Of a DNA stretch of 64,000 bases, positions 1 to 64,000 are shown one piece after another. Each line of letters starts with the position of its first letter. Position 1 is the first letter of the stretch. The notes beneath the pieces are model-generated. The model was not told the origin of the DNA and searched no databases. It saw nothing but the letters and a program-made list of their open reading frames with translations. The stretch comes from Syntrophomonas sp. DTU018 (GTDB taxonomy: Bacteria; Bacillota; Syntrophomonadia; Syntrophomonadales; Syntrophomonadaceae): NCBI GenBank assembly GCA_001513155.1, contig LFSR01000006.1, positions 1,938 through 65,937 on the forward strand, written 5' to 3'. Both the position numbers and the translations under genes were made by a program.

Positions 1-80
1 AGCCTGGAGGATCTTTGAAAACTGCACACAGAGGAGAAAGCAGGAACAATTTACCGAGAGGTAGAGAGTTTCTCGCGCAA
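1..80 (+). other. End of 16S-23S spacer with 23S processing stem
   Basis: Internal transcribed spacer. Bases 9-33 pair with 3507-3531 beyond the 23S gene, giving a 25-position helix with one G-T wobble and one mismatch. Such a stem bracketing 23S is the usual RNase III substrate that releases pre-23S from the rRNA transcript. No tRNA gene is visible here. Confidence 0.75.
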
Positions 81-1138
81 GGTCAAGATAGTAAGGGCGT
101 ACGGGGGATGCCTAGGCGCTGACAGGCGAAGAAGGACGCGGCAAGCGGCGAAACGCCACGGGGAGCTGCAAGCGAGCGTAGATCCGTGGATCTCCGAATG
201 GGGGAACCCGGCAGAGGAGAACCTCTGTCATCCCTGCCTGAATGCATAGGGCAGGAGAGGCGAGACCCGGCGAACTGAAACATCTTAGTAGCCGGAGGAG
301 AAGAAATCAAGAGAGATTTCCTTAGTAGCGGCGAGCGAACGGGAAGGAGCCCAAACCGGTCATGTGTAAGCCTGCAAGCGTTGCATGATCGGGGTTGAGG
401 GGCCCCTGGGGTACAGTTGCAGATGTACCAAAGAGTTAGAAATTATCTGGTTAGGCGAATGGACTGGAAAGTCCAGCCGCAGAGAGTGAGAGCCTCGTAG
501 CCGAAAGCCAGATAACTCTTCAGGGGAACCCCGAGTACCGCCGGACACGTGGAACCCGGTGGGAAGCAGGGAGGACCACCTTCCAAGGCTAAATACTAGT
601 CAGCGACCGATAGAGGAGAGTACCGTGAGGGAAAGGTGAAAAGCACCCCGGGAGGGGAGTGAAAGAGAACCTGAAACCGTATGCCTACAAGCAGTCGGAG
701 CACGATTGAAAGCGTGTGACGGCGTACCTTTTGTAGAATGGGCCAGCGAGTTACGACAGCAAGCGAGGTTAAGTCTGAAAGGGACGGAGCCGAAGCGAAA
801 GCGAGTCTGAAAGGGCGTGTAGTTTGTTGTTGTAGACCCGAAACCGGGTGACCTATCCATGGCCAGGGTGAAGTTTTGGTAGCACAAAATGGAGGCCCGA
901 ACCAGAGTGCGTTAAAAAGCGCGTGGATGAGCTGTGGATAGCGGTGAAAAGCCAATCGAACTCGGAGATAGCTGGTTCTCCCCGAAATAGCTTTAGGGCT
1001 AGCGTCAAGAGTTTCCTTATGGGGGTAGAGCACTGGTTAGGCTAGGGGCCTTCACCGGTTACCGAACCATCCCAAACTGCGAATACCATAAGGTAAATCT
1101 TGGCAGTCAGACAATGGGTGACAAGGTCCGTTGTCGAG

Positions 1139-1171
<33 letters not shown>

Positions 1172-1218
1172 AAAATCTATGCTAAGTGGGAAAGGAGGTA
1201 GAGCCGCCCAGACAGCCA

Positions 1219-1250
<32 letters not shown>

Positions 1251-1327
1251 GAATGCGTAATAGCTCACTGGTCAAGTGGCTCTGCGCCGAAAATGTAACG
1301 GGGCTAAGCATAGTACCGAAGCTTTGG

Positions 1328-1782
1328 ATACGGAGGACGGATGACAGAGGACAGAAGACGGAGGGTTTTTCAATGGCAATTAAAAGCTATGAAGATCTGG
1401 TAGTCTATCAAGAAAGTTATAGACTTGCCTTGGAGATGCACCAGATATGCTTGCGATTACCAAAGGAAGAAAAGTATGAGCTAGTTCCTCAGATAAGGAG
1501 AGCAGCCATATCAATACCCGCCAACATAGCCGAAGGTTATGGAAGAAGGAATTCTGAAAAAGAATTCAAGCATTTCTTAAGAAATGCCATGGGTTCAACG
1601 AATGAAGTCAAGGTATATATTGATATGATAAAAGACCTTGGATATATCGAGCAAGAGACCCATAAGCAACTGAAAGCAAGATATGAAACAGTCAACAAGC
1701 AGATATACCGACTCATTCAGAAATGGACTAAATACGAAACAGAAAGATCCGACTTCTGACTTCCGTCATCCGACTTCCGTAT
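1328..1782 (+). other. 23S rRNA intervening sequence (IVS)
   Basis: Extra sequence inside 23S, inserted where conserved rRNA (ending near CCGAAGCTTTGG) would continue directly to GGTAGGGGAGCG; this matches the helix 45 region (about E. coli 1170), a known IVS site. The edges 1328-1345 and 1765-1782 are inverted repeats (16 of 18 positions), and the stem continues less perfectly to about 1363 and 1747. The 5' arm is built of degenerate GGACGGA-like units. In characterised cases RNase III removes such inserts and the rRNA works as two fragments; that is inferred here. Confidence 0.85.
1373..1759 (+). CDS. S23 four-helix bundle protein encoded in the 23S IVS
   Basis: 128-residue protein of the IVS-encoded S23/four-helix bundle family (TIGR02436 type). 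The N-terminal pattern SYEDLVVYQESY and the core AAISIPANIAEGYGRR are family hallmarks; the rest is amphipathic helix. I chose the ATG after GGAGG at 1360-1364; reading further upstream would run into conserved 23S sequence. The function is not established: members form helical bundles or rings and some are thought to assist rRNA fragments or act with mobile elements. Its 3' end overlaps the right arm of the IVS stem, so gene and excision structure are interlocked. Confidence 0.9.
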   Translation: MAIKSYEDLVVYQESYRLALEMHQICLRLPKEEKYELVPQIRRAAISIPANIAEGYGRRNSEKEFKHFLRNAMGSTNEVKVYIDMIKDLGYIEQETHKQLKARYETVNKQIYRLIQKWTKYETERSDF

Positions 1783-2243
1783 GGTAGGGGAGCGTTCCTA
1801 TCGGGCAGAAGCTATACCGAAAGGAGTAGTGGACTGATAGGAAGTGAGAATGCTGGCATAAGTAAGCGAGAAGGCAGGTGAGAATCCTGCCCGCCGGAAG
1901 CCTAAGGATTCCTGGGGAAGGCTCGTCCGCCCAGGGTAAGCCGGGACCTAACCCGAGGCCGGAAGGCGTAGGGGATGGATAACTGGTTGAGATTCCAGTG
2001 CCACCTACAAACCGATTGAGCGAGGGGGTGACGCAGGAGGATAGGTGAAGCGTGCGGATGGAAGAGCACGTCCAAGCACTTAGGAGGCAGAGTAGGCAAA
2101 TCCGCTCTGTGGGAACTCTGAGGTGTGAAGGGGAGGGAAGCGTAGTACCGAAGTCACTGATTCCAGACTGCCAAGAAAAGCCTCTAGCGAGGTTTGGGGT
2201 GCCCGTACCGCAAACCGACACAGGTAGGCAAGGAGAGAATCCT

Positions 2244-2275
<32 letters not shown>

Positions 2276-2481
2276 CGGCAAAATGACCCCGTAACTTCGG
2301 GAGAAGGGGTGCTCCGTTATCGTTAGGAAACGAAGCGAGAGGGAGCCGCAGAGAACAGGCCCAGGCGACTGTTTACCAAAAACACAGGTCTCTGCGAAAT
2401 CGAAAGATGAAGTATAGAGGCTGACGCCTGCCCGGTGCCGGAAGGTTAAGGGGAAAGGTTAGCGGGAGACTGCGAAGCTTT

Positions 2482-2546
<65 letters not shown>

Positions 2547-2829
2547 TGGTAAGTTCAGACCCGCACGAAAGGCGTAACGATCTGGGCACTGTCTCGACGA
2601 GGGGCTCGGTGAAATTGTAGTACCGGTGAAGATGCCGGTTACCTGCGATAGGACAGAAAGACCCCGTGGAGCTTTACTGCAGCCTGATATTGGATTTTGG
2701 TAGTTTATGTACAGGATAGGTGGGAGGCTAAGAAGGCAGGTCGCCAGGCTTGCTGGAGCCATCGGTGGGATACCACTCTTAAATTGCTGGAGTTCTAACC
2801 TAGGTCCGTGAACCGGATCAGGGACAGTT

Positions 2830-2868
<39 letters not shown>

Positions 2869-3025
2869 GGTAACGGAGGCGCCCAAAGGTTTCCTCAGCG
2901 CGGATGGAAATCGCGCGAAGAGTGTAAAGGCATAAGGGAGCTTGACTGCGAGAGAGACATTTCGAGCAGGGACGAAAGTCGGGCTTAGTGATCCGGCGGT
3001 ACCGAGTGGAAGGGCCGTCGCTCAT

Positions 3026-3166
<141 letters not shown>

Positions 3167-3174
3167 TGGTACGT

Positions 3175-3226
<52 letters not shown>

Positions 3227-3242
3227 CAGGAGAATTGAGAGG

Positions 3243-3275
<33 letters not shown>

Positions 3276-3334
3276 AGACCGCTGGTGTACCAGTTGTCTC
3301 GCCAGGGGCACAGCTGGGTAGCTATGTCTGGAGA

Positions 3335-3367
<33 letters not shown>

Positions 3368-3538
3368 GACCTCAAGATGAGTTCTCCCACTCCGATAAGG
3401 AGGTAAGATCCCATCAAGACTAGGTGGTAGATAGGCCAGGAGTGTAAGTGCAGCGATGCATTAAGCAGACTGGTACTAATAGATCGAGGTCTTGACCTTA
3501 AGGAAACTCTGTGTGCAGTTTTGAAGGATCCTCGCCGT

Positions 3539-3574
3539 GTCATTGCGAGGAGCGAAGCGACGCGGCAATCTCTC
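3539..3574 (+). repeat. GTCATTGCGAG-type palindromic repeat, copy 1
   Basis: About 36 bp with imperfect dyad symmetry around GAGCGAAGCGACGCGG. Related copies lie at 3799-3833 (inverted), 3854-3889 and 27988-28020, plus a decayed one near 28287. The form resembles REP-like elements common in bacterial intergenic DNA. It sits in the 23S-5S spacer just past the processing stem. Confidence 0.7.
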
Positions 3575-3603
3575 AAACATAAACTAAATAAGTAATCAAA
3601 TTT

Positions 3604-3716
3604 CCTGGTGACAATAGCGGAGGGGAAACACCCGTACCCATCCCGAACACGGCAGTTAAGCCCTCCAGCGCCGATGGTACTGCGCGTAAGCGTGGGAGAG
3701 TAGGTCGTTGCCAGGA
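3604..3716 (+). rRNA. 5S ribosomal RNA
   Basis: About 113 nt. The terminal stem pairs TCCTGG with CCAGGA, and the internal block CCCATCCCGAACACGG is the 5S loop/helix III signature. It follows 23S by about 100 bases in the usual 16S-23S-5S order. End points are estimated from the terminal stem and may be off by 1-2 bases. Confidence 0.95.
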
Positions 3717-3748
3717 ATTAATTATTTTCTGAAAGAAAAAACAGAAAA

Positions 3749-3773
3749 AAAGGACCTGAAAGCCCGGTCCTTT
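3749..3773 (+). other. Terminator-like hairpin after 5S (no T-run)
   Basis: AAAGGACC (3749-3756) pairs with GGTCCTTT (3766-3773) around a short loop containing GAAAG. No T-run follows, so it is a weak terminator at best. A near-duplicate with a T-run lies at 3926-3952; the two flank a pair of palindromic repeats, which suggests a local duplication split by repeat insertion. Confidence 0.5.
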
Positions 3774-3798
3774 GAGAGTATCAAAAAATTAGCCAAAA

Positions 3799-3833
3799 GA
3801 GATCGCCACGTCGCTACGCTCCTCGCGATGACA
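3799..3833 (-). repeat. GTCATTGCGAG-type palindromic repeat, copy 2 (inverted)
   Basis: The reverse complement reads TGTCATCGCGAGGAGCGTAG and onward, matching copy 1 with a few changes. It lies 20 bases from copy 3 in the opposite orientation, making a head-to-head pair like the paired REP arrangement. Confidence 0.65.
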
Positions 3834-3853
3834 TACCAAAAGGCCATCTTATG

Positions 3854-3889
3854 TGTCATTGCGAGCCCCGGAGGGGCGTGGCAATCTCG
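3854..3889 (+). repeat. GTCATTGCGAG-type palindromic repeat, copy 3
   Basis: Third copy; the central dyad has changed to CCCCGGAGGGG while both flanks (GTCATTGCGAG and GTGGCAATCTC) are kept, as expected if the hairpin shape is conserved rather than the exact loop. Confidence 0.65.
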
Positions 3890-3925
3890 AACGTCTAACC
3901 GCTAAAAGACTTCTTTGACAGCTTG

Positions 3926-3953
3926 AAAGGACCGGAAAGCCGATCCTTTTTTC
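3926..3953 (+). terminator. Probable rRNA operon terminator
   Basis: A ten-position stem (AAAGGACCGG with CCGATCCTTT, one mismatch) around AAAG, followed by a T-run TTTTTTC. It is the first hairpin plus T-run after 5S on the plus strand. It may also help end the convergent ferritin-like gene on the minus strand. Confidence 0.6.
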
Positions 3954-3957
3954 TTTC

Positions 3958-4418
3958 CTACCATACTTCAGGAAAAGCCATGTTGGTGTACAATTCTTCC
4001 AGTCGGGTCTTGTGACTCTGTTCCATATAGGAGAGTTCCTCAAAAATTTTCGCCTGTTCAGGAGTTTCGCTATGTTCGGCCATACTTTTATAGTGATTCA
4101 TAGCCATTTCTTCTCTTTTCATAGCTAAAGTGATGGCATCCACCGGCTTCATATCGGCAGTCAAAGGAGGTAATTCTTCTACGGTTTCCGCTACCTTAAA
4201 ATCAGCTGTGCGCTTGAATCTAAGGGGTTTCTCCGGGTTTTCAAGAAGGATTGCAGGATTTTCTGGTGCTTTTGTTCTTCTTCAGCCAATTCAGCAAAAA
4301 TTTGTTTAACGGAAGAATCCAGGTTTTTTTGGGATAATGCATGATAAAACTCGTACGCTTCAATTTCCCAGTCCATAGCCATCTTTAATATGGCCTCTAT
4401 ATCTGATTGGCTCATCAT
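3958..4418 (-). pseudogene. Ferritin-like (rubrerythrin-type) gene, frameshifted
   Basis: Two helical halves make one ferritin-like protein of about 150 residues. The first (4418 to about 4227) carries EIEAYEFYHAL and EEEQKHQ; the second (about 4224 to 3958) carries REEMAMNHY and MEQSHKTRLEEL. These E-plus-ExxH motifs are the di-iron ligand pattern of the rubrerythrin/ferritin-like family, usually acting in peroxide or iron handling. Restoring one base in the G4 run at 4224-4227 joins the frames through NPLRFKRTADFKVAETVEE. It starts at ATG 4418 after AGGTGAT. A sequencing error in the homopolymer is as likely as a real mutation. Confidence 0.75.
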
Positions 4419-4506
4419 ATCACCTGCCTGCGATTTTTCCCATTGTACTAGACCCCGGAAAGACTGGCAACAAATAGTGACAGTTTTTTGTACTTTTATG
4501 GTTAAG

Positions 4507-4545
4507 AAAAGGGATGGCTGTCACATAACGCTAGCCATCCCTTTG
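4507..4545 (-). terminator. Terminator of the 40-residue gene
   Basis: On the minus strand AAGGGATGGCT pairs perfectly with AGCCATCCCTT over a 12-base loop and is followed by TTCTTAACC. It lies 14 bases past the stop of the small gene at 4559-4681, which supports that gene being real. Confidence 0.75.
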
Positions 4546-4558
4546 ATGGGTGAGGATA

Positions 4559-4681
4559 TTAACAGATAAAATATCTCAGATCCATGAACATATCTTCCAT
4601 TTCATCTTCAAATTTCTGTTGAATTCGGTCGCGGCTATTATCAAACTCCTGCTCTTCTGGCCTATAGTTGTTTTCGTGCAT
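4559..4681 (-). CDS. Small acidic/basic mixed protein of 40 residues, unknown
   Basis: ATG at 4681 follows AAAGGTGG by seven bases; the reading frame is 40 codons and ends TAA just before a strong hairpin terminator. The protein begins MHENNYRPEEQEFDNSRDR, has a charged middle (KFEDEMEDMF) and ends LRYFIC. It has no signal peptide or membrane segment and looks like a single amphipathic helix with a terminal Cys. It lies 88 bases downstream of the CoA-transferase gene on the same strand and could be read from its promoter. I do not recognise a family. Confidence 0.6.
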   Translation of the reverse strand: MHENNYRPEEQEFDNSRDRIQQKFEDEMEDMFMDLRYFIC

Positions 4682-4769
4682 AAGATGACCACCTTTGCTG
4701 TTTCGGTTAGCTTGTGCATCAATTACAGCCGCTATTCCCGGTTAATTTTTGATTCTGGTCATCATATGG

Positions 4770-6125
4770 CTATTCGATCTTGTTGGTCCGGCGCCAGATT
4801 TTCATTTCCTGGGCCTGGCGGATAAGATCATCCCGGAAGTCCGGATGAGCCACGCTGATTAATTTCTCCGCCCGGGACCAGGTAGGCTGTCCTTTCAGCT
4901 GCACTTTTCCGTATTCAGTGACAACATAATCTACCAGGGTGCGGGGAGTTGTCACGATGCTGCCTGTTTTCAGGGTGGGTACAATGCGAGAGTGAACGGT
5001 GCCGTTTCTGTCGGTGTAGGTACTGGTCAGGCAGAGAAAGCTCTTGCCTCCATTGGAGTACCAGGCGCCTTCTACAAAATCCAGCTGACCTCCGGTGCCG
5101 GATATTTGCCGTGTTCCTGAACTCTCGGAACAGACCTGACCGAACAGGTCAATCTCAATGGCATTGTTAATAGAGATTACATTGTCATTGCGGCCGATAA
5201 CCCGGGGATCATTAGTGTAAGAACAGGGATGACTGGCTATTAAGGGATTGTCGTCCACAAAATCGTAGGATTTTTTGGTGCCCAGACAGAAAGTGGCCAC
5301 TATTTTCCCCCGGTCGGTGGCTTTGTACCGGCCGGTAATTTTGCCTGCTTCGAACAGGTCAACCATGGAATCGCAGAACATTTCACTGTGAATACCCAGG
5401 TGGGTAAGATCCGTATCGCACAGGAGTTCTCCCAATACGTTGGGCAAAGTACCCACTCCCAGCTGCAGGCAAGCCCGGTCAGGGATTTCTTCCAGTATCA
5501 GTTCGGCCATGCGCTTGTCCGCTTCACTGGGTTCCGGAGAAGGAGGCAGTTCAAATATGGGAGGATTGCTGCCTTCGATGATGTAATCAACCATGGAAAT
5601 ATGCAGGCCATCTTCTGAACCCCCTAGCATCCGGGGCAAGTTTTGGTTTACTTCTACAATAACGGTAGCGGCCTGCATGGCCCCTTCAAAACAATAGGTA
5701 TTACCAACCCCAAAGGAGAAAAAGCCGTGTTCATCCATGGGAGCAACTTGCACTACACAGGTGTAAGGCGGGTAGGTAGGCAGGGTAAACATCTCGTTAG
5801 CTTGGCTGAAATTGGCGGGAGTATAGTACAGCAAGCCTTTGTCATGCATTTTGCGGTCTACGGCGCTGAAGTAGCAGCTATTGCAGGTGAAAACCCTATG
5901 TTCAGGGTCGCACATAGCCGTCTGCAAAGGGGGCAGCAAGCCGGCGCCGTAGAAAATGTTGATTTCGGTTAATTCATGAATGCGCTGGGCTAAACAATTG
6001 TCAAAATCAACCGGCCTGCTTAGGAAACTGCCATACAAAATATAGTCTACCGGCTTAATTAATCCCGCCGCTTTTTCAGGAGTAATCAGCTTCTGCTTAT
6101 ATTCCTCGTAGTAAGATCTTTTCAT
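4770..6125 (-). CDS. Acetyl-CoA hydrolase/transferase family CoA-transferase
   Basis: 451 residues, the family's usual length. It likely swaps CoA between an acyl-CoA and acetate (4-hydroxybutyrate or butyrate CoA-transferase type). GIHSEMF with Glu248 fits the catalytic glutamate position of 4-hydroxybutyrate CoA-transferase (about 238); the C-terminal half has [15 protein letters not shown], the glycine-rich CoA-binding loop. It starts at ATG 6125 after AAAGGAGG. It is a paralogue of the gene at 32243-33613. In a syntrophic fatty-acid oxidiser such enzymes activate butyrate or crotonate; exact substrate cannot be read from the sequence. Confidence 0.9.
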
Positions 6126-6436
6126 GATGATAACCTCCTTTTAGGGCTTTCCTATGTGGTTTGTATTTTGCAATGCCGTATGCCTCATATACATCCTACG
6201 ACCATTATTGTCCCCATGTAAAGTTTTAATAAATTTTGAAAAGGGAGACAGAGCCGCAGGAACATGATGGGGGCTGAAGTGATTGGATGAATTGATGATT
6301 GGGTGAGATAAACGGCATTTTTACCAGTTAACTGGAGATACTGGAGGAGAAAGGGGAATAAACGGCGAAAAGGGGGTTCAGGTTATAATCCTAATTAGTT
6401 CGGACAGAAAACTCAGGATGTAAAGGAGTGATTAAT
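6126..6436. other. Divergent spacer between CoA-transferase and mscL
   Basis: 311 bases without a gene. It must hold the CoA-transferase promoter (minus strand; no clear consensus seen) and the mscL promoter, for which TATAAT at 6384-6389 is a good -10. A box TAAACGGCGAAAAGGG lies just upstream of that -10 and recurs before the AIM24-family gene; TAAACGGC also occurs at about 6308. Confidence 0.5.
6343..6381 (+). promoter_or_regulatory. Shared 39-bp box, copy upstream of mscL
   Basis: Starts GGAGGAGAAAGGGGAATAAA and runs on to CGGCGAAAAGGG. About 33 of 39 positions match 6865-6903, which lies at the same relative place before the next gene. It ends 3 bases before TATAAT. A regulator site or special -35 region is likely; no factor is identified. 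Confidence 0.45.
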
Positions 6437-6811
6437 GTGTGGCAAGAATTCAAAGAGTTTGCCATTAAGGGCAATGTATTAGATTTAGCCATTGCAGTAG
6501 TTATAGGTAGTGCTTTTGGGAAAATCGTGTCTTCCCTGGTAAGCAATATAATAATGCCTTTGATTGGGTTGCTTTTGGGGGGCTTGGATTTTTCCGGGTT
6601 GAAAATCCAGGTGGGAGATGAACAGATCCTTTATGGCATGTTTATTCAAAATTTAGTGGACTTTTTTATAATTGCCATGGCCGTTTTTCTATTCGTTAAA
6701 GCCATCAACAAATTCAAAAAACCAGCGGAAGAGGCTGAAACAGAAGCCGTTCCTACCAATGCCGAGATTCTGTTAACGGAAATTAGAGACTTGCTCAAGG
6801 ATGCCCGGTAA
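6437..6811 (+). CDS. mscL: Large-conductance mechanosensitive channel
   Basis: Pentameric inner-membrane channel that opens under membrane tension and vents solutes during osmotic downshock. 124 residues starting [20 protein letters not shown], the conserved MscL N-terminus with first membrane helix (about 12-45) and [12 protein letters not shown]; a second helix spans about 66-92 ([18 protein letters not shown]), followed by a charged C-terminal helix. GTG 6437 is preferred over GTG 6428 because AGGAG at 6424-6428 then stands 8 bases upstream and the product starts like other MscL proteins. Confidence 0.95.
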
Positions 6812-6864
6812 AAGTTATCTGCCCGTTACCCGCGGAATTTTTCGCCGGTTGGGTTCGGGCTTTA

Positions 6865-6903
6865 GAGGAGAAATGGCAGTAAACGGCGAAAAGGGCTGTT
6901 CAT
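6865..6903 (+). promoter_or_regulatory. Shared 39-bp box, copy upstream of the AIM24-family gene
   Basis: Second copy of the box at 6343-6381, again just upstream of a TATA-like -10 (TATAAC at 6903-6908). The common core is TAAACGGCGAAAAGGG. Its repetition before two adjacent genes of membrane-related function suggests co-regulation. Confidence 0.45.
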
Positions 6904-6931
6904 ATAACTTTTGATGCGGAGGATATAGATT

Positions 6932-7717
6932 ATGGCCCATGAGATTGATTACAAAGTATATGGAAATGAAATGCAGTTTGTGGAGATCCAGTTGGATCCG
7001 GGAGAAAGCGTTATTGCTGAGGCTGGAGCCATGATGTATATGGATGACGGGATCAGTATGCAGACTATTTTTGGCGATGGTTCCGATTCCGGCGGCGGCG
7101 GTCTGGGGAGCAAACTCCTGTCAGCGGGCAAGCGGCTGATAACCGGGGAAAGCCTGTTTATGACGGTTTTTACCAACAAAGGACCGGGCAGAAGGCAGGA
7201 ATCCTTTGCCGCTCCTTACCCAGGTAAAATCATACCTATAAATTTACAGGAGTATGACGGCAAGATTATTTGCCAGAAGGATGCCTTTTTATGTGCTGCC
7301 AAGGGAGTATCCGTGGGGATTGACTTTAAGCGCAAACTGGGAGTTGGCTTGTTCGGCGGAGAAGGTTTTATCATGCAGAAATTAGAAGGGGATGGCTGGA
7401 CTTTCATCCATGCCGGGGGTACCATTCACGAAAGACAGTTAGCTTCCGGCGAACTGCTGCGGGTAGATACCGGCTGTCTGGTAGCTCTGACCAAAACCGT
7501 CAAGTATGATATTGAAATGGTGAAAGGAATCAAGTCGGTATTCTTCGGCGGAGAGGGACTGTTCTTTGCTACCCTGAGAGGACCGGGAACCGTCTGGCTG
7601 CAGTCCCTGCCCTTTAACCGCCTGGCTGACCGTATTTTGAGCCTGGGCGGGAACAGCGGCCGGAAAGAGGAAGGGTCCCTTTTAGGCACGTTAGGCAACC
7701 TGATTGATGGGGACTAG
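6932..7717 (+). CDS. TIGR00266/AIM24 family protein
   Basis: 261 residues of the TIGR00266 (AIM24, tryptophan RNA-binding attenuator-like fold) family, found widely in bacteria and in mitochondria; its biochemical role is unsettled. Typical elements are [19 protein letters not shown] near the N-terminus, a glycine-rich [20 protein letters not shown] stretch, and the closing [10 protein letters not shown]. It is soluble with many beta strands and no signal peptide. ATG 6932 follows GGAGGATATAGATT. It is preceded by the same 39-bp box as mscL. Confidence 0.85.
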
Positions 7718-7734
7718 GATATGATTCAATTGCC

Positions 7735-7782
7735 GTGGGTTGCAGCGGCTCGCTGTAACTCCCCGACTAATATTCATGCTTA
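7735..7782 (+). repeat. GGGTTGCA...CTAATACTCCTGCTTA repeat family, copy A
   Basis: Dispersed intergenic repeat of about 48 bp. This copy reads GTGGGTTGCAGCGGCTCGC and ends TTCATGCTTA. Related copies are at 20877-20925, 28068-28114, 28227-28275 and 44949-44997. It lies in the 237-base gap before csfB; further in that gap the string ATTGCTGTGAAATGGC also recurs near 27940, next to two other copies. Confidence 0.6.
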
Positions 7783-7954
7783 AGCCATGCAGCGATGCTT
7801 TCATTCATCGCAGCCTGTGCACAGGTGACAATTGCTGTGAAATGGCCTGCCAGCTGGCGATGGCAAATAAGATATACTTTGTTAACACTTTGAGGCATAG
7901 CTACATAACGTAATGACAAAGAGTTAAGTATTCTGCTGCTGAGCAAAGGGAATA

Positions 7955-8200
7955 ATGACAGAAAAAAGGAAGTTTGGCACCATGAGAGAGGCATACCAGT
8001 TAATGGTCCCCTCTGCACGAGGGATTCTCTTGCCCCGTTGCTACCTGTGCGGGGAAGTGCCCTCCCAGGGGATTCATGGCGGAATGAAGATCAGAAAAGC
8101 TTTTATTTGCTGCGATTGTGAGCAAGATATAGTTCATATGGAAGTGGGCTCCATCCAATACCAAACCGTAGTCAACAAGTTAAAAGAACTCTTCATTTAA
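7955..8200 (+). CDS. csfB: Anti-sigma-G factor Gin (CsfB family)
   Basis: 81 residues. Gin/CsfB binds sigma-G (and sigma-E in B. subtilis) to time forespore transcription. The family zinc pattern is present: C29xxC32 and C52CxC55, with GIH between and a C-terminal NKLKELFI like the Bacillus YVKKLKSI. Position supports the call: in B. subtilis csfB lies just upstream of yaaO and tmk as here. ATG 7955 has AAAGGG upstream; a shorter start at 7982 is possible. A strong terminator follows at once, so it is monocistronic. Confidence 0.85.
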   Translation: MTEKRKFGTMREAYQLMVPSARGILLPRCYLCGEVPSQGIHGGMKIRKAFICCDCEQDIVHMEVGSIQYQTVVNKLKELFI

Positions 8201-8230
8201 GGTACCTGCAGGGGTACCTTAATTTTTTTC
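8199..8230 (+). terminator. csfB terminator
   Basis: AAGGTACC pairs with GGTACCTT over a short loop, followed by AATTTTTTTC. It begins at the csfB stop codon. Confidence 0.9.
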
Positions 8231-8299
8231 GTGGATTAATGGTTGGCGGTTCATATACAATGAATATAATCAGGAACGATTTAGCAGGTGGGAGAGAGA

Positions 8300-9239
8300 A
8301 TGGATACAGTCAGCTATCAGACTTTGTGTGTGGTTAATCCCAGGGCTGCCAATGGACGTACTCGCAAAGCCTGGAAAAAAAATAGAACGAACCTTGGCCA
8401 GCCGCCATATTAAGATAGATTCCCAATATACCAAAAGCCCTGGGGATGTCACCTTTATTACCCGGCAAGCTCTGCAGAGGGGGTATAACCGGATTGTATC
8501 CGTAGGCGGAGATGGGACTCTCAATGAAGTAGTAAATGGCTTCTTTGACGAAAACCAGCAACCGGTAAATCCGGAAAGCTGCTTGTCTTTTATTCCCATC
8601 GGCACTGGCGGGGATTTCGCCCGCATGTTTAATTTGCACCGGGATATCGACTCAATAATTCGCCTGCTCACCAAGCCCCAAATCCGTCCCTGTGATGTGG
8701 TGTTAGCCGCCTATACCGGCTGGAATGGCATGGAGGAACGGCGCTTTTTTATTAATGAAGCCGATGTGGGTCTGGGCAGCGCCACCGTTTACCGGGTAAA
8801 CAACAACAGCAAGGCCCTGGGAGGTTTCCTGTCCTTTTTCCTGGCCTTTTTATACACTATCTTCACCTACCGCAACCTGGATCTGGTCATTAAAGTGGAT
8901 GGTGAAACCAAGTACGAAGGCAAAACCGGCATCATAGTAGTAGGAAACGGCAGTTATTTCGGCGGCGGGGTGAAGGTTGCTCCCCACGCCCGGATTGACG
9001 ATGGACTTTTGGAAATAATACTGGCCAAGGACCTTAAGAAACGAGATTTGCTGGCTAATATAGTCAACATGTATAAAGGTACCCACCTGCATCATCCCCT
9101 GGTGGAAAGAATGGTCGGGCATCAGGTACAAATCCTGTCCGAGGGCGACATCCTGTTTGAAATGGATGGAGAGACTCCCGGACACGGCAACAGCGTCACT
9201 TTTGAAATAATTCCGGCCGCCATCAAGCTGCTGGTGTAA
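8300..9239 (+). CDS. Diacylglycerol/lipid kinase (DgkB/YegS type), frame broken in an A8 run
   Basis: Lipid kinase of the DAGK catalytic family, phosphorylating diacylglycerol or a similar lipid with ATP. The true start is ATG 8300 (after GGAGAGAGA), giving MDTVSYQTLCVVNPRAANGR, the usual N-terminus with the NPxAxxG motif. The frame then breaks in a run of eight A at 8375-8382; with seven A it continues as KKIERTLASRHIKID. The intact rest has VGGDGTLNEVVNG (nucleotide loop) and PIGTGGDFAR. Without correction only the frame from 8328 is open. About 312 residues if repaired, normal for the family. Sequencing error, decay or polymerase slippage could each explain it. Confidence 0.8.
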
Positions 9240-9254
9240 AAGAGAGGAATCGAT

Positions 9255-10691
9255 GTGAGCCCCTCACCTGCCCCCATATACTTAGCTCTTAATCAGTATA
9301 TCCAGGAGAATGTCCTGCGACTGCATATGCCCGGCCATGCGGGAATAGCCCCGGTTCTCCCCGATCCCTGGAAAAATTGGGCCCGGTTTGATGTTACCGA
9401 GGTACCCGGTCTGGATGACCTGCATCTCCCCGTTGGTATTATCAGAGAAGGAGAACGCCTGCTGGCGGAAGCTTTCGGAGCCCGGGAAAGCTTTTTCCTG
9501 GTTAATGGAGCTTCTTCCGGCATACATGCTCTTTTTCTCAGTCTGCCTGAGAAGGCCAAGGTCCTTATCCCCCGCCATGCCCACCGATCTTTCTTCGGAG
9601 GGATGGTGCTGTCGGGAGCACATCCGGTTTACCTGCCCGCGGAAATAGATCAGGAGACCGGCCTGTCCCTGTCTACCAGTGTGCAGGAGGTAGACAAGCT
9701 GCTCTCCCAGCAGGAAGTGGCAGCGGTTTTTTTAACCAGTCCTACTTTCTATGGAACCACCAGCAATATTGGGGAAATAGCTGCCGCAGCCCATAGCCGC
9801 AACATTACCCTTTTTGTGGATGAAGCTCATGGAACCCATTTCTATTTTCATCCCCGCTATCCTGCTCCCGCCCTTTCCGCAGGGGCAGATGCGGTGGTAC
9901 ACGGCATGCATAAAACCCTGCCGGTTTTTAACCAGGGGGGAGCCCTGCACCTGGGGCATGGATTCCCTTTTACGGAGAGGGTGAAAAAAGCTTTCAGCCT
10001 GGTTACTACTACCAGCCCTTCCTATCCCTTGCTGGCTTCTATGGATTTGGCCCGCCATTTTATGCAGGAACAGAGTGAGGAACTTTTGGAGAGGGCCCTG
10101 GACCTGGCCGAGGAATATCGCCAAAAAATCGATGCTTTGCCGGGATTCAGCTGTCCGGGAAACCGGCTGGTCAAAGCCGGGGTTACCGGAGTTGATCCCC
10201 TTAAAATTCTGATCCTGACCGATGCCATGGGTATCAGCGGTTTTGAACTGGGTTGTATCCTGCGCCGGCAGTACCATATTCAGGTGGAGATAGAAGGGGA
10301 TCACTATATACTGGCTATGATGTCCATGTTTCACCAGCCCAGTGACTGGGAAAGATTTTACCGGGCTCTGGAGGCTATTGCCAAGGATCAACGGCACTAT
10401 GCAGCGAATAGTAGATATATTAGGCCGGCACTGCCGCCGGCACCATTAGTAGTGAAATCGCCCCGGGAGGCATTTCAGAGCAACAGCCGGCGCGTACCCC
10501 TGGCCCAGGCCAGAGACCAGGTAGCGGCGGAAATAGTGGCAGTCTACCCGCCGGGCATTCCGGCTTTGCTGCCCGGGGAAATGATTACCGGGGATATATA
10601 TGATTATCTCTGCTATATACGCCAGATAGGAGCAAGGGTACAGGGGCCCCTGGACCACACCCTGGATACTATTGCCGTCCTGGAAATTTAG
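9255..10691 (+). CDS. Orn/Lys/Arg decarboxylase family protein (YaaO-like)
   Basis: 478-residue fold-type I PLP enzyme of the Orn/Lys/Arg decarboxylase major group, matching B. subtilis YaaO in length and position just before tmk. Visible active-site parts: HMPGHAG near residue 24, FVDEAHGTH (Asp189, His192) and HGMHKTL with Lys220 as the PLP-binding lysine. The C-terminal domain ends at the usual place. GTG 9255 follows AGAGAGGAATCGAT. It likely decarboxylates a basic amino acid to a polyamine precursor; the substrate cannot be told. Confidence 0.88.
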   Translation: MSPSPAPIYLALNQYIQENVLRLHMPGHAGIAPVLPDPWKNWARFDVTEVPGLDDLHLPVGIIREGERLLAEAFGARESFFLVNGASSGIHALFLSLPEKAKVLIPRHAHRSFFGGMVLSGAHPVYLPAEIDQETGLSLSTSVQEVDKLLSQQEVAAVFLTSPTFYGTTSNIGEIAAAAHSRNITLFVDEAHGTHFYFHPRYPAPALSAGADAVVHGMHKTLPVFNQGGALHLGHGFPFTERVKKAFSLVTTTSPSYPLLASMDLARHFMQEQSEELLERALDLAEEYRQKIDALPGFSCPGNRLVKAGVTGVDPLKILILTDAMGISGFELGCILRRQYHIQVEIEGDHYILAMMSMFHQPSDWERFYRALEAIAKDQRHYAANSRYIRPALPPAPLVVKSPREAFQSNSRRVPLAQARDQVAAEIVAVYPPGIPALLPGEMITGDIYDYLCYIRQIGARVQGPLDHTLDTIAVLEI

Positions 10692-10701
10692 GAGGAAGCT
10701 T

Positions 10702-11343
10702 ATGCTAAAAGGCATATTTATTAGTCTGGAAGGAGTAGACGGTTCCGGTAAAACCAGTTTGAAAAAAGAACTCCTTTGCCGACTGGATGCTTTTCATCCC
10801 CTGGGGCTGAGGGAACCTGGGGGAACCCCTATTTCCGAGAAGATCAGAAACCTGCTTTTGGATACTGCCAATGAGGACATGCAGGCGCGCACGGAAGCTT
10901 TCCTCTATGCAGCGGCTCGCTGCCAGCTGGTGGAGACCGTGATCCGACCGGCTCTGCAGGAAGGGAAGATGATTATAGCTGACCGCTACATAGATTCGAC
11001 TCTGGCCTATCAGGGTTATGGGCGAGGCTTGCCTTTGGATTTTTTGCAGCAGCTGAACCAGCTTTCTACCGGCGGCTTGAAACCTGACTTAACCTTGCTG
11101 CTGGATGTAGATCCCGCCGAAGGTGCCCGCCGGCGGGCCAAAGATACCCCGGACCGCTTGGAAAAAGCCGGGCTGTTGTTTCAAGAGCGGGTCCGGCAGG
11201 GATATTTACAGATAGCTCGGGAAGAACCCCAGCGGATACGCATTCTTGATGCCCATAAACCTCTGGGAACGGTAGTAGGGGATGCCCTGCGGGAAATCCA
11301 GCAGCTTTTGACAAAGAAAGGCTGGAATCAGCCAGGTAGCTGA
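10702..11343 (+). CDS. tmk: Thymidylate kinase
   Basis: Phosphorylates dTMP to dTDP with ATP for DNA synthesis. 213 residues, family length. P-loop GVDGSGKTS at 11-19, the TMP-binding DRYIDSTLAYQGYGRG segment and the LID-region RAKDTPDRLEK are visible. ATG 10702 follows AGGAGGAAGCTT. It starts 10 bases after the decarboxylase stop and is followed by yaaR and holB, the standard Firmicute order. Confidence 0.97.
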   Translation: MLKGIFISLEGVDGSGKTSLKKELLCRLDAFHPLGLREPGGTPISEKIRNLLLDTANEDMQARTEAFLYAAARCQLVETVIRPALQEGKMIIADRYIDSTLAYQGYGRGLPLDFLQQLNQLSTGGLKPDLTLLLDVDPAEGARRRAKDTPDRLEKAGLLFQERVRQGYLQIAREEPQRIRILDAHKPLGTVVGDALREIQQLLTKKGWNQPGS

Positions 11344-11367
11344 AGGGTATTTAAGGAGGCCTAGGGC

Positions 11368-11817
11368 GTGAAAATTGACCGGGACAAAAAAGAATGGGCT
11401 AAATATACCACCATAGGGGGGAAAACCAGCCGCGAAGTCCAGCGCCGTCCCGCAGCCAGTTTTGAGCAGGAACTGGCCCAGCATCACCAGAGCCAGGGGC
11501 ATATAAAAATGCAGGAGATTTTAAACCAGCTGGACCAGGTATCGGAGCGGCTGAAGCGGAGTTTAAACCTCACTGACCTGATGCTCTACAAGCGCCTGGT
11601 CAAGGATTTTCTGCGGGAGGCTGCCTCCCAGGCTTACCTGGTGAAACAGGAGCATGGCCGCAGTCGCAGGGGGCGAGCCTTGCTGGTAACTATTCAAACC
11701 GTGGACAAAGAAATAGAGCAAATGCTGGATGAATTTACCCGGCGTACCCCTGAACCCCTGGAGGTTTTAGAAACTCTGGACAAGATCCGGGGTATACTGG
11801 TTGACTTAATGGTATAG
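11368..11817 (+). CDS. yaaR: YaaR family protein (DUF327)
   Basis: 149 residues of the YaaR/DUF327 family, conserved between tmk and holB in sporulating Firmicutes; function unknown. It is almost wholly helical and charged (for example FEQELAQHHQ and LDQVSERLKRSLNLTDLMLYKR), without signal or membrane segments. GTG 11368 stands 9 bases after AAGGAGG. It is co-transcribed with holB, 19 bases away. Confidence 0.85.
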   Translation: MKIDRDKKEWAKYTTIGGKTSREVQRRPAASFEQELAQHHQSQGHIKMQEILNQLDQVSERLKRSLNLTDLMLYKRLVKDFLREAASQAYLVKQEHGRSRRGRALLVTIQTVDKEIEQMLDEFTRRTPEPLEVLETLDKIRGILVDLMV

Positions 11818-11836
11818 TAATATGAGGGAGGATTCC

Positions 11837-12838
11837 ATGGCAGACTTTGCTTGCATAGTAGGACAAGATCAAGCTGTAGCTTTGTTGCAGCGCAGTTTGG
11901 ACAGCGGCATAATAAGTCATGCTTATTTGTTCATGGGACCGCCCGGAGTGGGAAAGCAAATGACCGCCCAAGCTTTTGCCCGTTCCCTGCTGCAGCAGGA
12001 AGATCCTGGGGCTGAGGTTTATTTGCGGGAAGGAATCCATCCCGATCTGATGGAAATTAGCCTTCCTGAAAACCGCACCCGGATCAGTAAGGAACAGATC
12101 AGCCAGGAAATGATACCCTGGCTGGCGATGAAACCCTACCGGGCCAGGCATCGCATAGTTCTGATTCACGACAGCCACTTGATGAGCCTGGAAGCGGCCA
12201 ATGCTTTGCTGAAAACCCTGGAGGAACCACCTGAGTACGCCCTGATCATCCTGCTCAGCGATACTGCGGAAATACTGGAGACTATAGTATCCCGCTGCCA
12301 GTTAGTGCAGTTTTATCCCCTGGGAGTGGAAGCAATCCAATCGGTCCTGCTGAGCCGGGGAATTGAACCGGAAGTAGCTTCCCGGGCAGCGCGGCTCAGC
12401 CAGGGGAGTCTGGGAGAGGCTTTGCAGTTCTGCGAGGAACAGGACTGGCCGGGGCGCTGGCAGCAAGCGCTGTCTTTGCTGCAGGGTCTGAGCAGCGGGG
12501 AGCCCATCAAGGTATTTGAAGCAGCCTCCCTGATGGAAGAAGATTTGGAGTTGAACGTACGACTGGTGGAGACTATAATAAGAGATCGGCTAATTTTGCA
12601 ATACAGCGATCAGGATAATTTGCTGTTGTTTCCCGAAAACAAAGATCTTTACCGGCAGTTGCCCCCTTTGCATCCCGAACAGGTGCTGAGGGGATGGGAA
12701 CGGATCAATAGAATAAAGCGCTACAGCCGCTACCATGTGAATCGTTCCCTGATTGCCGTCAATATAGCCTATGAATGGCTGCACTTGCTGCAGCCCCAGG
12801 TGTCCCCCGGCCAGGGGGCCCATGGGCAAAGGAGGTAA
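11837..12838 (+). CDS. holB: DNA polymerase III subunit delta prime
   Basis: Clamp-loader subunit of the replicative polymerase. 333 residues from ATG 11837, chosen because AGGGAGG precedes it; the upstream ATG 11822 has no ribosome site. The AAA+ ATP-loop is GPPGVGKQ near residue 35, the acidic region is VLIHDSHLMS, and LLKTLEEPPE with SRCQ (arginine finger region) follows. The zinc-ribbon cysteines seen in some relatives are not evident. It overlaps nothing and is 5 bases from yaaT. Confidence 0.95.
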   Translation: MADFACIVGQDQAVALLQRSLDSGIISHAYLFMGPPGVGKQMTAQAFARSLLQQEDPGAEVYLREGIHPDLMEISLPENRTRISKEQISQEMIPWLAMKPYRARHRIVLIHDSHLMSLEAANALLKTLEEPPEYALIILLSDTAEILETIVSRCQLVQFYPLGVEAIQSVLLSRGIEPEVASRAARLSQGSLGEALQFCEEQDWPGRWQQALSLLQGLSSGEPIKVFEAASLMEEDLELNVRLVETIIRDRLILQYSDQDNLLLFPENKDLYRQLPPLHPEQVLRGWERINRIKRYSRYHVNRSLIAVNIAYEWLHLLQPQVSPGQGAHGQRR

Positions 12839-12843
12839 AAATA

Positions 12844-13560
12844 GTGGCCTGGGTTGCAGGAATACGTTTCCGACCTGCTGGGAAAATATACTATTTCGAG
12901 TGTGAGGATATTGATTTAAACCCCGGAGATGGAGTGATTGTTGAGACCATCCGGGGCATAGAGTTCGGCACGGTAGTTATCGGCAAAAAGGAACTGCCCG
13001 AAGAGGAACTGGTGTTACCCTTAAAACCAGTAATTCGCAAAGCCACCCCGGAAGACATTAAGGTCCACCAGAGCAACAAGGCTAAAGAAAAAGAGGCTCT
13101 GGAAATATGCAAGCAAAAAGTTCGCGAGCATGAACTGCCCATGCGCTTGATTGATGTAGAATATACCTTTGATATGGGTAAGATAATATTCTATTTTACC
13201 GCGGAAGGGCGAGTGGATTTCCGGGAGCTGGTCAAAGATCTGGCCGCCATTTTCAAGACTCGTATCGAGCTGCGCCAGATCGGGGTGCGGGATGAAGCCA
13301 AAATGCTGGGCGGAATCGGACCCTGCGGCCGGGTTTTATGCTGCCATAACTTCCTGGGAGAATTTGAGCCCGTTTCCATACGCATGGCCAAGGAACAGAA
13401 CTTGTCCCTCAATCCCACCAAAATATCCGGTATATGCGGCCGCCTGATGTGCTGCCTGAAGTACGAATCGGAATTATATGATACCAAGGGGCAGGAGGGT
13501 TGTAGGTGTGGAGAAGACTGTCCGGGAATTGAAGATGCTTTTGAGGGAGATGATTATTGA
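12844..13560 (+). CDS. yaaT: PSP1 domain protein YaaT (RicT)
   Basis: 238 residues. In B. subtilis YaaT/RicT works with YlbF and YmcA in a [4Fe-4S] complex that steers RNase Y and affects Spo0A phosphorylation. The PSP1 domain starts at [13 protein letters not shown] and includes [21 protein letters not shown] and a C-terminal [10 protein letters not shown]; these cysteines fit cluster binding. GTG 12844 follows AAAGGAGG by nine bases. Its last 53 bases overlap yabA in another frame. Confidence 0.93.
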
Positions 13561-13786
13561 ACTGGGTGAATTAAAGGAACGGGTTGCTCACCTGGAAAGA
13601 GAAGTAGCCCGGCTGCAAGCCCCTGCTCCGGAGATTGACCGGGTTACCCAAATCGGTATTCAGGGAGAAGGCTATGAGAATTTAGGCCGCCTGTACCGGG
13701 AGGGTTATCATATCTGCAGCTATTCCTTCGGCCAGCAGCGCCATGAAGACTGCTTGTTTTGTGTAGCCCAGCTGGAAAAGGAGTGA
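13508..13786 (+). CDS. yabA: Replication initiation control protein YabA
   Basis: 92 residues. YabA binds DnaA and DnaN to restrain initiation. An N-terminal leucine-rich coiled coil ([19 protein letters not shown]) is followed by a linker and the zinc C-terminal domain [17 protein letters not shown] ... EDCLFC; the family ligands H and three C are kept. GTG 13508 stands 9 bases after AGGAGG, inside the end of yaaT. Adjacent to holB and yaaT as in Bacillus. Confidence 0.92.
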
Positions 13787-13811
13787 CCGGAAGCTGGAAC
13801 GACTGCCCCAT

Positions 13812-14567
13812 TTGCCCGGCGATGAAAGCTGGGATGATCTGATCCTGGGAGGATTAAAAATAATTCAGCCCCGCGGGGGCTACCGCTTTTCTATAGATTC
13901 AGTCCTGTTAGCCCATTTCCCCGCTCTATATGATGGCATGCAGGTATTTGATTTGGGAACCGGCAGCGGAGTTATAGCTCTGCTGCTGGCTTATCGTCAT
14001 AAGGGGATTCATATTACCGGCCTGGAAATTCAAGAACAGATGGTGGACCGGGCCCGGCGCAGCGTGCAGTACAATAAGCTGGAGGAGCAGATAACCATTC
14101 TGCAGGCGGATATAAATCAGATCACCCACTGCTGGACCAAAGCCCAGGCGGATTTGGTAGTGTGCAACCCGCCTTTTTGGAAAAAGGGACAGGGTAAAAT
14201 CAGCCGGGATTCCGAGCAGGCCATAGCCCGGCATGAGCTGAAGGTTACCCTGCCGGCCATTGTGCAGGCCAGCGCTCATTTGCTGAAGACCGGCGGGCGC
14301 CTGGCCATGATCCTGCCTGCCCGCCGTTTGTGCGAAATCTTGGCGGAACTGGCCGCCGCCGGATTGAATCCGGTGCGCCTGCGTATGGTTCATCCCACCA
14401 TAGAACGGGAAGCAGGGCATTTCCTGATAGAAGCCGGCAAGGGCACCCGGCAAGAATTTACCGTGCTGCCTCCCCTGATTGTCTACCAGAGCCCAGGGGT
14501 GTACAGCCCGGAAATACAGCGCCTTTATGAACAGCCTCCCGGGGAGGAGGGGAGCCAGAATGGCTGA
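13812..14567 (+). CDS. tRNA1(Val) (adenine37-N6)-methyltransferase-like, YabB
   Basis: 251 residues (start uncertain) of the YabB/TrmN6 class. SAM site DLGTGSGVIALLLA and the N6-adenine catalytic motif NPPFW (near residue 115) are clear. The nearest standard start is TTG 13812; the frame is open further upstream (KLERLPHLPGDESW) and AAAAGGAG at 13776-13783 would suit a non-standard CTG at 13794. It lies between yabA and rsmI as in B. subtilis; the GIY-YIG gene yazA normally here is absent. Confidence 0.88.
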   Translation: MPGDESWDDLILGGLKIIQPRGGYRFSIDSVLLAHFPALYDGMQVFDLGTGSGVIALLLAYRHKGIHITGLEIQEQMVDRARRSVQYNKLEEQITILQADINQITHCWTKAQADLVVCNPPFWKKGQGKISRDSEQAIARHELKVTLPAIVQASAHLLKTGGRLAMILPARRLCEILAELAAAGLNPVRLRMVHPTIEREAGHFLIEAGKGTRQEFTVLPPLIVYQSPGVYSPEIQRLYEQPPGEEGSQNG

Positions 14568-15411
14568 AACCGGCATACTCTATATTTGCGCAACCCCCAT
14601 AGGCAATCTGGAAGATGTTAGCATCCGCCTGCTGAAAACCCTGCGCCAGGTGGATCTGATTGCCTGTGAAGATACCCGCCATACCTTGAAGCTTCTCAAC
14701 CGCTATAAAATCCATAAACCCCTGACCAGTTACCACCAGCACAGTGGCCTGGCGAAAGAAGATCTTATTTTGCAGGAACTGGCAGCAGGCAAAAGGGTGG
14801 CTCTGGTTTCCGATGCAGGCATGCCGGCTATTTCTGATCCCGGGGCTGAGCTGGTGCGCCGGGCTTTGGAAGCTGGAATAAAGGTGGAAGCTATCCCGGG
14901 GCCGTCGGCTCTGATTACCGCTCTGGCTTTGTCGGGACTGGATACCCAGAGTTTCATTTTTGTGGGTTTTCTGCCGGCCAAAGGTAAGCAGCGCCGGGAA
15001 GTGCTCAGCAGTCTGGCTGATCAACCCCGCACCATGATTTTCTATGAAGCCCCCCACCGGCTGCTTAAAACTCTGGCTGATATGGAGGAACTGCTGGGGG
15101 GAGAACGCCCTATTGCTGTAGCCCGGGAATTGACCAAGACTTTTGAGGAAATAAAGCGGTGCAGTATCAGGGAAGCAGCCGCCTATTTCCGGGAACATGA
15201 ACCCAGGGGCGAATTCACCCTGGTGGTGGCAGGGCAATCACCCCAAACCCCCGCTGCGGATATGGAACAGATTGCCCGGGAGGTTAAGCAACTGGTAGAT
15301 CAGGGAATGGATAAAAAGGAGGCCTTCAAAAAGAAGGCCCGCCAATACGGAATACGTAAGTCTGACATATATAATTACTATTTAGAACACTATGATCACT
15401 TGCCAGATTAA
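14560..15411 (+). CDS. rsmI: 16S rRNA (cytidine1402-2'-O)-methyltransferase
   Basis: 283 residues, tetrapyrrole-methylase fold enzyme that 2'-O-methylates C1402 in the ribosomal P site. It begins MAETGILYICATPIGNLEDVS with the P-x-G-N-L-E-D signature, then CEDTRHTLKLL, LVSDAGMPAISDPG and IPGPSALITALALSG. The C-terminal extension carries KKEAFKKKARQYGI. ATG 14560 follows GGGGAGGAGGGG and overlaps yabB by 8 bases. Its stop codon overlaps that of convergent abrB. Confidence 0.96.
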   Translation: MAETGILYICATPIGNLEDVSIRLLKTLRQVDLIACEDTRHTLKLLNRYKIHKPLTSYHQHSGLAKEDLILQELAAGKRVALVSDAGMPAISDPGAELVRRALEAGIKVEAIPGPSALITALALSGLDTQSFIFVGFLPAKGKQRREVLSSLADQPRTMIFYEAPHRLLKTLADMEELLGGERPIAVARELTKTFEEIKRCSIREAAAYFREHEPRGEFTLVVAGQSPQTPAADMEQIAREVKQLVDQGMDKKEAFKKKARQYGIRKSDIYNYYLEHYDHLPD

Positions 15412-15659
15412 CCTACTTGCTTCCCGAGTTCGGTCAGGCAACTTCTGCAAATGTTTTTACCTTTGTAATTGAAGACTTCCTCCGCATTGCCGCAGAATAT
15501 GCAAGCGGGCTCGTATTTACGCAGGATAATTTTTTCATTGTCTACATAGATTTCCAGGGCATCTTTCTCCTCTATCCCCATTGTTCGCCTTAATTCGATA
15601 GGAATTACTATACGTCCTAGCTCATCAACCTTCCTTACTACACCAGTCGACTTCATCAT
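15408..15659 (-). CDS. abrB: AbrB/MazE-like transition-state regulator
   Basis: 83-residue DNA-binding protein. The N-terminal half (KSTGVVRKVDELGRIVIPIE to LRKYEP) is the AbrB swapped-hairpin domain, nearly the Bacillus sequence, so it probably represses post-exponential genes. Unlike B. subtilis AbrB, the C-terminal part has C53xxC56 and C71xxC74, a probable zinc knuckle as in many clostridial forms. ATG 15659 follows AAAGGAGGA. A weak promoter (TTGTTG, 17-18 bases, TTATAA) lies near 15680-15710. It is divergent from metG. Confidence 0.93.
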   Translation of the reverse strand: MMKSTGVVRKVDELGRIVIPIELRRTMGIEEKDALEIYVDNEKIILRKYEPACIFCGNAEEVFNYKGKNICRSCLTELGKQVG

Positions 15660-16011
15660 TTGCTACAGTCCTCCTTTGTTTATAAAAAATGCCATTTCTC
15701 ACAACAAACTATACCAACACTGGCAGAAATAGTCAAGTAATTTTCAACATATAAAGACAAAAATTTGGTTAGTAATGGTTAACCAGGAAGATTTAATGAC
15801 TTGATTCAGCAAATAACGATTCCTTAAAGCCGTTTTAGGCAAAAAAAACCAGATACCTCCGGCTTGGAAAGCTGGAATTTATACCTGTCACTAATGAAAA
15901 AAGGATATCCAGGGTAAGATGTGGTAAACTATACCTGTTACCTGCCGCCAGCCCGAAGTCCCGGGCTGGAAGCCAAAAGATACGGTACAGATTCTCAAGG
16001 AGGGCATTTAT
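15660..16011. other. abrB-metG divergent spacer
   Basis: 352 bases without a gene. It contains the abrB promoter region near 15680-15710 and, towards metG, small hairpins (CAGCCCGAAGTCCCGGGCTG near 15947). I see no T-box specifier or antiterminator motif. The metG ribosome site is AAGGAGGGCA at about 15998. Confidence 0.5.
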
Positions 16012-17955
16012 ATGAACCAGTCCAAGACTTATTACATTACTACTCCTATTTATTATCCCAGTGATAATCTGCATATCGGGCATGCCTATACCACCGTAGC
16101 TGCAGATTGCTTGGCCCGGTTTAAGCGAATGCAGGGTTATGACGTATTCTATCTGACTGGCACTGATGAACACGGGCAGAAAATCGAAAAGGTAGCCCGG
16201 GAAAATAATAAAGATCCTAAGTCTTATGTGGATGCCATTGTGGCCAACATTAAAGAACTGTGGAAAACTATGCTGATCACCAATAATGATTTTATCCGCA
16301 CCACGGAACCGCGCCATGAAAAAGTGGTGCAGACGCTGTTTCAGAAGGTTTATGACAAGGGGGACATCTATCTGTCCAAATATGAGGGCTGGTATTGCAC
16401 CCCCTGCGAAACCTTTTTTACCGAAAGGCAGCTGGTGGATGGCAAATGTCCCGACTGCGGCCGGGAGGTAGAACTGCTCCAGGAAGAAAGTTATTTCTTC
16501 AAAATGGGCAAATATGCACCCCGTCTGCTGGAACATATTGAAGCTCATCCTGATTTTATTCAGCCAGAATCCCGGCGCAATGAGGTAATCAATTTCATTA
16601 AATCGGGACTGGAAGACCTGTGTGTGTCCCGGACCACTTTCCAATGGGGAGTACCTGTGCCCATGAACCAGAAGCATGTGGTCTATGTCTGGTTTGATGC
16701 CCTGGTAAATTACCTGAGCGCTATTGGCTACCTGGACAATCCGGAACAGTTTAACCGCTACTGGCCGGCGGATGTGCACCTGATGGCCAAGGACATCCTG
16801 CGCTTTCATGCCATTATCTGGCCTACCCTGCTGATGGCCATGGACCTGCCCTTGCCCAAGAAAGTCTTTGCCCACGGCTGGATTATGCTGGAAGGGGGCA
16901 AGATGTCCAAGTCCAAGGGAAATGTAATTGATCCCCGGGTGCTGGTGGATAAATACGGAGTAGATGCTATCCGCTACTACCTGGTCAAAGAACTGAATTA
17001 TGGCCAGGACGGCTTCTATTCGGAAGAAGCTCTGGTTAACCGTATCAATTTTGATTTGGCCAATGATCTGGGCAACCTGATCAGCCGCACCGCAGCCATG
17101 ATTATTCGCTATTTTGATGGACAGATACCTGCTCCGGGACAGGCCGCAGCAGTGGATGAGGAGCTCAAGCAGGCCGCCTCCCGGGCTTATGAAGAAGCCA
17201 CCCGCCAGTTGGACAGGCTGGACTTCAATGCCTACATAAATGGAGTAATGCGCCTGGTGGGCCGGGCTAACAAGTATATTGACGAAACCGAGCCCTGGGT
17301 CCTGGCGAAAGATCCCCAGCAGCACCAGCGCCTGGCTACGGTTATGTACAATTTGGCTGAATGCATACGGATAGCGGTGATCATGCTTACTCCCACCATG
17401 CCGACCCTGGCTCAGAGGGTAAATGAACAGATTAAATTCTGGGAAGATGTTTCCGCCCTGACCTGGGAGGAAGCAGGCCAATGGGGTCTGGTCCGCACCG
17501 GTACTCCGGTGCAAAAAGGAGAAGTGTTGTTCCCGCGCATTGATATGAAAAAGGAGGACACAGCCGTGAATGAATCAGTGAATCAGGAAAAACCAGCTGT
17601 CGCCGAGAAGACGGAGGAAAAGAAAGAGAATGAGTATATTACCATAGATGATTTTGCCCGCATGGATTTGCGGGTAGCGGAAGTAATATCCTGCGAGAAG
17701 ATGCCCAAAGCCGACAAGCTGCTGGTACTAAGGTTAAAGGTAGGGGACAGCGAGCGTACCGTCGTATCCGGTATCGCCCAGTATTATCAACCCGAAGATT
17801 TGATCGGCAAAAAGGTGGTTTTGGTGGCTAACCTGAAGCCCACCAAGCTGCGGGGCACCCTGTCAGAAGGAATGATACTGGCCGCCTCCGATGATGAACG
17901 GGTGGAAGTGCTGATGGTTCATTCCGAGATCCCCTCTGGCAGCCGGGTTAAATAA
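16012..17955 (+). CDS. metG: Methionyl-tRNA synthetase
   Basis: Charges tRNA-Met. 647 residues, class I synthetase: HIGH at 21-24, a CP-domain zinc knuckle with C129xxC132 and C146xxC149, and KMSKS at 297-301. The anticodon-binding helices follow, then a charged linker (about 515-545) and a C-terminal tRNA-binding (EMAP/Trbp111) domain beginning near FARMDLRVAEVISCEKM. ATG 16012 after AAGGAGG. It is followed 24 bases later by tatD, the conserved metS-yabD order. Confidence 0.98.
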   Translation: MNQSKTYYITTPIYYPSDNLHIGHAYTTVAADCLARFKRMQGYDVFYLTGTDEHGQKIEKVARENNKDPKSYVDAIVANIKELWKTMLITNNDFIRTTEPRHEKVVQTLFQKVYDKGDIYLSKYEGWYCTPCETFFTERQLVDGKCPDCGREVELLQEESYFFKMGKYAPRLLEHIEAHPDFIQPESRRNEVINFIKSGLEDLCVSRTTFQWGVPVPMNQKHVVYVWFDALVNYLSAIGYLDNPEQFNRYWPADVHLMAKDILRFHAIIWPTLLMAMDLPLPKKVFAHGWIMLEGGKMSKSKGNVIDPRVLVDKYGVDAIRYYLVKELNYGQDGFYSEEALVNRINFDLANDLGNLISRTAAMIIRYFDGQIPAPGQAAAVDEELKQAASRAYEEATRQLDRLDFNAYINGVMRLVGRANKYIDETEPWVLAKDPQQHQRLATVMYNLAECIRIAVIMLTPTMPTLAQRVNEQIKFWEDVSALTWEEAGQWGLVRTGTPVQKGEVLFPRIDMKKEDTAVNESVNQEKPAVAEKTEEKKENEYITIDDFARMDLRVAEVISCEKMPKADKLLVLRLKVGDSERTVVSGIAQYYQPEDLIGKKVVLVANLKPTKLRGTLSEGMILAASDDERVEVLMVHSEIPSGSRVK

Positions 17956-17979
17956 GGGGCTATAACCAGGAGGATAGTC

Positions 17980-18753
17980 ATGTATACTGATACCCATGCC
18001 CATTTGCAGAAAGAGTCTCTTAACGACAGCCTTGAGAACATACTGGCCCGGGCTCAGGCTGCCCAGGTAACTACCATTATGTGCATAGGTTATGACCGGG
18101 AGTCTTCCCAGGAAGCGGTGCAGCTGGCTCGCCAGTATCCCCAGATATATGCGGTGGTAGGCATCCATCCCCACGATGCCACGGAGTGGGATCAGGATAC
18201 CCGGGATCTCTTGTATAAACTGGCCCATGAGCCTAAAGTGGTGGCTATTGGAGAGATCGGCCTGGATTTTTACCGGGATTTGTCACCCCGGGACAAGCAG
18301 CGGCAAGCCTTTGTGGAGCAGATCAAATTAGCCCAGGAACTGGGCAAACCCATTGTTATCCATGACCGGGATGCTCATCAGGAGGTGCTGGACACGGTTC
18401 GCCGGGAAAAGGCCGGAATTAACGGGGGTATAATGCATTGCTATTCCGGCTACCTGCCTTTGGCGATAGATCTGATGAAGGAAGGTTTCTATATCTCTTT
18501 TGCCGGCCCGGTCAGTTTTAAAAATGCCCGCAAAACCAAGGAGGTAGCCGCTCACATTCCCTTGGACCGTATATTGATTGAAACGGATTGTCCTTATCTT
18601 ACTCCCGAACCCCTGCGGGGGAAACCCAATGAACCGGCCTATGTGGTTTATGTAGCCCAGGCCCTGGCGGAGATAAGGCGCAAACCGGTAGAGGAAATAG
18701 CCTATCTTACCAGCCGGAATGCTGCCCAGGTATATCGCCTGCCCCAGAGATGA
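17980..18753 (+). CDS. TatD family metal-dependent deoxyribonuclease (YabD)
   Basis: 257 residues, TIM-barrel hydrolase. Metal ligands appear as DTHAHL at the N-terminus, GEIGLDFYRD (Glu), VIHDRDAH, MHCYSG and ILIETDCPYL (Asp). TatD proteins act as 3'-5' exonucleases on DNA and RNA. ATG 17980 follows GGAGGATAGTC. It sits between metG and yabE as in B. subtilis. Confidence 0.94.
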   Translation: MYTDTHAHLQKESLNDSLENILARAQAAQVTTIMCIGYDRESSQEAVQLARQYPQIYAVVGIHPHDATEWDQDTRDLLYKLAHEPKVVAIGEIGLDFYRDLSPRDKQRQAFVEQIKLAQELGKPIVIHDRDAHQEVLDTVRREKAGINGGIMHCYSGYLPLAIDLMKEGFYISFAGPVSFKNARKTKEVAAHIPLDRILIETDCPYLTPEPLRGKPNEPAYVVYVAQALAEIRRKPVEEIAYLTSRNAAQVYRLPQR

Positions 18754-18882
18754 CAATTTAATTTGGATGGCAGTCTCTGCTAATTTATCAATCTTTTTAC
18801 TCCTTCCTGAATAAGATAGTTACCAGAAGACAATAATCAAGGTAGACAAAGTTGGAAACGCTGCCTATTAATGGCAATAAAT

Positions 18883-18912
18883 TTGACTTGTGCCAAAAGT
18901 ATTGTCTAGAAT
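18883..18912 (+). promoter_or_regulatory. SigA-type promoter of yabE
   Basis: TTGACT, 18-base spacer, TAGAAT. A leader hairpin (GCCCTTG with CAAGGGC, 18918-18951) lies between it and the ribosome site at about 18955. Confidence 0.6.
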
Positions 18913-18966
18913 GAAAGAGCCCTTGTTATTCACAAATAATACCAAGGGCGGAAAGGAAGGAGAAAA

Positions 18967-19932
18967 ATGGGGATTGTATGGCCTAGAAAAGGCCGCCTGG
19001 TAGCCACCCTGGTCTTTACAGGGGTTCTGCTGGTAAGCCTGTTCTTTGCCCTGCAAAAACCAGTCGTCCTTGCTGTTGATGGTCAGGAAATCCAAACCCG
19101 TGTGTTTTTCAGCAGCACTGTTGGGGATGTGTTACAGAATCATAAGGTAACCATTGGTGAGTATGACCGGGTCGAGCCATCCCTGAACAGCAGAGTAAAG
19201 AAAAATCAGGAGATAGTTGTCACCCGTGCCTTAAAGGTTAAGGTGATTGCCGATGGTAAAAGCAGGGAGATCTATACCCCGCCGGTTCCTGTTAAAGAAG
19301 CCATCCGTTTGGCAGGAGTAGAACTGGGGGAAATGGATATTGTTAAAACTGTGCCCACGGATGTAATCGTACCCGATCAGGAAATCGAGATCATCCGTGT
19401 AACCCAGGAAGAAAAGGTGATTGAGGAAACTACTCCATATCAGGTGGAGCGGACCGAAGATCATACCCTGGAAAAGGGACTATCCCGTACTATCAGGCCA
19501 GGAGTGGAAGGATTGGCGCGTAACACGGTTAGAATAACCTACCATAACGGCCAGGAAGTCAAACGGGAAGTAATTAAAAGCGAAGTAATCAAAGAACCGC
19601 AGAACAAGGTAATTGCTATGGGCACAATCACCACGGTTTCCCGCGGCGGGTTAAGCTTGGATTTCAGGGAAGCCAGGTATATGGTAGCCTCCGCCTACAC
19701 TTATACCGGTCGCCGCACCGCCACCGGCCAGCAGCCTGCTGTAGGAATGGTGGCCGTGGATCCTTCAGTAATCCCGCTGGGTACCCGCTTGTATATAGAA
19801 GGATACGGCTACGCAGTAGCCGCTGATACCGGCGGATCAATCCGCGGGAATCAGTTGGATCTATTCATGGAAGATCGGTCCCAATGCCTGAAATGGGGAC
19901 GCCGCACGGTAAAAGTGTACATACTTAATTAA
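18967..19932 (+). CDS. yabE: YabE-like G5/3D domain cell-wall protein
   Basis: 321 residues. An N-terminal membrane anchor (about 11-30) precedes two DUF348 repeats (about 34-75 and 92-135), a G5 domain (about 150-218) and a C-terminal 3D domain with the catalytic-type aspartates in AVDPSVIPLGTRLYIEGYG and AADTGGSIRGNQLDLFM. 3D proteins are lytic transglycosylase-like (MltA/RpfB related) and act on peptidoglycan in growth or spore revival. ATG 18967 after AAGGAGA. Terminated at 19948-19975. Bacillus rnmV, normally next, is absent. Confidence 0.9.
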   Translation: MGIVWPRKGRLVATLVFTGVLLVSLFFALQKPVVLAVDGQEIQTRVFFSSTVGDVLQNHKVTIGEYDRVEPSLNSRVKKNQEIVVTRALKVKVIADGKSREIYTPPVPVKEAIRLAGVELGEMDIVKTVPTDVIVPDQEIEIIRVTQEEKVIEETTPYQVERTEDHTLEKGLSRTIRPGVEGLARNTVRITYHNGQEVKREVIKSEVIKEPQNKVIAMGTITTVSRGGLSLDFREARYMVASAYTYTGRRTATGQQPAVGMVAVDPSVIPLGTRLYIEGYGYAVAADTGGSIRGNQLDLFMEDRSQCLKWGRRTVKVYILN

Positions 19933-19947
19933 AAACCTAACTGCCAA

Positions 19948-19975
19948 AGCACCCTCATAAAGAGGGTGTTTTTTT
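19948..19975 (+). terminator. yabE terminator
   Basis: CACCCTC pairs with GAGGGTG over ATAAA and is followed by seven T. Confidence 0.92.
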
Positions 19976-20075
19976 ATGCAATAAAAAATTTTTTGAATGA
20001 TACCATCTTTTCCCTTGTTAGAAACCAAGAATCCGGAAAAAACTAATCCAGACAAGGGAAAAGGAGGTGAAAAAG

Positions 20076-20783
20076 TTGCAGAAAAAACTGGCGCTGTTGC
20101 TGTGTTTGACATTAATACTGACCAGTCTGGCCCTGGGATGCAACAATGCCGCCCAGAGACCGGATTTGCCTCGAGATCAGAAAGAGACCACTGATCGGGA
20201 TGATGATGAACTGTCAGCTAGTGAGAGGAGAGTGTTGGCCAGCCGGCTGTCCAACCTGGCGGAACAGGTGGAGGGAGTAAAAGACGCCACGGTAGTTGTA
20301 TCCAGTATAGGAGTGACCAACAACCTGAATGCCGGCAAAAATATACAGCCGGGCATCAATGCTGATGACGGAACTCCAGACCAAAACGACAAACAGGGCG
20401 GAATAAACAATAACCGCATTAATACCAACCAGACCGCCAACCGAATGACCAATAACCAGGCCACCAACAACGCTAATCCCAACACTGTTCAGACCCCGCC
20501 CGCTGGAACCAATGTGTCGGGACTACTGGTGATGGTGGGACTCAGCCTGGAAGAGGGGATGAACACAGCGGATAAAGCCGATGAGATCAAAAGGACGGTA
20601 GCCAATAAGCTGAAAGCCAGTGACAAGAGGATATCCCAGGTGCTGGTAACCACAGATCCCGGTCTGGTGCAACGCTTAAACGATGTAGCCGCTGGGATTA
20701 TTCAAGGAAGACCCATTCAGGGATACCAAGAGGATATTAACGATTTGATGCGCAGAATGCGTCAACAGCAACCTGCTTTTTAA
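20076..20783 (+). CDS. Sporulation lipoprotein, YhcN/YlaJ family
   Basis: 235 residues. A lipoprotein signal ends LALGC (lipobox Cys), so it is membrane-anchored. The folded YhcN/YlaJ module is split: LSNLAEQVEGVKDATVVVSSIG (about 68-88) and LLVMVGLSLEEG with the KLKASDKRISQVLVTTDPGL part near the end. Between them lies an Asn/Gln/Thr-rich low-complexity stretch (about 93-150). In Bacillus such proteins are sporulation lipoproteins of the spore inner membrane or cortex. TTG 20076 is chosen since AAGGAGG stands 8 bases upstream; GTG 20067 overlaps that site. Confidence 0.85.
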   Translation: MQKKLALLLCLTLILTSLALGCNNAAQRPDLPRDQKETTDRDDDELSASERRVLASRLSNLAEQVEGVKDATVVVSSIGVTNNLNAGKNIQPGINADDGTPDQNDKQGGINNNRINTNQTANRMTNNQATNNANPNTVQTPPAGTNVSGLLVMVGLSLEEGMNTADKADEIKRTVANKLKASDKRISQVLVTTDPGLVQRLNDVAAGIIQGRPIQGYQEDINDLMRRMRQQQPAF

Positions 20784-20793
20784 TCACTGCTAG

Positions 20794-20830
20794 ACCCGGG
20801 GAAGCCAACTGGTTTACCCGGGTTGTTATT
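20794..20830 (+). terminator. Terminator after the YhcN-like gene
   Basis: ACCCGGG (20794-20800) pairs with CCCGGGT (20817-20823), with further pairing inside; a T-rich TTGTTATTTATT follows. Confidence 0.65.
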
Positions 20831-20876
20831 TATTAGAGAGGGTTGTTTCTCTCCTTCGGACCGAAGTAAGCCTGTA

Positions 20877-20925
20877 TGCTGCAGGCGAGGAGTTCCTGAG
20901 GGAGCGGGTTAATACTCCGACTCAC
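20877..20925 (+). repeat. GCAGGCGAGGAGT...TAATACTCC repeat, copy E
   Basis: Matches the reverse complement of copy D (28068-28114): TGCAGGCGAGGAGT then GAGC and TAATACTCC are shared. GGAGT and ACTCC pair, so the unit folds as a hairpin. It lies in the 227-base gap before rsmA, downstream of a GGGTTG stretch. Confidence 0.55.
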
Positions 20926-21010
20926 TATTTTTGCTGCATTTCTATGATGAGGCGGAAGCATAGTATATAATATATAATTAGGTGAATTCAGAAACTAAGG
21001 AAGCGGTAAG

Positions 21011-21871
21011 GTGCAGACATCTTCCCCTGCAGTATTGCGCAGTTTAATGGAGCAATATGGGATTTATCCCAAAAAACGCTGGGGGCAAAACTTTCTGGTG
21101 GACAACAATATCCTGCAGCGTATCTCCGAATTGAGCGGTGCTCATACCGGTCTATATACCGTGGAGATCGGACCGGGAATGGGAGCCTTGACTCAACTCC
21201 TGGCTCAGCAGAGCCGGGGAGTCCTGGCTATTGATATTGATGAAACCCTGCAAGCCCCTTTGGAGGAAGTTCTGGCGCCTTATACCAATGTCAGGCTGGT
21301 CTTTGCCGACATATTAAAAGTGGATGTGGAGCAGGAGCTGGCAAGACAGTTTCAGCTGGATCATATACCGGAGTATATAGTCTGTGCCAATATTCCCTAT
21401 AACATAACCACCCCGATAATTTTTTATCTGCTGGAGAAATGCCCTCATATGCAGGGGGCAACTTTGATGATGCAAAAAGAAGTAGCCCAGCGTATTATCG
21501 CTGGGCCGGGCAGCAAGGATTACGGCTTGTTAACCCTGATGACCAGTTATTATGCGGATACCCGCTGGCTGTTGACGGTATCCCGCAACTGCTTCTACCC
21601 CCGCCCCGAGGTGGACTCGGCGGTGCTGCAGTTTACTCCTTTGCCCCAGCCCCGGGTGCAGGTAAAGGATGAGGAGGTTTTTAAAGCCTTTCTGCGAACC
21701 GCTTTTCAACAGAGAAGAAAAACCATATTAAACAGCTGTGCTTCTTTTTTTGACATCAGCAAAGACGAGGCTCAAGCCAAACTAGAACAGCTGGGAATCA
21801 AACCCAATCAGAGACCTGAGGAACTAAGCCTGGAAGAAATGGCCAGCTTGGTTGATAGGTTCTTAGACTAG
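21011..21871 (+). CDS. rsmA: 16S rRNA (adenine1518/1519-N6)-dimethyltransferase
   Basis: KsgA/RsmA, 286 residues, dimethylates the two adenines in helix 45 of 16S rRNA. KKRWGQNFLVD start, SAM motif EIGPGMGALTQLL, AIDID, and the catalytic NIPYNITTPII are all present. GTG 21011 follows GGAAGCGGTAAG. The order yabE-ksgA-veg is conserved, with a YkuK-like gene inserted here. Confidence 0.97.
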   Translation: MQTSSPAVLRSLMEQYGIYPKKRWGQNFLVDNNILQRISELSGAHTGLYTVEIGPGMGALTQLLAQQSRGVLAIDIDETLQAPLEEVLAPYTNVRLVFADILKVDVEQELARQFQLDHIPEYIVCANIPYNITTPIIFYLLEKCPHMQGATLMMQKEVAQRIIAGPGSKDYGLLTLMTSYYADTRWLLTVSRNCFYPRPEVDSAVLQFTPLPQPRVQVKDEEVFKAFLRTAFQQRRKTILNSCASFFDISKDEAQAKLEQLGIKPNQRPEELSLEEMASLVDRFLD

Positions 21872-21885
21872 AGGAGGTCCATCCG

Positions 21886-22359
21886 ATGCAATTTATCAGC
21901 CCCAGCAGAGGCAGCATGACCTTGGAACAAGTAGTAGCCGATATTCTGGCTTATATCAGTGAAGACCAGGAGCGTTCTTACACCCTGCTGGTAGGGACGG
22001 ATTCCCAGCCTTATCACAAAGGAACTTGTTTTGTCAGCGCCATCATTATTCACCGTAAAGGCAAAGGAGCACGCTATTATTACAACAAAACCTTTGAGAC
22101 CAAGATATACAGCCTGCGGCAGAGGATTTTTTATGAAGCATCCCTTAGCCTGGCTCTGAGCGATCAGCTCTATAATTGCCTGAAAGAGCAGGGCCATGAG
22201 GAATTGACCGTGGAGGTCCATCTGGATGTAGGTACCCATGGGGAGACCAAGGAACTGGTCAAAGAAGTCACCGGCATGATAGTAGGCAGCGGTTTTGATG
22301 CCCGTATCAAACCCAATGCCTATGCTGCCAGCAAAGTTGCGGACAAACACACTAAATAA
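21886..22359 (+). CDS. YkuK-like ribonuclease H-fold protein (DUF458)
   Basis: 157 residues of the YkuK/DUF458 family, predicted RNase H-like fold with acidic residues in LLVGTDSQP, a central YEASLSLALS helix and VHLDVGTHGETKELV. The biochemical role is unknown. ATG 21886 after AGAGGAGGTCC; 14 bases from rsmA, so likely one transcript. Confidence 0.82.
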   Translation: MQFISPSRGSMTLEQVVADILAYISEDQERSYTLLVGTDSQPYHKGTCFVSAIIIHRKGKGARYYYNKTFETKIYSLRQRIFYEASLSLALSDQLYNCLKEQGHEELTVEVHLDVGTHGETKELVKEVTGMIVGSGFDARIKPNAYAASKVADKHTK

Positions 22360-22433
22360 ACCTTTTTTCGCAACTATTTTTCCCTGGTGCCGCCTAATTG
22401 CTAAAGGTGACGAAGTTTTTCCCAGCTTGACCG

Positions 22434-22462
22434 TTGACAAGAGCCTTCTTTTTATATATACT
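22434..22462 (+). promoter_or_regulatory. Consensus SigA promoter of veg
   Basis: TTGACA, 17-base spacer, TATACT, five and six of six matches. A second TTGACA lies at 22474-22479 with TATAAA at 22495-22500 (spacer only 15). The veg promoter is also very strong in B. subtilis. Confidence 0.8.
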
Positions 22463-22535
22463 ATTGTACTCTCTTGACAGACTTCCTTTTTTGTTATAAA
22501 CTTATATGGATCAATGATTAAAAGAAGGTGATCTT

Positions 22536-22814
22536 GTGAGCTCTCCCAGGCTGATATCGGATATAAGAAAGGATCTGGAATCCTTTGTTGGAAGCAAGAT
22601 CAGGCTGAAGGCTAATCGAGGCAGAAACCGCATCATCGAGAAAGAAGGGATTCTGGAATCCATTTATCCGAATATATTCGTTGTTAAGATAAACGAACGT
22701 AAAGTGGAACGCCGAGTTTCATACAGCTACGCGGATGTGCTGACCGAAACAGTGGAACTGTTTATTTGCGATAACCCCGATGCAGAAATCAGGATAGCCG
22801 CCGCCAATCAATAA
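22536..22814 (+). CDS. veg: Veg family protein (DUF1021)
   Basis: 92 residues, family length. Core LESFVGSKIRLKANRGRNR and the IFVVKINERKVERRVSYSYADVLTETVEL segment are the Veg signature (small SH3-like basic protein). In B. subtilis Veg influences biofilm matrix genes. GTG 22536 follows AGAAGGTGATCTT. It is monocistronic, between a strong promoter and a strong terminator. Confidence 0.94.
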   Translation: MSSPRLISDIRKDLESFVGSKIRLKANRGRNRIIEKEGILESIYPNIFVVKINERKVERRVSYSYADVLTETVELFICDNPDAEIRIAAANQ

Positions 22815-22826
22815 GCAAAATTTGTC

Positions 22827-22859
22827 AAACTGCATGGCAACATGCAGTTTTTCTTTTTT
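22827..22859 (+). terminator. veg terminator
   Basis: AAACTGCAT pairs with ATGCAGTTT over GGCAAC, followed by TTCTTTTTTC. Confidence 0.92.
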
Positions 22860-22923
22860 CTGAGCTGGTGCATATCCGGCTGGATCCCTTGAAAGGCACG
22901 GAAACAGGTTTTAATAGTTATGT

Positions 22924-22952
22924 AACCAAATCTGCTAATCATGCATAGGTTA
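22924..22952 (+). promoter_or_regulatory. SigK-type promoter upstream of the CgeB-like gene
   Basis: AACC, 16 bases, CATAGGTTA, matching the SigK pattern mACm-N16-CATAnnnTA. B. subtilis cgeB is itself SigK-dependent. Confidence 0.6.
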
Positions 22953-22990
22953 TGTTAAGCTGCCTAGAGCATGAAAGCAGGTGATAATGG

Positions 22991-24241
22991 GTGAGAATTC
23001 TATTTGCCAACACGGCCCCCATCGTTAAATATGGCATTGGGCCGGCTTTGGCTGAATTAGGACACGAAGTCCGCTATGTCTTTCTGGACCAGGAGCCTTC
23101 CCTGGAGCCTTATATCGATGAGTTTAAGCCGGATATAGTCTTCAATGACGGGGGTACCGGGCGCATGCCCAAGCTGTTCCCCCTCCTGGAGCAGCGGGGC
23201 ATTCCTCATGTATATTGGGCCATAGAAGATCCCGCCTCTTTTGAGGATCTGTCATTGCCTTATGCCAAAAAGTCGGACGTGGTATTTACTCCTTGTGTGG
23301 AAAGCCTGGCTGATTACCGGCAGCACGGGATAACTGCCCATCTTTTAATGTTTGCCTGTAATCCCAACTACCATCGAGACGGAGCCCCAGATCCCCGTTT
23401 TAATCAAGATATTATTTTTGCCGGCAACAATTATTCCTATCATCCCGCCCGGCAGAGGGGCGTAGCTACGGTCTTGCAGCCTCTGATTGAGCAGGGCTAT
23501 GATGTGCGGGTTTTTGGCAATGAGTGGTGGCTTGATCCCAATCAGGCCTATACTATACCGGTGCAAAACTACGGGGGTTATATGGCCAACGAAGATCTGC
23601 CCGCTGCCTGTGCCACTGCCCGCATCATTTTGGGAATGCACTCCATAGATACCTCCCGCACCATGATGAGTATGCGCACTTTCGAGGTACTGGGCTGCGG
23701 GGGTTTTTATCTGACCCAGTGGACGCCGGCCATTGAAGAACTGTTTATTAACCATTACCACCTGGTGTGGAGCAAAAGCCCGGAAGAGACTTTAGATCTG
23801 GTAAAATTCTACCTGCAGCATCCCGAACTGCGGCAGAAAATTGCCCGCCAGGGACAGGCGGAAGTGTATCGCAAGCACACTTACCAGCAGCGGGTCCGGG
23901 AAACACTTCCCTACCTGCAAAAGTTGACTCCCAGGGCTTTTTACCAGCCCCAAGTACAGGTTGCTTTCCCCACTCCTGCAGTGGCTGCTGCTCCGCCTCC
24001 CGTAGTGGTGGTTCAGCAAGAAGCCCTGCCTGTAAGCGCGTCTATGGACAAGACTTCTCCGGTTCCCGTAGTTGTTGTTCAGCCGCCGCCGGTAAAACCA
24101 GGCCTGCCTTCGGTCCGGATCGCAGCAGCGCACGGCAAAACAACTTCACTAGCACAAGTTTATTCATCCCTGTTTTCCCCGCTGCCCTCCCGGGGAACCA
24201 TTCGCTTTAGCCGAAAACCGGTACGCATAAAATTGTACTGA
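22991..24241 (+). CDS. CgeB-like spore glycosyltransferase
   Basis: 416 residues. The first about 315 form a GT-B glycosyltransferase of the CgeB (spore maturation) type: N-terminal domain with FKPDIVFNDGG and HVYWAIEDPASFED, then DIIFAGNNYSYHPAR, IILGMHSIDTS, RTFEVLGCGGFYLT and a closing HTYQQRV helix. Residues about 318-416 are a Pro/Val/Ala-rich tail ending in basic RFSRKPVRIKLY. It probably sugars spore-surface proteins in the mother cell. GTG 22991 has only a weak site (GCAGGTGATAATGG). First of three glycosyltransferases here; base composition is like its neighbours. Confidence 0.85.
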   Translation: MRILFANTAPIVKYGIGPALAELGHEVRYVFLDQEPSLEPYIDEFKPDIVFNDGGTGRMPKLFPLLEQRGIPHVYWAIEDPASFEDLSLPYAKKSDVVFTPCVESLADYRQHGITAHLLMFACNPNYHRDGAPDPRFNQDIIFAGNNYSYHPARQRGVATVLQPLIEQGYDVRVFGNEWWLDPNQAYTIPVQNYGGYMANEDLPAACATARIILGMHSIDTSRTMMSMRTFEVLGCGGFYLTQWTPAIEELFINHYHLVWSKSPEETLDLVKFYLQHPELRQKIARQGQAEVYRKHTYQQRVRETLPYLQKLTPRAFYQPQVQVAFPTPAVAAAPPPVVVVQQEALPVSASMDKTSPVPVVVVQPPPVKPGLPSVRIAAAHGKTTSLAQVYSSLFSPLPSRGTIRFSRKPVRIKLY

Positions 24242-24248
24242 GCACTGG

Positions 24249-24277
24249 CACCAAAACTGTTATTTTTTCATAGGCTA
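24249..24277 (+). promoter_or_regulatory. SigK-type promoter upstream of the small zinc gene
   Basis: CACC, 16 bases, CATAGGCTA; a full match to mACm-N16-CATAnnnTA. Confidence 0.65.
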
Positions 24278-24324
24278 GCTGTGAATACAGAGTAGACCCA
24301 GTAAAAGGGAGAGGAGGATAAAAC

Positions 24325-24606
24325 ATGAGCCGACCCGTACCTCTCTACCGGCAGGAAAATGTGCTGATTCATAACCGTATCCAACGCTATCAGGCTGTTC
24401 CCCTGCCTGCTGAGGAAGAAAATACCTTTAACGTTAGTACGGCCAAAAAAAGCCGGGTAGTCCCCCAGAGCATATGTTCAGCCTGCGGAACCCGAATGCC
24501 GAAACAGCAAGCCAGAATCTGCCCTTTTTGTGAAGCAGAGCTGTGCCCCACCTGTTACCATAATACCCAGGAGCGCATAGAAGCGGAGAGCGAAGGGGAT
24601 GAGTAG
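24325..24606 (+). CDS. Small zinc-ribbon protein, unknown
   Basis: 93 residues. The N-terminal half is basic and polar with no recognised domain; the C-terminal half has three Cys pairs, C51xxC54, C66xxC69 and C74xxC77, which could bind one or two zinc ions (first two pairs as a ribbon). ATG 24325 follows GAGAGGAGG. It lies between two glycosyltransferase genes with its own SigK-type promoter and terminator, so a late mother-cell protein is likely. No family recognised. Confidence 0.75.
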   Translation: MSRPVPLYRQENVLIHNRIQRYQAVPLPAEEENTFNVSTAKKSRVVPQSICSACGTRMPKQQARICPFCEAELCPTCYHNTQERIEAESEGDE

Positions 24607-24616
24607 ATTATATTAA

Positions 24617-24652
24617 GGTGAGTCACGGGAACTTTCCGGACTCACCCCTTTC
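24617..24652 (+). terminator. Terminator after the zinc gene
   Basis: GGTGAGTC pairs with GACTCACC (24639-24646), with CCTTTCCTTTT following. Confidence 0.75.
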
Positions 24653-24705
24653 CTTTTCTGCGTTTTTTACCAATATTTTTCTCTGCCGGAGAGCCTTGGT
24701 CAGAT

Positions 24706-24734
24706 CACCCCTTGTGTGGACACGGCATACGATA
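24706..24734 (+). promoter_or_regulatory. SigK-type promoter upstream of the GT4 gene
   Basis: CACC, 16 bases, CATACGATA; a full match to mACm-N16-CATAnnnTA. Confidence 0.65.
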
Positions 24735-24776
24735 ATAAAGCAGTTACCAAATTCATAATGGTTAAGGGGGATCTTC

Positions 24777-26198
24777 ATGTCGAATATCAGTGCCATTCTC
24801 TACCCACCCACCTTGGACTTCAATTACCTGGTGCAAAGACCCCAGCAATTGATGAAGAGCTTCGCTCAATTAGGGATACCGGTATTCTTTCTGAACCGAC
24901 CTGGTCCTTATGGAGAACTGCCCACCGGAGTTTCCGAACCCTACCCCAACTTTTACCTCTTTAACAATGTAGATCCGGCTCTCCATCAGAAGGGTATCCG
25001 CCCGGTAGTTTACTACAGTGCCGGTGCCCAGGTTAATGCCTTGCACAAGTATAATCCCAGTCTGATTGTTTTTGACAGCGTTGACGAACCCAGCGATGAA
25101 TTTGAAGCCTGGCGCCCTTTTTACTATCAGGCAGTAGCCAGTGCTGATGTAGTCATTGCTACTTCGGAAAAATTATATTCCATGGCTATAGGGATGAATC
25201 CCAACACTTACCTGGTACCCAACGGCTGTGACTTCGATTACTTCTATCAGGCCAGTACCAGGTCATTGCCTGTTCCCGACGATATCGCCAATATTCCCAA
25301 ACCCATCATCGGCTATACCGGCGTAATCGCCAGCTGGCTGGATCTGGAGCTGATTGACCGCCTGGCGGAAAAGTTTTCTGATTGCAGCATTGTCATGGTG
25401 GGGCCCCTCTACAATATTTCTGATGTACCCCGCCGGCCCAATATTCATTACCTGGGTTTCAAGCCCTACGACCAGCTGGCTGCTTATGAACAGATGTTTG
25501 ACGTAGGTATTGTGCCTTTTAAGGTCACCAGTATGGTGGAATCGGTCAATCCTATTAAAATGTGGGAATATATGGCGGCCGGACTGCCCATTGTAACTAC
25601 CAACCTCCCGGAAGCCGCCAAGTATGCGGATGTGATTTTGTGGTCCCAGAATGAAGCAGAATTCATGGCCAATATTCATCGCGCCCTTTATGAGGATACG
25701 CCCGAGAGAAGGGAAAGGCGCCTGGCAGTAGCCCGGGAAAATTCCTGGCTGGTCAGAGCCCGGCTCATAATTGAAATTATTGAAAAACACCTGGCTGCTA
25801 AAGGGTTTCCCCCTCAGGCTCCTCCGCTGCCCCCTATCGACACCATTCCTTTGCAGCCGGCGGTTGTCGATTTGGAAGCCACTGCCATAGTTTTCAGCGA
25901 TCCCACGCCCACCCGCCATCTGACCGTAGGCCGCAGTACAGCAGCAGGGGCTCCGGGAGAAGGCGGAGTGGTGAGCGCGGGCGGTCCCCGGGTAGTATCC
26001 ATCAGCCAACTCACTCCTACCCGCAGTTTAAAGGTAGGTCGGGGGGTGTCTTTCCGCTTTATTACCGGTTCCGCTGCCCCTCTATTCGCCCGCTTCGGCA
26101 GTGCCATAATTTCAAGGGGATCGATTCATACCCGGGTCAGATCCAGCCGGTCGGCTTTCCGCCTGAAGACTTATCGCGGCATCAGGGCGGGAATATAA
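24777..26198 (+). CDS. GT4-like glycosyltransferase with repeat tail
   Basis: 473 residues. About 1-345 is a GT-B glycosyltransferase of the TuaH/GT4 kind: YLVQRPQQLMKSFAQLG, VFDSVDEPSDE, LVPNGCDFDYF, PIIGYTGVIASWLDLELID and the donor-site NPIKMWEYMAAGLPIVTT. The tail (about 346-473) is Pro- then Arg/Ser-rich and holds an imperfect repeat, TPTRHLTVGR near 378 and TPTRSLKVGR near 412, ending FRLKTYRGIRAGI. This basic tail recalls that of the CgeB-like protein. ATG 24777 follows GGGGGATCTTC. The GT2 gene begins 4 bases after. Confidence 0.87.
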   Translation: MSNISAILYPPTLDFNYLVQRPQQLMKSFAQLGIPVFFLNRPGPYGELPTGVSEPYPNFYLFNNVDPALHQKGIRPVVYYSAGAQVNALHKYNPSLIVFDSVDEPSDEFEAWRPFYYQAVASADVVIATSEKLYSMAIGMNPNTYLVPNGCDFDYFYQASTRSLPVPDDIANIPKPIIGYTGVIASWLDLELIDRLAEKFSDCSIVMVGPLYNISDVPRRPNIHYLGFKPYDQLAAYEQMFDVGIVPFKVTSMVESVNPIKMWEYMAAGLPIVTTNLPEAAKYADVILWSQNEAEFMANIHRALYEDTPERRERRLAVARENSWLVRARLIIEIIEKHLAAKGFPPQAPPLPPIDTIPLQPAVVDLEATAIVFSDPTPTRHLTVGRSTAAGAPGEGGVVSAGGPRVVSISQLTPTRSLKVGRGVSFRFITGSAAPLFARFGSAIISRGSIHTRVRSSRSAFRLKTYRGIRAGI

Positions 26199-26202
26199 GA
26201 CC

Positions 26203-26943
26203 ATGCGGGTAATGATCGGCTGCCCCGTCCGCAACCGGGCCTGGATCCTGCCCCAGTACCTGCAGCACCTGACCGCTCTTGTCTACCCGCCTGATCAGGT
26301 CGAATACTGCTTTGTCATCAATGATTCCCAGGATAAAACCGAGGCCCTTCTGCAGGAATTTGCCCGCCGCTTTCCGGTACGGCTGCTGTATGACAACAGC
26401 AGTCGTCCGGGAGGCTGGCGGCGGGGTTTTTACCGGTTTGATCGCCTGGCAGAGCTGCGCAACCGCTTGCTGGAGGCCTTTTTACAATCCGACTGTGATT
26501 ATTTGTTGTCGGTGGACAGTGATATTCTGGTTCCGCCCCATGCTCTCCAGCAGTTGCTGCGGGCAGAAAAGGATATGATTTCAGCTTTGGTCTGGAATGG
26601 GGCAGAAATAGGCGATGACCAGTTCTACAACATATTTGCCTGGGAAAAGGGCCGCCTGCTGCCGATCCGCGATTTTCCCCGGGACCGGGTCTTTCCCGTG
26701 GACTGTACCGGGGCTGCCTGCCTTATTAATCGCAGGGTCATAGAAGCCGGAGCCAGGTACAACAGCCGCTGGGGACCGGAGGATATCGGATTTTGCAAAG
26801 AGGTCCAAGAACTTGGATTTGCCATATTTTGTCATGGAGCGGTGGAATGTGTTCATGTTATGATGCCGGCCCAGTTAGACTCTTTTTCCAGTCAAGTTTT
26901 CCTTGGAACAGAAGCAATCACATTTTGTAACCAGCGTTCATAG
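26203..26943 (+). CDS. GT2-like glycosyltransferase
   Basis: 246 residues, GT-A fold. It opens MRVMIGCPVRNRAWILPQYL; the DxD metal/sugar-nucleotide motif is SVDSDIL near 107-109; GPEDIGFCKEVQELGF is the acceptor-side acidic motif. No membrane segment. ATG 26203, four bases after the GT4 stop and translationally coupled; probably adds the next sugar in the same spore-surface glycan. A SigK-type promoter for the next gene lies across its stop codon. Confidence 0.85.
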   Translation: MRVMIGCPVRNRAWILPQYLQHLTALVYPPDQVEYCFVINDSQDKTEALLQEFARRFPVRLLYDNSSRPGGWRRGFYRFDRLAELRNRLLEAFLQSDCDYLLSVDSDILVPPHALQQLLRAEKDMISALVWNGAEIGDDQFYNIFAWEKGRLLPIRDFPRDRVFPVDCTGAACLINRRVIEAGARYNSRWGPEDIGFCKEVQELGFAIFCHGAVECVHVMMPAQLDSFSSQVFLGTEAITFCNQRS

Positions 26944-26947
26944 TATA
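26919..26947 (+). promoter_or_regulatory. SigK-type promoter upstream of the SPOCS-like gene
   Basis: CACA, 16 bases, CATAGTATA; full match to mACm-N16-CATAnnnTA, inside the end of the GT2 gene. Confidence 0.6.
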
Positions 26948-27021
26948 TCCTAGAAATTTAACCATAGAGAAACAGGCCTGATAAACAGGCCGTTAGAGCC
27001 AAAGAGGAGGGAAAGTAATTC

Positions 27022-27585
27022 ATGGCTGAACTGAAGTGTGAATTTCCGGAGGGTTGTAGGCTAGACTTATTTGCCAAGGTTATCAAAGCCAAATTTGTTG
27101 AAAAACAGGTCAAGATCCTGGACACCATGTTCTGTGTTCCTGATGAGCAGGTTGGCGGCAAGATCACCAATGTAGAAGACATTAAGGTCAAAATACTGAA
27201 CACCTTTGAGGATTTGGCCTTTAATCGGGTCAAGATTTTCATCGATTATGAGGTAATCCTGTTTGTCTTGGTGGAAGGCGAATACCAGATCATCACGGTA
27301 ACTGACCGTTTCGACAAGACCATTGAACTGGATGAGTTTGACCCGCCGCTGACCATTGAGGAATTCCGGGCTGAGATTGAGCAGTCGGATATTATTCTTA
27401 AGAACTGGTCATTCGATTTTGAGATCCGGGGCAACTGCGAAGATCCTACCAATCCCTGCAACTTGACTACACCCATCCGGGGTACCTGCATTGGCCTGCG
27501 GGTATTTGTGGACATCATTGACAAACTGGGCAAGATGCACGACGTTATTGTCTTTGGGGAACTGGATCCCGAAGTCGATTGCTAA
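27022..27585 (+). CDS. SPOCS/DUF3794-like spore coat-associated protein
   Basis: 187 residues, rich in beta strand and acidic residues, no signal peptide. Long alternating strands (VKIFIDYEVILFVLVEGEYQ, GLRVFVDIIDKLGKMHDVIV) resemble the SPOCS/DUF3794 domain found in SipL and clostridial coat proteins, but the match is by eye. Cysteines at both ends may cross-link. ATG 27022 follows AAGAGGAGGGAAAG. Placed behind three glycosyltransferases and a SigK-type promoter, it may be a glycosylated or structural coat protein. Confidence 0.6.
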   Translation: MAELKCEFPEGCRLDLFAKVIKAKFVEKQVKILDTMFCVPDEQVGGKITNVEDIKVKILNTFEDLAFNRVKIFIDYEVILFVLVEGEYQIITVTDRFDKTIELDEFDPPLTIEEFRAEIEQSDIILKNWSFDFEIRGNCEDPTNPCNLTTPIRGTCIGLRVFVDIIDKLGKMHDVIVFGELDPEVDC

Positions 27586-27603
27586 ATCATGGGAAAATGC
27601 TGT

Positions 27604-27630
27604 ATGCCTGGCCGTTGCCGGGCATTTTTC
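27604..27630 (+). terminator. Terminator after the SPOCS-like gene
   Basis: ATGCCTGGC with GCCGGGCAT (one G-T pair) around CGTT, then TTTTTC. Confidence 0.8.
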
Positions 27631-27651
27631 TTCTGATTTGGAGGTGATTTC

Positions 27652-27894
27652 GTGAGCCAGAGTGCCCTAAAGAATGTTCAGGACATAAAAATAACGCGTC
27701 AGCAGAAAAACCAGATGCGCGCCCAGTTGGAGGATATATTGCAGGTCCACAAGATGCTGGACAGCCGCATCGAGACCTACCAGCAGCAAACTGACCATCC
27801 TGAGTACCGACGCTTTTGGGAGGAAATGAAACAGCGCAACCAGCAGAACATCCAGGTGGTTGCCCGCTATATGGTTATGAAATGCAACCGCTGA
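27652..27894 (+). CDS. Small helical protein, unknown
   Basis: 80 residues, Gln/Arg/Lys-rich, predicted two long helices: QQKNQMRAQLEDILQVHKML and FWEEMKQRNQQNIQVVARYM. It looks like half of a four-helix bundle and faintly recalls CotF/ferritin-like coat proteins, but I do not claim the family. GTG 27652 follows GGAGGTGATTTC. It lies after the SPOCS-like terminator, so it relies on read-through or an unseen promoter. Confidence 0.65.
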   Translation: MSQSALKNVQDIKITRQQKNQMRAQLEDILQVHKMLDSRIETYQQQTDHPEYRRFWEEMKQRNQQNIQVVARYMVMKCNR

Positions 27895-27987
27895 ATATAA
27901 CCCCGCCAGCCGGGTGCTGGTCAAAAAGTTTTTCATTGTGTCATTGCTGTGAAAATGGCTTTCATGTCAGTAAAAAGGCAACCATTG

Positions 27988-28020
27988 TGTCATCGCGAGC
28001 GCGTAGCGCGTGGCGATCCC
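27988..28020 (+). repeat. GTCATTGCGAG-type palindromic repeat, copy 4
   Basis: TGTCATCGCGAGCGCGTAGC and onward to GTGGCGATCCC; the dyad centre is GCGCGTAGCGCG. Same family as the copies near the 5S gene. Confidence 0.6.
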
Positions 28021-28067
28021 AATATCAATTTTAGATAACCAAGGCTTGCAGGAGTTTAGACCGGGAG

Positions 28068-28114
28068 GCAGGAGTATTAGCCGGCTCGTTCGAGTACTCC
28101 TCGCCTGCAACCCA
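28068..28114 (-). repeat. GGGTTGCA...CTCCTGC repeat, copy D (inverted)
   Basis: Plus strand GGCAGGAGTATTAGCCGGCT then a hairpin centre and CTGCAACCC. It is the inverted partner of copy B, 112 bases away. Confidence 0.65.
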
Positions 28115-28226
28115 TTGGCAAACTTTAAGTGCGAAGGGGACCGCTCATAATTCGGCATCCCTGCACTCAGTACTCGCTACTCGAAAAGTACTGCTTATCG
28201 TTCCCCTTCGCAGCCCCAGACTCATC

Positions 28227-28275
28227 TGGGTTGCAACGGCTCGTCGTAAGTCACTAGCCCGGCTAATACTCCTGC
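28227..28275 (+). repeat. GGGTTGCA...CTCCTGC repeat, copy B
   Basis: TGGGTTGCAACGGCTCGTCG through GGCTAATACTCCTGC. About 43 of 49 positions agree with the reverse complement of copy C at 44949-44997, over 16 kb away. Confidence 0.7.
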
Positions 28276-28364
28276 TTAACTGCGCTGTGTTATCGCTAGT
28301 AGCGAAGCGACGTAGCGATTTCCAACAGGACTTTCAGATGATTGAGAGATGGGAGGGGGCAGAG

Positions 28365-29330
28365 ATGCAAGACCGCGGTAAAAGATTGGGAGTAGCCCTG
28401 GGAGGAGGAGGGTTAAGAGGTTTTGCCCATATCGGGGTTTTGCAGGTGCTGGAGGATAAACGAATACCCATAAGCTATCTGTCAGGTACCAGTGCCGGGG
28501 CTTTGGTGGCTGCCCTGTATGCCAGCGGTCTTTCTGCCTACCGGATCGAAGAACTGGCCCGCTCCCTGCAGCCGTCCGATTATCTTGACTACAATATAAG
28601 CGGACTTTTCAAGTATATCCTGTCCCGCTACCTGCCCGGAATGGATGCACCCTTGCAGGGAATTATCAAAGGAGACAAGATACAGAAAATCATTTACCAG
28701 TGGACCGGCGGCAAATCCCTTCAAGACTGCAAACTGCCCCTGGCCATCATTGCCTGCGACATTGACAGCGGGCGGGAAGTGGTTTTCACCAATCAAAACC
28801 TAGAATGGAAAACCGGGGAAACGGTAGTGGTGCAGGATGCCCTCCTCTCCGAAGCAGTACGGGCCAGCATAGCCATTCCTGCCACCTTTGTTCCCCTGGA
28901 TCTTGCCGGGATGCAATTGGTAGACGGGGGGTTGAAAAGCATCGTACCGGTAACTGCCCAAAAGGTAATGGGGGCCGAATATATAATGGCGGTGAATTTG
29001 GGCACATCCTACTACCGGGAGAAAGTTGCCGGCATACCTTCCATAATCAGCCGCTCCATAAGCATACTGACTTATGAAACCTCGGAAACAGAACAGCGCC
29101 TTTTTGCCGACCTGGTGATCAAACCCCGGGTACAGTCAGTAGGCCTGGATGATTGGGAGGAAGCCCTGGGTTTTATCCGGGCGGGCCGGCGAGCTATGCT
29201 GAGGCAGGTGGAAAAATTGGAAAAGGATTTGTATAGCGGCCCATACTGTAACAGAAATACTGCTGAACACATATACTATCGACAAAGCAATAAATGCCAA
29301 CAATCTCTCAGGCGGCGGGGAGGGGGTTAA
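28365..29330 (+). CDS. Patatin-like phospholipase (RssA/YlbK type)
   Basis: 321 residues. Ser-Asp lipid acyl hydrolase: oxyanion loop GGGGLRG at 13-19, nucleophile elbow GTSAG with Ser43, and the catalytic Asp in LVDGGLKS. No signal peptide, so cytoplasmic or membrane-associated. The substrate is probably phospholipid. ATG 28365 is chosen for GGAGGGGGCAGAG just before it. A ribbon-helix-helix gene follows after one base and shares the transcript. Confidence 0.92.
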   Translation: MQDRGKRLGVALGGGGLRGFAHIGVLQVLEDKRIPISYLSGTSAGALVAALYASGLSAYRIEELARSLQPSDYLDYNISGLFKYILSRYLPGMDAPLQGIIKGDKIQKIIYQWTGGKSLQDCKLPLAIIACDIDSGREVVFTNQNLEWKTGETVVVQDALLSEAVRASIAIPATFVPLDLAGMQLVDGGLKSIVPVTAQKVMGAEYIMAVNLGTSYYREKVAGIPSIISRSISILTYETSETEQRLFADLVIKPRVQSVGLDDWEEALGFIRAGRRAMLRQVEKLEKDLYSGPYCNRNTAEHIYYRQSNKCQQSLRRRGGG

Positions 29331-29331
29331 A

Positions 29332-29493
29332 ATGGCAACCGACAAATTCGAACATGCCACTTTTTACTTGACACGCAAACAGGTGGAAGATATCAAGCGA
29401 CTGGCCAGAGAGCAGCAAATTTCCCGTAGTGCCCTGGTCAGAATGATAATACGTGAATACCTGGCCCGCGAGGAGGAACAAAAAAACGATTAG
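29332..29493 (+). CDS. Ribbon-helix-helix (CopG-like) DNA-binding protein
   Basis: 53 residues: strand TFYLTRKQ, helix VEDIKRLAREQ, turn ISRS, helix ALVRMIIREYLARE, the CopG/Arc/MetJ pattern. It would dimerise and bind DNA with the paired strands. ATG 29332 starts one base after the patatin stop, with GGGGAGGGGG as ribosome site. It probably regulates its own operon; a toxin partner is not seen, the neighbour being a patatin. A terminator follows. Confidence 0.8.
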   Translation: MATDKFEHATFYLTRKQVEDIKRLAREQQISRSALVRMIIREYLAREEEQKND

Positions 29494-29501
29494 AGGGTAA
29501 C

Positions 29502-29529
29502 AGAGGCACCTTGGTATAAGGTGTCCTCT
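29502..29529 (+). terminator. Terminator-like hairpin after the ribbon-helix-helix gene
   Basis: AGAGG-CACCTT pairs with AAGGTG-CCTCT (one bulged T); only a weak T-run follows. Confidence 0.6.
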
Positions 29530-29654
29530 TAGTGTAACAAATTGGGACGAGCCTCTAGCTTCGTTCAGTTTCTTGAAACTCTGGTCGATTTAGGTCTCCT
29601 TTCCTCAGACAATTGACAAAAAAGCAGATTTAGTCACATAATAGGGATAACTTA

Positions 29655-29765
29655 AAAATAAGTCTCCGAGACTATGAACCTAAGGCGGTGCTGCTATGGG
29701 GCATGGTCCGATAGGGTGTATCGGGAAACTGGTATGCCTCCCGTGGTTGGAAAGGAGATGAGGCC
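29655..29765 (+). ncRNA. Moco/Tuco-type riboswitch upstream of tupA
   Basis: Leader RNA element. Visible helices: TCTCC (29663-29667) with GGAGA (29754-29758); GGCAT (29700-29704) with ATGCC (29734-29738); and CCGATA with TATCGG (29708-29722). Conserved-looking strings CTCCGAG, GGGAAAC, GCCTCCCG and GGAAAGG fit my memory of the Moco RNA motif. That motif controls molybdenum or tungsten cofactor and transport genes, and here it precedes tupABC. A terminator follows at 29791-29829 as expression platform. Confidence 0.72.
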
Positions 29766-29790
29766 AAGGGAATAAAACAAAAAAGAATGA

Positions 29791-29829
29791 GGTTGCTGGT
29801 TTGCTGAGAGCGAACAGGAACCATTTTTT
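29791..29829 (+). terminator. Riboswitch expression-platform terminator
   Basis: GGTT and GTTTGCT pair with AGCGAAC and AACC, followed by A and six T. It stands between the riboswitch and tupA, so ligand binding probably decides read-through. Confidence 0.65.
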
Positions 29830-29873
29830 ATGCCTATTTTTTGTGGGTGTATTAAAATTGGGGAGGTTAAGGA

Positions 29874-30740
29874 ATGAGCTTGAGAAGAAATAAACTGGGA
29901 GTAATACTTGCTATATTATCCATATTTCTGCTGGCAGCAGTAGCTGGCTGTGCCAAAGAAGAAAGCCCTGCTCCAGCGGAGAATAAACCGGCTGAAACTA
30001 AGGTATTGAAGCTGGCTACCACCACCAGTACCGAAGATACCGGGTTGTTGGACTACCTGCTGCCGGAGTTTACTAAAGACACCGGTTATGAGGTGCAAGT
30101 TATAGCTGTGGGCACTGGACAAGCCATTGAAATGGGCGAAGCCGGGGATGTTGACGTAATCCTGGTACATTCTCGGGCTGCAGAAGATAAATTTGTGGAG
30201 GAAGGTTACGGCGTAGACCGGCGGGATGTCATGTACAACGATTTCCTCATTATTGGTCCTGCAGATGATCCGGCCGGCATCAAGGGTGAACCCGATGTGC
30301 TAAAAGCCTTTGCCGCTATAAAGGAAAAACAGGCCCCCTTTGTTTCCCGGGGAGACGATTCCGGCACTGATAAGAAGGAAAAAGGTATTTGGAAAAAAGC
30401 CAATATCACTCCGGAAGGGGACTGGTATATAGAAGTAGGCCAGGGAATGGGAGATACTTTCCGTATGGCCGATGAAAAGAAAGCTTATACTTTAATCGAC
30501 CGGGGTACTTACCTGGCCTTGAAGGACAACTACCAACTGGAACCCATGGTGGAAGGCAGTCCTGATTTGCTTAATCCTTATGGGGTTATCCCGGTCAACC
30601 CGGAAAAACATCCCCATGTTGACTTTGAAGGAGCTACTGCTTTCGCTGAGTGGCTGACTTCAGAAAAAGGGCAAAAGATGATCGGGGAATTCGGCGTTGA
30701 TAAATTCGGCCAGCAGTTGTTTGTACCCGATGCTAAATAG
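29874..30740 (+). CDS. tupA: Tungstate ABC transporter substrate-binding protein
   Basis: 288-residue lipoprotein: signal peptide ending AVAGC at residue 24-26, then the mature domain. KLATTTSTEDTGLLDYLLPEF holds the TTTS oxyanion-binding motif of TupA, and VDVILVHSRAAED and FLIIGPADDPAG are family blocks. It captures tungstate with high affinity outside the membrane. ATG 29874 after GAGGTTAAGG. Tungsten is needed for W-dependent formate dehydrogenases or aldehyde oxidoreductases in such anaerobes. Confidence 0.94.
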   Translation: MSLRRNKLGVILAILSIFLLAAVAGCAKEESPAPAENKPAETKVLKLATTTSTEDTGLLDYLLPEFTKDTGYEVQVIAVGTGQAIEMGEAGDVDVILVHSRAAEDKFVEEGYGVDRRDVMYNDFLIIGPADDPAGIKGEPDVLKAFAAIKEKQAPFVSRGDDSGTDKKEKGIWKKANITPEGDWYIEVGQGMGDTFRMADEKKAYTLIDRGTYLALKDNYQLEPMVEGSPDLLNPYGVIPVNPEKHPHVDFEGATAFAEWLTSEKGQKMIGEFGVDKFGQQLFVPDAK

Positions 30741-30768
30741 CTTGTAAAGGGCAAGTAGGAGGATTAAT

Positions 30769-31488
30769 GTGGAGATTATTGTCCAGGGGTTAAAGGAAGG
30801 GTTTTTGCTTATCTGGCAAGGGGATGCAGAAATAGTCAATGTCACCCTGCTATCTCTGCAGGTGTCCCTGACCGCCTTAGTCATAGCAGCTTTAATAGGA
30901 ATACCTTTGGGTGCCGCTCTGGCCTTGAGGAATTTCCGGGGCAAACACATTATCCTCAACACCATCTATACACTAATGGGCCTGCCGCCGGTGCTGGCAG
31001 GTCTGTTAGTGTATTTGCTTCTTACCAGCCGCGGTCCCTTGGGCCAATACGAGCTTTTATTTACCCCGGCGGCTATGGTCATCGCCCAGGTGCTTTTGGC
31101 AGCACCTATTGTCTGCGGCCTGACTGCCCGGGCGGTCATGGCGTTAAGCCAGGAGGTATATGATACCGCTGCCACCCTGGGAGCCTCCCGCCGCCAGGCT
31201 ACCCTTACTATCATGCGGGAAGCCCGCATGGGTATAGTAGCGGCACTGACAACGGCCCTGGGCCGGGTTATTGCTGAGGTAGGAGCAGTAATGCTGGTAG
31301 GGGGCAATATTCGCTGGCACACCCGGGTGCTGACCACCTCCATTGTCCTGGAAACCCGGATGGGCAATTTCAGTACGGCTATTGCCATCGGTATTATATT
31401 GCTGGTTATATCCTTTGCCATAAATCTGCTGATTCTCGCCTTGGAAAAGAGGACTTTCCGCTATGAAAACACCATTCAAATTACATAA
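30769..31488 (+). CDS. tupB: Tungstate ABC transporter permease
   Basis: 239 residues, integral membrane protein with about five to six hydrophobic helices. The EAA-type coupling loop is DTAATLGASRRQATLTIMREA near 130-150. It resembles TupB/ModB-type permeases. GTG 30769 after GGAGGATTAAT. Its end overlaps tupC by 26 bases in another frame, showing tight coupling. Confidence 0.93.
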   Translation: MEIIVQGLKEGFLLIWQGDAEIVNVTLLSLQVSLTALVIAALIGIPLGAALALRNFRGKHIILNTIYTLMGLPPVLAGLLVYLLLTSRGPLGQYELLFTPAAMVIAQVLLAAPIVCGLTARAVMALSQEVYDTAATLGASRRQATLTIMREARMGIVAALTTALGRVIAEVGAVMLVGGNIRWHTRVLTTSIVLETRMGNFSTAIAIGIILLVISFAINLLILALEKRTFRYENTIQIT

Positions 31489-32197
31489 TGTAATCAAGCG
31501 CTACGGTGAACGAGAAGTTCTCCATATTGACCAGCTCAGCATTCCTGCCGGGAAGATTTATACGATTTTAGGTCCCAATGGCTCCGGGAAAAGTACCCTG
31601 CTGCGGATAATGGCCCTGCTGCTGGTTAATGATGAGGGAGAATTAGAAGTTCTGGGGGAAAAGGTAACCTGGGAGAAAAGGCAGCTGTTGAGGCTGCGCC
31701 GGCAAATGTCCATGGTAACCCAGACATCCTTCATGTTTCAGGGGTCGGTGTACTATAATGTGGCCTATGGCATGCGGGTGCGCAAAACCAGCAGCAGAAA
31801 AATCCGCAGCCGGGTGGGAGAATTGCTGGAAATGGTGGGAATGGCTGCTTACCGGGATGCTGATGCCCGTACTCTTTCCGGCGGCGAAAGACAAAAAGTC
31901 GCCCTAGCTCGGGCTTTGGCTGTCAATCCCAGGGTACTGTTTTTGGATGAACCCACTTCCAACATAGATGTAGCTAGTGCTGCCGAGATCGAAAAATATA
32001 TTCGCCATATTAACCAGGAGCAGCAGACAACCATTATCATGGTAACCCACAACCTGTTTCAGGCCCGCCGCCTGGCGGATGAGGTATTTTTCATCCATGA
32101 GGGGCGCATAATTGAAAAGGGGCCAGGTGAATTGATATTCACCCAGCCCCGGGACGAGCGCACCGCTGCTTTCCTGCGGGGTGAAACTGTGTTTTAA
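31463..32197 (+). CDS. tupC: Tungstate ABC transporter ATP-binding protein
   Basis: 244-residue ATPase. Walker A GPNGSGKST near 34-42, Q-loop near TQTSFMF, signature LSGGERQKVALARAL, Walker B VLFLDEPTSNID and switch His in MVTHNL. Energises tungstate import with TupAB. ATG 31463 lies within tupB. The operon ends in a bidirectional terminator. Confidence 0.94.
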   Translation: MKTPFKLHNVIKRYGEREVLHIDQLSIPAGKIYTILGPNGSGKSTLLRIMALLLVNDEGELEVLGEKVTWEKRQLLRLRRQMSMVTQTSFMFQGSVYYNVAYGMRVRKTSSRKIRSRVGELLEMVGMAAYRDADARTLSGGERQKVALARALAVNPRVLFLDEPTSNIDVASAAEIEKYIRHINQEQQTTIIMVTHNLFQARRLADEVFFIHEGRIIEKGPGELIFTQPRDERTAAFLRGETVF

Positions 32198-32232
32198 GAC
32201 CGCTTCCCCCAGGAGGTAAAGGGAAGCGGTCT
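32197..32232. terminator. Bidirectional terminator between tupC and the CoA-transferase
   Basis: AGACCGCTTCCC (32197-32208) pairs perfectly with GGGAAGCGGTCT (32221-32232). On the minus strand it is followed by TAAAAC; on the plus strand by CTCAAGG, so T-runs are weak. Confidence 0.7.
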
Positions 32233-32242
32233 CAAGGTTAAG

Positions 32243-33613
32243 TTAGAATGGTATCCGGTTGGTTCTGCTCCAAATCTTCATTTCTTTAGCTGCCTTCAGC
32301 AGTTCATCACGGAAAGCGGGATGAGCCAGATTAATCAGGGCTTCAGCCCGGCCCCACACCGACAGAGCTTTCATGTTGACTATACCATATTCAGTAACCA
32401 GGTAATGCACCTGGGTGCGGGGAACGGTAACTACCGCTCCGGGAGTCAGCAGGGGCTTGATGCGGGAATGCAGTTTGCCTTCTTTGTCTTTGAAGGTGGA
32501 GGTAAAGGCCAGGATGGCTTTGCCTCCCTTGGAATGGAAGGCCCCGACAACAAAGTCCAGCTGACCGCCGGTACCCGATATTTGCCGCAGGCCGTGGGTC
32601 TCGGAGCATACCTGGCTCAGCAGGTCGATCTCCAAAATGTTATTGATGGCAATCATATTATCCTGCATGGCAACCCGGGATGGATCATTGGTGTACTGCA
32701 CCGTACAGGATGCGCAGCGGGGATTGCCATCCAGGAAATCATAGGTATCCTGGGTTCCCAGGCAGAAAGAATAGGTACTCTTATTTCTGTCATAGTTTTT
32801 CCTGGCGTTGGTGATTTTCCCTTTTTCGTACAGGGTTACAAAGGCATCGCAGAACATTTCGCTCTGGATACCCAGATCTTTCAAGTCCGAGTCGGCTAAC
32901 ATATTGCCGATCAAATTGGGAAGGGCTCCGATCCCCAGCTGCAGGCAGGCTCCGTCGGGTATTTCGTTGACAATGTATTCCGCGATCTTCCTTTCCTCGG
33001 GAGTTGCTTCCGGAGATGGCGGAGTAGTAAAAATGGGAGTGTTGGAACCTTCAATTATATAATCAATCTCACTGATGTGGACATATTCGTCACAGCCTCC
33101 CGGACAGACCGGCATGTTTTCGTTGACTTCCACAATGGCTATTTTAGCCTTTAAAGCCATTCCCCTATTATGGGAATTGCCCAGGCCAAAATTAAAGCAG
33201 CCGTGCTTGTCCATGGGAGAAACTTGCGCACACCATACCTGGGGATACAGGTTTTCATATTGCCCTTCGCTGTAGACCAACATGGTAGCCTCGTGATAAT
33301 TGAAAGGATTATGGGCAGCCAGCCCCATATCTCCTGCCTTGCGGTCCAGCATGGTAAAATACCAAGAGAAATACTGGAAGGTTTTCTGCTCGGGATCATT
33401 TTTTATTACTTCGGGAATAGGCAGCACTGACCCGGTAGCCCGGATGGCCACGTTTTCCAGACCATCGCCGACCCGCTGCCCCAGAGCCCGGTCAAAGTCT
33501 ACCGGTTTGGTAGCAAACATGCCGTAATCCACGATAACATTGGATTCCACTAATTTGGCCGCCTGCTCGGCGGTTATAAGTTTGCGTTTATACTCTTCCA
33601 GGTACGTTCTCAT
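32243..33613 (-). CDS. Acetyl-CoA hydrolase/transferase family CoA-transferase, second copy
   Basis: 456 residues. Same family and layout as the 4770-6125 protein: GIQSEMFCD holds the catalytic Glu (about 252) and [15 protein letters not shown] the CoA loop. The two differ throughout, so they are old paralogues with perhaps different acyl substrates. ATG 33613 gives ten bases to AGGGGGG; an alternative TTG nine bases upstream would sit on the ribosome site. It follows the crotonase gene on the same strand, 62 bases away, as a likely two-gene operon for crotonyl/butyryl-CoA turnover. Confidence 0.9.
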   Translation of the reverse strand: MRTYLEEYKRKLITAEQAAKLVESNVIVDYGMFATKPVDFDRALGQRVGDGLENVAIRATGSVLPIPEVIKNDPEQKTFQYFSWYFTMLDRKAGDMGLAAHNPFNYHEATMLVYSEGQYENLYPQVWCAQVSPMDKHGCFNFGLGNSHNRGMALKAKIAIVEVNENMPVCPGGCDEYVHISEIDYIIEGSNTPIFTTPPSPEATPEERKIAEYIVNEIPDGACLQLGIGALPNLIGNMLADSDLKDLGIQSEMFCDAFVTLYEKGKITNARKNYDRNKSTYSFCLGTQDTYDFLDGNPRCASCTVQYTNDPSRVAMQDNMIAINNILEIDLLSQVCSETHGLRQISGTGGQLDFVVGAFHSKGGKAILAFTSTFKDKEGKLHSRIKPLLTPGAVVTVPRTQVHYLVTEYGIVNMKALSVWGRAEALINLAHPAFRDELLKAAKEMKIWSRTNRIPF

Positions 33614-33675
33614 ACCCAACAATCCCCCCTAGATTGGCTATGTTGTTTTTTTGGTTAAAACCAAAGATAAACGCT

Positions 33676-34455
33676 TTATTTACCGGTAAAGTTGGGCTTT
33701 CTGCCTTCCAGGAAAGCCTTCATTCCTTCGGTTTTATCCTGGGTGGCAAACAGCACCGCGAATTTTTCCCGTTCCAATTTAGTGCCCACATAAGGATCCA
33801 GGTGTTGGCTCAGGTCCAGTAACTCCTTAACCATTTGCACGGCCAGAGGAGGTTTGCGGCTGAGCCTGCGGGCCATCTTCATGGTAGTTTCCTCCAGCTC
33901 TGCCAGGGGCACCGTTTTAGTTACCAGGGCATACTGCTGAGCCAGATTAGCATCGATAATATCTCCGGTAAGGATTAACTCCCGTGCCCGGGAACAGCCT
34001 ACCAGGCGAGCCAATCTCTGGGTGCCGCCCCCCGCAGGGAATATTCCCAAATTTATTTCCGGAAATCCGAATTTGGCATTGTCTGCAGCTATACGCAGGT
34101 CACAGGTCATCGCCATCTCACAGCCGCCTCCCAGGGCAAACCCTGCTATGGAGGCAATGGTCGGTTTGGGCAGGCTGAACAGCCGGTAACCGATTTGGTG
34201 AGCTTTTTCAATATACTCCCGCACCTCCAAAGGGCCGTAATCTACAAAATCACGGACATCCGCCCCAACCGAGAAATAGTCGTTGTTCCCTTTTAGAACC
34301 ACTGCTCTGACGGTGTCGTCGGCAGTTACCACATTCATTATTTCATCCAGTTCGTCAAGCATTTCCATATTGAAGGCATTCATGGCTTGCGGGCGGTTAA
34401 ATTGCACTATGGCTACAGCTTCATCCTGGGAATAGATAATGTTTTTCCAGGCCAT
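33676..34455 (-). CDS. Enoyl-CoA hydratase/crotonase family protein
   Basis: 259 residues. Adds water across an enoyl-CoA double bond (crotonyl-CoA to 3-hydroxybutyryl-CoA) in beta-oxidation or butyrate metabolism. The oxyanion-hole segment is SIAGFALGGGCEMAMTCD and the FPEINLGIFPAGGGTQRLARL block carries the second catalytic Glu; the first catalytic Glu is the E of GGGCEMA. ATG 34455 follows AAGGGGGGAAGAATTGT. Promoter TTGTCA-18-TATAAT lies on the minus strand at 34585-34556. Confidence 0.93.
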   Translation of the reverse strand: MAWKNIIYSQDEAVAIVQFNRPQAMNAFNMEMLDELDEIMNVVTADDTVRAVVLKGNNDYFSVGADVRDFVDYGPLEVREYIEKAHQIGYRLFSLPKPTIASIAGFALGGGCEMAMTCDLRIAADNAKFGFPEINLGIFPAGGGTQRLARLVGCSRARELILTGDIIDANLAQQYALVTKTVPLAELEETTMKMARRLSRKPPLAVQMVKELLDLSQHLDPYVGTKLEREKFAVLFATQDKTEGMKAFLEGRKPNFTGK

Positions 34456-34555
34456 ACAATTCTTCCCCCCTTATCGATATCTGTTGGTATGAGTCTGTAA
34501 TATTCATTCGCTCTGGGAGGGGGCTAATCCTGCCAATATTCCAAAAAATATGAAT

Positions 34556-34585
34556 ATTATAAACATTTCGTCTACACCCTGACAA
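34556..34585 (-). promoter_or_regulatory. SigA-type promoter of the crotonase operon
   Basis: On the minus strand TTGTCA (34585-34580), 18 bases, TATAAT (34561-34556). It overlaps, back to back, a plus-strand -10 TATAAA (34595-34600) for carA. Confidence 0.6.
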
Positions 34586-34600
34586 AGTATACAGTATAAA

Positions 34601-34712
34601 AGCCCCCAGCTTATTGCATTCCGCTGGGGAGATGTTAAACTAGTAACCGTAAAATTAAAAGCTGATGGGCAATGAGGCCCAAGAAAGATGATGCTTTCTT
34701 GGGCCTTTTTTT
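34601..34712 (+). promoter_or_regulatory. carA leader with ANTAR-type hairpin and terminator
   Basis: TGGGC (34666-34670) and GCCCA (34677-34681) close a hexaloop AATGAG with A at 1 and G at 4, the ANTAR-protein loop rule. Its 3' strand is part of the terminator's 5' arm: GGCCCAAGAAAG (34676-34687) pairs perfectly with CTTTCTTGGGCC (34694-34705), then seven T. Folding the first hairpin would block the terminator. A possible upstream partner is the CCCCAGC/GCTGGGG stem (34604-34629), whose loop contains ATTGCA; this partner is less certain. Confidence 0.7.
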
Positions 34713-34755
34713 GTGGGTTTCTAAGGATAAACAGGGATGATGGAGGAAGGATTAT

Positions 34756-35871
34756 ATGACTTTCAGGAGCGGCTATCTGGTATTGGAAAACGGTGCTGTT
34801 TTCCGGGGTAAATTGAGGGGAGCCGCACCCGCTGTAGGGGAAGTGGTGTTTAACACCAGTATGGTAGGCTATGATCAGATTATCAGTGATCCCTCCTACA
34901 CCGGGCAAATCGTGGTGCTGACCTATCCCCTGGTGGGCAATTACGGATTCAACCGGGCCATGATGGAATCAGATCGCTGCTGGCTGCGGGGGCTGGTAAT
35001 TAAAGAACTGAACAACGGAGCTAATCATTATCAGCAGGAACAGCTTTTTCATGAGTACCTGGCCGAGAACAACCTGCCTTGCTTGTGGGATATAGATACC
35101 CGGGCTCTGACCAGGATGATCAGAACCCATGGCACCATGGGCGGAGTTATCACTGACAATATAGATAACTTTTCCTGGTTGGTGCAGCAGGCTGCCGAAT
35201 ATAAACCGCCTGCGGAAGGGTATGTGCGCCAGGCTACCTGTAGGGAGATAACCTGCCTGGGGCAGGGAGAACTGCGGGTTGTGGTGGTGGATTTCGGGGT
35301 AAAAAAGGCCATCACCAAGTCCCTTCTCAACCGGGGCTGTCAGGTGGTTCAGGTGCCGGCTACCACCAATGCGGAAATAATCAAAGGCCTGGAGCCTGAT
35401 GGCATCGTACTTTCCAATGGGCCGGGCAATCCGGAAGATTGTGATTATGCCCTGCCGGTTATTCGTCAATTGATGGGATATAAGCCCATGCTGGGCATCT
35501 GCCTGGGACATCAGCTGATTGCCCTGGCCTGGGGCGGCAAGACCAGCAAAATGGTATTTGGCCACCGGGGGGCCAATCAGCCGGTAAAGGACTTGCGCAC
35601 CGGCCGGGTCTATATTACCTCCCAGAACCACGGTTACATGGTAAACGAGGAATCCCTGGCCAATTTGCCGGTAGAAGTGACCTTCCGCAATCTCAATGAT
35701 GGTACCGTAGAAGGGCTGCGGCACAAGGTGCTGCCCATAATGTCCGTACAATTTCATCCCGAGGCCGCTCCCGGACCTCTGGACAGCGGGTTTCTGATGG
35801 ATGAATTTATTCAGATGGTGAAGGATTATAAATACAAGGAACGGGCGGAGTTGCAGAGCCATGCCGGATAA
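34756..35871 (+). CDS. carA: Carbamoyl-phosphate synthase small subunit
   Basis: 371 residues. Glutaminase subunit that feeds ammonia to CarB. N-terminal small-subunit domain with VFNTSMVGYDQIISDPSYTG and GNYGF; class I amidotransferase domain with nucleophile Cys249 in LGICLGHQ, His334 and Glu336 in FHPEAAPGP. ATG 34756 after GGAGGAAGGATT. carB does not follow: glnB, amtB and glnA do, with an ANTAR leader upstream, so here it is run as a nitrogen gene. CarB must lie elsewhere. Confidence 0.95.
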   Translation: MTFRSGYLVLENGAVFRGKLRGAAPAVGEVVFNTSMVGYDQIISDPSYTGQIVVLTYPLVGNYGFNRAMMESDRCWLRGLVIKELNNGANHYQQEQLFHEYLAENNLPCLWDIDTRALTRMIRTHGTMGGVITDNIDNFSWLVQQAAEYKPPAEGYVRQATCREITCLGQGELRVVVVDFGVKKAITKSLLNRGCQVVQVPATTNAEIIKGLEPDGIVLSNGPGNPEDCDYALPVIRQLMGYKPMLGICLGHQLIALAWGGKTSKMVFGHRGANQPVKDLRTGRVYITSQNHGYMVNEESLANLPVEVTFRNLNDGTVEGLRHKVLPIMSVQFHPEAAPGPLDSGFLMDEFIQMVKDYKYKERAELQSHAG

Positions 35872-35880
35872 ATAGCTTCA

Positions 35881-35988
35881 ACCGGATAGGAAACCCGGTC
35901 TTTCCCTAAACCTGGGTTTCAAAATAAATAAGCAAAGACCAGTAAAGGCACTGGATAACCTCAGGGTTATGCCGGTGCCATTTTTTTT
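35881..35988 (+). promoter_or_regulatory. glnB leader with ANTAR-type hairpin and terminator
   Basis: CCAGT (35939-35943) and ACTGG (35950-35954) close the hexaloop AAAGGC, A at 1 and G at 4. The 3' strand overlaps the terminator 35947-35979 (GGCAC ... ATAACC TCAG GGTTAT ... GTGCC) followed by eight T, which ends 16 bases before glnB. A first hairpin is expected upstream: ACCGG/CCGGT at 35881-35898 encloses ATAGGA but with a larger loop, so its form is uncertain. Confidence 0.72.
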
Positions 35989-36004
35989 GAAAGGAGGTGA
36001 TGGT

Positions 36005-36343
36005 ATGAAAAAAATCGAGGCGGTTATCCGCCCTACCAAGCTGGAGGAACTGAAAAAGGTTCTGAATGACATGGAAGTCAGAGGGTTAACGGTTTACAAC
36101 GTTATGGGCCGCGGCCTGCAGCAGGATATTAAGCACTACTACCGGGGTCAGGAAGTATCCATTGACCTGTTTGCCAAGGTGAAAGTTGAGATAGTATGCC
36201 CTGACCACTGGTTAGAGCGCATCATAGATGCCATTATCACCACCTGCCGGACCGGCGCCATCGGGGATGGCAAAATCTTTGTTTATCCCGTGGAAGAAGT
36301 TATCCGCATCAGCACTGGAGAACGGGGCGATGCAGCCCTGTAG
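36005..36343 (+). CDS. glnB: Nitrogen regulatory protein P-II
   Basis: 112 residues, trimeric sensor of 2-oxoglutarate, ATP and ADP. The signature TGAIGDGKIFV is present. The T-loop reads GRGLQQDIKHYYRGQEVSID: Tyr46 is kept but the residue at E. coli position 51, the uridylylated Tyr, is Val, so GlnD-type uridylylation is not expected. ATG 36005 follows AAAGGAGGTGATGGT. amtB is 56 bases downstream, so it probably gates that transporter. Confidence 0.95.
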   Translation: MKKIEAVIRPTKLEELKKVLNDMEVRGLTVYNVMGRGLQQDIKHYYRGQEVSIDLFAKVKVEIVCPDHWLERIIDAIITTCRTGAIGDGKIFVYPVEEVIRISTGERGDAAL

Positions 36344-36399
36344 AATACCGGCCGGGTTGAGCCGGCTGTCAGGATTATTGCTTGTAAGGAGGGTTAGTT

Positions 36400-37737
36400 A
36401 TGAGGCCAATATTTTTGCCGGTGGGAGGAGCAGTGTTATCCGCTCTGTTAATTGCAGAACCTGCCCTGGCCGCTGAGGAAGCAGTTGCCCTGAACCCAGG
36501 GGATACCGCTTTCATATTGCTCTGTGCCGCCCTGGTAATGCTGATGACTCCCGGCCTGGCCATGTTTTATGGGGGGATGGTGCGCAGCAAAAACGTACTC
36601 AGCATACTGATGCAGTGCCTGGCGGTTATGGCGGTAGTGTCCGTCCAGTGGGTGCTGCTGGGTTATACCTTAGCCTTTGGCCCGGATCATGGTTCGCTTA
36701 TCGGCGGCCTAAATTTCCTGGGTCTCAAGGGAGTAGGTATGGAACCGGTATCGGACACGGTAAGGATTCCTCAGGCAGCTTTTGCTGCTTTCCAGCTGAT
36801 GTTCGCCATGATCACCGCCGCCCTGATAGCGGGATCAGTTGCGGAAAGGATGAGGTTTTCAGCTTTTGTCGCCTTTACCCTCTTGTGGACTACCCTGATC
36901 TATGACCCCCTGGCGCACTGGGTCTGGGGCGGTGGCTGGATGGGCCAGCTGGGTATTATGGATTTTGCCGGAGGTACCGTAGTACACATAAGTTCCGGAG
37001 TTTCCGGGCTGGTGGCGGCGGTGGTGCTGGGTAAAAGGCTGGGCAAGGACCGGGAAGTAATACGTCCCCACCACCTGCCCATGACCATGCTGGGAGCCGG
37101 ATTGCTGTGGTTTGGCTGGTTTGGTTTCAATGCCGGCAGTGCGCTGGCAGCCGATGGCATCGCTGCTCAGGCTTTTCTGGTTACTAACCTGTGTGCTGCA
37201 GCGGGTGTGTTTTCCTGGGTGGGTATGGAATGGATTCTCCACGGTAAACCTACTTTATTTGGCGCCGCCAGCGGGGCCATTGCCGGTCTGGTTTGCATCA
37301 CTCCCGCAGCAGGATTCGTCAGTCCCCTAAGTGCAGTAGTCATGGGCCTGCTGGTAGGACCTCTCTGTTACCTGGCGGTCAGCAGGGTGAAGGAAAAATT
37401 CGGCTACGACGATTCCCTGGATGCCTTTGGCATACATGGAGTAGGAGGTACATTAGGGGCCTTATTGACCGGAATATTTGCTTCCACCGCAGTGAATCCC
37501 GTCGGATTCGATGGCTGGCTGGCGGGAAATCCAGGCCAGTTTATGCTGCAAGCCCTGGGTGTGGCAGTCACCTATGTATTTGCGGGGCTGGGCACCTACA
37601 TTATCCTGAAGGTAATCAGCAGATTTACCGAACTGCGGGTTTCCGCCGATGAGGAAGAGTATGGACTGGATCAATCCCTGCATGGGGAAGCTGCTTATGT
37701 TAATACCGACCTGAGCGGCTCTGCCCAGGCCAGCTGA
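36400..37737 (+). CDS. amtB: Ammonium transporter
   Basis: 445 residues. A signal-like segment ending ALAAEEA, then about eleven membrane helices; AMFYGGMVRSKNVLS and the pore-histidine regions (HWVWGGGWMG, FGIHGVGGTLG) are typical. It takes up ammonium/ammonia and binds P-II at the cytoplasmic face. ATG 36400 after AAGGAGGGTTAGTT. Coupled glnB-amtB pair, found in most nitrogen-regulated bacteria. Confidence 0.96.
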   Translation: MRPIFLPVGGAVLSALLIAEPALAAEEAVALNPGDTAFILLCAALVMLMTPGLAMFYGGMVRSKNVLSILMQCLAVMAVVSVQWVLLGYTLAFGPDHGSLIGGLNFLGLKGVGMEPVSDTVRIPQAAFAAFQLMFAMITAALIAGSVAERMRFSAFVAFTLLWTTLIYDPLAHWVWGGGWMGQLGIMDFAGGTVVHISSGVSGLVAAVVLGKRLGKDREVIRPHHLPMTMLGAGLLWFGWFGFNAGSALAADGIAAQAFLVTNLCAAAGVFSWVGMEWILHGKPTLFGAASGAIAGLVCITPAAGFVSPLSAVVMGLLVGPLCYLAVSRVKEKFGYDDSLDAFGIHGVGGTLGALLTGIFASTAVNPVGFDGWLAGNPGQFMLQALGVAVTYVFAGLGTYIILKVISRFTELRVSADEEEYGLDQSLHGEAAYVNTDLSGSAQAS

Positions 37738-37860
37738 CCAGGGGCCGAAAGTATACAATATATCCGTACAAAACCTATTGTAATGGTAGGGTTAGCAAGT
37801 TTACAATGACAGCGTAACAGATAAGGACCTTTATTTTCAGGCATAATTCTATAGTGATAT

Positions 37861-37923
37861 GGACAATGGCGTCCCAGGTATGTAAGGCACATCAGATGCA
37901 CCCATATCTTGTGGCGTTTTTTT
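37861..37923 (+). promoter_or_regulatory. Autoregulatory ANTAR leader (two hairpins plus terminator)
   Basis: First hairpin GGAC-AATGGC-GTCC (37861-37874), a perfect hexaloop with A1 and G4. Five bases on, ATGT-AAGGC-ACAT (37880-37892), which is a pentaloop or, with a bulged T, hexaloop AAGGCA with A1 and G4. An imperfect terminator hairpin using GGCACATCAGATG (from 37886) as 5' arm ends in TTTTTTT (37917-37923). This is the classic dual-hairpin layout recognised by ANTAR proteins, placed before the ANTAR gene itself. Confidence 0.7.
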
Positions 37924-37954
37924 ATGCCCAAAATAGGGTGGCAGGTAAAGGCAG

Positions 37955-38548
37955 GTGGTGCGATTGAGAGACAGGATTATTTTAGCCAGCGTGATTCCAG
38001 CTGAGTTAAAGCTGATGAACAATATTCTGCAGCGGGCTGGTTACCAGGTAACCGCCGAAGCCGACAGTGTCGGGCAGGCCCTGAGAAAAGTGCGCTCCCT
38101 GTACTGTGATCTGATTATTATCGACAGCGGTTTGGACGGCGGCAAGGGTTACAAGCTGGCAGAAATCGTAGACCAGGACCGGCTGGCTGCGGTGCTGATG
38201 ATAACGGACACGGATGTTGCCTACTTCAAGCATCAGTTTGCCTATATTCTCAAACCCATCAGCAGTGAAAACCTGATACCGGCTGTCAAATCCGCTCTCT
38301 GGAACTGGCGCCGGGAAGAAGAATTGCGGCAGCGGATCAGCCACCTGGAAAACAAGCTGGAAACCAGAATTCTTGTGGACAGAGCCAAGGGAATACTGAT
38401 GGATATCCAGGGATGGACGGAAGAACAGGCTCACCGCTATATACAAAAAGAAGCTATGAACCAGGGTATTACCGCCCGGCAAATGGCGACGATGATTTTG
38501 CAGAAATTGGGGAAGACCCGGGGATTGCCAAAGAAAGAGGAGGAATGA
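37955..38548 (+). CDS. ANTAR-domain transcription antiterminator
   Basis: 197 residues. N-terminal receiver-like domain (about 5-118) with phosphoacceptor-type Asp57 (LIIIDSGL) and Lys100 (ILKP), but the usual acidic pair near residue 12 is Ala-Ser, so phosphorylation is doubtful. A coiled coil (about 120-140) leads to the ANTAR RNA-binding domain (RAKGILMDIQGWTEEQAHRYI to MATMIL). It should bind paired hexaloops in nascent RNA and prevent termination at nitrogen genes. glnA follows after 3 bases. Start uncertain: GTG 37955, GTG 37958 or TTG 37964. Confidence 0.9.
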   Translation: MVRLRDRIILASVIPAELKLMNNILQRAGYQVTAEADSVGQALRKVRSLYCDLIIIDSGLDGGKGYKLAEIVDQDRLAAVLMITDTDVAYFKHQFAYILKPISSENLIPAVKSALWNWRREEELRQRISHLENKLETRILVDRAKGILMDIQGWTEEQAHRYIQKEAMNQGITARQMATMILQKLGKTRGLPKKEEE

Positions 38549-38551
38549 CCT

Positions 38552-39886
38552 ATGACAGAGGCCAAGAAAATGGAAGTTTTAGAAAAAGTCAAGACTCATG
38601 GAGTGCGGTTTGTCCGCTTGCAATTTACCGATGTCAATGGAGTGCTGAAGAACGTTGCCATTCCCGCCAGTCAGGTGGAAAAGGCTTTAGAGGGAGATCT
38701 GATGTTTGACGGGTCATCCATTGAAGGGTTTGCCCGCATTGAAGAATCAGATATGTATCTGATTCCCGATCCGGATACCTTTGCTATTATGCCCTGGCGT
38801 CCTTCCAGCGGAGCCGTGGCCCGGATGATATGCGATGTGTACACCCCGGCCAAGGAACCCTTTATCGGGGATCCCCGCAGTAATCTTAAGAGAATAATCA
38901 AACAGGCGGAAGAGATGGGCTTCATCATGAACGCCGGCCCCGAATGCGAATTCTTCTTATTCAACCTCAATGAAGAGGGGGTTCCGGTAATTCACACCCA
39001 TGATGAAGCGGGTTATTTTGACCTGGCTCCCGTGGATCTGGGAGAAGATGCCCGCCGGGATATGGTATGCACCCTGGAAGATATGGGCTTTGAGATCGAA
39101 GCTTCCCATCATGAGGTGGCCCCCGGCCAGCACGAAATAGATTTCAAATACGGCCCGGCCTTGCGGGTAGCCGACGACATCGTTACCTTCAAGCTGGTGG
39201 TCCGCACCATAGCCCAGCGCCATGGCCTGCATGCCACCTTTATGCCCAAACCCATTGTAGGCATTAACGGATCCGGCATGCACACCCACCAGTCCCTGGC
39301 TAGCCTGGACGGGACCAACCTGTTCTATGATCCCCATACTCCTGACCAGCTCAGTCAGATAGCCCGCTGGTATATGGGCGGTATTATCAAGCATGCCCGG
39401 GCACTAACTGCGGTTACCAATCCCACGGTGAACTCTTACAAGCGCCTGGTACCCGGCTATGAGGCTCCGGTGTATGTAGCCTGGTCGGAACAAAACCGCA
39501 GTTGCTTGATCCGGGTTCCCGCCAAGCGGGGTGCTTCCACCCGTATAGAAGTGCGGCATCCTGACCCCAGCTGCAATCCTTACCTGGCCATGGCCGTAAT
39601 GCTGGCTGCCGGTCTGGACGGAGTAAAGAACCAGATTGAGCCGCCTGCCCCAGTGAATTCCAATATATATCACATGACTCAAGAGGAGCGGGATCGCCTG
39701 GGGATTCCCAGCCTGCCTGGTTCCCTGGCGGAAGCCCTGCAGTGCCTGGAAGAGGATCAACTGATTAAAGACGCCCTGGGCCCCCATATTTACAAGAAGT
39801 TTACGGAAGTCAAATGGGCTGAATGGGAGCGGTACTGCCGGGAAGTTCATCCCTGGGAAATCAAGGAGTACCTGCGCAAGTTCTAA
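38552..39886 (+). CDS. glnA: Glutamine synthetase, type I
   Basis: 444 residues, exactly the B. subtilis GlnA length, GSI-alpha class without the adenylylation Tyr. Makes glutamine from glutamate, ammonia and [19 protein letters not shown] contains Arg62, the feedback-control residue of Bacillus GlnA. Metal and substrate motifs [24 protein letters not shown] and the RIPAKRG-like [19 protein letters not shown] are present. ATG 38552 follows AGAGGAGGAATGACCT. Co-transcribed with the ANTAR gene upstream. Confidence 0.98.
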
Positions 39887-39911
39887 ACTTAAACCGGGGG
39901 AGGGATTATCA

Positions 39912-41024
39912 ATGCTGCGGCGTGAGGGAGAGATCAGGATACCCAGCGGTTGCGCAATTGCGGGTATAATCAACCGCCAGGGGGAACGCTTTGATGGCAG
40001 TGCTATCATAGCCAGTATTGCCAATATGCACCAGCGCTCCAACGGGCTGGGAGGGGGCTTTGCTGCCTATGGAATTTACCAGGAATATAAGGATTATTTC
40101 GCTTTGCATATTTACTATGATGATGAAACCGCCCGGCAGCTGACAGAAAACTATCTGAACCAGAATTTCCGCATAGTGGTTAACGAGATGCTGCCCCTGC
40201 GGCCTCTGCGCAGGATTGTTGACGCTCCCCTGATCTGGCGGTATTTCGTTACGCCCCGGGAAGAAAAGCTGATGGTCAGTCATCTCAGCGAGGACGATTT
40301 TATCTTCAAAGCGGTGATGTGGATAAATGACTGCGTGCGGGGAGCTTTTGTGGCTTCCAGCGGCAAAAACATGGGGGCTTTCAAGGGAGTAGGGTATCCC
40401 GAGGACATCGGTGAGTTCTTCCGCCTGGAGGAGTACCATGCTTACCTGTGGACCGCTCATGGGCGCTTTCCCACCAATACCCCAGGGTGGTGGGGCGGTG
40501 CCCATCCCTTCACCCTACTCAACTGGTCGGTGGTGCATAACGGGGAGATTTCCTCCTACAGTACCAACCGCCGTTTCCTGGAGATGTACGGGTACAGGTG
40601 TTCCTTGCAGACTGATACCGAGGTAATTGCCTACACCTTTGATTTTTTGATGCGCAAACAGCAGCTGACTTTGGAGGAGACTCTGGATGTGATTGCTGCG
40701 CCTTTCTGGACCACCATCCAGAAGGAAGCCCAGGCTCGCCTGCGGCGCCAGTACGGAGCCCTGCTTTTGAACGGGCCCTTTTCCATCATAGTGGCTACTG
40801 ACCATGGCCTGGTGGCTGTTAATGACCGCATCAAACTGCGGCCTCTTGTTGCAGCTACCCGGGGCAGTTACCTGTATGTGGCCAGTGAAGAGTCAGCCAT
40901 CCGGGTAGTTGCGCCTGTGGTAGAGAAAGTATGGACTCCCGGGGGAGGAGAACCGGTAGTCGGGTTGTTAAAGGATAAGGAAGGACTGATCGCTATGCCG
41001 GATCAGCAGAGCAGGTCAGCCTAA
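39912..41024 (+). CDS. Glutamate synthase, glutamine amidotransferase subunit
   Basis: 370-residue class II amidotransferase: the N-terminal domain of GltB as a separate protein. The likely nucleophile is Cys14 (IPSGCAIAGI), needing removal of a 13-residue leader or acting internally; RSNGLGGGFAAYG, AHGRFPTNTPGWWGGAHPF and VVHNGEISSY are the glutaminase motifs. It should release ammonia from glutamine for the FMN subunit. ATG 39912 after GGGGGAGGGATTATCA. Fits the split (archaeal-type) glutamate synthase found in many anaerobes. Confidence 0.9.
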   Translation: MLRREGEIRIPSGCAIAGIINRQGERFDGSAIIASIANMHQRSNGLGGGFAAYGIYQEYKDYFALHIYYDDETARQLTENYLNQNFRIVVNEMLPLRPLRRIVDAPLIWRYFVTPREEKLMVSHLSEDDFIFKAVMWINDCVRGAFVASSGKNMGAFKGVGYPEDIGEFFRLEEYHAYLWTAHGRFPTNTPGWWGGAHPFTLLNWSVVHNGEISSYSTNRRFLEMYGYRCSLQTDTEVIAYTFDFLMRKQQLTLEETLDVIAAPFWTTIQKEAQARLRRQYGALLLNGPFSIIVATDHGLVAVNDRIKLRPLVAATRGSYLYVASEESAIRVVAPVVEKVWTPGGGEPVVGLLKDKEGLIAMPDQQSRSA

Positions 41025-41042
41025 AGCTGGAGGAGAACCGTC

Positions 41043-42521
41043 ATGACCATGAAGATGTTGACTCCGGCCTTTGCCGTGCAGCGGGATACGGAGCGTTGCA
41101 TAGGCTGCGGAGTATGTATAAATCAATGCATTAATGAAGTTCACCATATGGATGAAGATGGCTGGATGTGGGTGGATGAAGACCGCTGCGTAGGCTGCCA
41201 GCGCTGTGGAGTGCTATGCCCCACCCATGCCTTGAGTATTACAGAATTTCCTATGCAGTTTCGCGGCAACCAGTACTGGTCGCCTTCCCATATCCGGGAA
41301 ATCTATGCCCAGGCCCAAACCGGCGGAGTGCTCCTTACCGGCATGGGCAATCCCCGGCGTTACCGGTGTTACTTTGATCACCTGCTGCTTAATGCCAGCC
41401 AGGTTACCAATCCTTCCATCGATCCTCTGCGGGAACCTATGGAACTGACCACTTACCTGGGCAATAAGGATGTGGAGGTACCGGACCGGGAGAAACCCCA
41501 GCTGAAGTTAAAGGTCCCGGTAATGTTTGCCGCCATGTCCTATGGCGCAGTCAGCCTCAATGTGCAGAACTCCCTGGCCATGGCTGCCCGGGAAGCGGGA
41601 ACCATGTGGAATACGGGGGAAGGCGGGCTCCATGCCGATCTGCGGGAATTCGCCCCTCACACCATAGTCCAGGTGGCTTCGGGAAGATTCGGCGTGAACC
41701 CGGACTATTTGGGGGCAGCCGCGGCAGTAGAGATAAAAATCGGTCAGGGTGCCAAGCCCGGTATAGGCGGGCACCTGCCGGGAGAAAAGGTGACTCCGGA
41801 TGTAGCCCGGACCCGTATGATTCCAACCTGGTCCGATGCCATCTCCCCGGCTCCCCACCATGACATTTATTCCATAGAGGACCTGGCCCAGCTGGTAGAA
41901 ACCCTCAAGGTGGCTACCCGCTATACCAAGCCCATCTCCGTCAAGGTAGCGGCGGTGCATAATATTGCCGCCATTGCCTCGGGTATTGTCAGAGCGGGAG
42001 CAGACATTGTGGTTATTGACGGATTCCGGGGAGCCACCGGAGCCGCACCTTTGCGTATCCGGGACAACACCGGCATTCCTATAGAAGTAGCCCTGGCCCA
42101 GGTACACCAGCGCTTGCTGGACGAAGGAATTCGCCAGCGGGCTTCCCTGGTAGCTTCCGGGGGCATCCGCAGCAGTGCCGATGTAATCAAGGCCATTATT
42201 CTGGGAGCAGATGCCGTATATATCGGCACCGCCGCTTTGATTGCCCTGGGCTGTCATATGTGCCAGTGCTGCTTTACCGGCCGCTGCAACTGGGGTATTG
42301 CTACCACCGATGCCCGGTTGAGCAAGCGCCTGAACCCCCGCCTGGGTGCGGAAATGGCCGCTAACCTGCTGCAGGCCTGGGCCCATGAGATAAAAGAGAT
42401 GATGGGCGGCATGGGAATAAACTCGGTGGACAGCCTGCGGGGCAACCGACTTATGCTCCGGGGAGTAGGGCTGGAACGGCACGAGCTGGAACTGCTCGGC
42501 GTGCTGGCTGCCGGAGAGTAG
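41043..42521 (+). CDS. Glutamate synthase, FMN/Fe-S synthase subunit
   Basis: 492 residues. An N-terminal 2[4Fe-4S] ferredoxin module (CIGCGVCINQC, CVGCQRCGVLC) precedes the FMN-binding glutamate synthase barrel (about 90-480): GEGGLHADLREFAPH, GAKPGIGGHLPGEKV, SVKVAAVHNIA and GGIRSSADVIKAIILGADAV. The site for a 3Fe-4S cluster is LGCHMCQCCFTGRC. It makes glutamate from 2-oxoglutarate and ammonia, with ferredoxin or the neighbouring flavoprotein as donor. ATG 41043 after GGAGGAGAACCGTC. Confidence 0.93.
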   Translation: MTMKMLTPAFAVQRDTERCIGCGVCINQCINEVHHMDEDGWMWVDEDRCVGCQRCGVLCPTHALSITEFPMQFRGNQYWSPSHIREIYAQAQTGGVLLTGMGNPRRYRCYFDHLLLNASQVTNPSIDPLREPMELTTYLGNKDVEVPDREKPQLKLKVPVMFAAMSYGAVSLNVQNSLAMAAREAGTMWNTGEGGLHADLREFAPHTIVQVASGRFGVNPDYLGAAAAVEIKIGQGAKPGIGGHLPGEKVTPDVARTRMIPTWSDAISPAPHHDIYSIEDLAQLVETLKVATRYTKPISVKVAAVHNIAAIASGIVRAGADIVVIDGFRGATGAAPLRIRDNTGIPIEVALAQVHQRLLDEGIRQRASLVASGGIRSSADVIKAIILGADAVYIGTAALIALGCHMCQCCFTGRCNWGIATTDARLSKRLNPRLGAEMAANLLQAWAHEIKEMMGGMGINSVDSLRGNRLMLRGVGLERHELELLGVLAAGE

Positions 42522-42534
42522 GGGGGGGACAGGT

Positions 42535-42972
42535 TTGAAAGTAGTAAGTTATTCGGAATACTGTCTGGGCTGCGGTTTATGTCGTATTCACTGTGCCGCC
42601 GGGCACGACGGCTATAACGGCAACATATTGAAAGCTTACAAAAGAGGTACTCCCCGGCCCCGGGCTGATTTGATTTTTCACCAGGATCAGTCCTGGCTGA
42701 ATACCTGCCAGCACTGTCCCGACGCTCCCTGTGTAAACGCCTGCATTACCGGGGCTTTGCAGCAGTATGACCGGGGCGTGGTTTATATAGACGAAGAGAT
42801 CTGCGTATCTTGCTATACCTGCATAATGGTGTGTCCTTACGGGCATATTTTTCCCGGAGAACAGGCGGTGCTTAAATGTGACCTGTGCCGGGAGCGCCCC
42901 GGACAGCCCGCCTGTGTCGCAGCCTGCCCCAATGGGGCTTTACGGCTGGTTAATGAGGGGGAGACAGCATGA
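42535..42972 (+). CDS. Polyferredoxin-type electron carrier (four 4Fe-4S)
   Basis: 145 residues with sixteen cysteines in four groups: CLGCGLCRIHC, CQHCPDAPCVNAC, CVSCYTCIMVC and CDLCRERPGQPACVAAC. That suits four [4Fe-4S] clusters as in HycB/CooF-like proteins. It likely carries electrons between the flavoprotein that follows and the synthase subunit before it. TTG 42535 stands after GGGGGGGGACAGGT. Overlaps the next gene by 4 bases (ATGA). Confidence 0.87.
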   Translation: MKVVSYSEYCLGCGLCRIHCAAGHDGYNGNILKAYKRGTPRPRADLIFHQDQSWLNTCQHCPDAPCVNACITGALQQYDRGVVYIDEEICVSCYTCIMVCPYGHIFPGEQAVLKCDLCRERPGQPACVAACPNGALRLVNEGETA

Positions 42973-44231
42973 AGTACGTAATAATCGGTAACGGTATTGC
43001 CGCAGCAGGAGCGGTTGAAGGTATTCGCAGCCGGGACAGGGAAAGCCCCATCGCCATAATTGACGGTGAACAGCGAGGTTCCTACAGCCGGCCTTTAATT
43101 ACCTATTACCTGGCGGGAAAAAGAAAAGCAGAACAGATGCACTATCGCCCCCCGGCTTTTTTTCACCAGCAGGGGGTAACGGTAATTCCTGACCGGGCGG
43201 TTAAAATTGATAATCAGACCCGGCAGGTTATATTGCAATCCGGTCTGGTAGTAGGGTATGACCGGTTGCTGCTGGCTACCGGTGCCAGTCCCATTATTCC
43301 GGAAATTCCCGGAATAAGGCAGAATGGCTGTGTAAAGACTCTCTACACCTGGCAGGATGCCGAGCAGTTAGACCTGCTGGTAACACCCGGCCAGAGAGCG
43401 GTAGTAATGGGAAGCGGGCTGATCGGCATTAAAGCCGCAGAAGCTCTGTACCAGCGGGGCATGCAGGTGACCATCATTGAAAAACAAACCCAGATCCTGC
43501 CCCGCTTGCTGAGCAGAACCAGTGCCGAGTTAGTAAAGGAACACCTGCAGGATAAAGGAATAGAGATAATAACCGGCCAGGAAGTCACCCGGATTAATGG
43601 AGACAATGGTGTGGAACTGGCTGATGGCAGGAGATTAACCGCCCAGCTGGTCATTGTAGCCATTGGCACCAGGCCCAATCTTTCTTTGGCCGCTGACTGC
43701 GGGCTGGCGGTAAATCAAGGGGTATTGGTTGACAGCCACCTGCGTACTTCCGATGCCAACATATTCGCAGCAGGAGATGTTATAGAAACCAACGATATTC
43801 TAACCGGTTATCCCGCCGTGATGGCTCTCCTGCCTTTAGCCCACCGGGAGGGCTTCCTGGCAGGGCAGAATATGGCCGGTGCTGCTTGTTCCTATCCGGG
43901 AGGCCTGTTAATAAATTCGGTGCACGTACTGGGCATGAATATTATAGGAGCGGGAAGCCCCCAGATTCCCGGCCAGACCTGGCTGTGGCAGCAGGGGAAC
44001 CACTATTTGGAACTGGTTACCGAAAGCGGCCGGCTGGTACGCTATATAGCCTTGAATATGCCCCAGGTAACCGGACCCTTGACCAGCTTAATCGAAAAGC
44101 AGATGGAGATTCAGGACTCCTTATGGCAGGAGTTCATCAGCCAGCCGGGTTTAAACCGCCTGCCCCCTATGTACTGGGAGGCCATAAAGGAGGTGGCGGA
44201 TAATGACAGTTATAGATGCAGGGCAATATGA
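42969..44231 (+). CDS. FAD/NAD(P)-dependent oxidoreductase
   Basis: 420 residues, pyridine nucleotide-disulphide class I family. N-terminal FAD site IIGNGIAAAGAVEGI, the NAD(P) site VVMGSGLIGIKAAEAL in the middle, and the second FAD motif DANIFAAGDV. It resembles the NADH oxidase/NirB flavoprotein group without redox cysteine pair. In this operon it probably passes NAD(P)H electrons through the polyferredoxin to glutamate synthase. ATG 42969; the last 29 bases overlap the next gene. Confidence 0.9.
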   Translation: MKYVIIGNGIAAAGAVEGIRSRDRESPIAIIDGEQRGSYSRPLITYYLAGKRKAEQMHYRPPAFFHQQGVTVIPDRAVKIDNQTRQVILQSGLVVGYDRLLLATGASPIIPEIPGIRQNGCVKTLYTWQDAEQLDLLVTPGQRAVVMGSGLIGIKAAEALYQRGMQVTIIEKQTQILPRLLSRTSAELVKEHLQDKGIEIITGQEVTRINGDNGVELADGRRLTAQLVIVAIGTRPNLSLAADCGLAVNQGVLVDSHLRTSDANIFAAGDVIETNDILTGYPAVMALLPLAHREGFLAGQNMAGAACSYPGGLLINSVHVLGMNIIGAGSPQIPGQTWLWQQGNHYLELVTESGRLVRYIALNMPQVTGPLTSLIEKQMEIQDSLWQEFISQPGLNRLPPMYWEAIKEVADNDSYRCRAI

Positions 44232-44937
44232 TCAGGCGGCGCTGCTGGAAGTCCTGGCCAATGTCAATGAACCGGAAATAGAAGTGGTGCATGTAAACGG
44301 CCAGCGCTATCTGGGCTGTGGCTGGAAGAACCGCAAGAAATTAATCCTGAGGGGAACCGCCGGCAATAACCTGGGAGCCTTCGCTGAGGGACCGCACATA
44401 GTCCTCTATGGGAACGGCCAGGAAGGAGTTGGCAATACCATGAGCGAGGGTTTGATTGTAGTCCATGGACGAGTAGGAGATATTGCCGGTTACGGCATGC
44501 GGGGCGGGGCCCTGTATATCCGGGACAATGCCGGTTACCGGCTGGGGATTCACATGAAAGCCTACTTGCAGAAACAACCGGTGATTGTAGTAGGCGGCCG
44601 GGCCGGGGCTTTCACCGGTGAATATATGGCCGGGGGCACCATAATAATCCTGGGACTGAATGATGACAACCGCCCCCTGGTAGGACCCTGGTGCGGCACG
44701 GGCATGTACAGCGGCGCCATTTACCTGCGGGGCGAGGTTCCCTATGAACACCTGGCTCCCAATACCACCTGCCAGGTTTTGCAGGCAGATGAGCTGGAGC
44801 CCATCATGGACTACCTGCAGCGTTATGCCGAATACTTTGACTATGATATCGAGAAAATACTCAGCCAGCCCTTTACCCGCATAACCACGGTGAACAAAAG
44901 GCTGTATAAGCACATGTATACCGGTTTTGTAAGCTAA
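44203..44937 (+). CDS. Glutamate synthase GXGXG-domain subunit
   Basis: 244 residues, the C-terminal beta-helix (alpha subunit C-terminal, GXGXG) domain of GltB as a free protein. Repeated G-x-x-G turns appear in GTAGNNLGAF, GNTMSEGLIVVHG, GYGMRGGALYIRDNAG and GAFTGEYMAGGTIIILG. It scaffolds the ammonia channel region between glutaminase and synthase parts. ATG 44203 follows GGAGGTGGCGGATA inside the flavoprotein gene. Completes the split glutamate synthase set. Confidence 0.9.
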   Translation: MTVIDAGQYDQAALLEVLANVNEPEIEVVHVNGQRYLGCGWKNRKKLILRGTAGNNLGAFAEGPHIVLYGNGQEGVGNTMSEGLIVVHGRVGDIAGYGMRGGALYIRDNAGYRLGIHMKAYLQKQPVIVVGGRAGAFTGEYMAGGTIIILGLNDDNRPLVGPWCGTGMYSGAIYLRGEVPYEHLAPNTTCQVLQADELEPIMDYLQRYAEYFDYDIEKILSQPFTRITTVNKRLYKHMYTGFVS

Positions 44938-44948
44938 TCATGCCTAAA

Positions 44949-44997
44949 GCAGGAGTATTAGCCAGGCGAGTGCCTTACGACGAGCCGTGACAACCCA
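44949..44997 (-). repeat. GGGTTGCA...CTCCTGC repeat, copy C (inverted)
   Basis: Plus strand GCAGGAGTATTAGCCAGGCG through ACGAGCCG and CAACCCA. Reverse complement is nearly identical to copy B. It starts 12 bases after the GXGXG gene. Confidence 0.7.
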
Positions 44998-45372
44998 GGT
45001 TGAAACTGGGACTGTAAAGGGGAGCGAGAAACAGGAGATTTCAACGTTTCCTACAGTGGTTTTTGTGACAGTAGGTTTGCCAGAGCACCTTGGTGCAGGA
45101 GTCCGATATAGTCGGCGCAGATGGGCGAGGGAAGGGGGGCGAGGGACAGGATGTCCCGAGAGGGCTATCAAACAGGATGTTTGTTTAGCCCGGTACCCCC
45201 TGACCCGCACATCGAGCCGTTACTATATCCTGACAACAGAACAGGTGCAAAGGTAAACCTGCTGTCACAATTCGATCAGGCAAAAGGATTTTTCATATAT
45301 TGTTACCTTCTGCGACGTACAGATAAGTTATCAATAACCCGCACCATATTACAGAGGAGGTGGTAGAAAGAG
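44998..45372 (+). other. Structured non-coding spacer before dapF
   Basis: 375 bases with no credible gene but many hairpins: GAAA-CAGGAGA-TTTC (45028-45042), GCACC/GGTGC (45085-45096), CCGA/TCGG (45103-45115), GGGACA-GGA-TGTCCC (45143-45157), and GGGCTA ... CAAACA-GGA-TGTTTG ... TAGCCC (45162-45191). AGGGGG (45133-45138) and CCCCCT (45196-45201) could enclose the last two. GGA in the loop and ACAGGATGT fit CsrA-type sites. No lysine riboswitch or T-box pattern is seen. Confidence 0.55.
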
Positions 45373-46206
45373 ATGAATTTTACCAAAATGCACGGGCTGG
45401 GCAATGACTTTATCGTGGTGGAAGCTGAATCCTTTGAAGATGCCGCGGTTTTTCAGAGCCTGGCCAAGAACTGGTGTGACCGTCATTTCGGCATAGGAGC
45501 CGACGGGATACTGGTTACCGGTCCAGCTCAAGGCCAGGATATATTTATGCGCATTTTCAACGCGGATGGTTCCGAAGCGGAAATGTGCGGCAACGGAATT
45601 CGCTGCGTGGCTGTATATGCCCGCCGCCGCGGGATGGTTGCCAGGGACGAGTTTTCTGTTCAGACCCTGGCCGGGCCCCGGATGATTCAGATAGTTTCGA
45701 GCTCACCGCCTCAGGTAAGGGTGGATATGGGGCAGCCGGTTCTGGAGCCGGCTCGCATTCCCCTCCGGGGAGACACAGACCATAACCATCTGGCTATAGC
45801 TATAGAAGATCAATGCTTCAACATTACCGCTGTTTCCATGGGCAATCCCCATGCCGTGATTCCCGTGGAAGATCTGGATCAAGTGCCTCTGGAAATTTGG
45901 GGACCCAGGGTGGAGAAGGACTCCCATTTCCCGGCGGGTACCAATGTAGAGTTTGTGCAGGTACTCAGCCCGGCGGAAATAAAGATCCGGGTATGGGAAA
46001 GAGGTGCCGGCATCACCCTGGCCTGCGGCACCGGAGCCTGCGCTGCCCTGGTAGCCTGTCACCTGCTGGGTAAAACCGGCCGCCAGGCTCTGGTTCACCT
46101 GCCCGGCGGCGACCTGTGGATAGAATGGAAACCAGATGATGATCATGTGTATATGACCGGCACTGCCACCCAGGTGTTTCAGGGTGTTATTAATGAGCCT
46201 GAATAG
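45373..46206 (+). CDS. dapF: Diaminopimelate epimerase
   Basis: 277 residues. Converts LL- to meso-diaminopimelate for lysine and peptidoglycan. Starts [16 protein letters not shown]; catalytic cysteines are Cys72 in MCGNGIRC and Cys218 in [13 protein letters not shown] 45373 after AGAGGAGGTGGTAGAAAG. dapL follows after 14 bases, its direct upstream enzyme in the DAP aminotransferase pathway. Confidence 0.97.
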
Positions 46207-46220
46207 AGGAGGCTGGAGTA

Positions 46221-47378
46221 ATGAAAGAAAGTACTGCCATGCAGAATTTACCCCCTTATCTTTTTGCCCGGATAGAGAAAAAAATTGAAGAAGCCCGCCA
46301 GCAGGGCTGGGATGTTATAAGCCTGGGAATCGGGGATCCTGATCAGCCTACCCCGGAGCATATTATTGCCGCTTTGGTTGAGGCCAGCAGAAACCCGGAA
46401 AATCACCAGTATCCCAGTTCCGTAGGCTTGCTGTGCTACCGGGAAGCTGTGGCCCGCTGGTATAAAAACCGCTTCGGGGTGGATCTGGACCCTTACACAG
46501 AGGTGGTATCTCTGCTGGGATCCAAAGAGGGTATTGCTCATATTTCCATGGCTTATCTGGATCCAGGGGATATTAATCTGGTTCCGGATCCCGGTTATCC
46601 GGTGTACGGGATCGGCACCCAGTTGGCCGGCGGCACACCTTATCTCATGCCCTTGAAGGAGGAAAACAGATACCTGCCGGTACTGGAAGACATTCCCGAC
46701 CACGTAGCCAAACAGGCCAAGCTGATGTTTATCAACTATCCCAACAATCCCACCGGAGCCGTGGCCAACCGGGAATTTTACCAGAAAGTGGTGGAATTTG
46801 CTCGCAGCTATGACATTCTGGTCTGCCACGATGCGGCATATTCTGAAATATCCTATGACGGTTGCCAAGCCCTCAGCTTTTTGCAGATCCCCGGAGCCAA
46901 GGAAGTGGGAGTGGAGTTTCACTCTCTTTCCAAGACTTATAATATGACTGGCTGGCGGATTGGCTGGATGGCAGGAAACCGGGAGGCTGTGGAAGTAATG
47001 GGGCGCTTCAAGTCCAATGTGGACTCCGGCGTCTTTCAGGCTATTCAGTATGCAGGTATTGCTGCTTTGGAAGGACCCCAGGACAGTGTGGAACAGTTAA
47101 GGAAGATGTACCAGGAGCGGCGGGATGCAGCTATTGAAATAATGCGCCAGCTGGGCTGGTCTTATCTAACCCCCCAGGGCAGCTTTTACATGTGGGTAAA
47201 AGTACCCCCTGGCTATACTTCCGCTGAGTACTGTGAGTATATTTTGGAAAAGGCTAAGGTTGTAATTACCCCCGGCAATGGCTATGGCCAGTACGGAGAA
47301 GGGTATTTCCGCATTGCTCTCACCGTGGATAAGTCCCGCATAATCGAAGCCCTGCAGAGAATCAAAGAACTGGCATAA
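46221..47378 (+). CDS. dapL: LL-diaminopimelate aminotransferase
   Basis: 385 residues, class I/II PLP aminotransferase. [23 protein letters not shown] and the PLP lysine Lys238 in [15 protein letters not shown] are visible. DapL forms LL-DAP from tetrahydrodipicolinate in one step and is used by many Clostridia and syntrophs; pairing with dapF supports this over another aminotransferase. ATG 46221 after AGAGGAGGCTGGAGTA. Confidence 0.92.
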
Positions 47379-47422
47379 ACCCCCTTTAACCGGTCTCAAC
47401 AATAAAAAAGTCCCGGAAAGGC

Positions 47423-47454
47423 GAGACACCACCATCATGGCCTGGTGATGTCTC
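47423..47454. other. Strong hairpin between dapL and spoIIR
   Basis: GAGACACCACCA (47423-47434) pairs with TGGTGATGTCTC (47443-47454) with one mismatch; it lacks a T-run and is followed by a run of nine or more G. The remaining spacer to 47694 (about 240 bases) shows no gene. It may end dapFL transcription weakly or protect the mRNA end. Confidence 0.55.
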
Positions 47455-47694
47455 CTATTCCCGGGGGGGGGGAATTTGGAAAGTGTATGTGGTTGAACTT
47501 GCCTGTGGGGAAAAGCCACAGCAAATCCTTCTTAATGCAATTGTAATCACTTTCACAATCAAAGTCAATGCTTGAAAGCCCGTTTTTACGGCATTTCTCC
47601 ATAAAACATATTTTTCGTACCCATGCTGATTTACTTATCGCGGTTAAAAATCTGACCATATGGAAATACTTACTGCATAGAGGGGGGAAATGCA

Positions 47695-48294
47695 ATGAAA
47701 AAATGGCTTGGCATTATTTTACTGGTATCCTTGATGATGGGTGGTTTTTGGTGGAACCAACAGCAGCAAATACCGCTGCAGGACAGTGTCCTGCGGCTCC
47801 ATGTAATTGCCAACAGCGACAGCCTGGCTGATCAGGCCTTAAAAATGGAAGTAAAGAACCAGATTGTGAAAGTGATGCAAGCTGAATTCAGCACGGCGGA
47901 CAGCAAGCAGGAAGCCTGGGAACGGGCCATCCGGAACAAAGCAGTTATAGAAGAGACTGCTCGCCAAGTGGTGGCTGAGTGGGGTTACAGCTATCCTGTT
48001 CAGGTGGAAATAGGAGAGTACCAGTTTCCCACCAAAGCCTACGGAAACCTGGTATTGCCCCAGGGGAAATATGACGCTGTCCGGGTGGTGCTTGGCCAGG
48101 GCCAGGGTCAAAACTGGTGGTGTGTGCTTTTTCCGCCTTTATGTATGGTCTCCTCTTCCGATGAGGGTCTCAGCCTGGGAAGTGTTGAGAACCCTAAGAT
48201 CACCCTGAAATGCCTGGAGCTTTTGCCCCAGGGAGCCCGTATCAGCCGTCTTTATGATCCATCTCAGGAAACACCTGGTGATGACCGGCCTTAA
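47695..48294 (+). CDS. spoIIR: Stage II sporulation protein R
   Basis: 199 residues. Made in the forespore and exported, SpoIIR signals SpoIIGA to cleave pro-sigma-E in the mother cell. An N-terminal signal segment (about 3-19) precedes the family block SVLRLHVIANSDSLADQALK, then YPVQVEIGEYQFPTKAYG and NWWCVLFPPLC. ATG 47695 after GAGGGGGGAAATGCA. SigF control is expected; GGTTAAAAAT near 47642 resembles a SigF -10 but I see no good -35. Confidence 0.94.
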   Translation: MKKWLGIILLVSLMMGGFWWNQQQQIPLQDSVLRLHVIANSDSLADQALKMEVKNQIVKVMQAEFSTADSKQEAWERAIRNKAVIEETARQVVAEWGYSYPVQVEIGEYQFPTKAYGNLVLPQGKYDAVRVVLGQGQGQNWWCVLFPPLCMVSSSDEGLSLGSVENPKITLKCLELLPQGARISRLYDPSQETPGDDRP

Positions 48295-48325
48295 TCCCAT
48301 TCCGACACTCAGTCCCCCCTCTTGC

Positions 48326-48354
48326 GGGAACGGGTTTGTCCGTTCCCTTTTTTT
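48326..48354 (+). terminator. spoIIR terminator
   Basis: GGGAACGG pairs with CCGTTCCC (48340-48347) and seven T follow. Confidence 0.92.
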
Positions 48355-48398
48355 GTTCTCCTCGTTATAATTAATAACAGCAAAAGGGAGGACACTTA

Positions 48399-49268
48399 AT
48401 GATCCATCAATTAGTAGTAGAGGCCCCTGCCAAGGTTAATCTCACCCTGGATGTAAAAGGGAAGCGTGACGATGGATATCACGAATTGGAAACCGTCATG
48501 CACCAGATTAATCTGGTGGATCGCCTCACCATCACTGCCATACCTGAGGGCATAGCTATCAGCAGTGATTGTGCCGATTTACCTGCCGGCGAAATGAATC
48601 TGGCCTACAAAGCAGCTCAGACCATCCTGGAAGAATACCCGGACCGGGGTGGAGTTTCCATCCACATAGAAAAGAACATTCCCTTGGGAGCAGGTTTAGC
48701 CGGGGGCAGCACTGATGCCGCTGCCGTACTGAAGGGAATCAACGCCCTCTATAAGCTGAATTTATCACTGCCACAATTAATGACTATGGGAGCAAAAATT
48801 GGATCAGACGTGCCTTTCTGCCTGCAGGGGGGAACCGCCCTGGCGCGCGGCCGGGGAGAGATATTGGAGCCCTTATCTTCTCATTGGCAGCTTCACCTTT
48901 TGCTGGTTAAGCCAAAATTTTCTGTGTCCACCGCTGAGGTTTACCGTCGTTTTGACATGGGGAAGGTGAGCAATCGTCCTGATACCAGAGCTTTTTTGGA
49001 GGGATGGCATCGCTGTGATATGATAGGTATAAGCCGGGCCATGGAAAATGTACTGGAAACAGTGACCGCAGCTCTTTATCAGGAGATTGATGAGATAAAA
49101 AAACGTCTAATTAAACTGGGAGCTCTCAAAGCTCTCATGTCAGGAAGCGGGCCTACGGTGTTTGGCCTTTTCCTGGACCGGGCAGGGGCAGAGCAGGCCT
49201 GGCAGGCCATCCAGCCCTGCGAAGAAGAGATTTTTTTAGTGACATCTTATGATGGGAGGAAATCCTAA
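48399..49268 (+). CDS. ispE: 4-diphosphocytidyl-2-C-methyl-D-erythritol kinase
   Basis: 289 residues, GHMP kinase of the non-mevalonate isoprenoid pathway. EAPAKVNLTLDVKGKRDDGYH at the start, ATP loop PLGAGLAGGSTDAAAVL near 91-107, and MSGSGPTVFGLF near the end. ATG 48399 after AAAGGGAGGACACTTA. The stop and the next gene's start share one base (TAATG), so translation is coupled to the GntR gene. Confidence 0.96.
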   Translation: MIHQLVVEAPAKVNLTLDVKGKRDDGYHELETVMHQINLVDRLTITAIPEGIAISSDCADLPAGEMNLAYKAAQTILEEYPDRGGVSIHIEKNIPLGAGLAGGSTDAAAVLKGINALYKLNLSLPQLMTMGAKIGSDVPFCLQGGTALARGRGEILEPLSSHWQLHLLLVKPKFSVSTAEVYRRFDMGKVSNRPDTRAFLEGWHRCDMIGISRAMENVLETVTAALYQEIDEIKKRLIKLGALKALMSGSGPTVFGLFLDRAGAEQAWQAIQPCEEEIFLVTSYDGRKS

Positions 49269-49963
49269 TGGAAGAGAGACGCCTTCAACCGGTAAACCTG
49301 GAGTCCTATAAACCGTTGCGGGAATTGGTTCTGGATGCAATCCGGGAAGCCATAATCAACGGAACCCTGAAACCCCGGGAAAGGCTTATGGAAATTCAAT
49401 TGGCAGAAGAGCTGGGAGTATCCCGTACTCCCGTAAGAGAAGCCCTGCGCAAGCTGGAACTGGAGGGGTTCATCGTAATGGTGCCCCGCAAAGGTGCTTA
49501 CGTGGCTGACATTTCCTTTAAGGATATCGCCGATGTCTTTGAAATCAGAGCCGCCCTGGAAGCATTGGCTGCCGGGCTGGCGGCGGAGAGAATCACCGAT
49601 GAAGAACTGGAGGAAATGGAACGGCTGGTGGCGGAAAAAGCTGAAGCTATAGCCAATCAGGATATGGAGAAATTGATAAAGGTAGATACCATGTTCCATG
49701 AAGCTATTTACAAAGCCAGCCGGAACCAGCGCCTGACCAGTATAATCAGTAATCTGCGGGAACAGATTCAGCGTTATCGCACCACTTCCCTGGCTTACCC
49801 CGGGCGCATGCAGCGGTCCTTGGAAGAGCACCGCAGCATTGTGGAGGCTATACAATCCCGGGATTCCCAGATTGCCCAGCAGGTGGCCCGTGAGCACATA
49901 GAAAACGCGGAAAACAGTATCATTGAAGCGATTAAAAAGGATGGGCTCCCCCTGTCCGAGTGA
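49268..49963 (+). CDS. GntR/FadR-family transcription regulator
   Basis: 231 residues. N-terminal winged helix (about 15-78) with LMEIQLAEELGVSRTPVREAL; C-terminal all-helical FCD ligand domain with metal-type residues in DTMFHEAIYKASRN, EHRSIVEAI and AREHIENAE. The effector may be a small organic acid. ATG 49268 overlaps the ispE stop; GGGAGGAAA is its ribosome site. In Bacillus purR, yabJ and spoVG lie here instead. Confidence 0.9.
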   Translation: MEERRLQPVNLESYKPLRELVLDAIREAIINGTLKPRERLMEIQLAEELGVSRTPVREALRKLELEGFIVMVPRKGAYVADISFKDIADVFEIRAALEALAAGLAAERITDEELEEMERLVAEKAEAIANQDMEKLIKVDTMFHEAIYKASRNQRLTSIISNLREQIQRYRTTSLAYPGRMQRSLEEHRSIVEAIQSRDSQIAQQVAREHIENAENSIIEAIKKDGLPLSE

Positions 49964-49979
49964 TGGAGGTATTACGCTA

Positions 49980-50756
49980 ATGTTATATGATGCAGTCATT
50001 CTGGCTGGCGGAGAGAGCAGCAGCGAATTAAAAAAAATTGCCCCCTATGATAATGAAGCTTTAATACTCATTGGCAAATACCCCATGATATATTATGTCT
50101 ATCAGGCTCTGGCGGCCAGCCCGATGATTGGCAAGATCGTTATCAGCGGACCGGTGGAGGCCCTGCGCAACATTTTCAGCCGGGAAGAAAATCTTTACTT
50201 TGTAAATGGGGGCAGCAATGCAGTAGAGAGTTTCGCCGCAGCGGTTAAACTGCTGCAGGAAAAGGGTATCAGTGAGCAGGTGCTGATTCTGCCTACCGAT
50301 ATTCCTTTTATAACCAGGGAGGCCATTGAAGATTTTATTACCCGCTGTGCTCAGATGGGAGCGGATTTTTGCTATCCGGTTACCAGCAAAGAGGTAAATG
50401 AGGCCAAATTCCCGGGAGTCAGCCGCACCTATGTACGGCTCAGAGAGGGGACCTTTACCGGCGGCAACCTGTTTTTAATCCGCAGTGACGTCATCGAAAA
50501 AGGCCTGGATTTGGCCGAGAAGCTGGTGGAGAGGCGCAAAAATCCTCTGGCCATGGCCAAGTTATTTGGTCCGGGACTGCTGTTCAAATATTTACTGGGA
50601 AGGCTTACTATTCCTGCGGTGGAACACCGCTTTTACCAGATGACCGGTATTAAAGGACGAGCCCTAATTTCCGATTATGCAGAGATTGGCGTGGATGTGG
50701 ACAAACCCAGTGATCTGCTGCTGGCCCAGGAGCATTTAAAAGAAGTGGCCTTTTAA
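49980..50756 (+). CDS. Nucleotidyltransferase (MobA-like NTP-transferase)
   Basis: 258 residues, Rossmann-type NTP transferase. DAVILAGGESS at the N-terminus is the nucleotide loop, LILPTDIPFIT the metal Asp motif, and TFTGGNLFLIRSDVI the acceptor side. The substrate is unknown; it is neither GlmU nor IspD by motif. ATG 49980 after ATGGAGGTATTACGCTA, 16 bases past the GntR stop, so probably regulated with it. Confidence 0.82.
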   Translation: MLYDAVILAGGESSSELKKIAPYDNEALILIGKYPMIYYVYQALAASPMIGKIVISGPVEALRNIFSREENLYFVNGGSNAVESFAAAVKLLQEKGISEQVLILPTDIPFITREAIEDFITRCAQMGADFCYPVTSKEVNEAKFPGVSRTYVRLREGTFTGGNLFLIRSDVIEKGLDLAEKLVERRKNPLAMAKLFGPGLLFKYLLGRLTIPAVEHRFYQMTGIKGRALISDYAEIGVDVDKPSDLLLAQEHLKEVAF

Positions 50757-50845
50757 ATGTTTTTATTATGAAAAAATGTCAAGTTAGGGTTATAATACGG
50801 TTGTCATATTATCATATAGTGTAAGAGAAACTCTGATCTTTTAGG

Positions 50846-52219
50846 ATGGTGGAGAAAGTGTCATGTACTGCTGTAATTTTAGCGGCAGGAAAAGGCGTGC
50901 GGATGAAATCCCATCTGCCCAAAGTAGTGCATAAAGCCGCCGGCAAGCCGCTGGTAGCCCATGTAGTGGATGCCGTCCGAGCAGCAGGAATTGAAGATAT
51001 AATCTTGGTGGTAGGGCATGGCCGGGAACATGTGCAGAAAATTTTTGCCGGCCAGCCGGTGAAGTTTGTAGTCCAGGAACAGCAGTTGGGAACCGGACAT
51101 GCGCTGCAGCAAGCCCAAGGAGCGGTTGACCCGGACAGCACCGTATTGGTATTAGCCGGAGATACGCCCTTGCTGAGGGCGTCTACCTTGCAGCTGCTGC
51201 TGGAACATCACCAAAAGTGCCAGGCTCATGCCACGGTACTTACCACTTTCCTGGATGATCCCGCCGGCTACGGGCGGGTGTTGCGGGACGAAAAAGGCTC
51301 CTTTTTACGCATCGTGGAAGACAAAGATGCCACTCCGGAAGAAAAGCAAGTAAAGGAAATCAATTCGGGTATTTACTGCTTTCAGGCCGGCAAGGTTTTC
51401 CAAGCCTTGCAGCAGCTGCAGCCCCTCAACGCCCAGGGAGAATACTATTTAACCGATACCCTGGAAATACTAATGGCCGAAGGATGCCGGGTAGAAGTGG
51501 TGCCGGCAGCTGAGCCGGAAGAAATCCATGGAGTAAATGACCGCATACAGCTGGCCCAGGCGGAAAAGATCCTGCGCCAGCGCAAAAATCTTGAGCTCAT
51601 GCGGGATGGTGTCACCCTCATTGAGCCGGATACAATTATTATAGACAGTGATGTGACCATCGGCTGTGACACTATCGTGTGGCCTTTTACCCTGATTCAG
51701 GGGAAAACCAGTATAGGAGAAGCCTGTGAAATCGGTCCCTGGACCAATATAAACGACAGCCGTATTGGCCACAGGGTTGTTATAGAAAGCTCCCGGGTGA
51801 AGGAGGCAGAAATAGGGGATGACTGTACCATTGGTCCTTATGCTTACCTGCGTCCGGGAACTGTTTTGCTGGAGCATGTCAAAGTAGGGGACTTTGTGGA
51901 GATTAAACAGTCCACCGTGGGAGTGGGAAGCAAAATACCGCACCTCAGTTATGTGGGAGATGCTATTGTGGGCCGGGAAGTTAACATAGGAGCAGGAACC
52001 ATCACCTGCAACTATGACGGCCAGCGCAAGCACCAGACCATACTGGAGGACCAGGCCTTTATAGGCAGCAACACCAATCTGGTGGCTCCGGTCAGGATTG
52101 GAAAAGCATCAGTTACCGGTGCGGGATCAACTATAACTCGTGATGTTCCACCCAATTCCCTGGCAGTAGAGAGGGCAGATCAGCGGGTGGTTCCCTGGAA
52201 AAAGAAACACGATCATTAG
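50846..52219 (+). CDS. glmU: Bifunctional UDP-GlcNAc pyrophosphorylase/GlcN-1-P acetyltransferase
   Basis: 457 residues. The N-terminal uridylyltransferase domain has [23 protein letters not shown] and LAGDTPLL; the C-terminal left-handed beta helix runs from about 250 with [28 protein letters not shown] and [11 protein letters not shown]. Makes UDP-GlcNAc for peptidoglycan. Start ATG 50846 or GTG 50858; the latter has GGTGGAG closer to ideal spacing. A TATAAT at about 50790 may be its -10. prs follows. Confidence 0.96.
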
Positions 52220-52230
52220 GAGGTTTTGGC

Positions 52231-53184
52231 ATGAAAGCGTCCCGATGGAGGATGAAACTGTTTACTGGCAATGCCAATCCTGCATTGGCCGAGGAAATTG
52301 CTAACTACCTGGGAATTCCGGTGGGGAATGCTCAGGTAACCCGTTTTTCTGACGGAGAGATCAACTGCGGCATTCATGAAAGTGTTCGCGGGGTAGATGT
52401 ATTTGTGGTACAGCCTACCTGTCCCCCGGTGAACGAAAACCTGATGGAATTATTGGTAATGATTGATGCTTTCCGCCGGGCTTCAGCTTCGCGCATCAAT
52501 GCGGTAATTCCCTATTACGGATATGGCCGGCAGGATCGGAAAACTCGGGCCCGCGACCCGATAACCGCCAAGTTGGTAGCCAACTTAATCGTGGAAGCGG
52601 GCGCCCAGCGGGTAGTTGCAGTAGACCTTCATGCCAATCAGATCCAGGGGTTTTTCGATATTCCGGTGGATCACCTGCCGGGAGTACCGACTATTGCTGA
52701 ATATTTCCGCACCAAAGGACTGACGGACAATGCAGTAGTCCTGTCGCCTGATGTGGGCGGGGTTACCCGGGCACGGGATTTGGCCGCCAAACTGGGGGTT
52801 CCCATAGCCATAATCGACAAAAGGCGTCCGGCTCCCAACGTTTCTGAAGTCATGAACGTTATCGGTGATGTCCAGGGCAAGTCAGTTATAATAATCGATG
52901 ATATCATCGATACCGCCGGCACCATCTGCACTGCTGCCGAGGTTATGCTGGACAAAGGGGCCAAAGAGGTGTATGGGTGCTGCACCCACCCGGTTTTCTC
53001 CGGACCAGCCCTGGATAGGCTGGCCAAGGCTCCCTTCCAGGAGATAGTAATAACCAATACTATTCCCACTGCCGAGGACAAGCGCCTTCCCAACATGACC
53101 GTTTTGTCAATAGCTCCCCTGGTGGGTGAAGCAATCTTAAGAATCCACGAAGACCTGTCGGTGAGCAAATTGTTTGAAGCATAG
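52231..53184 (+). CDS. prs: Ribose-phosphate pyrophosphokinase
   Basis: 317 residues, makes PRPP from ribose 5-phosphate and ATP. N-terminal [16 protein letters not shown], catalytic flexible region [21 protein letters not shown], and the PRPP-binding loop [13 protein letters not shown] near 218-230. ATG 52231 after AGGAGGTTTTGGC. Conserved glmU-prs-ctc order. Confidence 0.98.
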
Positions 53185-53191
53185 CCGGATT

Positions 53192-53221
53192 TTGGACATA
53201 CTGGTTTTTGGTTGCTATAAT
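53192..53221 (+). promoter_or_regulatory. SigA-type promoter of rplY
   Basis: TTGGAC, 18 bases, TATAAT, right after prs. Confidence 0.7.
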
Positions 53222-53273
53222 TAAACGAAAGTGTGCTTAGCCAAGTTTAGCTATAAAAAAGGGAGTGATTTCC

Positions 53274-53912
53274 ATGGCATCAGCACATACCCTCAAAGGA
53301 GTGAAGCGGGAACTCGGAAGCAAAGGTTATCTGAACCAATTAAGACGCACCCAGATGATACCTGGAGTGGTATACGGCAAGGGAGAACCAGCCCTCACTA
53401 TTGCTGTAGAGGGCAAGACGGTCAACCGGATATTCAGCCACTCCGGTTACGGGGGACTGTTCAACCTGGAAATAGAAGGGGAACCTCAGCCCGTGATGAC
53501 TCTGGTGCGTGAAGTTCAGAGGCACCCGGTGAACAAGGATGTAATTCATGTAGATTTTCTGGCCGTGAGCATGACCGAGGAAATCACCAGCCTGGTACCC
53601 ATACTGATAGTGGGTGAGGAAGAAGTAGTTAAACGAGGAGGAATTCTCCAACTAGGAGCCAAGGAAGTGGAGGTTTCCTGCCTGGCGGCAGACCTTCCTG
53701 AATCTATCCGCTGTGACGTGTCCCATTTGCGGGTGGGTGACAAGATTACCATAGCTGATCTGGAAGTCCCGCCCACCGTTCAAAAACTCAGCGATCCCGA
53801 AGCGGTAGTGGCTTTGGTATTAGGTTCTCATAGAGCTTCCGCTGACGAGACGGCTGAGGTCAGTGAAGAGAGCCAGGGAGAGGCTGAGACTGGCGCTAAG
53901 GATGCCGAATAG
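53274..53912 (+). CDS. rplY: 50S ribosomal protein L25/general stress protein Ctc
   Basis: 212 residues, L25/TL5/Ctc family: an N-terminal 5S rRNA-binding domain (RTQMIPGVVYGKGEP, PVNKDVIHVDFLAV) and a C-terminal Ctc beta domain. The last about 22 residues are an acidic tail (Glu/Ala/Ser). ATG 53274 after GGGAGTGATTTCC; an upstream ATG at 53265 lacks spacing. In B. subtilis ctc is SigB-controlled; here a SigA-like promoter is seen. Confidence 0.95.
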   Translation: MASAHTLKGVKRELGSKGYLNQLRRTQMIPGVVYGKGEPALTIAVEGKTVNRIFSHSGYGGLFNLEIEGEPQPVMTLVREVQRHPVNKDVIHVDFLAVSMTEEITSLVPILIVGEEEVVKRGGILQLGAKEVEVSCLAADLPESIRCDVSHLRVGDKITIADLEVPPTVQKLSDPEAVVALVLGSHRASADETAEVSEESQGEAETGAKDAE

Positions 53913-53962
53913 ATGTTAATTTTCAACCCAGAGAGATGAAGAATTATATGGGAAGGTTTATA

Positions 53963-53984
53963 CCCCGGCTGTCCGGGGTTTTTT
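53963..53984 (+). terminator. rplY terminator
   Basis: CCCCGG-CTGT-CCGGGG followed by six T. Confidence 0.92.
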
Positions 53985-54013
53985 CTATCAAAGACCAGAG
54001 GAGCAATTTGCCA

Positions 54014-54565
54014 ATGAAAGTTATAGTGGGACTGGGAAATCCGGGGCCTCGTTACAAGGATACCCGGCATAACGTGGGATTTGAGACTCTAGAGGAATTG
54101 GCCCGCCGCCATCCGGTCCAGAGGGAAGAAAGCCGCTTTGATGCCATCATTGCCCATTTTCAGATCAACCAGGAAAAAGTGTGCCTGTTAAAGCCCTTGA
54201 CTTACATGAACCTCAGCGGCCGGGCTGTAAGGGCTTTTGTTTCTTATTACAAGATCGATTTGCAGGACCTGATAGTAATATACGATGACATGGATTTACC
54301 GGTGGGCAGCCTGCGTATCCGCTCTAAGGGAGGAACCGGAGGACACCGGGGGATGAATTCCTTGGTGGAAAACCTGGGTACCCAGGATTTTGCCCGTATC
54401 CGCATTGGTATAGGCAGGCCGCCGGGGGAAGCGGTAGATTGGGTTTTAGGCCGCTTTTCTCCCGAGGAAAAGCCCCTCATTCAAAAGGCCATAAGCCGGG
54501 CAGCCGATGCAGTGGAATGCTGGCTGAACCATGGCATAGATAAGGCTATGAATGAGTACAATTGA
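54014..54565 (+). CDS. pth: Peptidyl-tRNA hydrolase
   Basis: 183 residues, recycles peptidyl-tRNA. VGLGNPGPRYKDTRHNVGFETL carries the conserved Asn and catalytic His; KPLTYMNLSGRAV, IYDDMDLPVG and GGTGGHRGMNSL complete the active site. ATG 54014 is preferred, AGAGGAG being upstream and the product then starting MKVIVGLGNPG. SpoVC in Bacillus; precedes fin and mfd as there. Confidence 0.97.
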   Translation: MKVIVGLGNPGPRYKDTRHNVGFETLEELARRHPVQREESRFDAIIAHFQINQEKVCLLKPLTYMNLSGRAVRAFVSYYKIDLQDLIVIYDDMDLPVGSLRIRSKGGTGGHRGMNSLVENLGTQDFARIRIGIGRPPGEAVDWVLGRFSPEEKPLIQKAISRAADAVECWLNHGIDKAMNEYN

Positions 54566-54638
54566 ATTAAAATGTTGCGTATAGTTGCCAGTTTCCCTGG
54601 GAAACTATGAATAAAAAGGGAAAGGGGGCTGGCTGATC

Positions 54639-54806
54639 ATGAAAATATATCATGTTTGTGAAATCTGCCAGCAGGTGTTTGACACCACAGAGGTAGATGG
54701 TTACGACGAGGGCAGTACGGAAATGAGGGGCATGTGTGAAGAATGCTCACTGGAAATGGGCTTCGCTGAAATGCCTTTACGCTCGCAAAAGTTTTTCTAT
54801 AATTAA
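54639..54806 (+). CDS. fin: Anti-sigma-F factor Fin family protein
   Basis: 55 residues with C7xxC10 and C33xxC36 and the N-terminus MKIYHVCEICQQVF. Fin (YabK) of B. subtilis is a small zinc protein made in the forespore that binds sigma-F and helps the switch to sigma-G. It lies between pth and mfd there, exactly as here, which is the main support besides the cysteines. ATG 54639 after AAAGGGGGCTGGCTGATC. A small hairpin GTTTCC-CTG-GGAAAC lies upstream. Confidence 0.82.
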   Translation: MKIYHVCEICQQVFDTTEVDGYDEGSTEMRGMCEECSLEMGFAEMPLRSQKFFYN

Positions 54807-54882
54807 TTTATGACCTAGTTACATAGATCCAGAAAAAGTGGGGGTTGCATCAACGTCCACCTTTTGTCATGGGGAGGTAGCT

Positions 54883-57800
54883 TTGAACCATACCTGGATT
54901 AATCAGCTGGTTGAGACCCTTAACCGTAAAGAAAATATATTGCTAACTGGTCTGTCCGGATCGGCCCGCACCTATCTGCTGCAGATCCTGGCACGCCAAC
55001 TGAACCGTAAAGTGCTGTGCCTGGTTCCCAGTGAGGAAAAAGCTTATGACTTGGCCAAGGAACTGCGGGCTTTTTTGCCCCCCGAGCGCATCCTGCTGTT
55101 TTTAGGCCGGGAACTAGTTTTTATAAAAGAAAACTATAGCCGGGTGGAAGAAGGCCGCATACTTACCTTAAGGGATTGCCTGTGGCGCCCCCGGCAACTG
55201 AGGGTGATAATAGCCACGCCGGCAGCCTTTATGTTCCCCTTGAAATCTCCCCGGCAAATGCAGGAGGAAACCATTCATTTGCAGGTTGGCCAGGATAAAC
55301 CCCTGCGGCTGTTGCTGGAACAGCTGGTCCAGAGCGGTTACCAGCGAGCCGATACTATCACCCGGCCCGGGGAATTTGCGGTGCGGGGAGGATTGCTGGA
55401 TGTTTTCCCCGTCGGGGATCAAAACCCCTGCCGCATTGACCTGTTTGGGGACACCATCGAGTCCCTGCGCCGTTTTCAGGTGGAAACCCAGCGCTCCACC
55501 GGCGCTGAGGAACACATAACCATTACTCCTGCCGATGAACTGTTTGGAACCGATCTGACAGCTACCCTGATGGATTACCTTCCTGAGGACAGCTGGGTCT
55601 TCTTTGATGAACCCCGAGAATTCACCCGGCAGTATGAGCGGGTTTGCAAACGCTATCAGGCCGCTATCCGGGAAGCCCGCCGGGAAGAAAAGAACGTTCA
55701 TGAGCTGGACACTCTCACCCTGGAGAAATTAACTGAGGTGCTGCGGTCCCGTACCCTCCTGTACCATTCTTATTTTCCCGGCAACATACCCCAAGCCCGG
55801 GTAAGTTTGATGGACCATGTGGCCCAGCAGGAGATGGAGCCTTTTTTCAGCCAACTATCCACTTTGTACAGCCGCATCCAGGAGTGGATGAAAAAGGATT
55901 ACACCGTATATATTATGGCCCGGGGCCGGGCAGCAAGAGAACAGCTCCAGAAAGAGCTGGTGGAACAGCATATCACCGGAGTCCAATTTTTAGATGGAGA
56001 GCTGGACAAGGGCTTTGTAAGTTCCACTTTGCAAGTGGCCCTGGTCAGCGAGCAGGATATCTGGGGCAAAAAGACCGGCCACCGCACGGCCCGGCGCAGG
56101 CGGGCCCCGGAAGAACGCCTCCTGGTGGAGGACTTGAAACTGGGGGACTATGTAGTCCATGAAAACTACGGAGTAGGTATTTTTCGGGGGGTTACCCGGG
56201 TGGAAACCGACGGGGTCACCCGTGAATATATACTGCTGCAGTACGCCGGTACCGACAAATTGTACCTTCCTTTGGACAAACTGGACGCCCTTTATCGCTA
56301 CAACTTGGTAGAAGACCGGGAACCTCGCCTGAGCAAGCTAGGGGGCAGTGAATGGGAGAGGACCAAGCGCAAGGTATCCCAGTCCATTAAGGATATGGCC
56401 GAAGAACTGCTCAAACTATATGCCGCCCGCCAGGCCCGGGAAGGATATGCTTTCGGACCCGATACTCCCTGGCAGGCCCAGTTTGAAGAAGCCTTTCCTT
56501 ACCAGGAAACTCCTGATCAATTAAAGGCTATCCGTGACGTTAAACGGGATATGGAATCCCGCCGTCCCATGGACCGGCTGATTTGCGGTGACGTGGGCTA
56601 CGGCAAAACGGAGGTGGCTATGCGGGCCGCCTTCAAAGCGGTTATGGACGGCAAACAGGTAGCCATGCTGGTACCTACCACCGTTTTAGCCGAACAGCAT
56701 TACCTGTCCTTTCAGGAAAGATTCAAGGAGTTTCCGGCCACTATTGAAGTTTTGAGCCGGTTCCGTACTCCGGGGCAGCAGAAAAAAGTTTTGGAGGACT
56801 TGCGCAAAGGGGTGGTGGATATCATCATTGGCACCCACCGCCTCCTGTCCAAGGATGTAAGTTTCAAGGATCTGGGACTGCTGATAATTGATGAGGAGCA
56901 CCGTTTCGGCGTGGCCCAAAAGGAAAAAATCAAAGCCCTCAAAGAATTGGTGGATGTTTTGAGCCTTTCCGCCACTCCCATTCCCCGCAGCCTGCATATG
57001 GCTTTAACTGGCTTGCGAGATATGAGCGTTATCGAAACCCCGCCTCCGGAAAGGTATCCTATCACCACTTATGTTATGGAGTACAATGAGGAGATAATCC
57101 GCGATGCCATCATGAACGAGGTGGAGAGGGGCGGGCAGGTGTTTTTTGTCCACAACCGCATCGAAGATATGGAGCGGGTTAAAAGGGAATTGGAAAACCT
57201 GGTTCCCGAAGTCAGGATAGCCATGGGCCACGGGCGCATGAAAGAAGACCAGCTGTCCCGGGTAATGATAAGCTTCCTGCGAGGCGAATTTGACGTTTTT
57301 CTCTGCACTACCATTATTGAATCGGGACTGGATATGCCTAATGTCAATACCATTATTATTGACGAAGCCGATAAGCTGGGCCTGGCCCAGCTGTACCAGC
57401 TGCGGGGCCGGGTAGGGCGCTCATCCCGTCTGGCTTATGCTTATCTCACTTACCGCCGGGACCGGGTTCTGTCCGAGACCGCCCAAAAACGCCTCAATGC
57501 TATCCGGGAATTCAGCGACCTGGGGTCCGGTATGAAAATCGCCCTGCGGGATCTGGAAATCCGCGGAGCCGGTAATATTCTGGGACCGGAGCAGCATGGC
57601 TTCATCTCGGCGGTGGGCTTTGATTTGTACTGCCGTATGCTGGAGGAGGAAACTTCCCGCCTGAAGGGTCAGGAAGTCCAGCCCCAGTTCAGTCCCCAGT
57701 TGGATATGGATGTGGACCTGTATATACCCGATGAATATATTCCCGATTCCGGCACCAAAATGCGGGTTTATCGCCGCCTCCTTTTAGCTGCCGATATGCA

Positions 57801-58092
57801 GGAGGTGGAGGAAATACGCCAGGAACTGGTGGACCGCTTTGGACCGGTGCCCGAGCCGGTGCAGAATTTCCTGGAGATCGCTACCTTGCGGATCATGGCC
57901 AAGTCGAAAGATATCAAGATGCTGCGCCGCAAGGGCCGGGAAGTGGAGATCCAGGTAGCCGGAAAACTGCCGGCTGACTTGCACCAGCGCATGCGGGGCA
58001 TGAAGTTCCGCCGCATAAACGACCATACCGTGCGCCTCAATATAGAGCGGGGTTCCCTGATGGAATTACATGGACTGCTCAGCAGTATTTGA
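54883..58092 (+). CDS. mfd: Transcription-repair coupling factor
   Basis: 1069 residues (Bacillus Mfd about 1177). Removes RNA polymerase stalled at DNA damage and recruits UvrA. The N-terminal UvrB-like part is followed by the CarD-like polymerase-interaction domain (LKLGDYVVHENYGVGIFRGV), Walker A GDVGYGKTEVAMRA, DEEH box IIDEEHRFGV, SATPIPRSLHMALTGLRD, and the TRCF domain near the end. TTG 54883 after GGGGAGGTAGC is taken as start; the frame is open up to GTG 54838. Its end overlaps the convergent gerB-like gene by 27 bases. Confidence 0.96.
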   Translation: MNHTWINQLVETLNRKENILLTGLSGSARTYLLQILARQLNRKVLCLVPSEEKAYDLAKELRAFLPPERILLFLGRELVFIKENYSRVEEGRILTLRDCLWRPRQLRVIIATPAAFMFPLKSPRQMQEETIHLQVGQDKPLRLLLEQLVQSGYQRADTITRPGEFAVRGGLLDVFPVGDQNPCRIDLFGDTIESLRRFQVETQRSTGAEEHITITPADELFGTDLTATLMDYLPEDSWVFFDEPREFTRQYERVCKRYQAAIREARREEKNVHELDTLTLEKLTEVLRSRTLLYHSYFPGNIPQARVSLMDHVAQQEMEPFFSQLSTLYSRIQEWMKKDYTVYIMARGRAAREQLQKELVEQHITGVQFLDGELDKGFVSSTLQVALVSEQDIWGKKTGHRTARRRRAPEERLLVEDLKLGDYVVHENYGVGIFRGVTRVETDGVTREYILLQYAGTDKLYLPLDKLDALYRYNLVEDREPRLSKLGGSEWERTKRKVSQSIKDMAEELLKLYAARQAREGYAFGPDTPWQAQFEEAFPYQETPDQLKAIRDVKRDMESRRPMDRLICGDVGYGKTEVAMRAAFKAVMDGKQVAMLVPTTVLAEQHYLSFQERFKEFPATIEVLSRFRTPGQQKKVLEDLRKGVVDIIIGTHRLLSKDVSFKDLGLLIIDEEHRFGVAQKEKIKALKELVDVLSLSATPIPRSLHMALTGLRDMSVIETPPPERYPITTYVMEYNEEIIRDAIMNEVERGGQVFFVHNRIEDMERVKRELENLVPEVRIAMGHGRMKEDQLSRVMISFLRGEFDVFLCTTIIESGLDMPNVNTIIIDEADKLGLAQLYQLRGRVGRSSRLAYAYLTYRRDRVLSETAQKRLNAIREFSDLGSGMKIALRDLEIRGAGNILGPEQHGFISAVGFDLYCRMLEEETSRLKGQEVQPQFSPQLDMDVDLYIPDEYIPDSGTKMRVYRRLLLAADMQEVEEIRQELVDRFGPVPEPVQNFLEIATLRIMAKSKDIKMLRRKGREVEIQVAGKLPADLHQRMRGMKFRRINDHTVRLNIERGSLMELHGLLSSI

Positions 58093-59184
58093 GGAGGGAG
58101 GCGTCCCTAATTTGCCCTTAACCTTTTTATAGCCGATGGATGCAGCTACTAGTACAGTAAAGGGGTAGAACAGGTTGACGGGCAGATCATGAGGAATGGA
58201 CGCCGGAGTCAGAACCTGCAAAAAATACATTTCGGAAGAGATTGTGTATATGGACATGATTACTATCAGTAAACCCGCGGGCAAAATCATACTCCGGTAG
58301 TTTTTCAAGCCAAACAGATCTTGTAATCCCACAACGAAGCCCAGGTAGTAGATTAATAACTGCATAAAGCCGGTGGTAAACCACATGGCGAAGAAGAACA
58401 GTTCAATGCGCTGGAAGGTCTGCACCTCGGCCAGGCGAAAGACCCGGTATAGAGGAAAGGCGTTGATCAAGGTCAGTTCCGGCCCCAGGACCGCCAGAAC
58501 CAATAAGGTACGCAGGGTCAGGATCACGGTGGCTATGATATACCAGGTTACCAGCTTGGGGTAGCCTTTCTGCAGGTCAGTGACCATGGGCAGCAGGAGT
58601 ACCAGTACAGCTATTTGGGCATAAGGCCAATTTGCTCCATAAGCAATGGCACCCAACATGGTTCGCCAATCGCTGAGCACCGGCTGCAGGTTGGACAAGT
58701 CCACCATATTGGCAGGGACTAAAAAACCAATGGCTATAAAGAGCAGGGTATATCCCAGGGCCGCTTCGGTCAGGCGGGCCACATTAGTCACGCCTTTATA
58801 CAAGCAGTAAGCCACTGTCAATATGATAATAGTACGCAGGGAAAATTGGGGAGCATAGGGAAACAGCTGGCGCAGCATGGTAACCAGATCCCCAAGGGAA
58901 AGAAGGGCAATGACGAAAATCACATACAGGAAAACTCCGTTCAATATCTTGCCGGGGATGCGGCCCAGGCTTAGTTCGGCTATCTTAAAGATACTGATCC
59001 CCGGAAACATTAGCTGCAGGCGCAGCATAACGGCTAAAAGGGAAAATCCCACCAGGGCCGCCAAAATTGTAGAAATCCAGGCGTTGCGCCCTGCATCGGA
59101 CTCGGGAACGTAAATCAGCGAGGTGCCCAGTAATACAAAAAACAATAAGAAAGCCATCTGCTGGGATGATATGCGGTTGTCCAT
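58066..59184 (-). CDS. Spore germination protein GerB family (B subunit)
   Basis: 372 residues, amino-acid-permease-like protein with about ten membrane helices. It begins RISSQQMAFLLFFVLLGTS, and FYPFTVLVAAS lies near the end, typical of the GerAB/spore permease family. It forms the ligand-binding pore of a germinant receptor in the spore inner membrane. ATG 59184 follows GGAGGGATGCCGC. Last gene of the ger operon. Confidence 0.92.
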   Translation of the reverse strand: MDNRISSQQMAFLLFFVLLGTSLIYVPESDAGRNAWISTILAALVGFSLLAVMLRLQLMFPGISIFKIAELSLGRIPGKILNGVFLYVIFVIALLSLGDLVTMLRQLFPYAPQFSLRTIIILTVAYCLYKGVTNVARLTEAALGYTLLFIAIGFLVPANMVDLSNLQPVLSDWRTMLGAIAYGANWPYAQIAVLVLLLPMVTDLQKGYPKLVTWYIIATVILTLRTLLVLAVLGPELTLINAFPLYRVFRLAEVQTFQRIELFFFAMWFTTGFMQLLIYYLGFVVGLQDLFGLKNYRSMILPAGLLIVIMSIYTISSEMYFLQVLTPASIPHDLPVNLFYPFTVLVAASIGYKKVKGKLGTPPSSNTAEQSM

Positions 59185-59206
59185 GCGGCATCCCTCCTGC
59201 AACCGT

Positions 59207-59443
59207 TTATGTGGGCAGTTTAAAGAAAGCGTTATAAGCATCTACCAGGGGCATCAGCCTTTCAAATAGGTGGCCCGGATGGGGCAGGTTCATGCCATTG
59301 CGCAGGTAATCCAGCCCGTATACCATGCTGACAGCAATGATAACGGCAGCCAGCAAAGCCTCTTTCCAGGACTTGTTCTGCAGCAACTCCCGGCCTTCCA
59401 GCAGGATATATAATAAGGTGAACAACAGCAGAATATAGACCAT
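59207..59443 (-). CDS. Small two-helix membrane protein of the ger operon, copy 2
   Basis: 78 residues: helix one about 2-15, an amphipathic LLQNKSWKEA link, helix two about 31-50, then LPHPGHLFERLMPLVDAY. Related to the 60594-60809 protein in layout (EL-LL-N-x-KEA motif and an L-DAY/LDA end). Small two-helix D subunits are known from some Bacillus ger operons, and this is the likely role. ATG 59443 after AAGGAGGTAATGACTTGTC. Confidence 0.8.
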   Translation of the reverse strand: MVYILLLFTLLYILLEGRELLQNKSWKEALLAAVIIAVSMVYGLDYLRNGMNLPHPGHLFERLMPLVDAYNAFFKLPT

Positions 59444-59452
59444 GACAAGTCA

Positions 59453-60601
59453 TTACCTCCTTAAGGTTAAAGGCATACTGAGCTGGCCCTGTTTGCGTAT
59501 CTCTGTCTGCACGTTTACCCGCGCACTTACCTGGGGAAAAATTTCATACCAGCTGTTCTCTAAGGTGGTCCAGACCTGGGGGTAATAGCGATAGACCTTT
59601 TGCCCCCAGCCCAGGATATCCCCATTGAGCTGCTGGGCCTTGTTTATACAGGCCCGTACTTGCCTTTCAATTTCCCGGGCAGCCAAAATTTCCAATTCTT
59701 CAATATTTTCCACACTCTGTACATCTATCAGTCCCCCTTGGTCGTACAGGTTCAGAAGCGCTTTCACTTCTATGTCCATGATCAGGCTGTTTCCTTCCAG
59801 ACGTGGGCGAGTATAGCTGCTAAAGCGATTTACCTCCAGGGTAACATAGTTCAGGCCAGGGAGAGGATTGTCCAATACTAATAAGCCCCCCATTTTTTTA
59901 TTGAAATTGAGCCAGCGATAACCCCTGCTCTCTAGTTCGTTCAATGATCCCACCAGGCGATTTTGACGAAACACCGCCATGCCGTCCAGGGTTATCAGCG
60001 GACGGTCATCCCGGTAGGCAACAGTGACCTGGGGAATAACCGGATCAACGCCCGGCTCAGCTAGTTTAGCCAAAAACTCGTTGCAGGAAACCGGGGTATA
60101 TATCCCAAATCTCTCTTCCTGAATGCGCAGCAGGTCCACCAGACCCCGGGAGGATAAAGCCATGGGAGACTCGGCCAGGAAAACTTCATAAGGGGTGGCC
60201 TGGTAGGCTAGCATTATCAAAGCATCTTTGCGGATATTGCGGTTACGGGCCAGAAAGTCGGCCATGTAGGCCAGGTCAGTGCGGGACAGGGTTTCTCCCA
60301 GCACAAAAACATCAGAATGGGACCAGAGGGGCATCCGGGGTATAGTCAGAATTATGTCCCGGGCGGCTTGGGTAGGGGTCTTGCCGGTGCCCACAAAAAT
60401 ATCGGACTGGGCTTTGCTGATACCCGACTCCTGAATGTTGATGGGACGGTTGAATTGAGCGAAGAACACTATTTTGCCCTGGTCGTCCAGATCAACTCCC
60501 AGACCTGCTCCAATGGCAGTTTGTTCCACATCTATCATATTGCCGCAGCCGTTTACCAAAAGAAGGGTCAGCATTATCATTCCTAAAAAGCAATTACGCA
60601 T
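59453..60601 (-). CDS. Spore germination protein GerC family lipoprotein (C subunit), copy 2
   Basis: 382 residues. Lipoprotein signal with lipobox VNGC at about 16-19, then the GerC domains: DVEQTAIGAGLGVD, LSRTDLAYMADFLARN and DGMAVFRQNRLVGSLNELESRG. The C-terminal part ends DILGWGQKVYRYYP. ATG 60601 is used, lying inside the preceding small gene; GAGGGCTAATA precedes it. Associates with A and B subunits in the inner membrane. Confidence 0.92.
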   Translation of the reverse strand: MRNCFLGMIMLTLLLVNGCGNMIDVEQTAIGAGLGVDLDDQGKIVFFAQFNRPINIQESGISKAQSDIFVGTGKTPTQAARDIILTIPRMPLWSHSDVFVLGETLSRTDLAYMADFLARNRNIRKDALIMLAYQATPYEVFLAESPMALSSRGLVDLLRIQEERFGIYTPVSCNEFLAKLAEPGVDPVIPQVTVAYRDDRPLITLDGMAVFRQNRLVGSLNELESRGYRWLNFNKKMGGLLVLDNPLPGLNYVTLEVNRFSSYTRPRLEGNSLIMDIEVKALLNLYDQGGLIDVQSVENIEELEILAAREIERQVRACINKAQQLNGDILGWGQKVYRYYPQVWTTLENSWYEIFPQVSARVNVQTEIRKQGQLSMPLTLRR

Positions 60602-60809
60602 TATTAGCCCTCGCATCCAGTATACTGTAAAGATCTGACAGGGGGTTGGGCATCGGCCATTGATAGAGCTGAGCCAAAACCAGGTACACCCCCAGCAGAA
60701 ATAAAATGACAAATACTCGCGCTTCCTTGTAGAGACGGTTCTTTAGCAAGCCCGGCAATTCCATACCCAAAATTAAGGCAAAGACCAGCAGGGCAAGGGC
60801 AAGCAGCAT
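60594..60809 (-). CDS. Small two-helix membrane protein of the ger operon, copy 1
   Basis: 71 residues: helix one MLLALALLVFALILGMEL, link LLKNRLYKEARVF, helix two about 34-48, then PMPNPLSDLYSILDARA. Homologous in plan to 59207-59443. Overlaps the next gerC by 8 bases and follows the first gerC by 12 bases, so it is part of the operon. Probable D-type subunit. Confidence 0.8.
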   Translation of the reverse strand: MLLALALLVFALILGMELPGLLKNRLYKEARVFVILFLLGVYLVLAQLYQWPMPNPLSDLYSILDARANNA

Positions 60810-60821
60810 ATTAATTACTCC

Positions 60822-61979
60822 TTATTTGATGATGAATGAGCGGTCGGTCAAATAAGTACGGCGCAGTTCAAAATCAACCTTTACATCTACGGCTATTTGG
60901 GAAAACACTTCCGGCCAGTCTTTTTCCACCTGAGACCAAAGGGCCGGATCATTTATTTGCACCAATCGGCCCCAGCCGAAGATATCGGCTTTGTATTCCT
61001 GCGCTTTGCGGACTGCCTGGTAGATTTCTTTTTCCATCTGATGAGCGGTCATTTCCTCAAGAATGTTGAACGTTTCTAAATTGACCAAGGGCAGCGGGGA
61101 AGTCTGATCATAGAAGTTGCCATCCGCCTTGATTTCTACCAGCATGCGCAGCTGCCCCTCCTCCAGGATAGGCTTGGCCTTGGCCTGGGAAGAAATCAAT
61201 TCGATAGTGACAAAGCGGGTTTCATCTCCTGGAGCGGGAATAATAATTAATCCGCCACGGATCTGCTTAGGACTCAAAAAGCGAAATCCCCGGCTTTCTG
61301 TTTCGTTTAATTCGCCTGCCCATTCAGTGCCCCGGAAAACCGCCATGCCGTCAATCTTGAGCAGCTTCTGTCCCCCCTGGATGATTATTGTTACCTGAGG
61401 CAATACCGGATCGATACCCGGGGTTGCGATTCTATACAGGAATTCATCCACGGTTATGGGTACATAAATACCGGTCTGGTTTTCCTGGGTTTCCAGTATA
61501 CGCCGGATAGCTGCTGCTGAATGGGGTTCAAGAGGAGTTTGAACCTGTAAAACTTCAGCAGCAGTTGCTCCCCGGGTCATTACCAGCAAGGTGTTATGGC
61601 GAATGTTGATACTACGGTACAGAAAGTCCACGATATCGGTAATGCCTCGTTTAGCCAGATCCTCCCCGAGAAGCAGGGTACTGGCATGAAACCATAAAGG
61701 CAGACGGGGCAGGAGCAAATTCAATCGCCGGGCACTTTCACTCAAAGTCTGACCCCGTTCACTCAGCACTATGGACTCGGGACTCTCTTGAGTACTGGAC
61801 TGTTCCTGGGTAACTGCCTGGGCCAGCTGGACGGTAACCACAAAGCTGTCTTCACTCCAGTCCGCGGCAGTTCCTACGGCAATGGCTGTCTGTTCCACTT
61901 CCCGGGACTGGCAGCCGGTTATGATCAATGACCAACTTAGCAGTAATATGGTAACCAGGGCTAGGCCTAAGTATTTCAT
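60822..61979 (-). CDS. Spore germination protein GerC family lipoprotein (C subunit), copy 1
   Basis: 385 residues. Signal with lipobox IITGC, then EVEQTAIAVGTAADW, LPRLPLWFHASTLLLGEDLAKRG, DGMAVFRGTEWAGELNETESRG and KADIFGWGRLV, all parallel to copy 2. ATG 61979 overlaps the gerA stop by 4 bases (translational coupling). Same role as copy 2 or an alternative C subunit. Confidence 0.93.
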   Translation of the reverse strand: MKYLGLALVTILLLSWSLIITGCQSREVEQTAIAVGTAADWSEDSFVVTVQLAQAVTQEQSSTQESPESIVLSERGQTLSESARRLNLLLPRLPLWFHASTLLLGEDLAKRGITDIVDFLYRSINIRHNTLLVMTRGATAAEVLQVQTPLEPHSAAAIRRILETQENQTGIYVPITVDEFLYRIATPGIDPVLPQVTIIIQGGQKLLKIDGMAVFRGTEWAGELNETESRGFRFLSPKQIRGGLIIIPAPGDETRFVTIELISSQAKAKPILEEGQLRMLVEIKADGNFYDQTSPLPLVNLETFNILEEMTAHQMEKEIYQAVRKAQEYKADIFGWGRLVQINDPALWSQVEKDWPEVFSQIAVDVKVDFELRRTYLTDRSFIIK

Positions 61980-63532
61980 GCTGTTCCCTCCCCGGATTTC
62001 TGGCGAATCTGGTTTTCCATGCCTTCCATATAGGGGCGCTTGTTGGCCAGGTACCAGGGTCTTCTCAGAAGAATATCGGTCAGCTGAGCCAAGTTAAGGG
62101 GAGCCAAGGGCGAAAGGTAGGGGATGCCGAAGGAAGACAGGGAAGCCATGCGCACCAGCATGAGAATCAGCACCACCATGATGCCCAAAAACCCAAGAGC
62201 TGCTGCCGCGGCCAGAAAGCCAAAACGGCCTATGCGTATAATCAAGGCCGCATTGTAATTGGGGGCTAAGAAAGAAGCAATACCGGTAAAAGCAACAATG
62301 ACCACCATGGGAGTGGAGACCAGGCCGGCGCGGACCGCGGCATCGCCGATTATCAGTGCGCCCACGATACTCACCGCCGGACCCACTGCCCGGGGCAGCC
62401 TAAGGCCTGCTTCCCGCAGGAGTTCGAAAGTAGCCTCCATCAGGAATGCCTCTACGAAAATAGGGAAGGGTACCCCCTGCCGGGCTGCGGCAATGGTCAG
62501 ATACAAAGCAGTGGGAATCATCTCCTGGTGATAAGAGGTAATGGCTACATACAGAGAAGGCAGCAGCAATGCCAGCAAGAAGGCGGTAAAACGCCCTATA
62601 CGGTATAACGAAGCCGGTATAAAAGGAGTATAGTAATCTTCCGCAGCTATCCAGAATTGGGGAAAGGTTACCGGTAAAATCATGGCGGTAGGGGAACCAT
62701 CCACCAGAATAGCTGCCCGGCCTTCCAGCAGGTGACCGCAGACCCGGTCCGGCTTTTCTGTATGTTCCACCTGATGGAAAATGGTGTTTTTAGTATCGGC
62801 TATGAATTCCTGCAGGTACTGGGGATCCAGAACCGCGTCCGTATCAATGCTGGCCAAGCGGGATCGGATTTCCGAGATCAGATTGGGAGGCGCTATGCCG
62901 CTGATATAGCACAGGACTACATCGGTTTTCGTCACCCGACCCATAACATAGCTTTCCATCTTGAGATTGGCGGATTTGATGCGGCGCCTGATCATGGCAG
63001 TATTGAAGCGCAGCGTTTCGGTAAGGGACTCTTTGGGACCATAGACCACCACTTCGTTCTCCGGTCTTTCCACACCCCGCCCTTGCCAGGTGCGGACACC
63101 GGCTACCAAAGCCTCTTTTATCCCATCAATTAAAAAGACCACATCCCCGGAGCTTATATGATGACAGATGCCGTTGTAATCGGTAATGGTTTTAAGTTCA
63201 GCCAGGGTCACTATCTGGTAACGCACTCTATCCAGCACGTCATCATTCAGATCTCCGGCCTGGCTGCGCAGCATGTCCATTTCCAGCATCAGGGGTTTGA
63301 GCAGGTTTAGTTCAACCTCCTGCCGGTCTACCAGTCCGTCAAAGTAGAGCAGCAGGGCGTTTATTGGGGGATTGCTGAACTGAAAGCGCTTCATGACCAG
63401 ATCGGAGCAATTCTGCAAGATTACCTCCAGATTGGCCTGGTCGGTGTTTATGTTGCCGGTTATCTCTTGTTTTATGAGTTCATGGGGATCGGGGGAAACT
63501 CCTGGTTTATCCCGGTTACTTAAGTAACGCAT
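61976..63532 (-). CDS. Spore germination protein GerA family (A subunit)
   Basis: 518 residues. N-terminal soluble domain (about 1-280) with CSDLVMKRFQF and DVVFLIDGIKEALV, then membrane helices from about 295, with EAFLMEATFELLREAGLRLP and VSIVGALIIGDAAVRAGLVS as the GerA hallmarks. Part of the nutrient receptor that triggers ion release on germination. ATG 63532 after GGAGGTCAGC. Single A subunit for two C and two B genes. Confidence 0.95.
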   Translation of the reverse strand: MRYLSNRDKPGVSPDPHELIKQEITGNINTDQANLEVILQNCSDLVMKRFQFSNPPINALLLYFDGLVDRQEVELNLLKPLMLEMDMLRSQAGDLNDDVLDRVRYQIVTLAELKTITDYNGICHHISSGDVVFLIDGIKEALVAGVRTWQGRGVERPENEVVVYGPKESLTETLRFNTAMIRRRIKSANLKMESYVMGRVTKTDVVLCYISGIAPPNLISEIRSRLASIDTDAVLDPQYLQEFIADTKNTIFHQVEHTEKPDRVCGHLLEGRAAILVDGSPTAMILPVTFPQFWIAAEDYYTPFIPASLYRIGRFTAFLLALLLPSLYVAITSYHQEMIPTALYLTIAAARQGVPFPIFVEAFLMEATFELLREAGLRLPRAVGPAVSIVGALIIGDAAVRAGLVSTPMVVIVAFTGIASFLAPNYNAALIIRIGRFGFLAAAAALGFLGIMVVLILMLVRMASLSSFGIPYLSPLAPLNLAQLTDILLRRPWYLANKRPYMEGMENQIRQKSGEGTA

Positions 63533-63613
63533 GCTGACCTCCTGATTAACTGCTCCAGTTAAACTTCACTTTAGTTTGTTCTGCAGGATCAGCCCTTATA
63601 CAGAGGCTGGCTG

Positions 63614-64000
63614 TTAATCCATATTCTGTACGGGTATGGATTGGGTTGGCTGGATGCTGTCCCCGGGCTTGAGCAATATCCGTATAAACATGACAAAAGG
63701 TATTAGAAATAAGACCACCGCATAGAAAAGAGGGATTAAAATTTCGGATAGTATATGGACTTCCAGGATATTCTCCGCCATGGCTATGGAAACACCCCCT
63801 ATGATAAGGGCGGTGGGTGCCGCCAGGAAACGGTAGTTTTCCAGGCGCAAAGCCTGTTGCAGGCTTATCAGGCCGATAAACCAAGATCCGGTGGTGGTGG
63901 CAAACATGCCCATGATCCAGACACCGATGAATATGCTGTCAATATTCTGGATAAAACCGCCGATATTGATGACCTGCACAATGGCGAATGGAGGAAAGGA
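63614..64000 (-). CDS. Spore germination protein GerB family, 5'-truncated by window edge
   Basis: About 128 C-terminal residues are visible; the frame stays open to the window end (FPPFAIVQVINIGGFIQNID precedes the first possible GTG). The FIQNIDSIFIGVWIMG motif and the last helices fit the B subunit's C-terminal third. It is the first visible gene of the operon, before gerA; the gene at 58066-59184 is a second B. Confidence 0.85.
   Translation of the reverse strand, partial: SFPPFAIVQVINIGGFIQNIDSIFIGVWIMGMFATTTGSWFIGLISLQQALRLENYRFLAAPTALIIGGVSIAMAENILEVHILSEILIPLFYAVVLFLIPFVMFIRILLKPGDSIQPTQSIPVQNMD

Follow-up and report, generated by a model that had tools for sequence, protein, structure and literature searches.

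A predicted SigK-driven cluster of glycosyltransferase genes and an orphan 187-aa protein in Syntrophomonas sp. DTU018, a candidate locus for making and glycosylating an outer spore layer

Described systems and the Syntrophomonas locus

The glycans of the spore surface control adhesion and wetting, and have been studied well mainly in Bacillus and C. difficile. In B. subtilis the cge operons are under the control of SigK, the last mother-cell sigma factor, which is active while the outer layers form. Syntrophic fatty-acid degraders are difficult to culture, and a search of the open-access literature turned up nothing published on their SigK regulon or spore coat. The loci cgeAB and cgeCDE are described as confined to the B. 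subtilis group and absent from clostridia in the account given by PMC3533761, while in C. difficile the SgtA-BclA3 system glycosylates the exosporium (PMC7157674).

The locus analyzed here lies in a 64,000-nt stretch (the window) of contig LFSR01000006.1 from the fatty-acid-degrading anaerobe Syntrophomonas sp. DTU018 (GCA_001513155.1), and was compared with named relatives from Syntrophomonas, Thermosyntropha and Syntrophothermus. It is probably a late mother-cell cluster under SigK that makes and glycosylates an outer layer of the spore (Table 1). The first-pass annotation had listed four sites of the form mACm-N16-CATAnnnTA (the strict definition used throughout), all with 16-base spacers, and had closed the cluster at 27894. 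These four sites were found at their positions and before the genes named, whereas the boundary was not borne out: a fifth site, overlooked earlier, precedes a ribbon-helix-helix gene, so that the cluster extends to approximately 29493. The earlier observation of SigK-pattern sites is confirmed, and is stronger than first stated.

Table 1. Features of the locus and of the internal control, with predicted SigK-type promoters (window coordinates).
Feature	Coordinates	Strand	Remarks
SigK-type promoter at gin/csfB	7884..7912	+	AACA-N16-CATAACGTA; internal positive control
Gin/CsfB anti-sigma factor	7955..8200	+	PF10764 44.5 bits (cut-off 27)
veg	22536-22814		upstream of cluster
Terminator-like hairpin 3' of veg	22827..22850	+	10-pair stem, then T run; divides veg from cluster
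SigK-type promoter 1	22924..22952	+	AACC-N16-CATAGGTTA; 5' of CgeB-like gene
CgeB-like glycosyltransferase, 416 aa	22991..24241	+	PF13524 E 7.8e-30; DUF3880 E 9.1e-8
SigK-type promoter 2	24249..24277	+	CACC-N16-CATAGGCTA; 5' of zinc-ribbon-type gene
Zinc-ribbon-type protein, 93 aa	24325..24606	+	six conserved Cys
SigK-type promoter 3	24706..24734	+	CACC-N16-CATACGATA; 5' of GT4 gene
GT4-type glycosyltransferase, 473 aa	24777..26198	+	PF13692 37.8 bits (cut-off 27)
GT2/Anp1-like glycosyltransferase, 246 aa	26203..26943	+	PF03452 54.8 bits; PF00535 34.8 bits (cut-off 23.3)
SigK-type promoter 4	26919..26947	+	CACA-N16-CATAGTATA; 5' of 187-aa gene, overlaps GT2 gene end
Conserved leader	26948..27021	+	starts TCCTAGAAATTT
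187-aa orphan protein, candidate coat/outer-layer protein	27022..27585	+	no family match (Pfam, NCBIfam)
Terminator-like hairpin 3' of 187-aa gene	27604..27625	+	9-pair stem, T run
80-aa protein	27652..27894	+	C-terminal KCNR is conserved; position shared with most relatives
Patatin-like phospholipase gene	28287..29330	+	PF01734 95.8 bits; conserved neighbor, order kept
SigK-type promoter 5	29250..29278	+	AACA-N16-CATATACTA; within 3' end of patatin gene, 5' of ribbon-helix-helix gene
Ribbon-helix-helix DNA-binding protein, 53 aa	29332..29493	+	PF01402 32.0 bits (cut-off 20.5)

Gene content of the cluster

All three glycosyltransferases proposed at first pass are confirmed by Pfam. The CgeB-like protein exceeds the cut-offs for both of its domains (PF13524, 104.2 bits against 25; DUF3880, 32.7 bits against 25.2), and its basic, Pro/Ser-rich tail has a net charge of +10 and ends in VRIKLY. 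The core of the GT4 protein is TuaH-like (NF047676, E 1e-25, under the cut-off of the model), and in its basic tail an L-x-V..R...FR motif occurs twice. A role of this motif as a general sorting signal was rejected: a profile built from 12 GT4 tails finds GT4 alone in its own genome, so that at that sensitivity there is no support for such a signal being shared by other coat proteins. The GT2 gene begins 4 bases past GT4, with no promoter of its own seen at the locus, and its D105-S106-D107 (DxD) motif is retained by 95% or more of the 29 homologues. An assignment of GT2 as a collagen glycosyltransferase was also discarded, its sole match among solved structures, procollagen galactosyltransferase 1, being too weak (E 0.002); the CgeB-like and GT4 proteins matched no solved structure at E 0.01. 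For the zinc-ribbon gene, an alignment of 12 homologues shows C51, C54, C66, C69, C74 and C77 each conserved in 95% or more of them, which upholds the six-cysteine pattern, but the match to Pfam Zn_ribbon_3 (20.0 bits) stays under the cut-off of 27.

The 187-aa protein had been labeled SPOCS-like, for which neither the family databases nor profile comparison with SipL/SPOCS repeats gave support. It matches nothing in Pfam (to E 10) or NCBIfam (to E 0.01); PF12673 (SPOCS), searched in 41 genomes, does not hit it at E up to 10, nor anything else in its own genome, and comparison with ten SipL-like repeats, cut by motif from four proteins, gave an hhalign probability of 0.5%. By profile, the protein could be related only to a 270-aa protein of relatives, at the N-terminus of the latter (hhalign, probability 94.9%); this larger protein in turn resembles SipL weakly (18.6%). 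The AlphaFold model of the 187-aa protein (pLDDT 78.6) has no Foldseek match at E<=0.001, and the best VIA Z, 4.9, is to a small heat-shock protein. The gene occurs in 20 of 398 genomes of the phylum and appears dispensable for spores in general, since most sigK-bearing genomes outside Syntrophomonadales are without it. Genes related to it and bearing SigK-like sites were also seen in two other Bacillota families.

Promoter and leader of the 187-aa gene are the best conserved in the cluster. Many relatives carry a dyad, GAAATTTG/CAAATTTC, in the leader, of which the window retains half; the exact dyad is present in 13 of 54 family genomes, in all 13 at the 187-aa leader and nowhere else. Visual inspection clearly shows a dyad in roughly two thirds of the leaders, with no good covariation, and it may be an operator or a 5' hairpin. 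RNAalifold predicts no pairs in the 25 of 29 leaders that were aligned (four from the Syntrophothermus group were excluded), and the leader has no match in Rfam. On the flanks, the terminator-like hairpins are no proof in themselves, since 13 such sites were found against 8.7 in shuffles. The 80-aa gene has no SigK site of its own, and the start of the patatin gene is uncertain, with homologues mostly aligning from residue ~24-32.

This gene content also bears on an unlikely alternative, in which the cluster is driven by SigK but the polymer that its glycosyltransferases make in the mother cell is for storage, or is associated with the cortex or wall, and does not decorate the spore surface. 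Such enzymes could yield a soluble or wall polymer, the acceptor of the glycan being only inferred, and the NCBIfam model nearest to GT4, TuaH, belongs to teichuronic acid synthesis, although the match is under its cut-off. Against this, the co-regulated 187-aa protein fits no enzyme family, transporter and polymerase genes are not seen in the cluster, and the timing of SigK coincides with construction of the outer layers.

Promoter sites and their conservation

Late mother-cell regulation by SigK, as postulated at first pass, is strongly supported by the sigK gene, by control promoters and by the conservation of the sites in relatives. The genome, when searched, proved to encode an intact sigK (349 bits against the NCBIfam cut-off of 298.65), whose product has Arg at the position that reads the -35 element (GISRSYVSR), whereas SigE, likewise encoded, has Gln (GISQSYISR). 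This Arg/Gln pair is described as the -35 discriminator between the two sigma factors, which share the -10 box (PMC3789822). Three positive controls carry a strict site: sigK itself (31 bases upstream), a spoVK-like gene (30 bases; identified at 406.9, slightly under its cut-off of 422.95) and gin (42 bases), the B. subtilis counterpart of which, csfB, is reported to be SigK-driven by experiment (PMC4383634). Within the cluster a SigK-type identity of the putative promoters is well supported; they combine a -35 AC, a -10 CATAnnnTA and a fixed spacing, with 16 as the only spacer, and promoters 1-4 lie 38 to 74 bases from the start codon of the respective gene.

Where 100 dinucleotide shuffles average 0.36 strict sites, the window holds 6, out of 24 in the whole genome. 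Five plus-strand sites in 6.35 kb give a Poisson P of ~6e-11 at the rate of the rest of the genome, a post hoc figure, since the stretch was picked by its own sites. Across 37 genomes of the family 1190 strict sites stand against 721 control sites, and 33 of the 37 exceed their own control; the family of the Syntrophothermus group has no such excess (102 against 101 in 5 genomes). Of 61 genomes, three have no SigK-grade match (G017, G042, G059), and these likewise lack the 187-aa gene.

The predicted on-switches are held at the same places across related bacteria. Promoter 4 is strict, always with a 16-base spacer, in all 29 named contigs (the window included), and in the wider set in all 53 readable loci of 55, one of the remaining two having it as well. 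Of the 29 places homologous to promoter 5, 22 have a strict site and the other seven a looser one that retains the spacer of 16. Promoter 1 is strict in 9 of 27 cgeB homologues (looser in 11, none in 7) and promoter 3 in 14 of 31 GT4 homologues (looser in 5, none in 12), while promoter 2 is strict in 6 of 12 zinc-gene homologues (4 of 6 in another count), the other six being looser (spacer 15 or an imperfect -10). Alternative spacers (12-15 and 17-20) gave 1 match in 253 regions. Six of the 12 site-less GT4 loci have the zinc gene directly upstream, and there it carries a strict or looser site, so that readthrough could account for part, not all, of these cases. In relatives the sites are conserved in position and spacing. 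Relatives have an extra gene between veg and cgeB, for a 270-aa protein with a coiled coil, which is missing from this genome, and the glycosyltransferase genes are rearranged in the Syntrophothermus group (same order, another family), where only the 187-aa site is strict and the ribbon-helix-helix site is near-consensus.

That the sites are SigE promoters, and expression hence early, is very improbable. The -10 box is common to both sigma factors and a sigE gene is present, but all five sites read CAC or AAC at -35, where SigE needs ATA, and AC is invariant in the 28 distinct sequences of promoter 4 (the scan demanded AC, yet no gene was without it); moreover, gin has the motif upstream as well, and in vitro its B. 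subtilis counterpart is transcribed by SigK and not by SigE. Chance matches hand-picked from A/T-rich intergenic stretches, where CATAnnnTA would be frequent, are next to inconceivable as an explanation: the reversed control pattern also has 14 matches in the genome, so that single sites mean little, but none of the 100 shuffles reaches six in the window, and the 29/29 conservation at a fixed spacer contrasts with 0/160 strict sites upstream of other genes in relatives.

Proposed model and comparison with known systems

The first-pass annotation had seen here a dedicated system for decorating the spore surface, which is plausible from the glycosyltransferase genes, their co-regulation and analogy. 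The late SigK regulation of that proposal is strongly supported. The sites with their conservation, the sigK gene with the specificity residue of its product, and the enzyme families come directly from the computation, while we infer the product, acceptor and location, as well as transcription by SigK in this organism, glycan synthesis and the roles of tails and regulator. Following engulfment, pro-SigK would be activated in the mother cell, and the SigK holoenzyme would read five or more promoters in the stretch 22924-29278, giving the CgeB-like glycosyltransferase, the six-Cys zinc protein, GT4 and GT2 from one transcript, the 187-aa protein and the ribbon-helix-helix regulator. The enzymes would work in the mother-cell cytoplasm, where the outer layers are assembled, and build glycan on outer-layer proteins; CgeB and GT4 may be anchored at the assembling surface by their basic tails. 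The structural-looking 187-aa protein would be either a structural component or a glycan acceptor; other candidate acceptors are two BclA-like proteins with collagen repeats, whose genes lie elsewhere in the genome and have near-consensus sites with a spacing of 16.

A broader reading is tentative and on balance doubtful: spores of Syntrophomonadales would have their own outer layer around the unnamed 187-aa family, whose predicted SigK promoter and first bases of the transcript show striking conservation in the order, the ribbon-helix-helix protein would replace GerE as a SigK-driven late mother-cell regulator, and may act via the leader dyad, and the basic repeat tails would be a new device retaining glycosyltransferases at the growing spore surface. 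The locus yields a concrete five-promoter SigK set for a syntrophic fatty-acid degrader, together with an orphan family to seek in the spores of relatives that are in culture (Thermosyntropha lipolytica, Syntrophomonas wolfei). The promoter definition obtained from it also marks sigK, gin and the spoVK-like gene.

Among known systems, the SipL/SPOCS coat morphogenetic proteins may be compared with the 187-aa protein for its all-beta prediction and for a place beside veg, where relatives have the related 270-aa protein. As in the CsfB/Gin switch of B. subtilis, gin of the window has a SigK-type promoter, and serves here as a positive control only. Like SgtA-BclA3, the genome combines spore-surface glycosylation, as predicted, with collagen-repeat proteins, and on its contig C21 a GT2-TPR glycosyltransferase gene comes directly after one for a collagen-repeat protein; this pair lies on another contig than the window, and the window cluster has three different glycosyltransferases and no collagen gene. 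From the B. subtilis cge loci the cluster differs in gene set and locus, and cgeA was not recognized among its genes as annotated here. It resembles cgeAB/cgeCDE and the other SigK-dependent crust polysaccharide genes in a CgeB-type glycosyltransferase with a SigK-type promoter, the likeness to CgeB being suggested by shared Pfam domains, and in the grouping of several glycosyltransferases with small proteins that have a presumed role in the outermost layer, as do the enzymes.

SigK-type promoters and their conservation

The assembly comprises 2.56-Mb in 59 contigs (99.9% complete), and the nearest named relatives of the window are Syntrophomonas, Thermosyntropha and Syntrophothermus. The genes run in the order ksgA, RNase-H-like gene, veg, CgeB-like glycosyltransferase, 93-aa zinc protein, GT4, GT2, 187-aa protein, 80-aa protein, patatin-like gene and 53-aa ribbon-helix-helix gene. 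A pattern scan of the window recovered the four 16-spaced SigK-pattern sites (mACm-N16-CATAnnnTA, termed strict) of the first-pass annotation, before the CgeB-like, zinc, GT4 and 187-aa genes, exactly where it had placed them, and found six strict sites in total (0.36 expected). The two that it had not listed, before gin/csfB (PF10764) and the ribbon-helix-helix gene, are not noise. Genome-wide the strict site occurs 24 times, versus 14 for a reversed control pattern, and the sites outside the window lie mostly within long genes, where they look like chance matches, so that a single strict match is weak evidence; position together with conservation separates real sites from chance ones. Intergenic sites elsewhere include those of sigK itself and a spoVK-like gene.

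Conservation was scanned in the 250 bases upstream of each gene in 32 named contigs and the window (253 regions). The 187-aa gene carries a strict site in 29 of 29 cases (window included), as do GT4 in 14/31 (5 looser, 12 none), CgeB in 9/27 (11 looser, 7 none) and the zinc gene in four of six homologues, or, with a wider start criterion, in 6 of 12 with the other six looser (imperfect -10 or 15-base spacer); looser sites are likelier than strict ones to be chance matches. For the ribbon-helix-helix gene the site is strict in 22 of 29 places, which include a few genomes twice, and looser with the same 16-base spacer in the other seven. Strict sites were absent from all 160 upstream regions of other genes in the same contigs (metG, 3D/YabE-like, ksgA, RNase-H-like, veg, 270-aa, GT2, 80-aa, patatin, ispE and gntR), and across all 253 regions a single match had a spacer of 12-15 or 17-20 bases. 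In a second set of 55 loci, which shares genomes and repeats some loci with the first, the 187-aa site is strict at 53/53 readable starts; of the remaining two loci one has a strict site, and the other, a second gene copy within one genome, has none.

The leader following this promoter begins TCCTAGAAATTT, bases that are conserved nearly as well as the promoter; in many relatives they open a perfect dyad that is absent elsewhere in those genomes. In the Syntrophothermus group (loci L116, L118, L119, L121) the cluster is rearranged, with CgeB duplicated and CgeB and GT4 inverted relative to veg, and the 187-aa site is still strict.

Features and their coordinates (window positions unless another locus is named)
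Feature	Position	Remark
gin/csfB	7884-8200	SigK-type promoter; strict site at 7884
270-aa gene, expected place	22815-22990	
Promoter of 187-aa gene	26919-26947	strict site
Leader	26948-27021	
187-aa gene	27022-27585	
Site before ribbon-helix-helix gene	29250	strict site
270-aa gene of a close relative	L093:5319-6131	example
BclA-like collagen-repeat gene	L175:1572-3239	SigK-like site
BclA-like collagen-repeat gene	L176	minus strand; SigK-like site

SigK and a possible SigE-to-SigK switch

The genome search for sigK that had been proposed as a check returned an intact gene (349 bits against a cut-off of 298.65). Region 4.2 contains GISRSYVSR in SigK and GISQSYISR in SigE, motifs that on our reading would contain the -35-discriminating residue; an Arg/Gln difference is described as the reason why the two sigma factors differ in the -35 box that they read, AC for SigK and ATA for SigE (PMC3789822). 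The cluster is very probably under SigK control. In several relatives (e.g. genomes G001, G004, G021, G031) sigK is seemingly split, one half ending near residue 117-155 and the other beginning near 108-112, as though a skin-like element, or contig ends, broke up the gene. In B. subtilis, csfB is SigK-driven by experiment and is read in vitro by SigK, not SigE (PMC4383634); the switch circuit proven there may operate in this clade too. C. difficile is described as lacking CsfB (PMC3789822).

The 187-aa family

The 187-aa protein is an orphan (mean column identity 77% in a 27-row alignment), with a predicted model of middling confidence, all-beta with one helix, for which no convincing match was found among solved structures. 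A phylum scan detected the family in 20/398 genomes, 15 of this order, four of one other family and one of another. In the four, a pair of sites of the CAC type (16-base spacing, -10 CATAnnATG) precedes the gene, which in L137, where the neighbours were examined, adjoins gntR and ispE; in the single genome a strict site precedes an N-terminal fragment. These sites and the L137 neighbours suggest that this is an old SigK-controlled gene of the veg-ispE locus. In 15 relatives' contigs a ~270-aa protein is encoded between veg and cgeB or GT4. Its N-terminal domain is related to the 187-aa protein, and it also has a coiled coil and a conserved C-terminus of the GxRIKRLF type; a search of the own genome, run without a positive control, gave no match.

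Glycosyltransferases, candidate acceptors and known systems

The CgeB-like protein has domains PF13524 and DUF3880, GT4 has PF13692 (nearest NCBIfam model TuaH, far under its cut-off) and GT2 has PF00535 and Anp1, with a DxD retained by 95% or more of the 29 homologues compared. The C-terminal tail is basic in 29/29 full-length GT4 homologues (net +3 to +20) and in most CgeB homologues; both tails diverge fast, many keeping a short repeat around FR.xT, and a search of the own genome found no other occurrence of the tail motif.

Collagen-repeat proteins encoded on contigs C21 and C12 of the same genome are candidate glycan acceptors. Near-consensus sites with 16-base spacing (CACT...CATAGTATA and CACA...CATATATTG) lie 44 and 31 bases upstream of their likely starts. 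The C21 gene has a GT2-TPR glycosyltransferase gene after it, and the other of these BclA-like genes (tabulated under L175 and L176) lies beside sugar-nucleotide genes. The C. difficile glycosyltransferase SgtA is reported to add GlcNAc onto Thr of BclA3 collagen repeats (PMC7157674).

Spore-surface glycosylation, as the first-pass annotation had proposed, is the probable purpose of the cluster, which is a known kind of system with a new gene set. The cge operons are described as confined to the B. subtilis group (PMC3533761), and a SigK-driven CgeB-type gene here therefore extends that picture, its relation to CgeB of the B. subtilis cge locus being one of shared domain families (PF13524, DUF3880).
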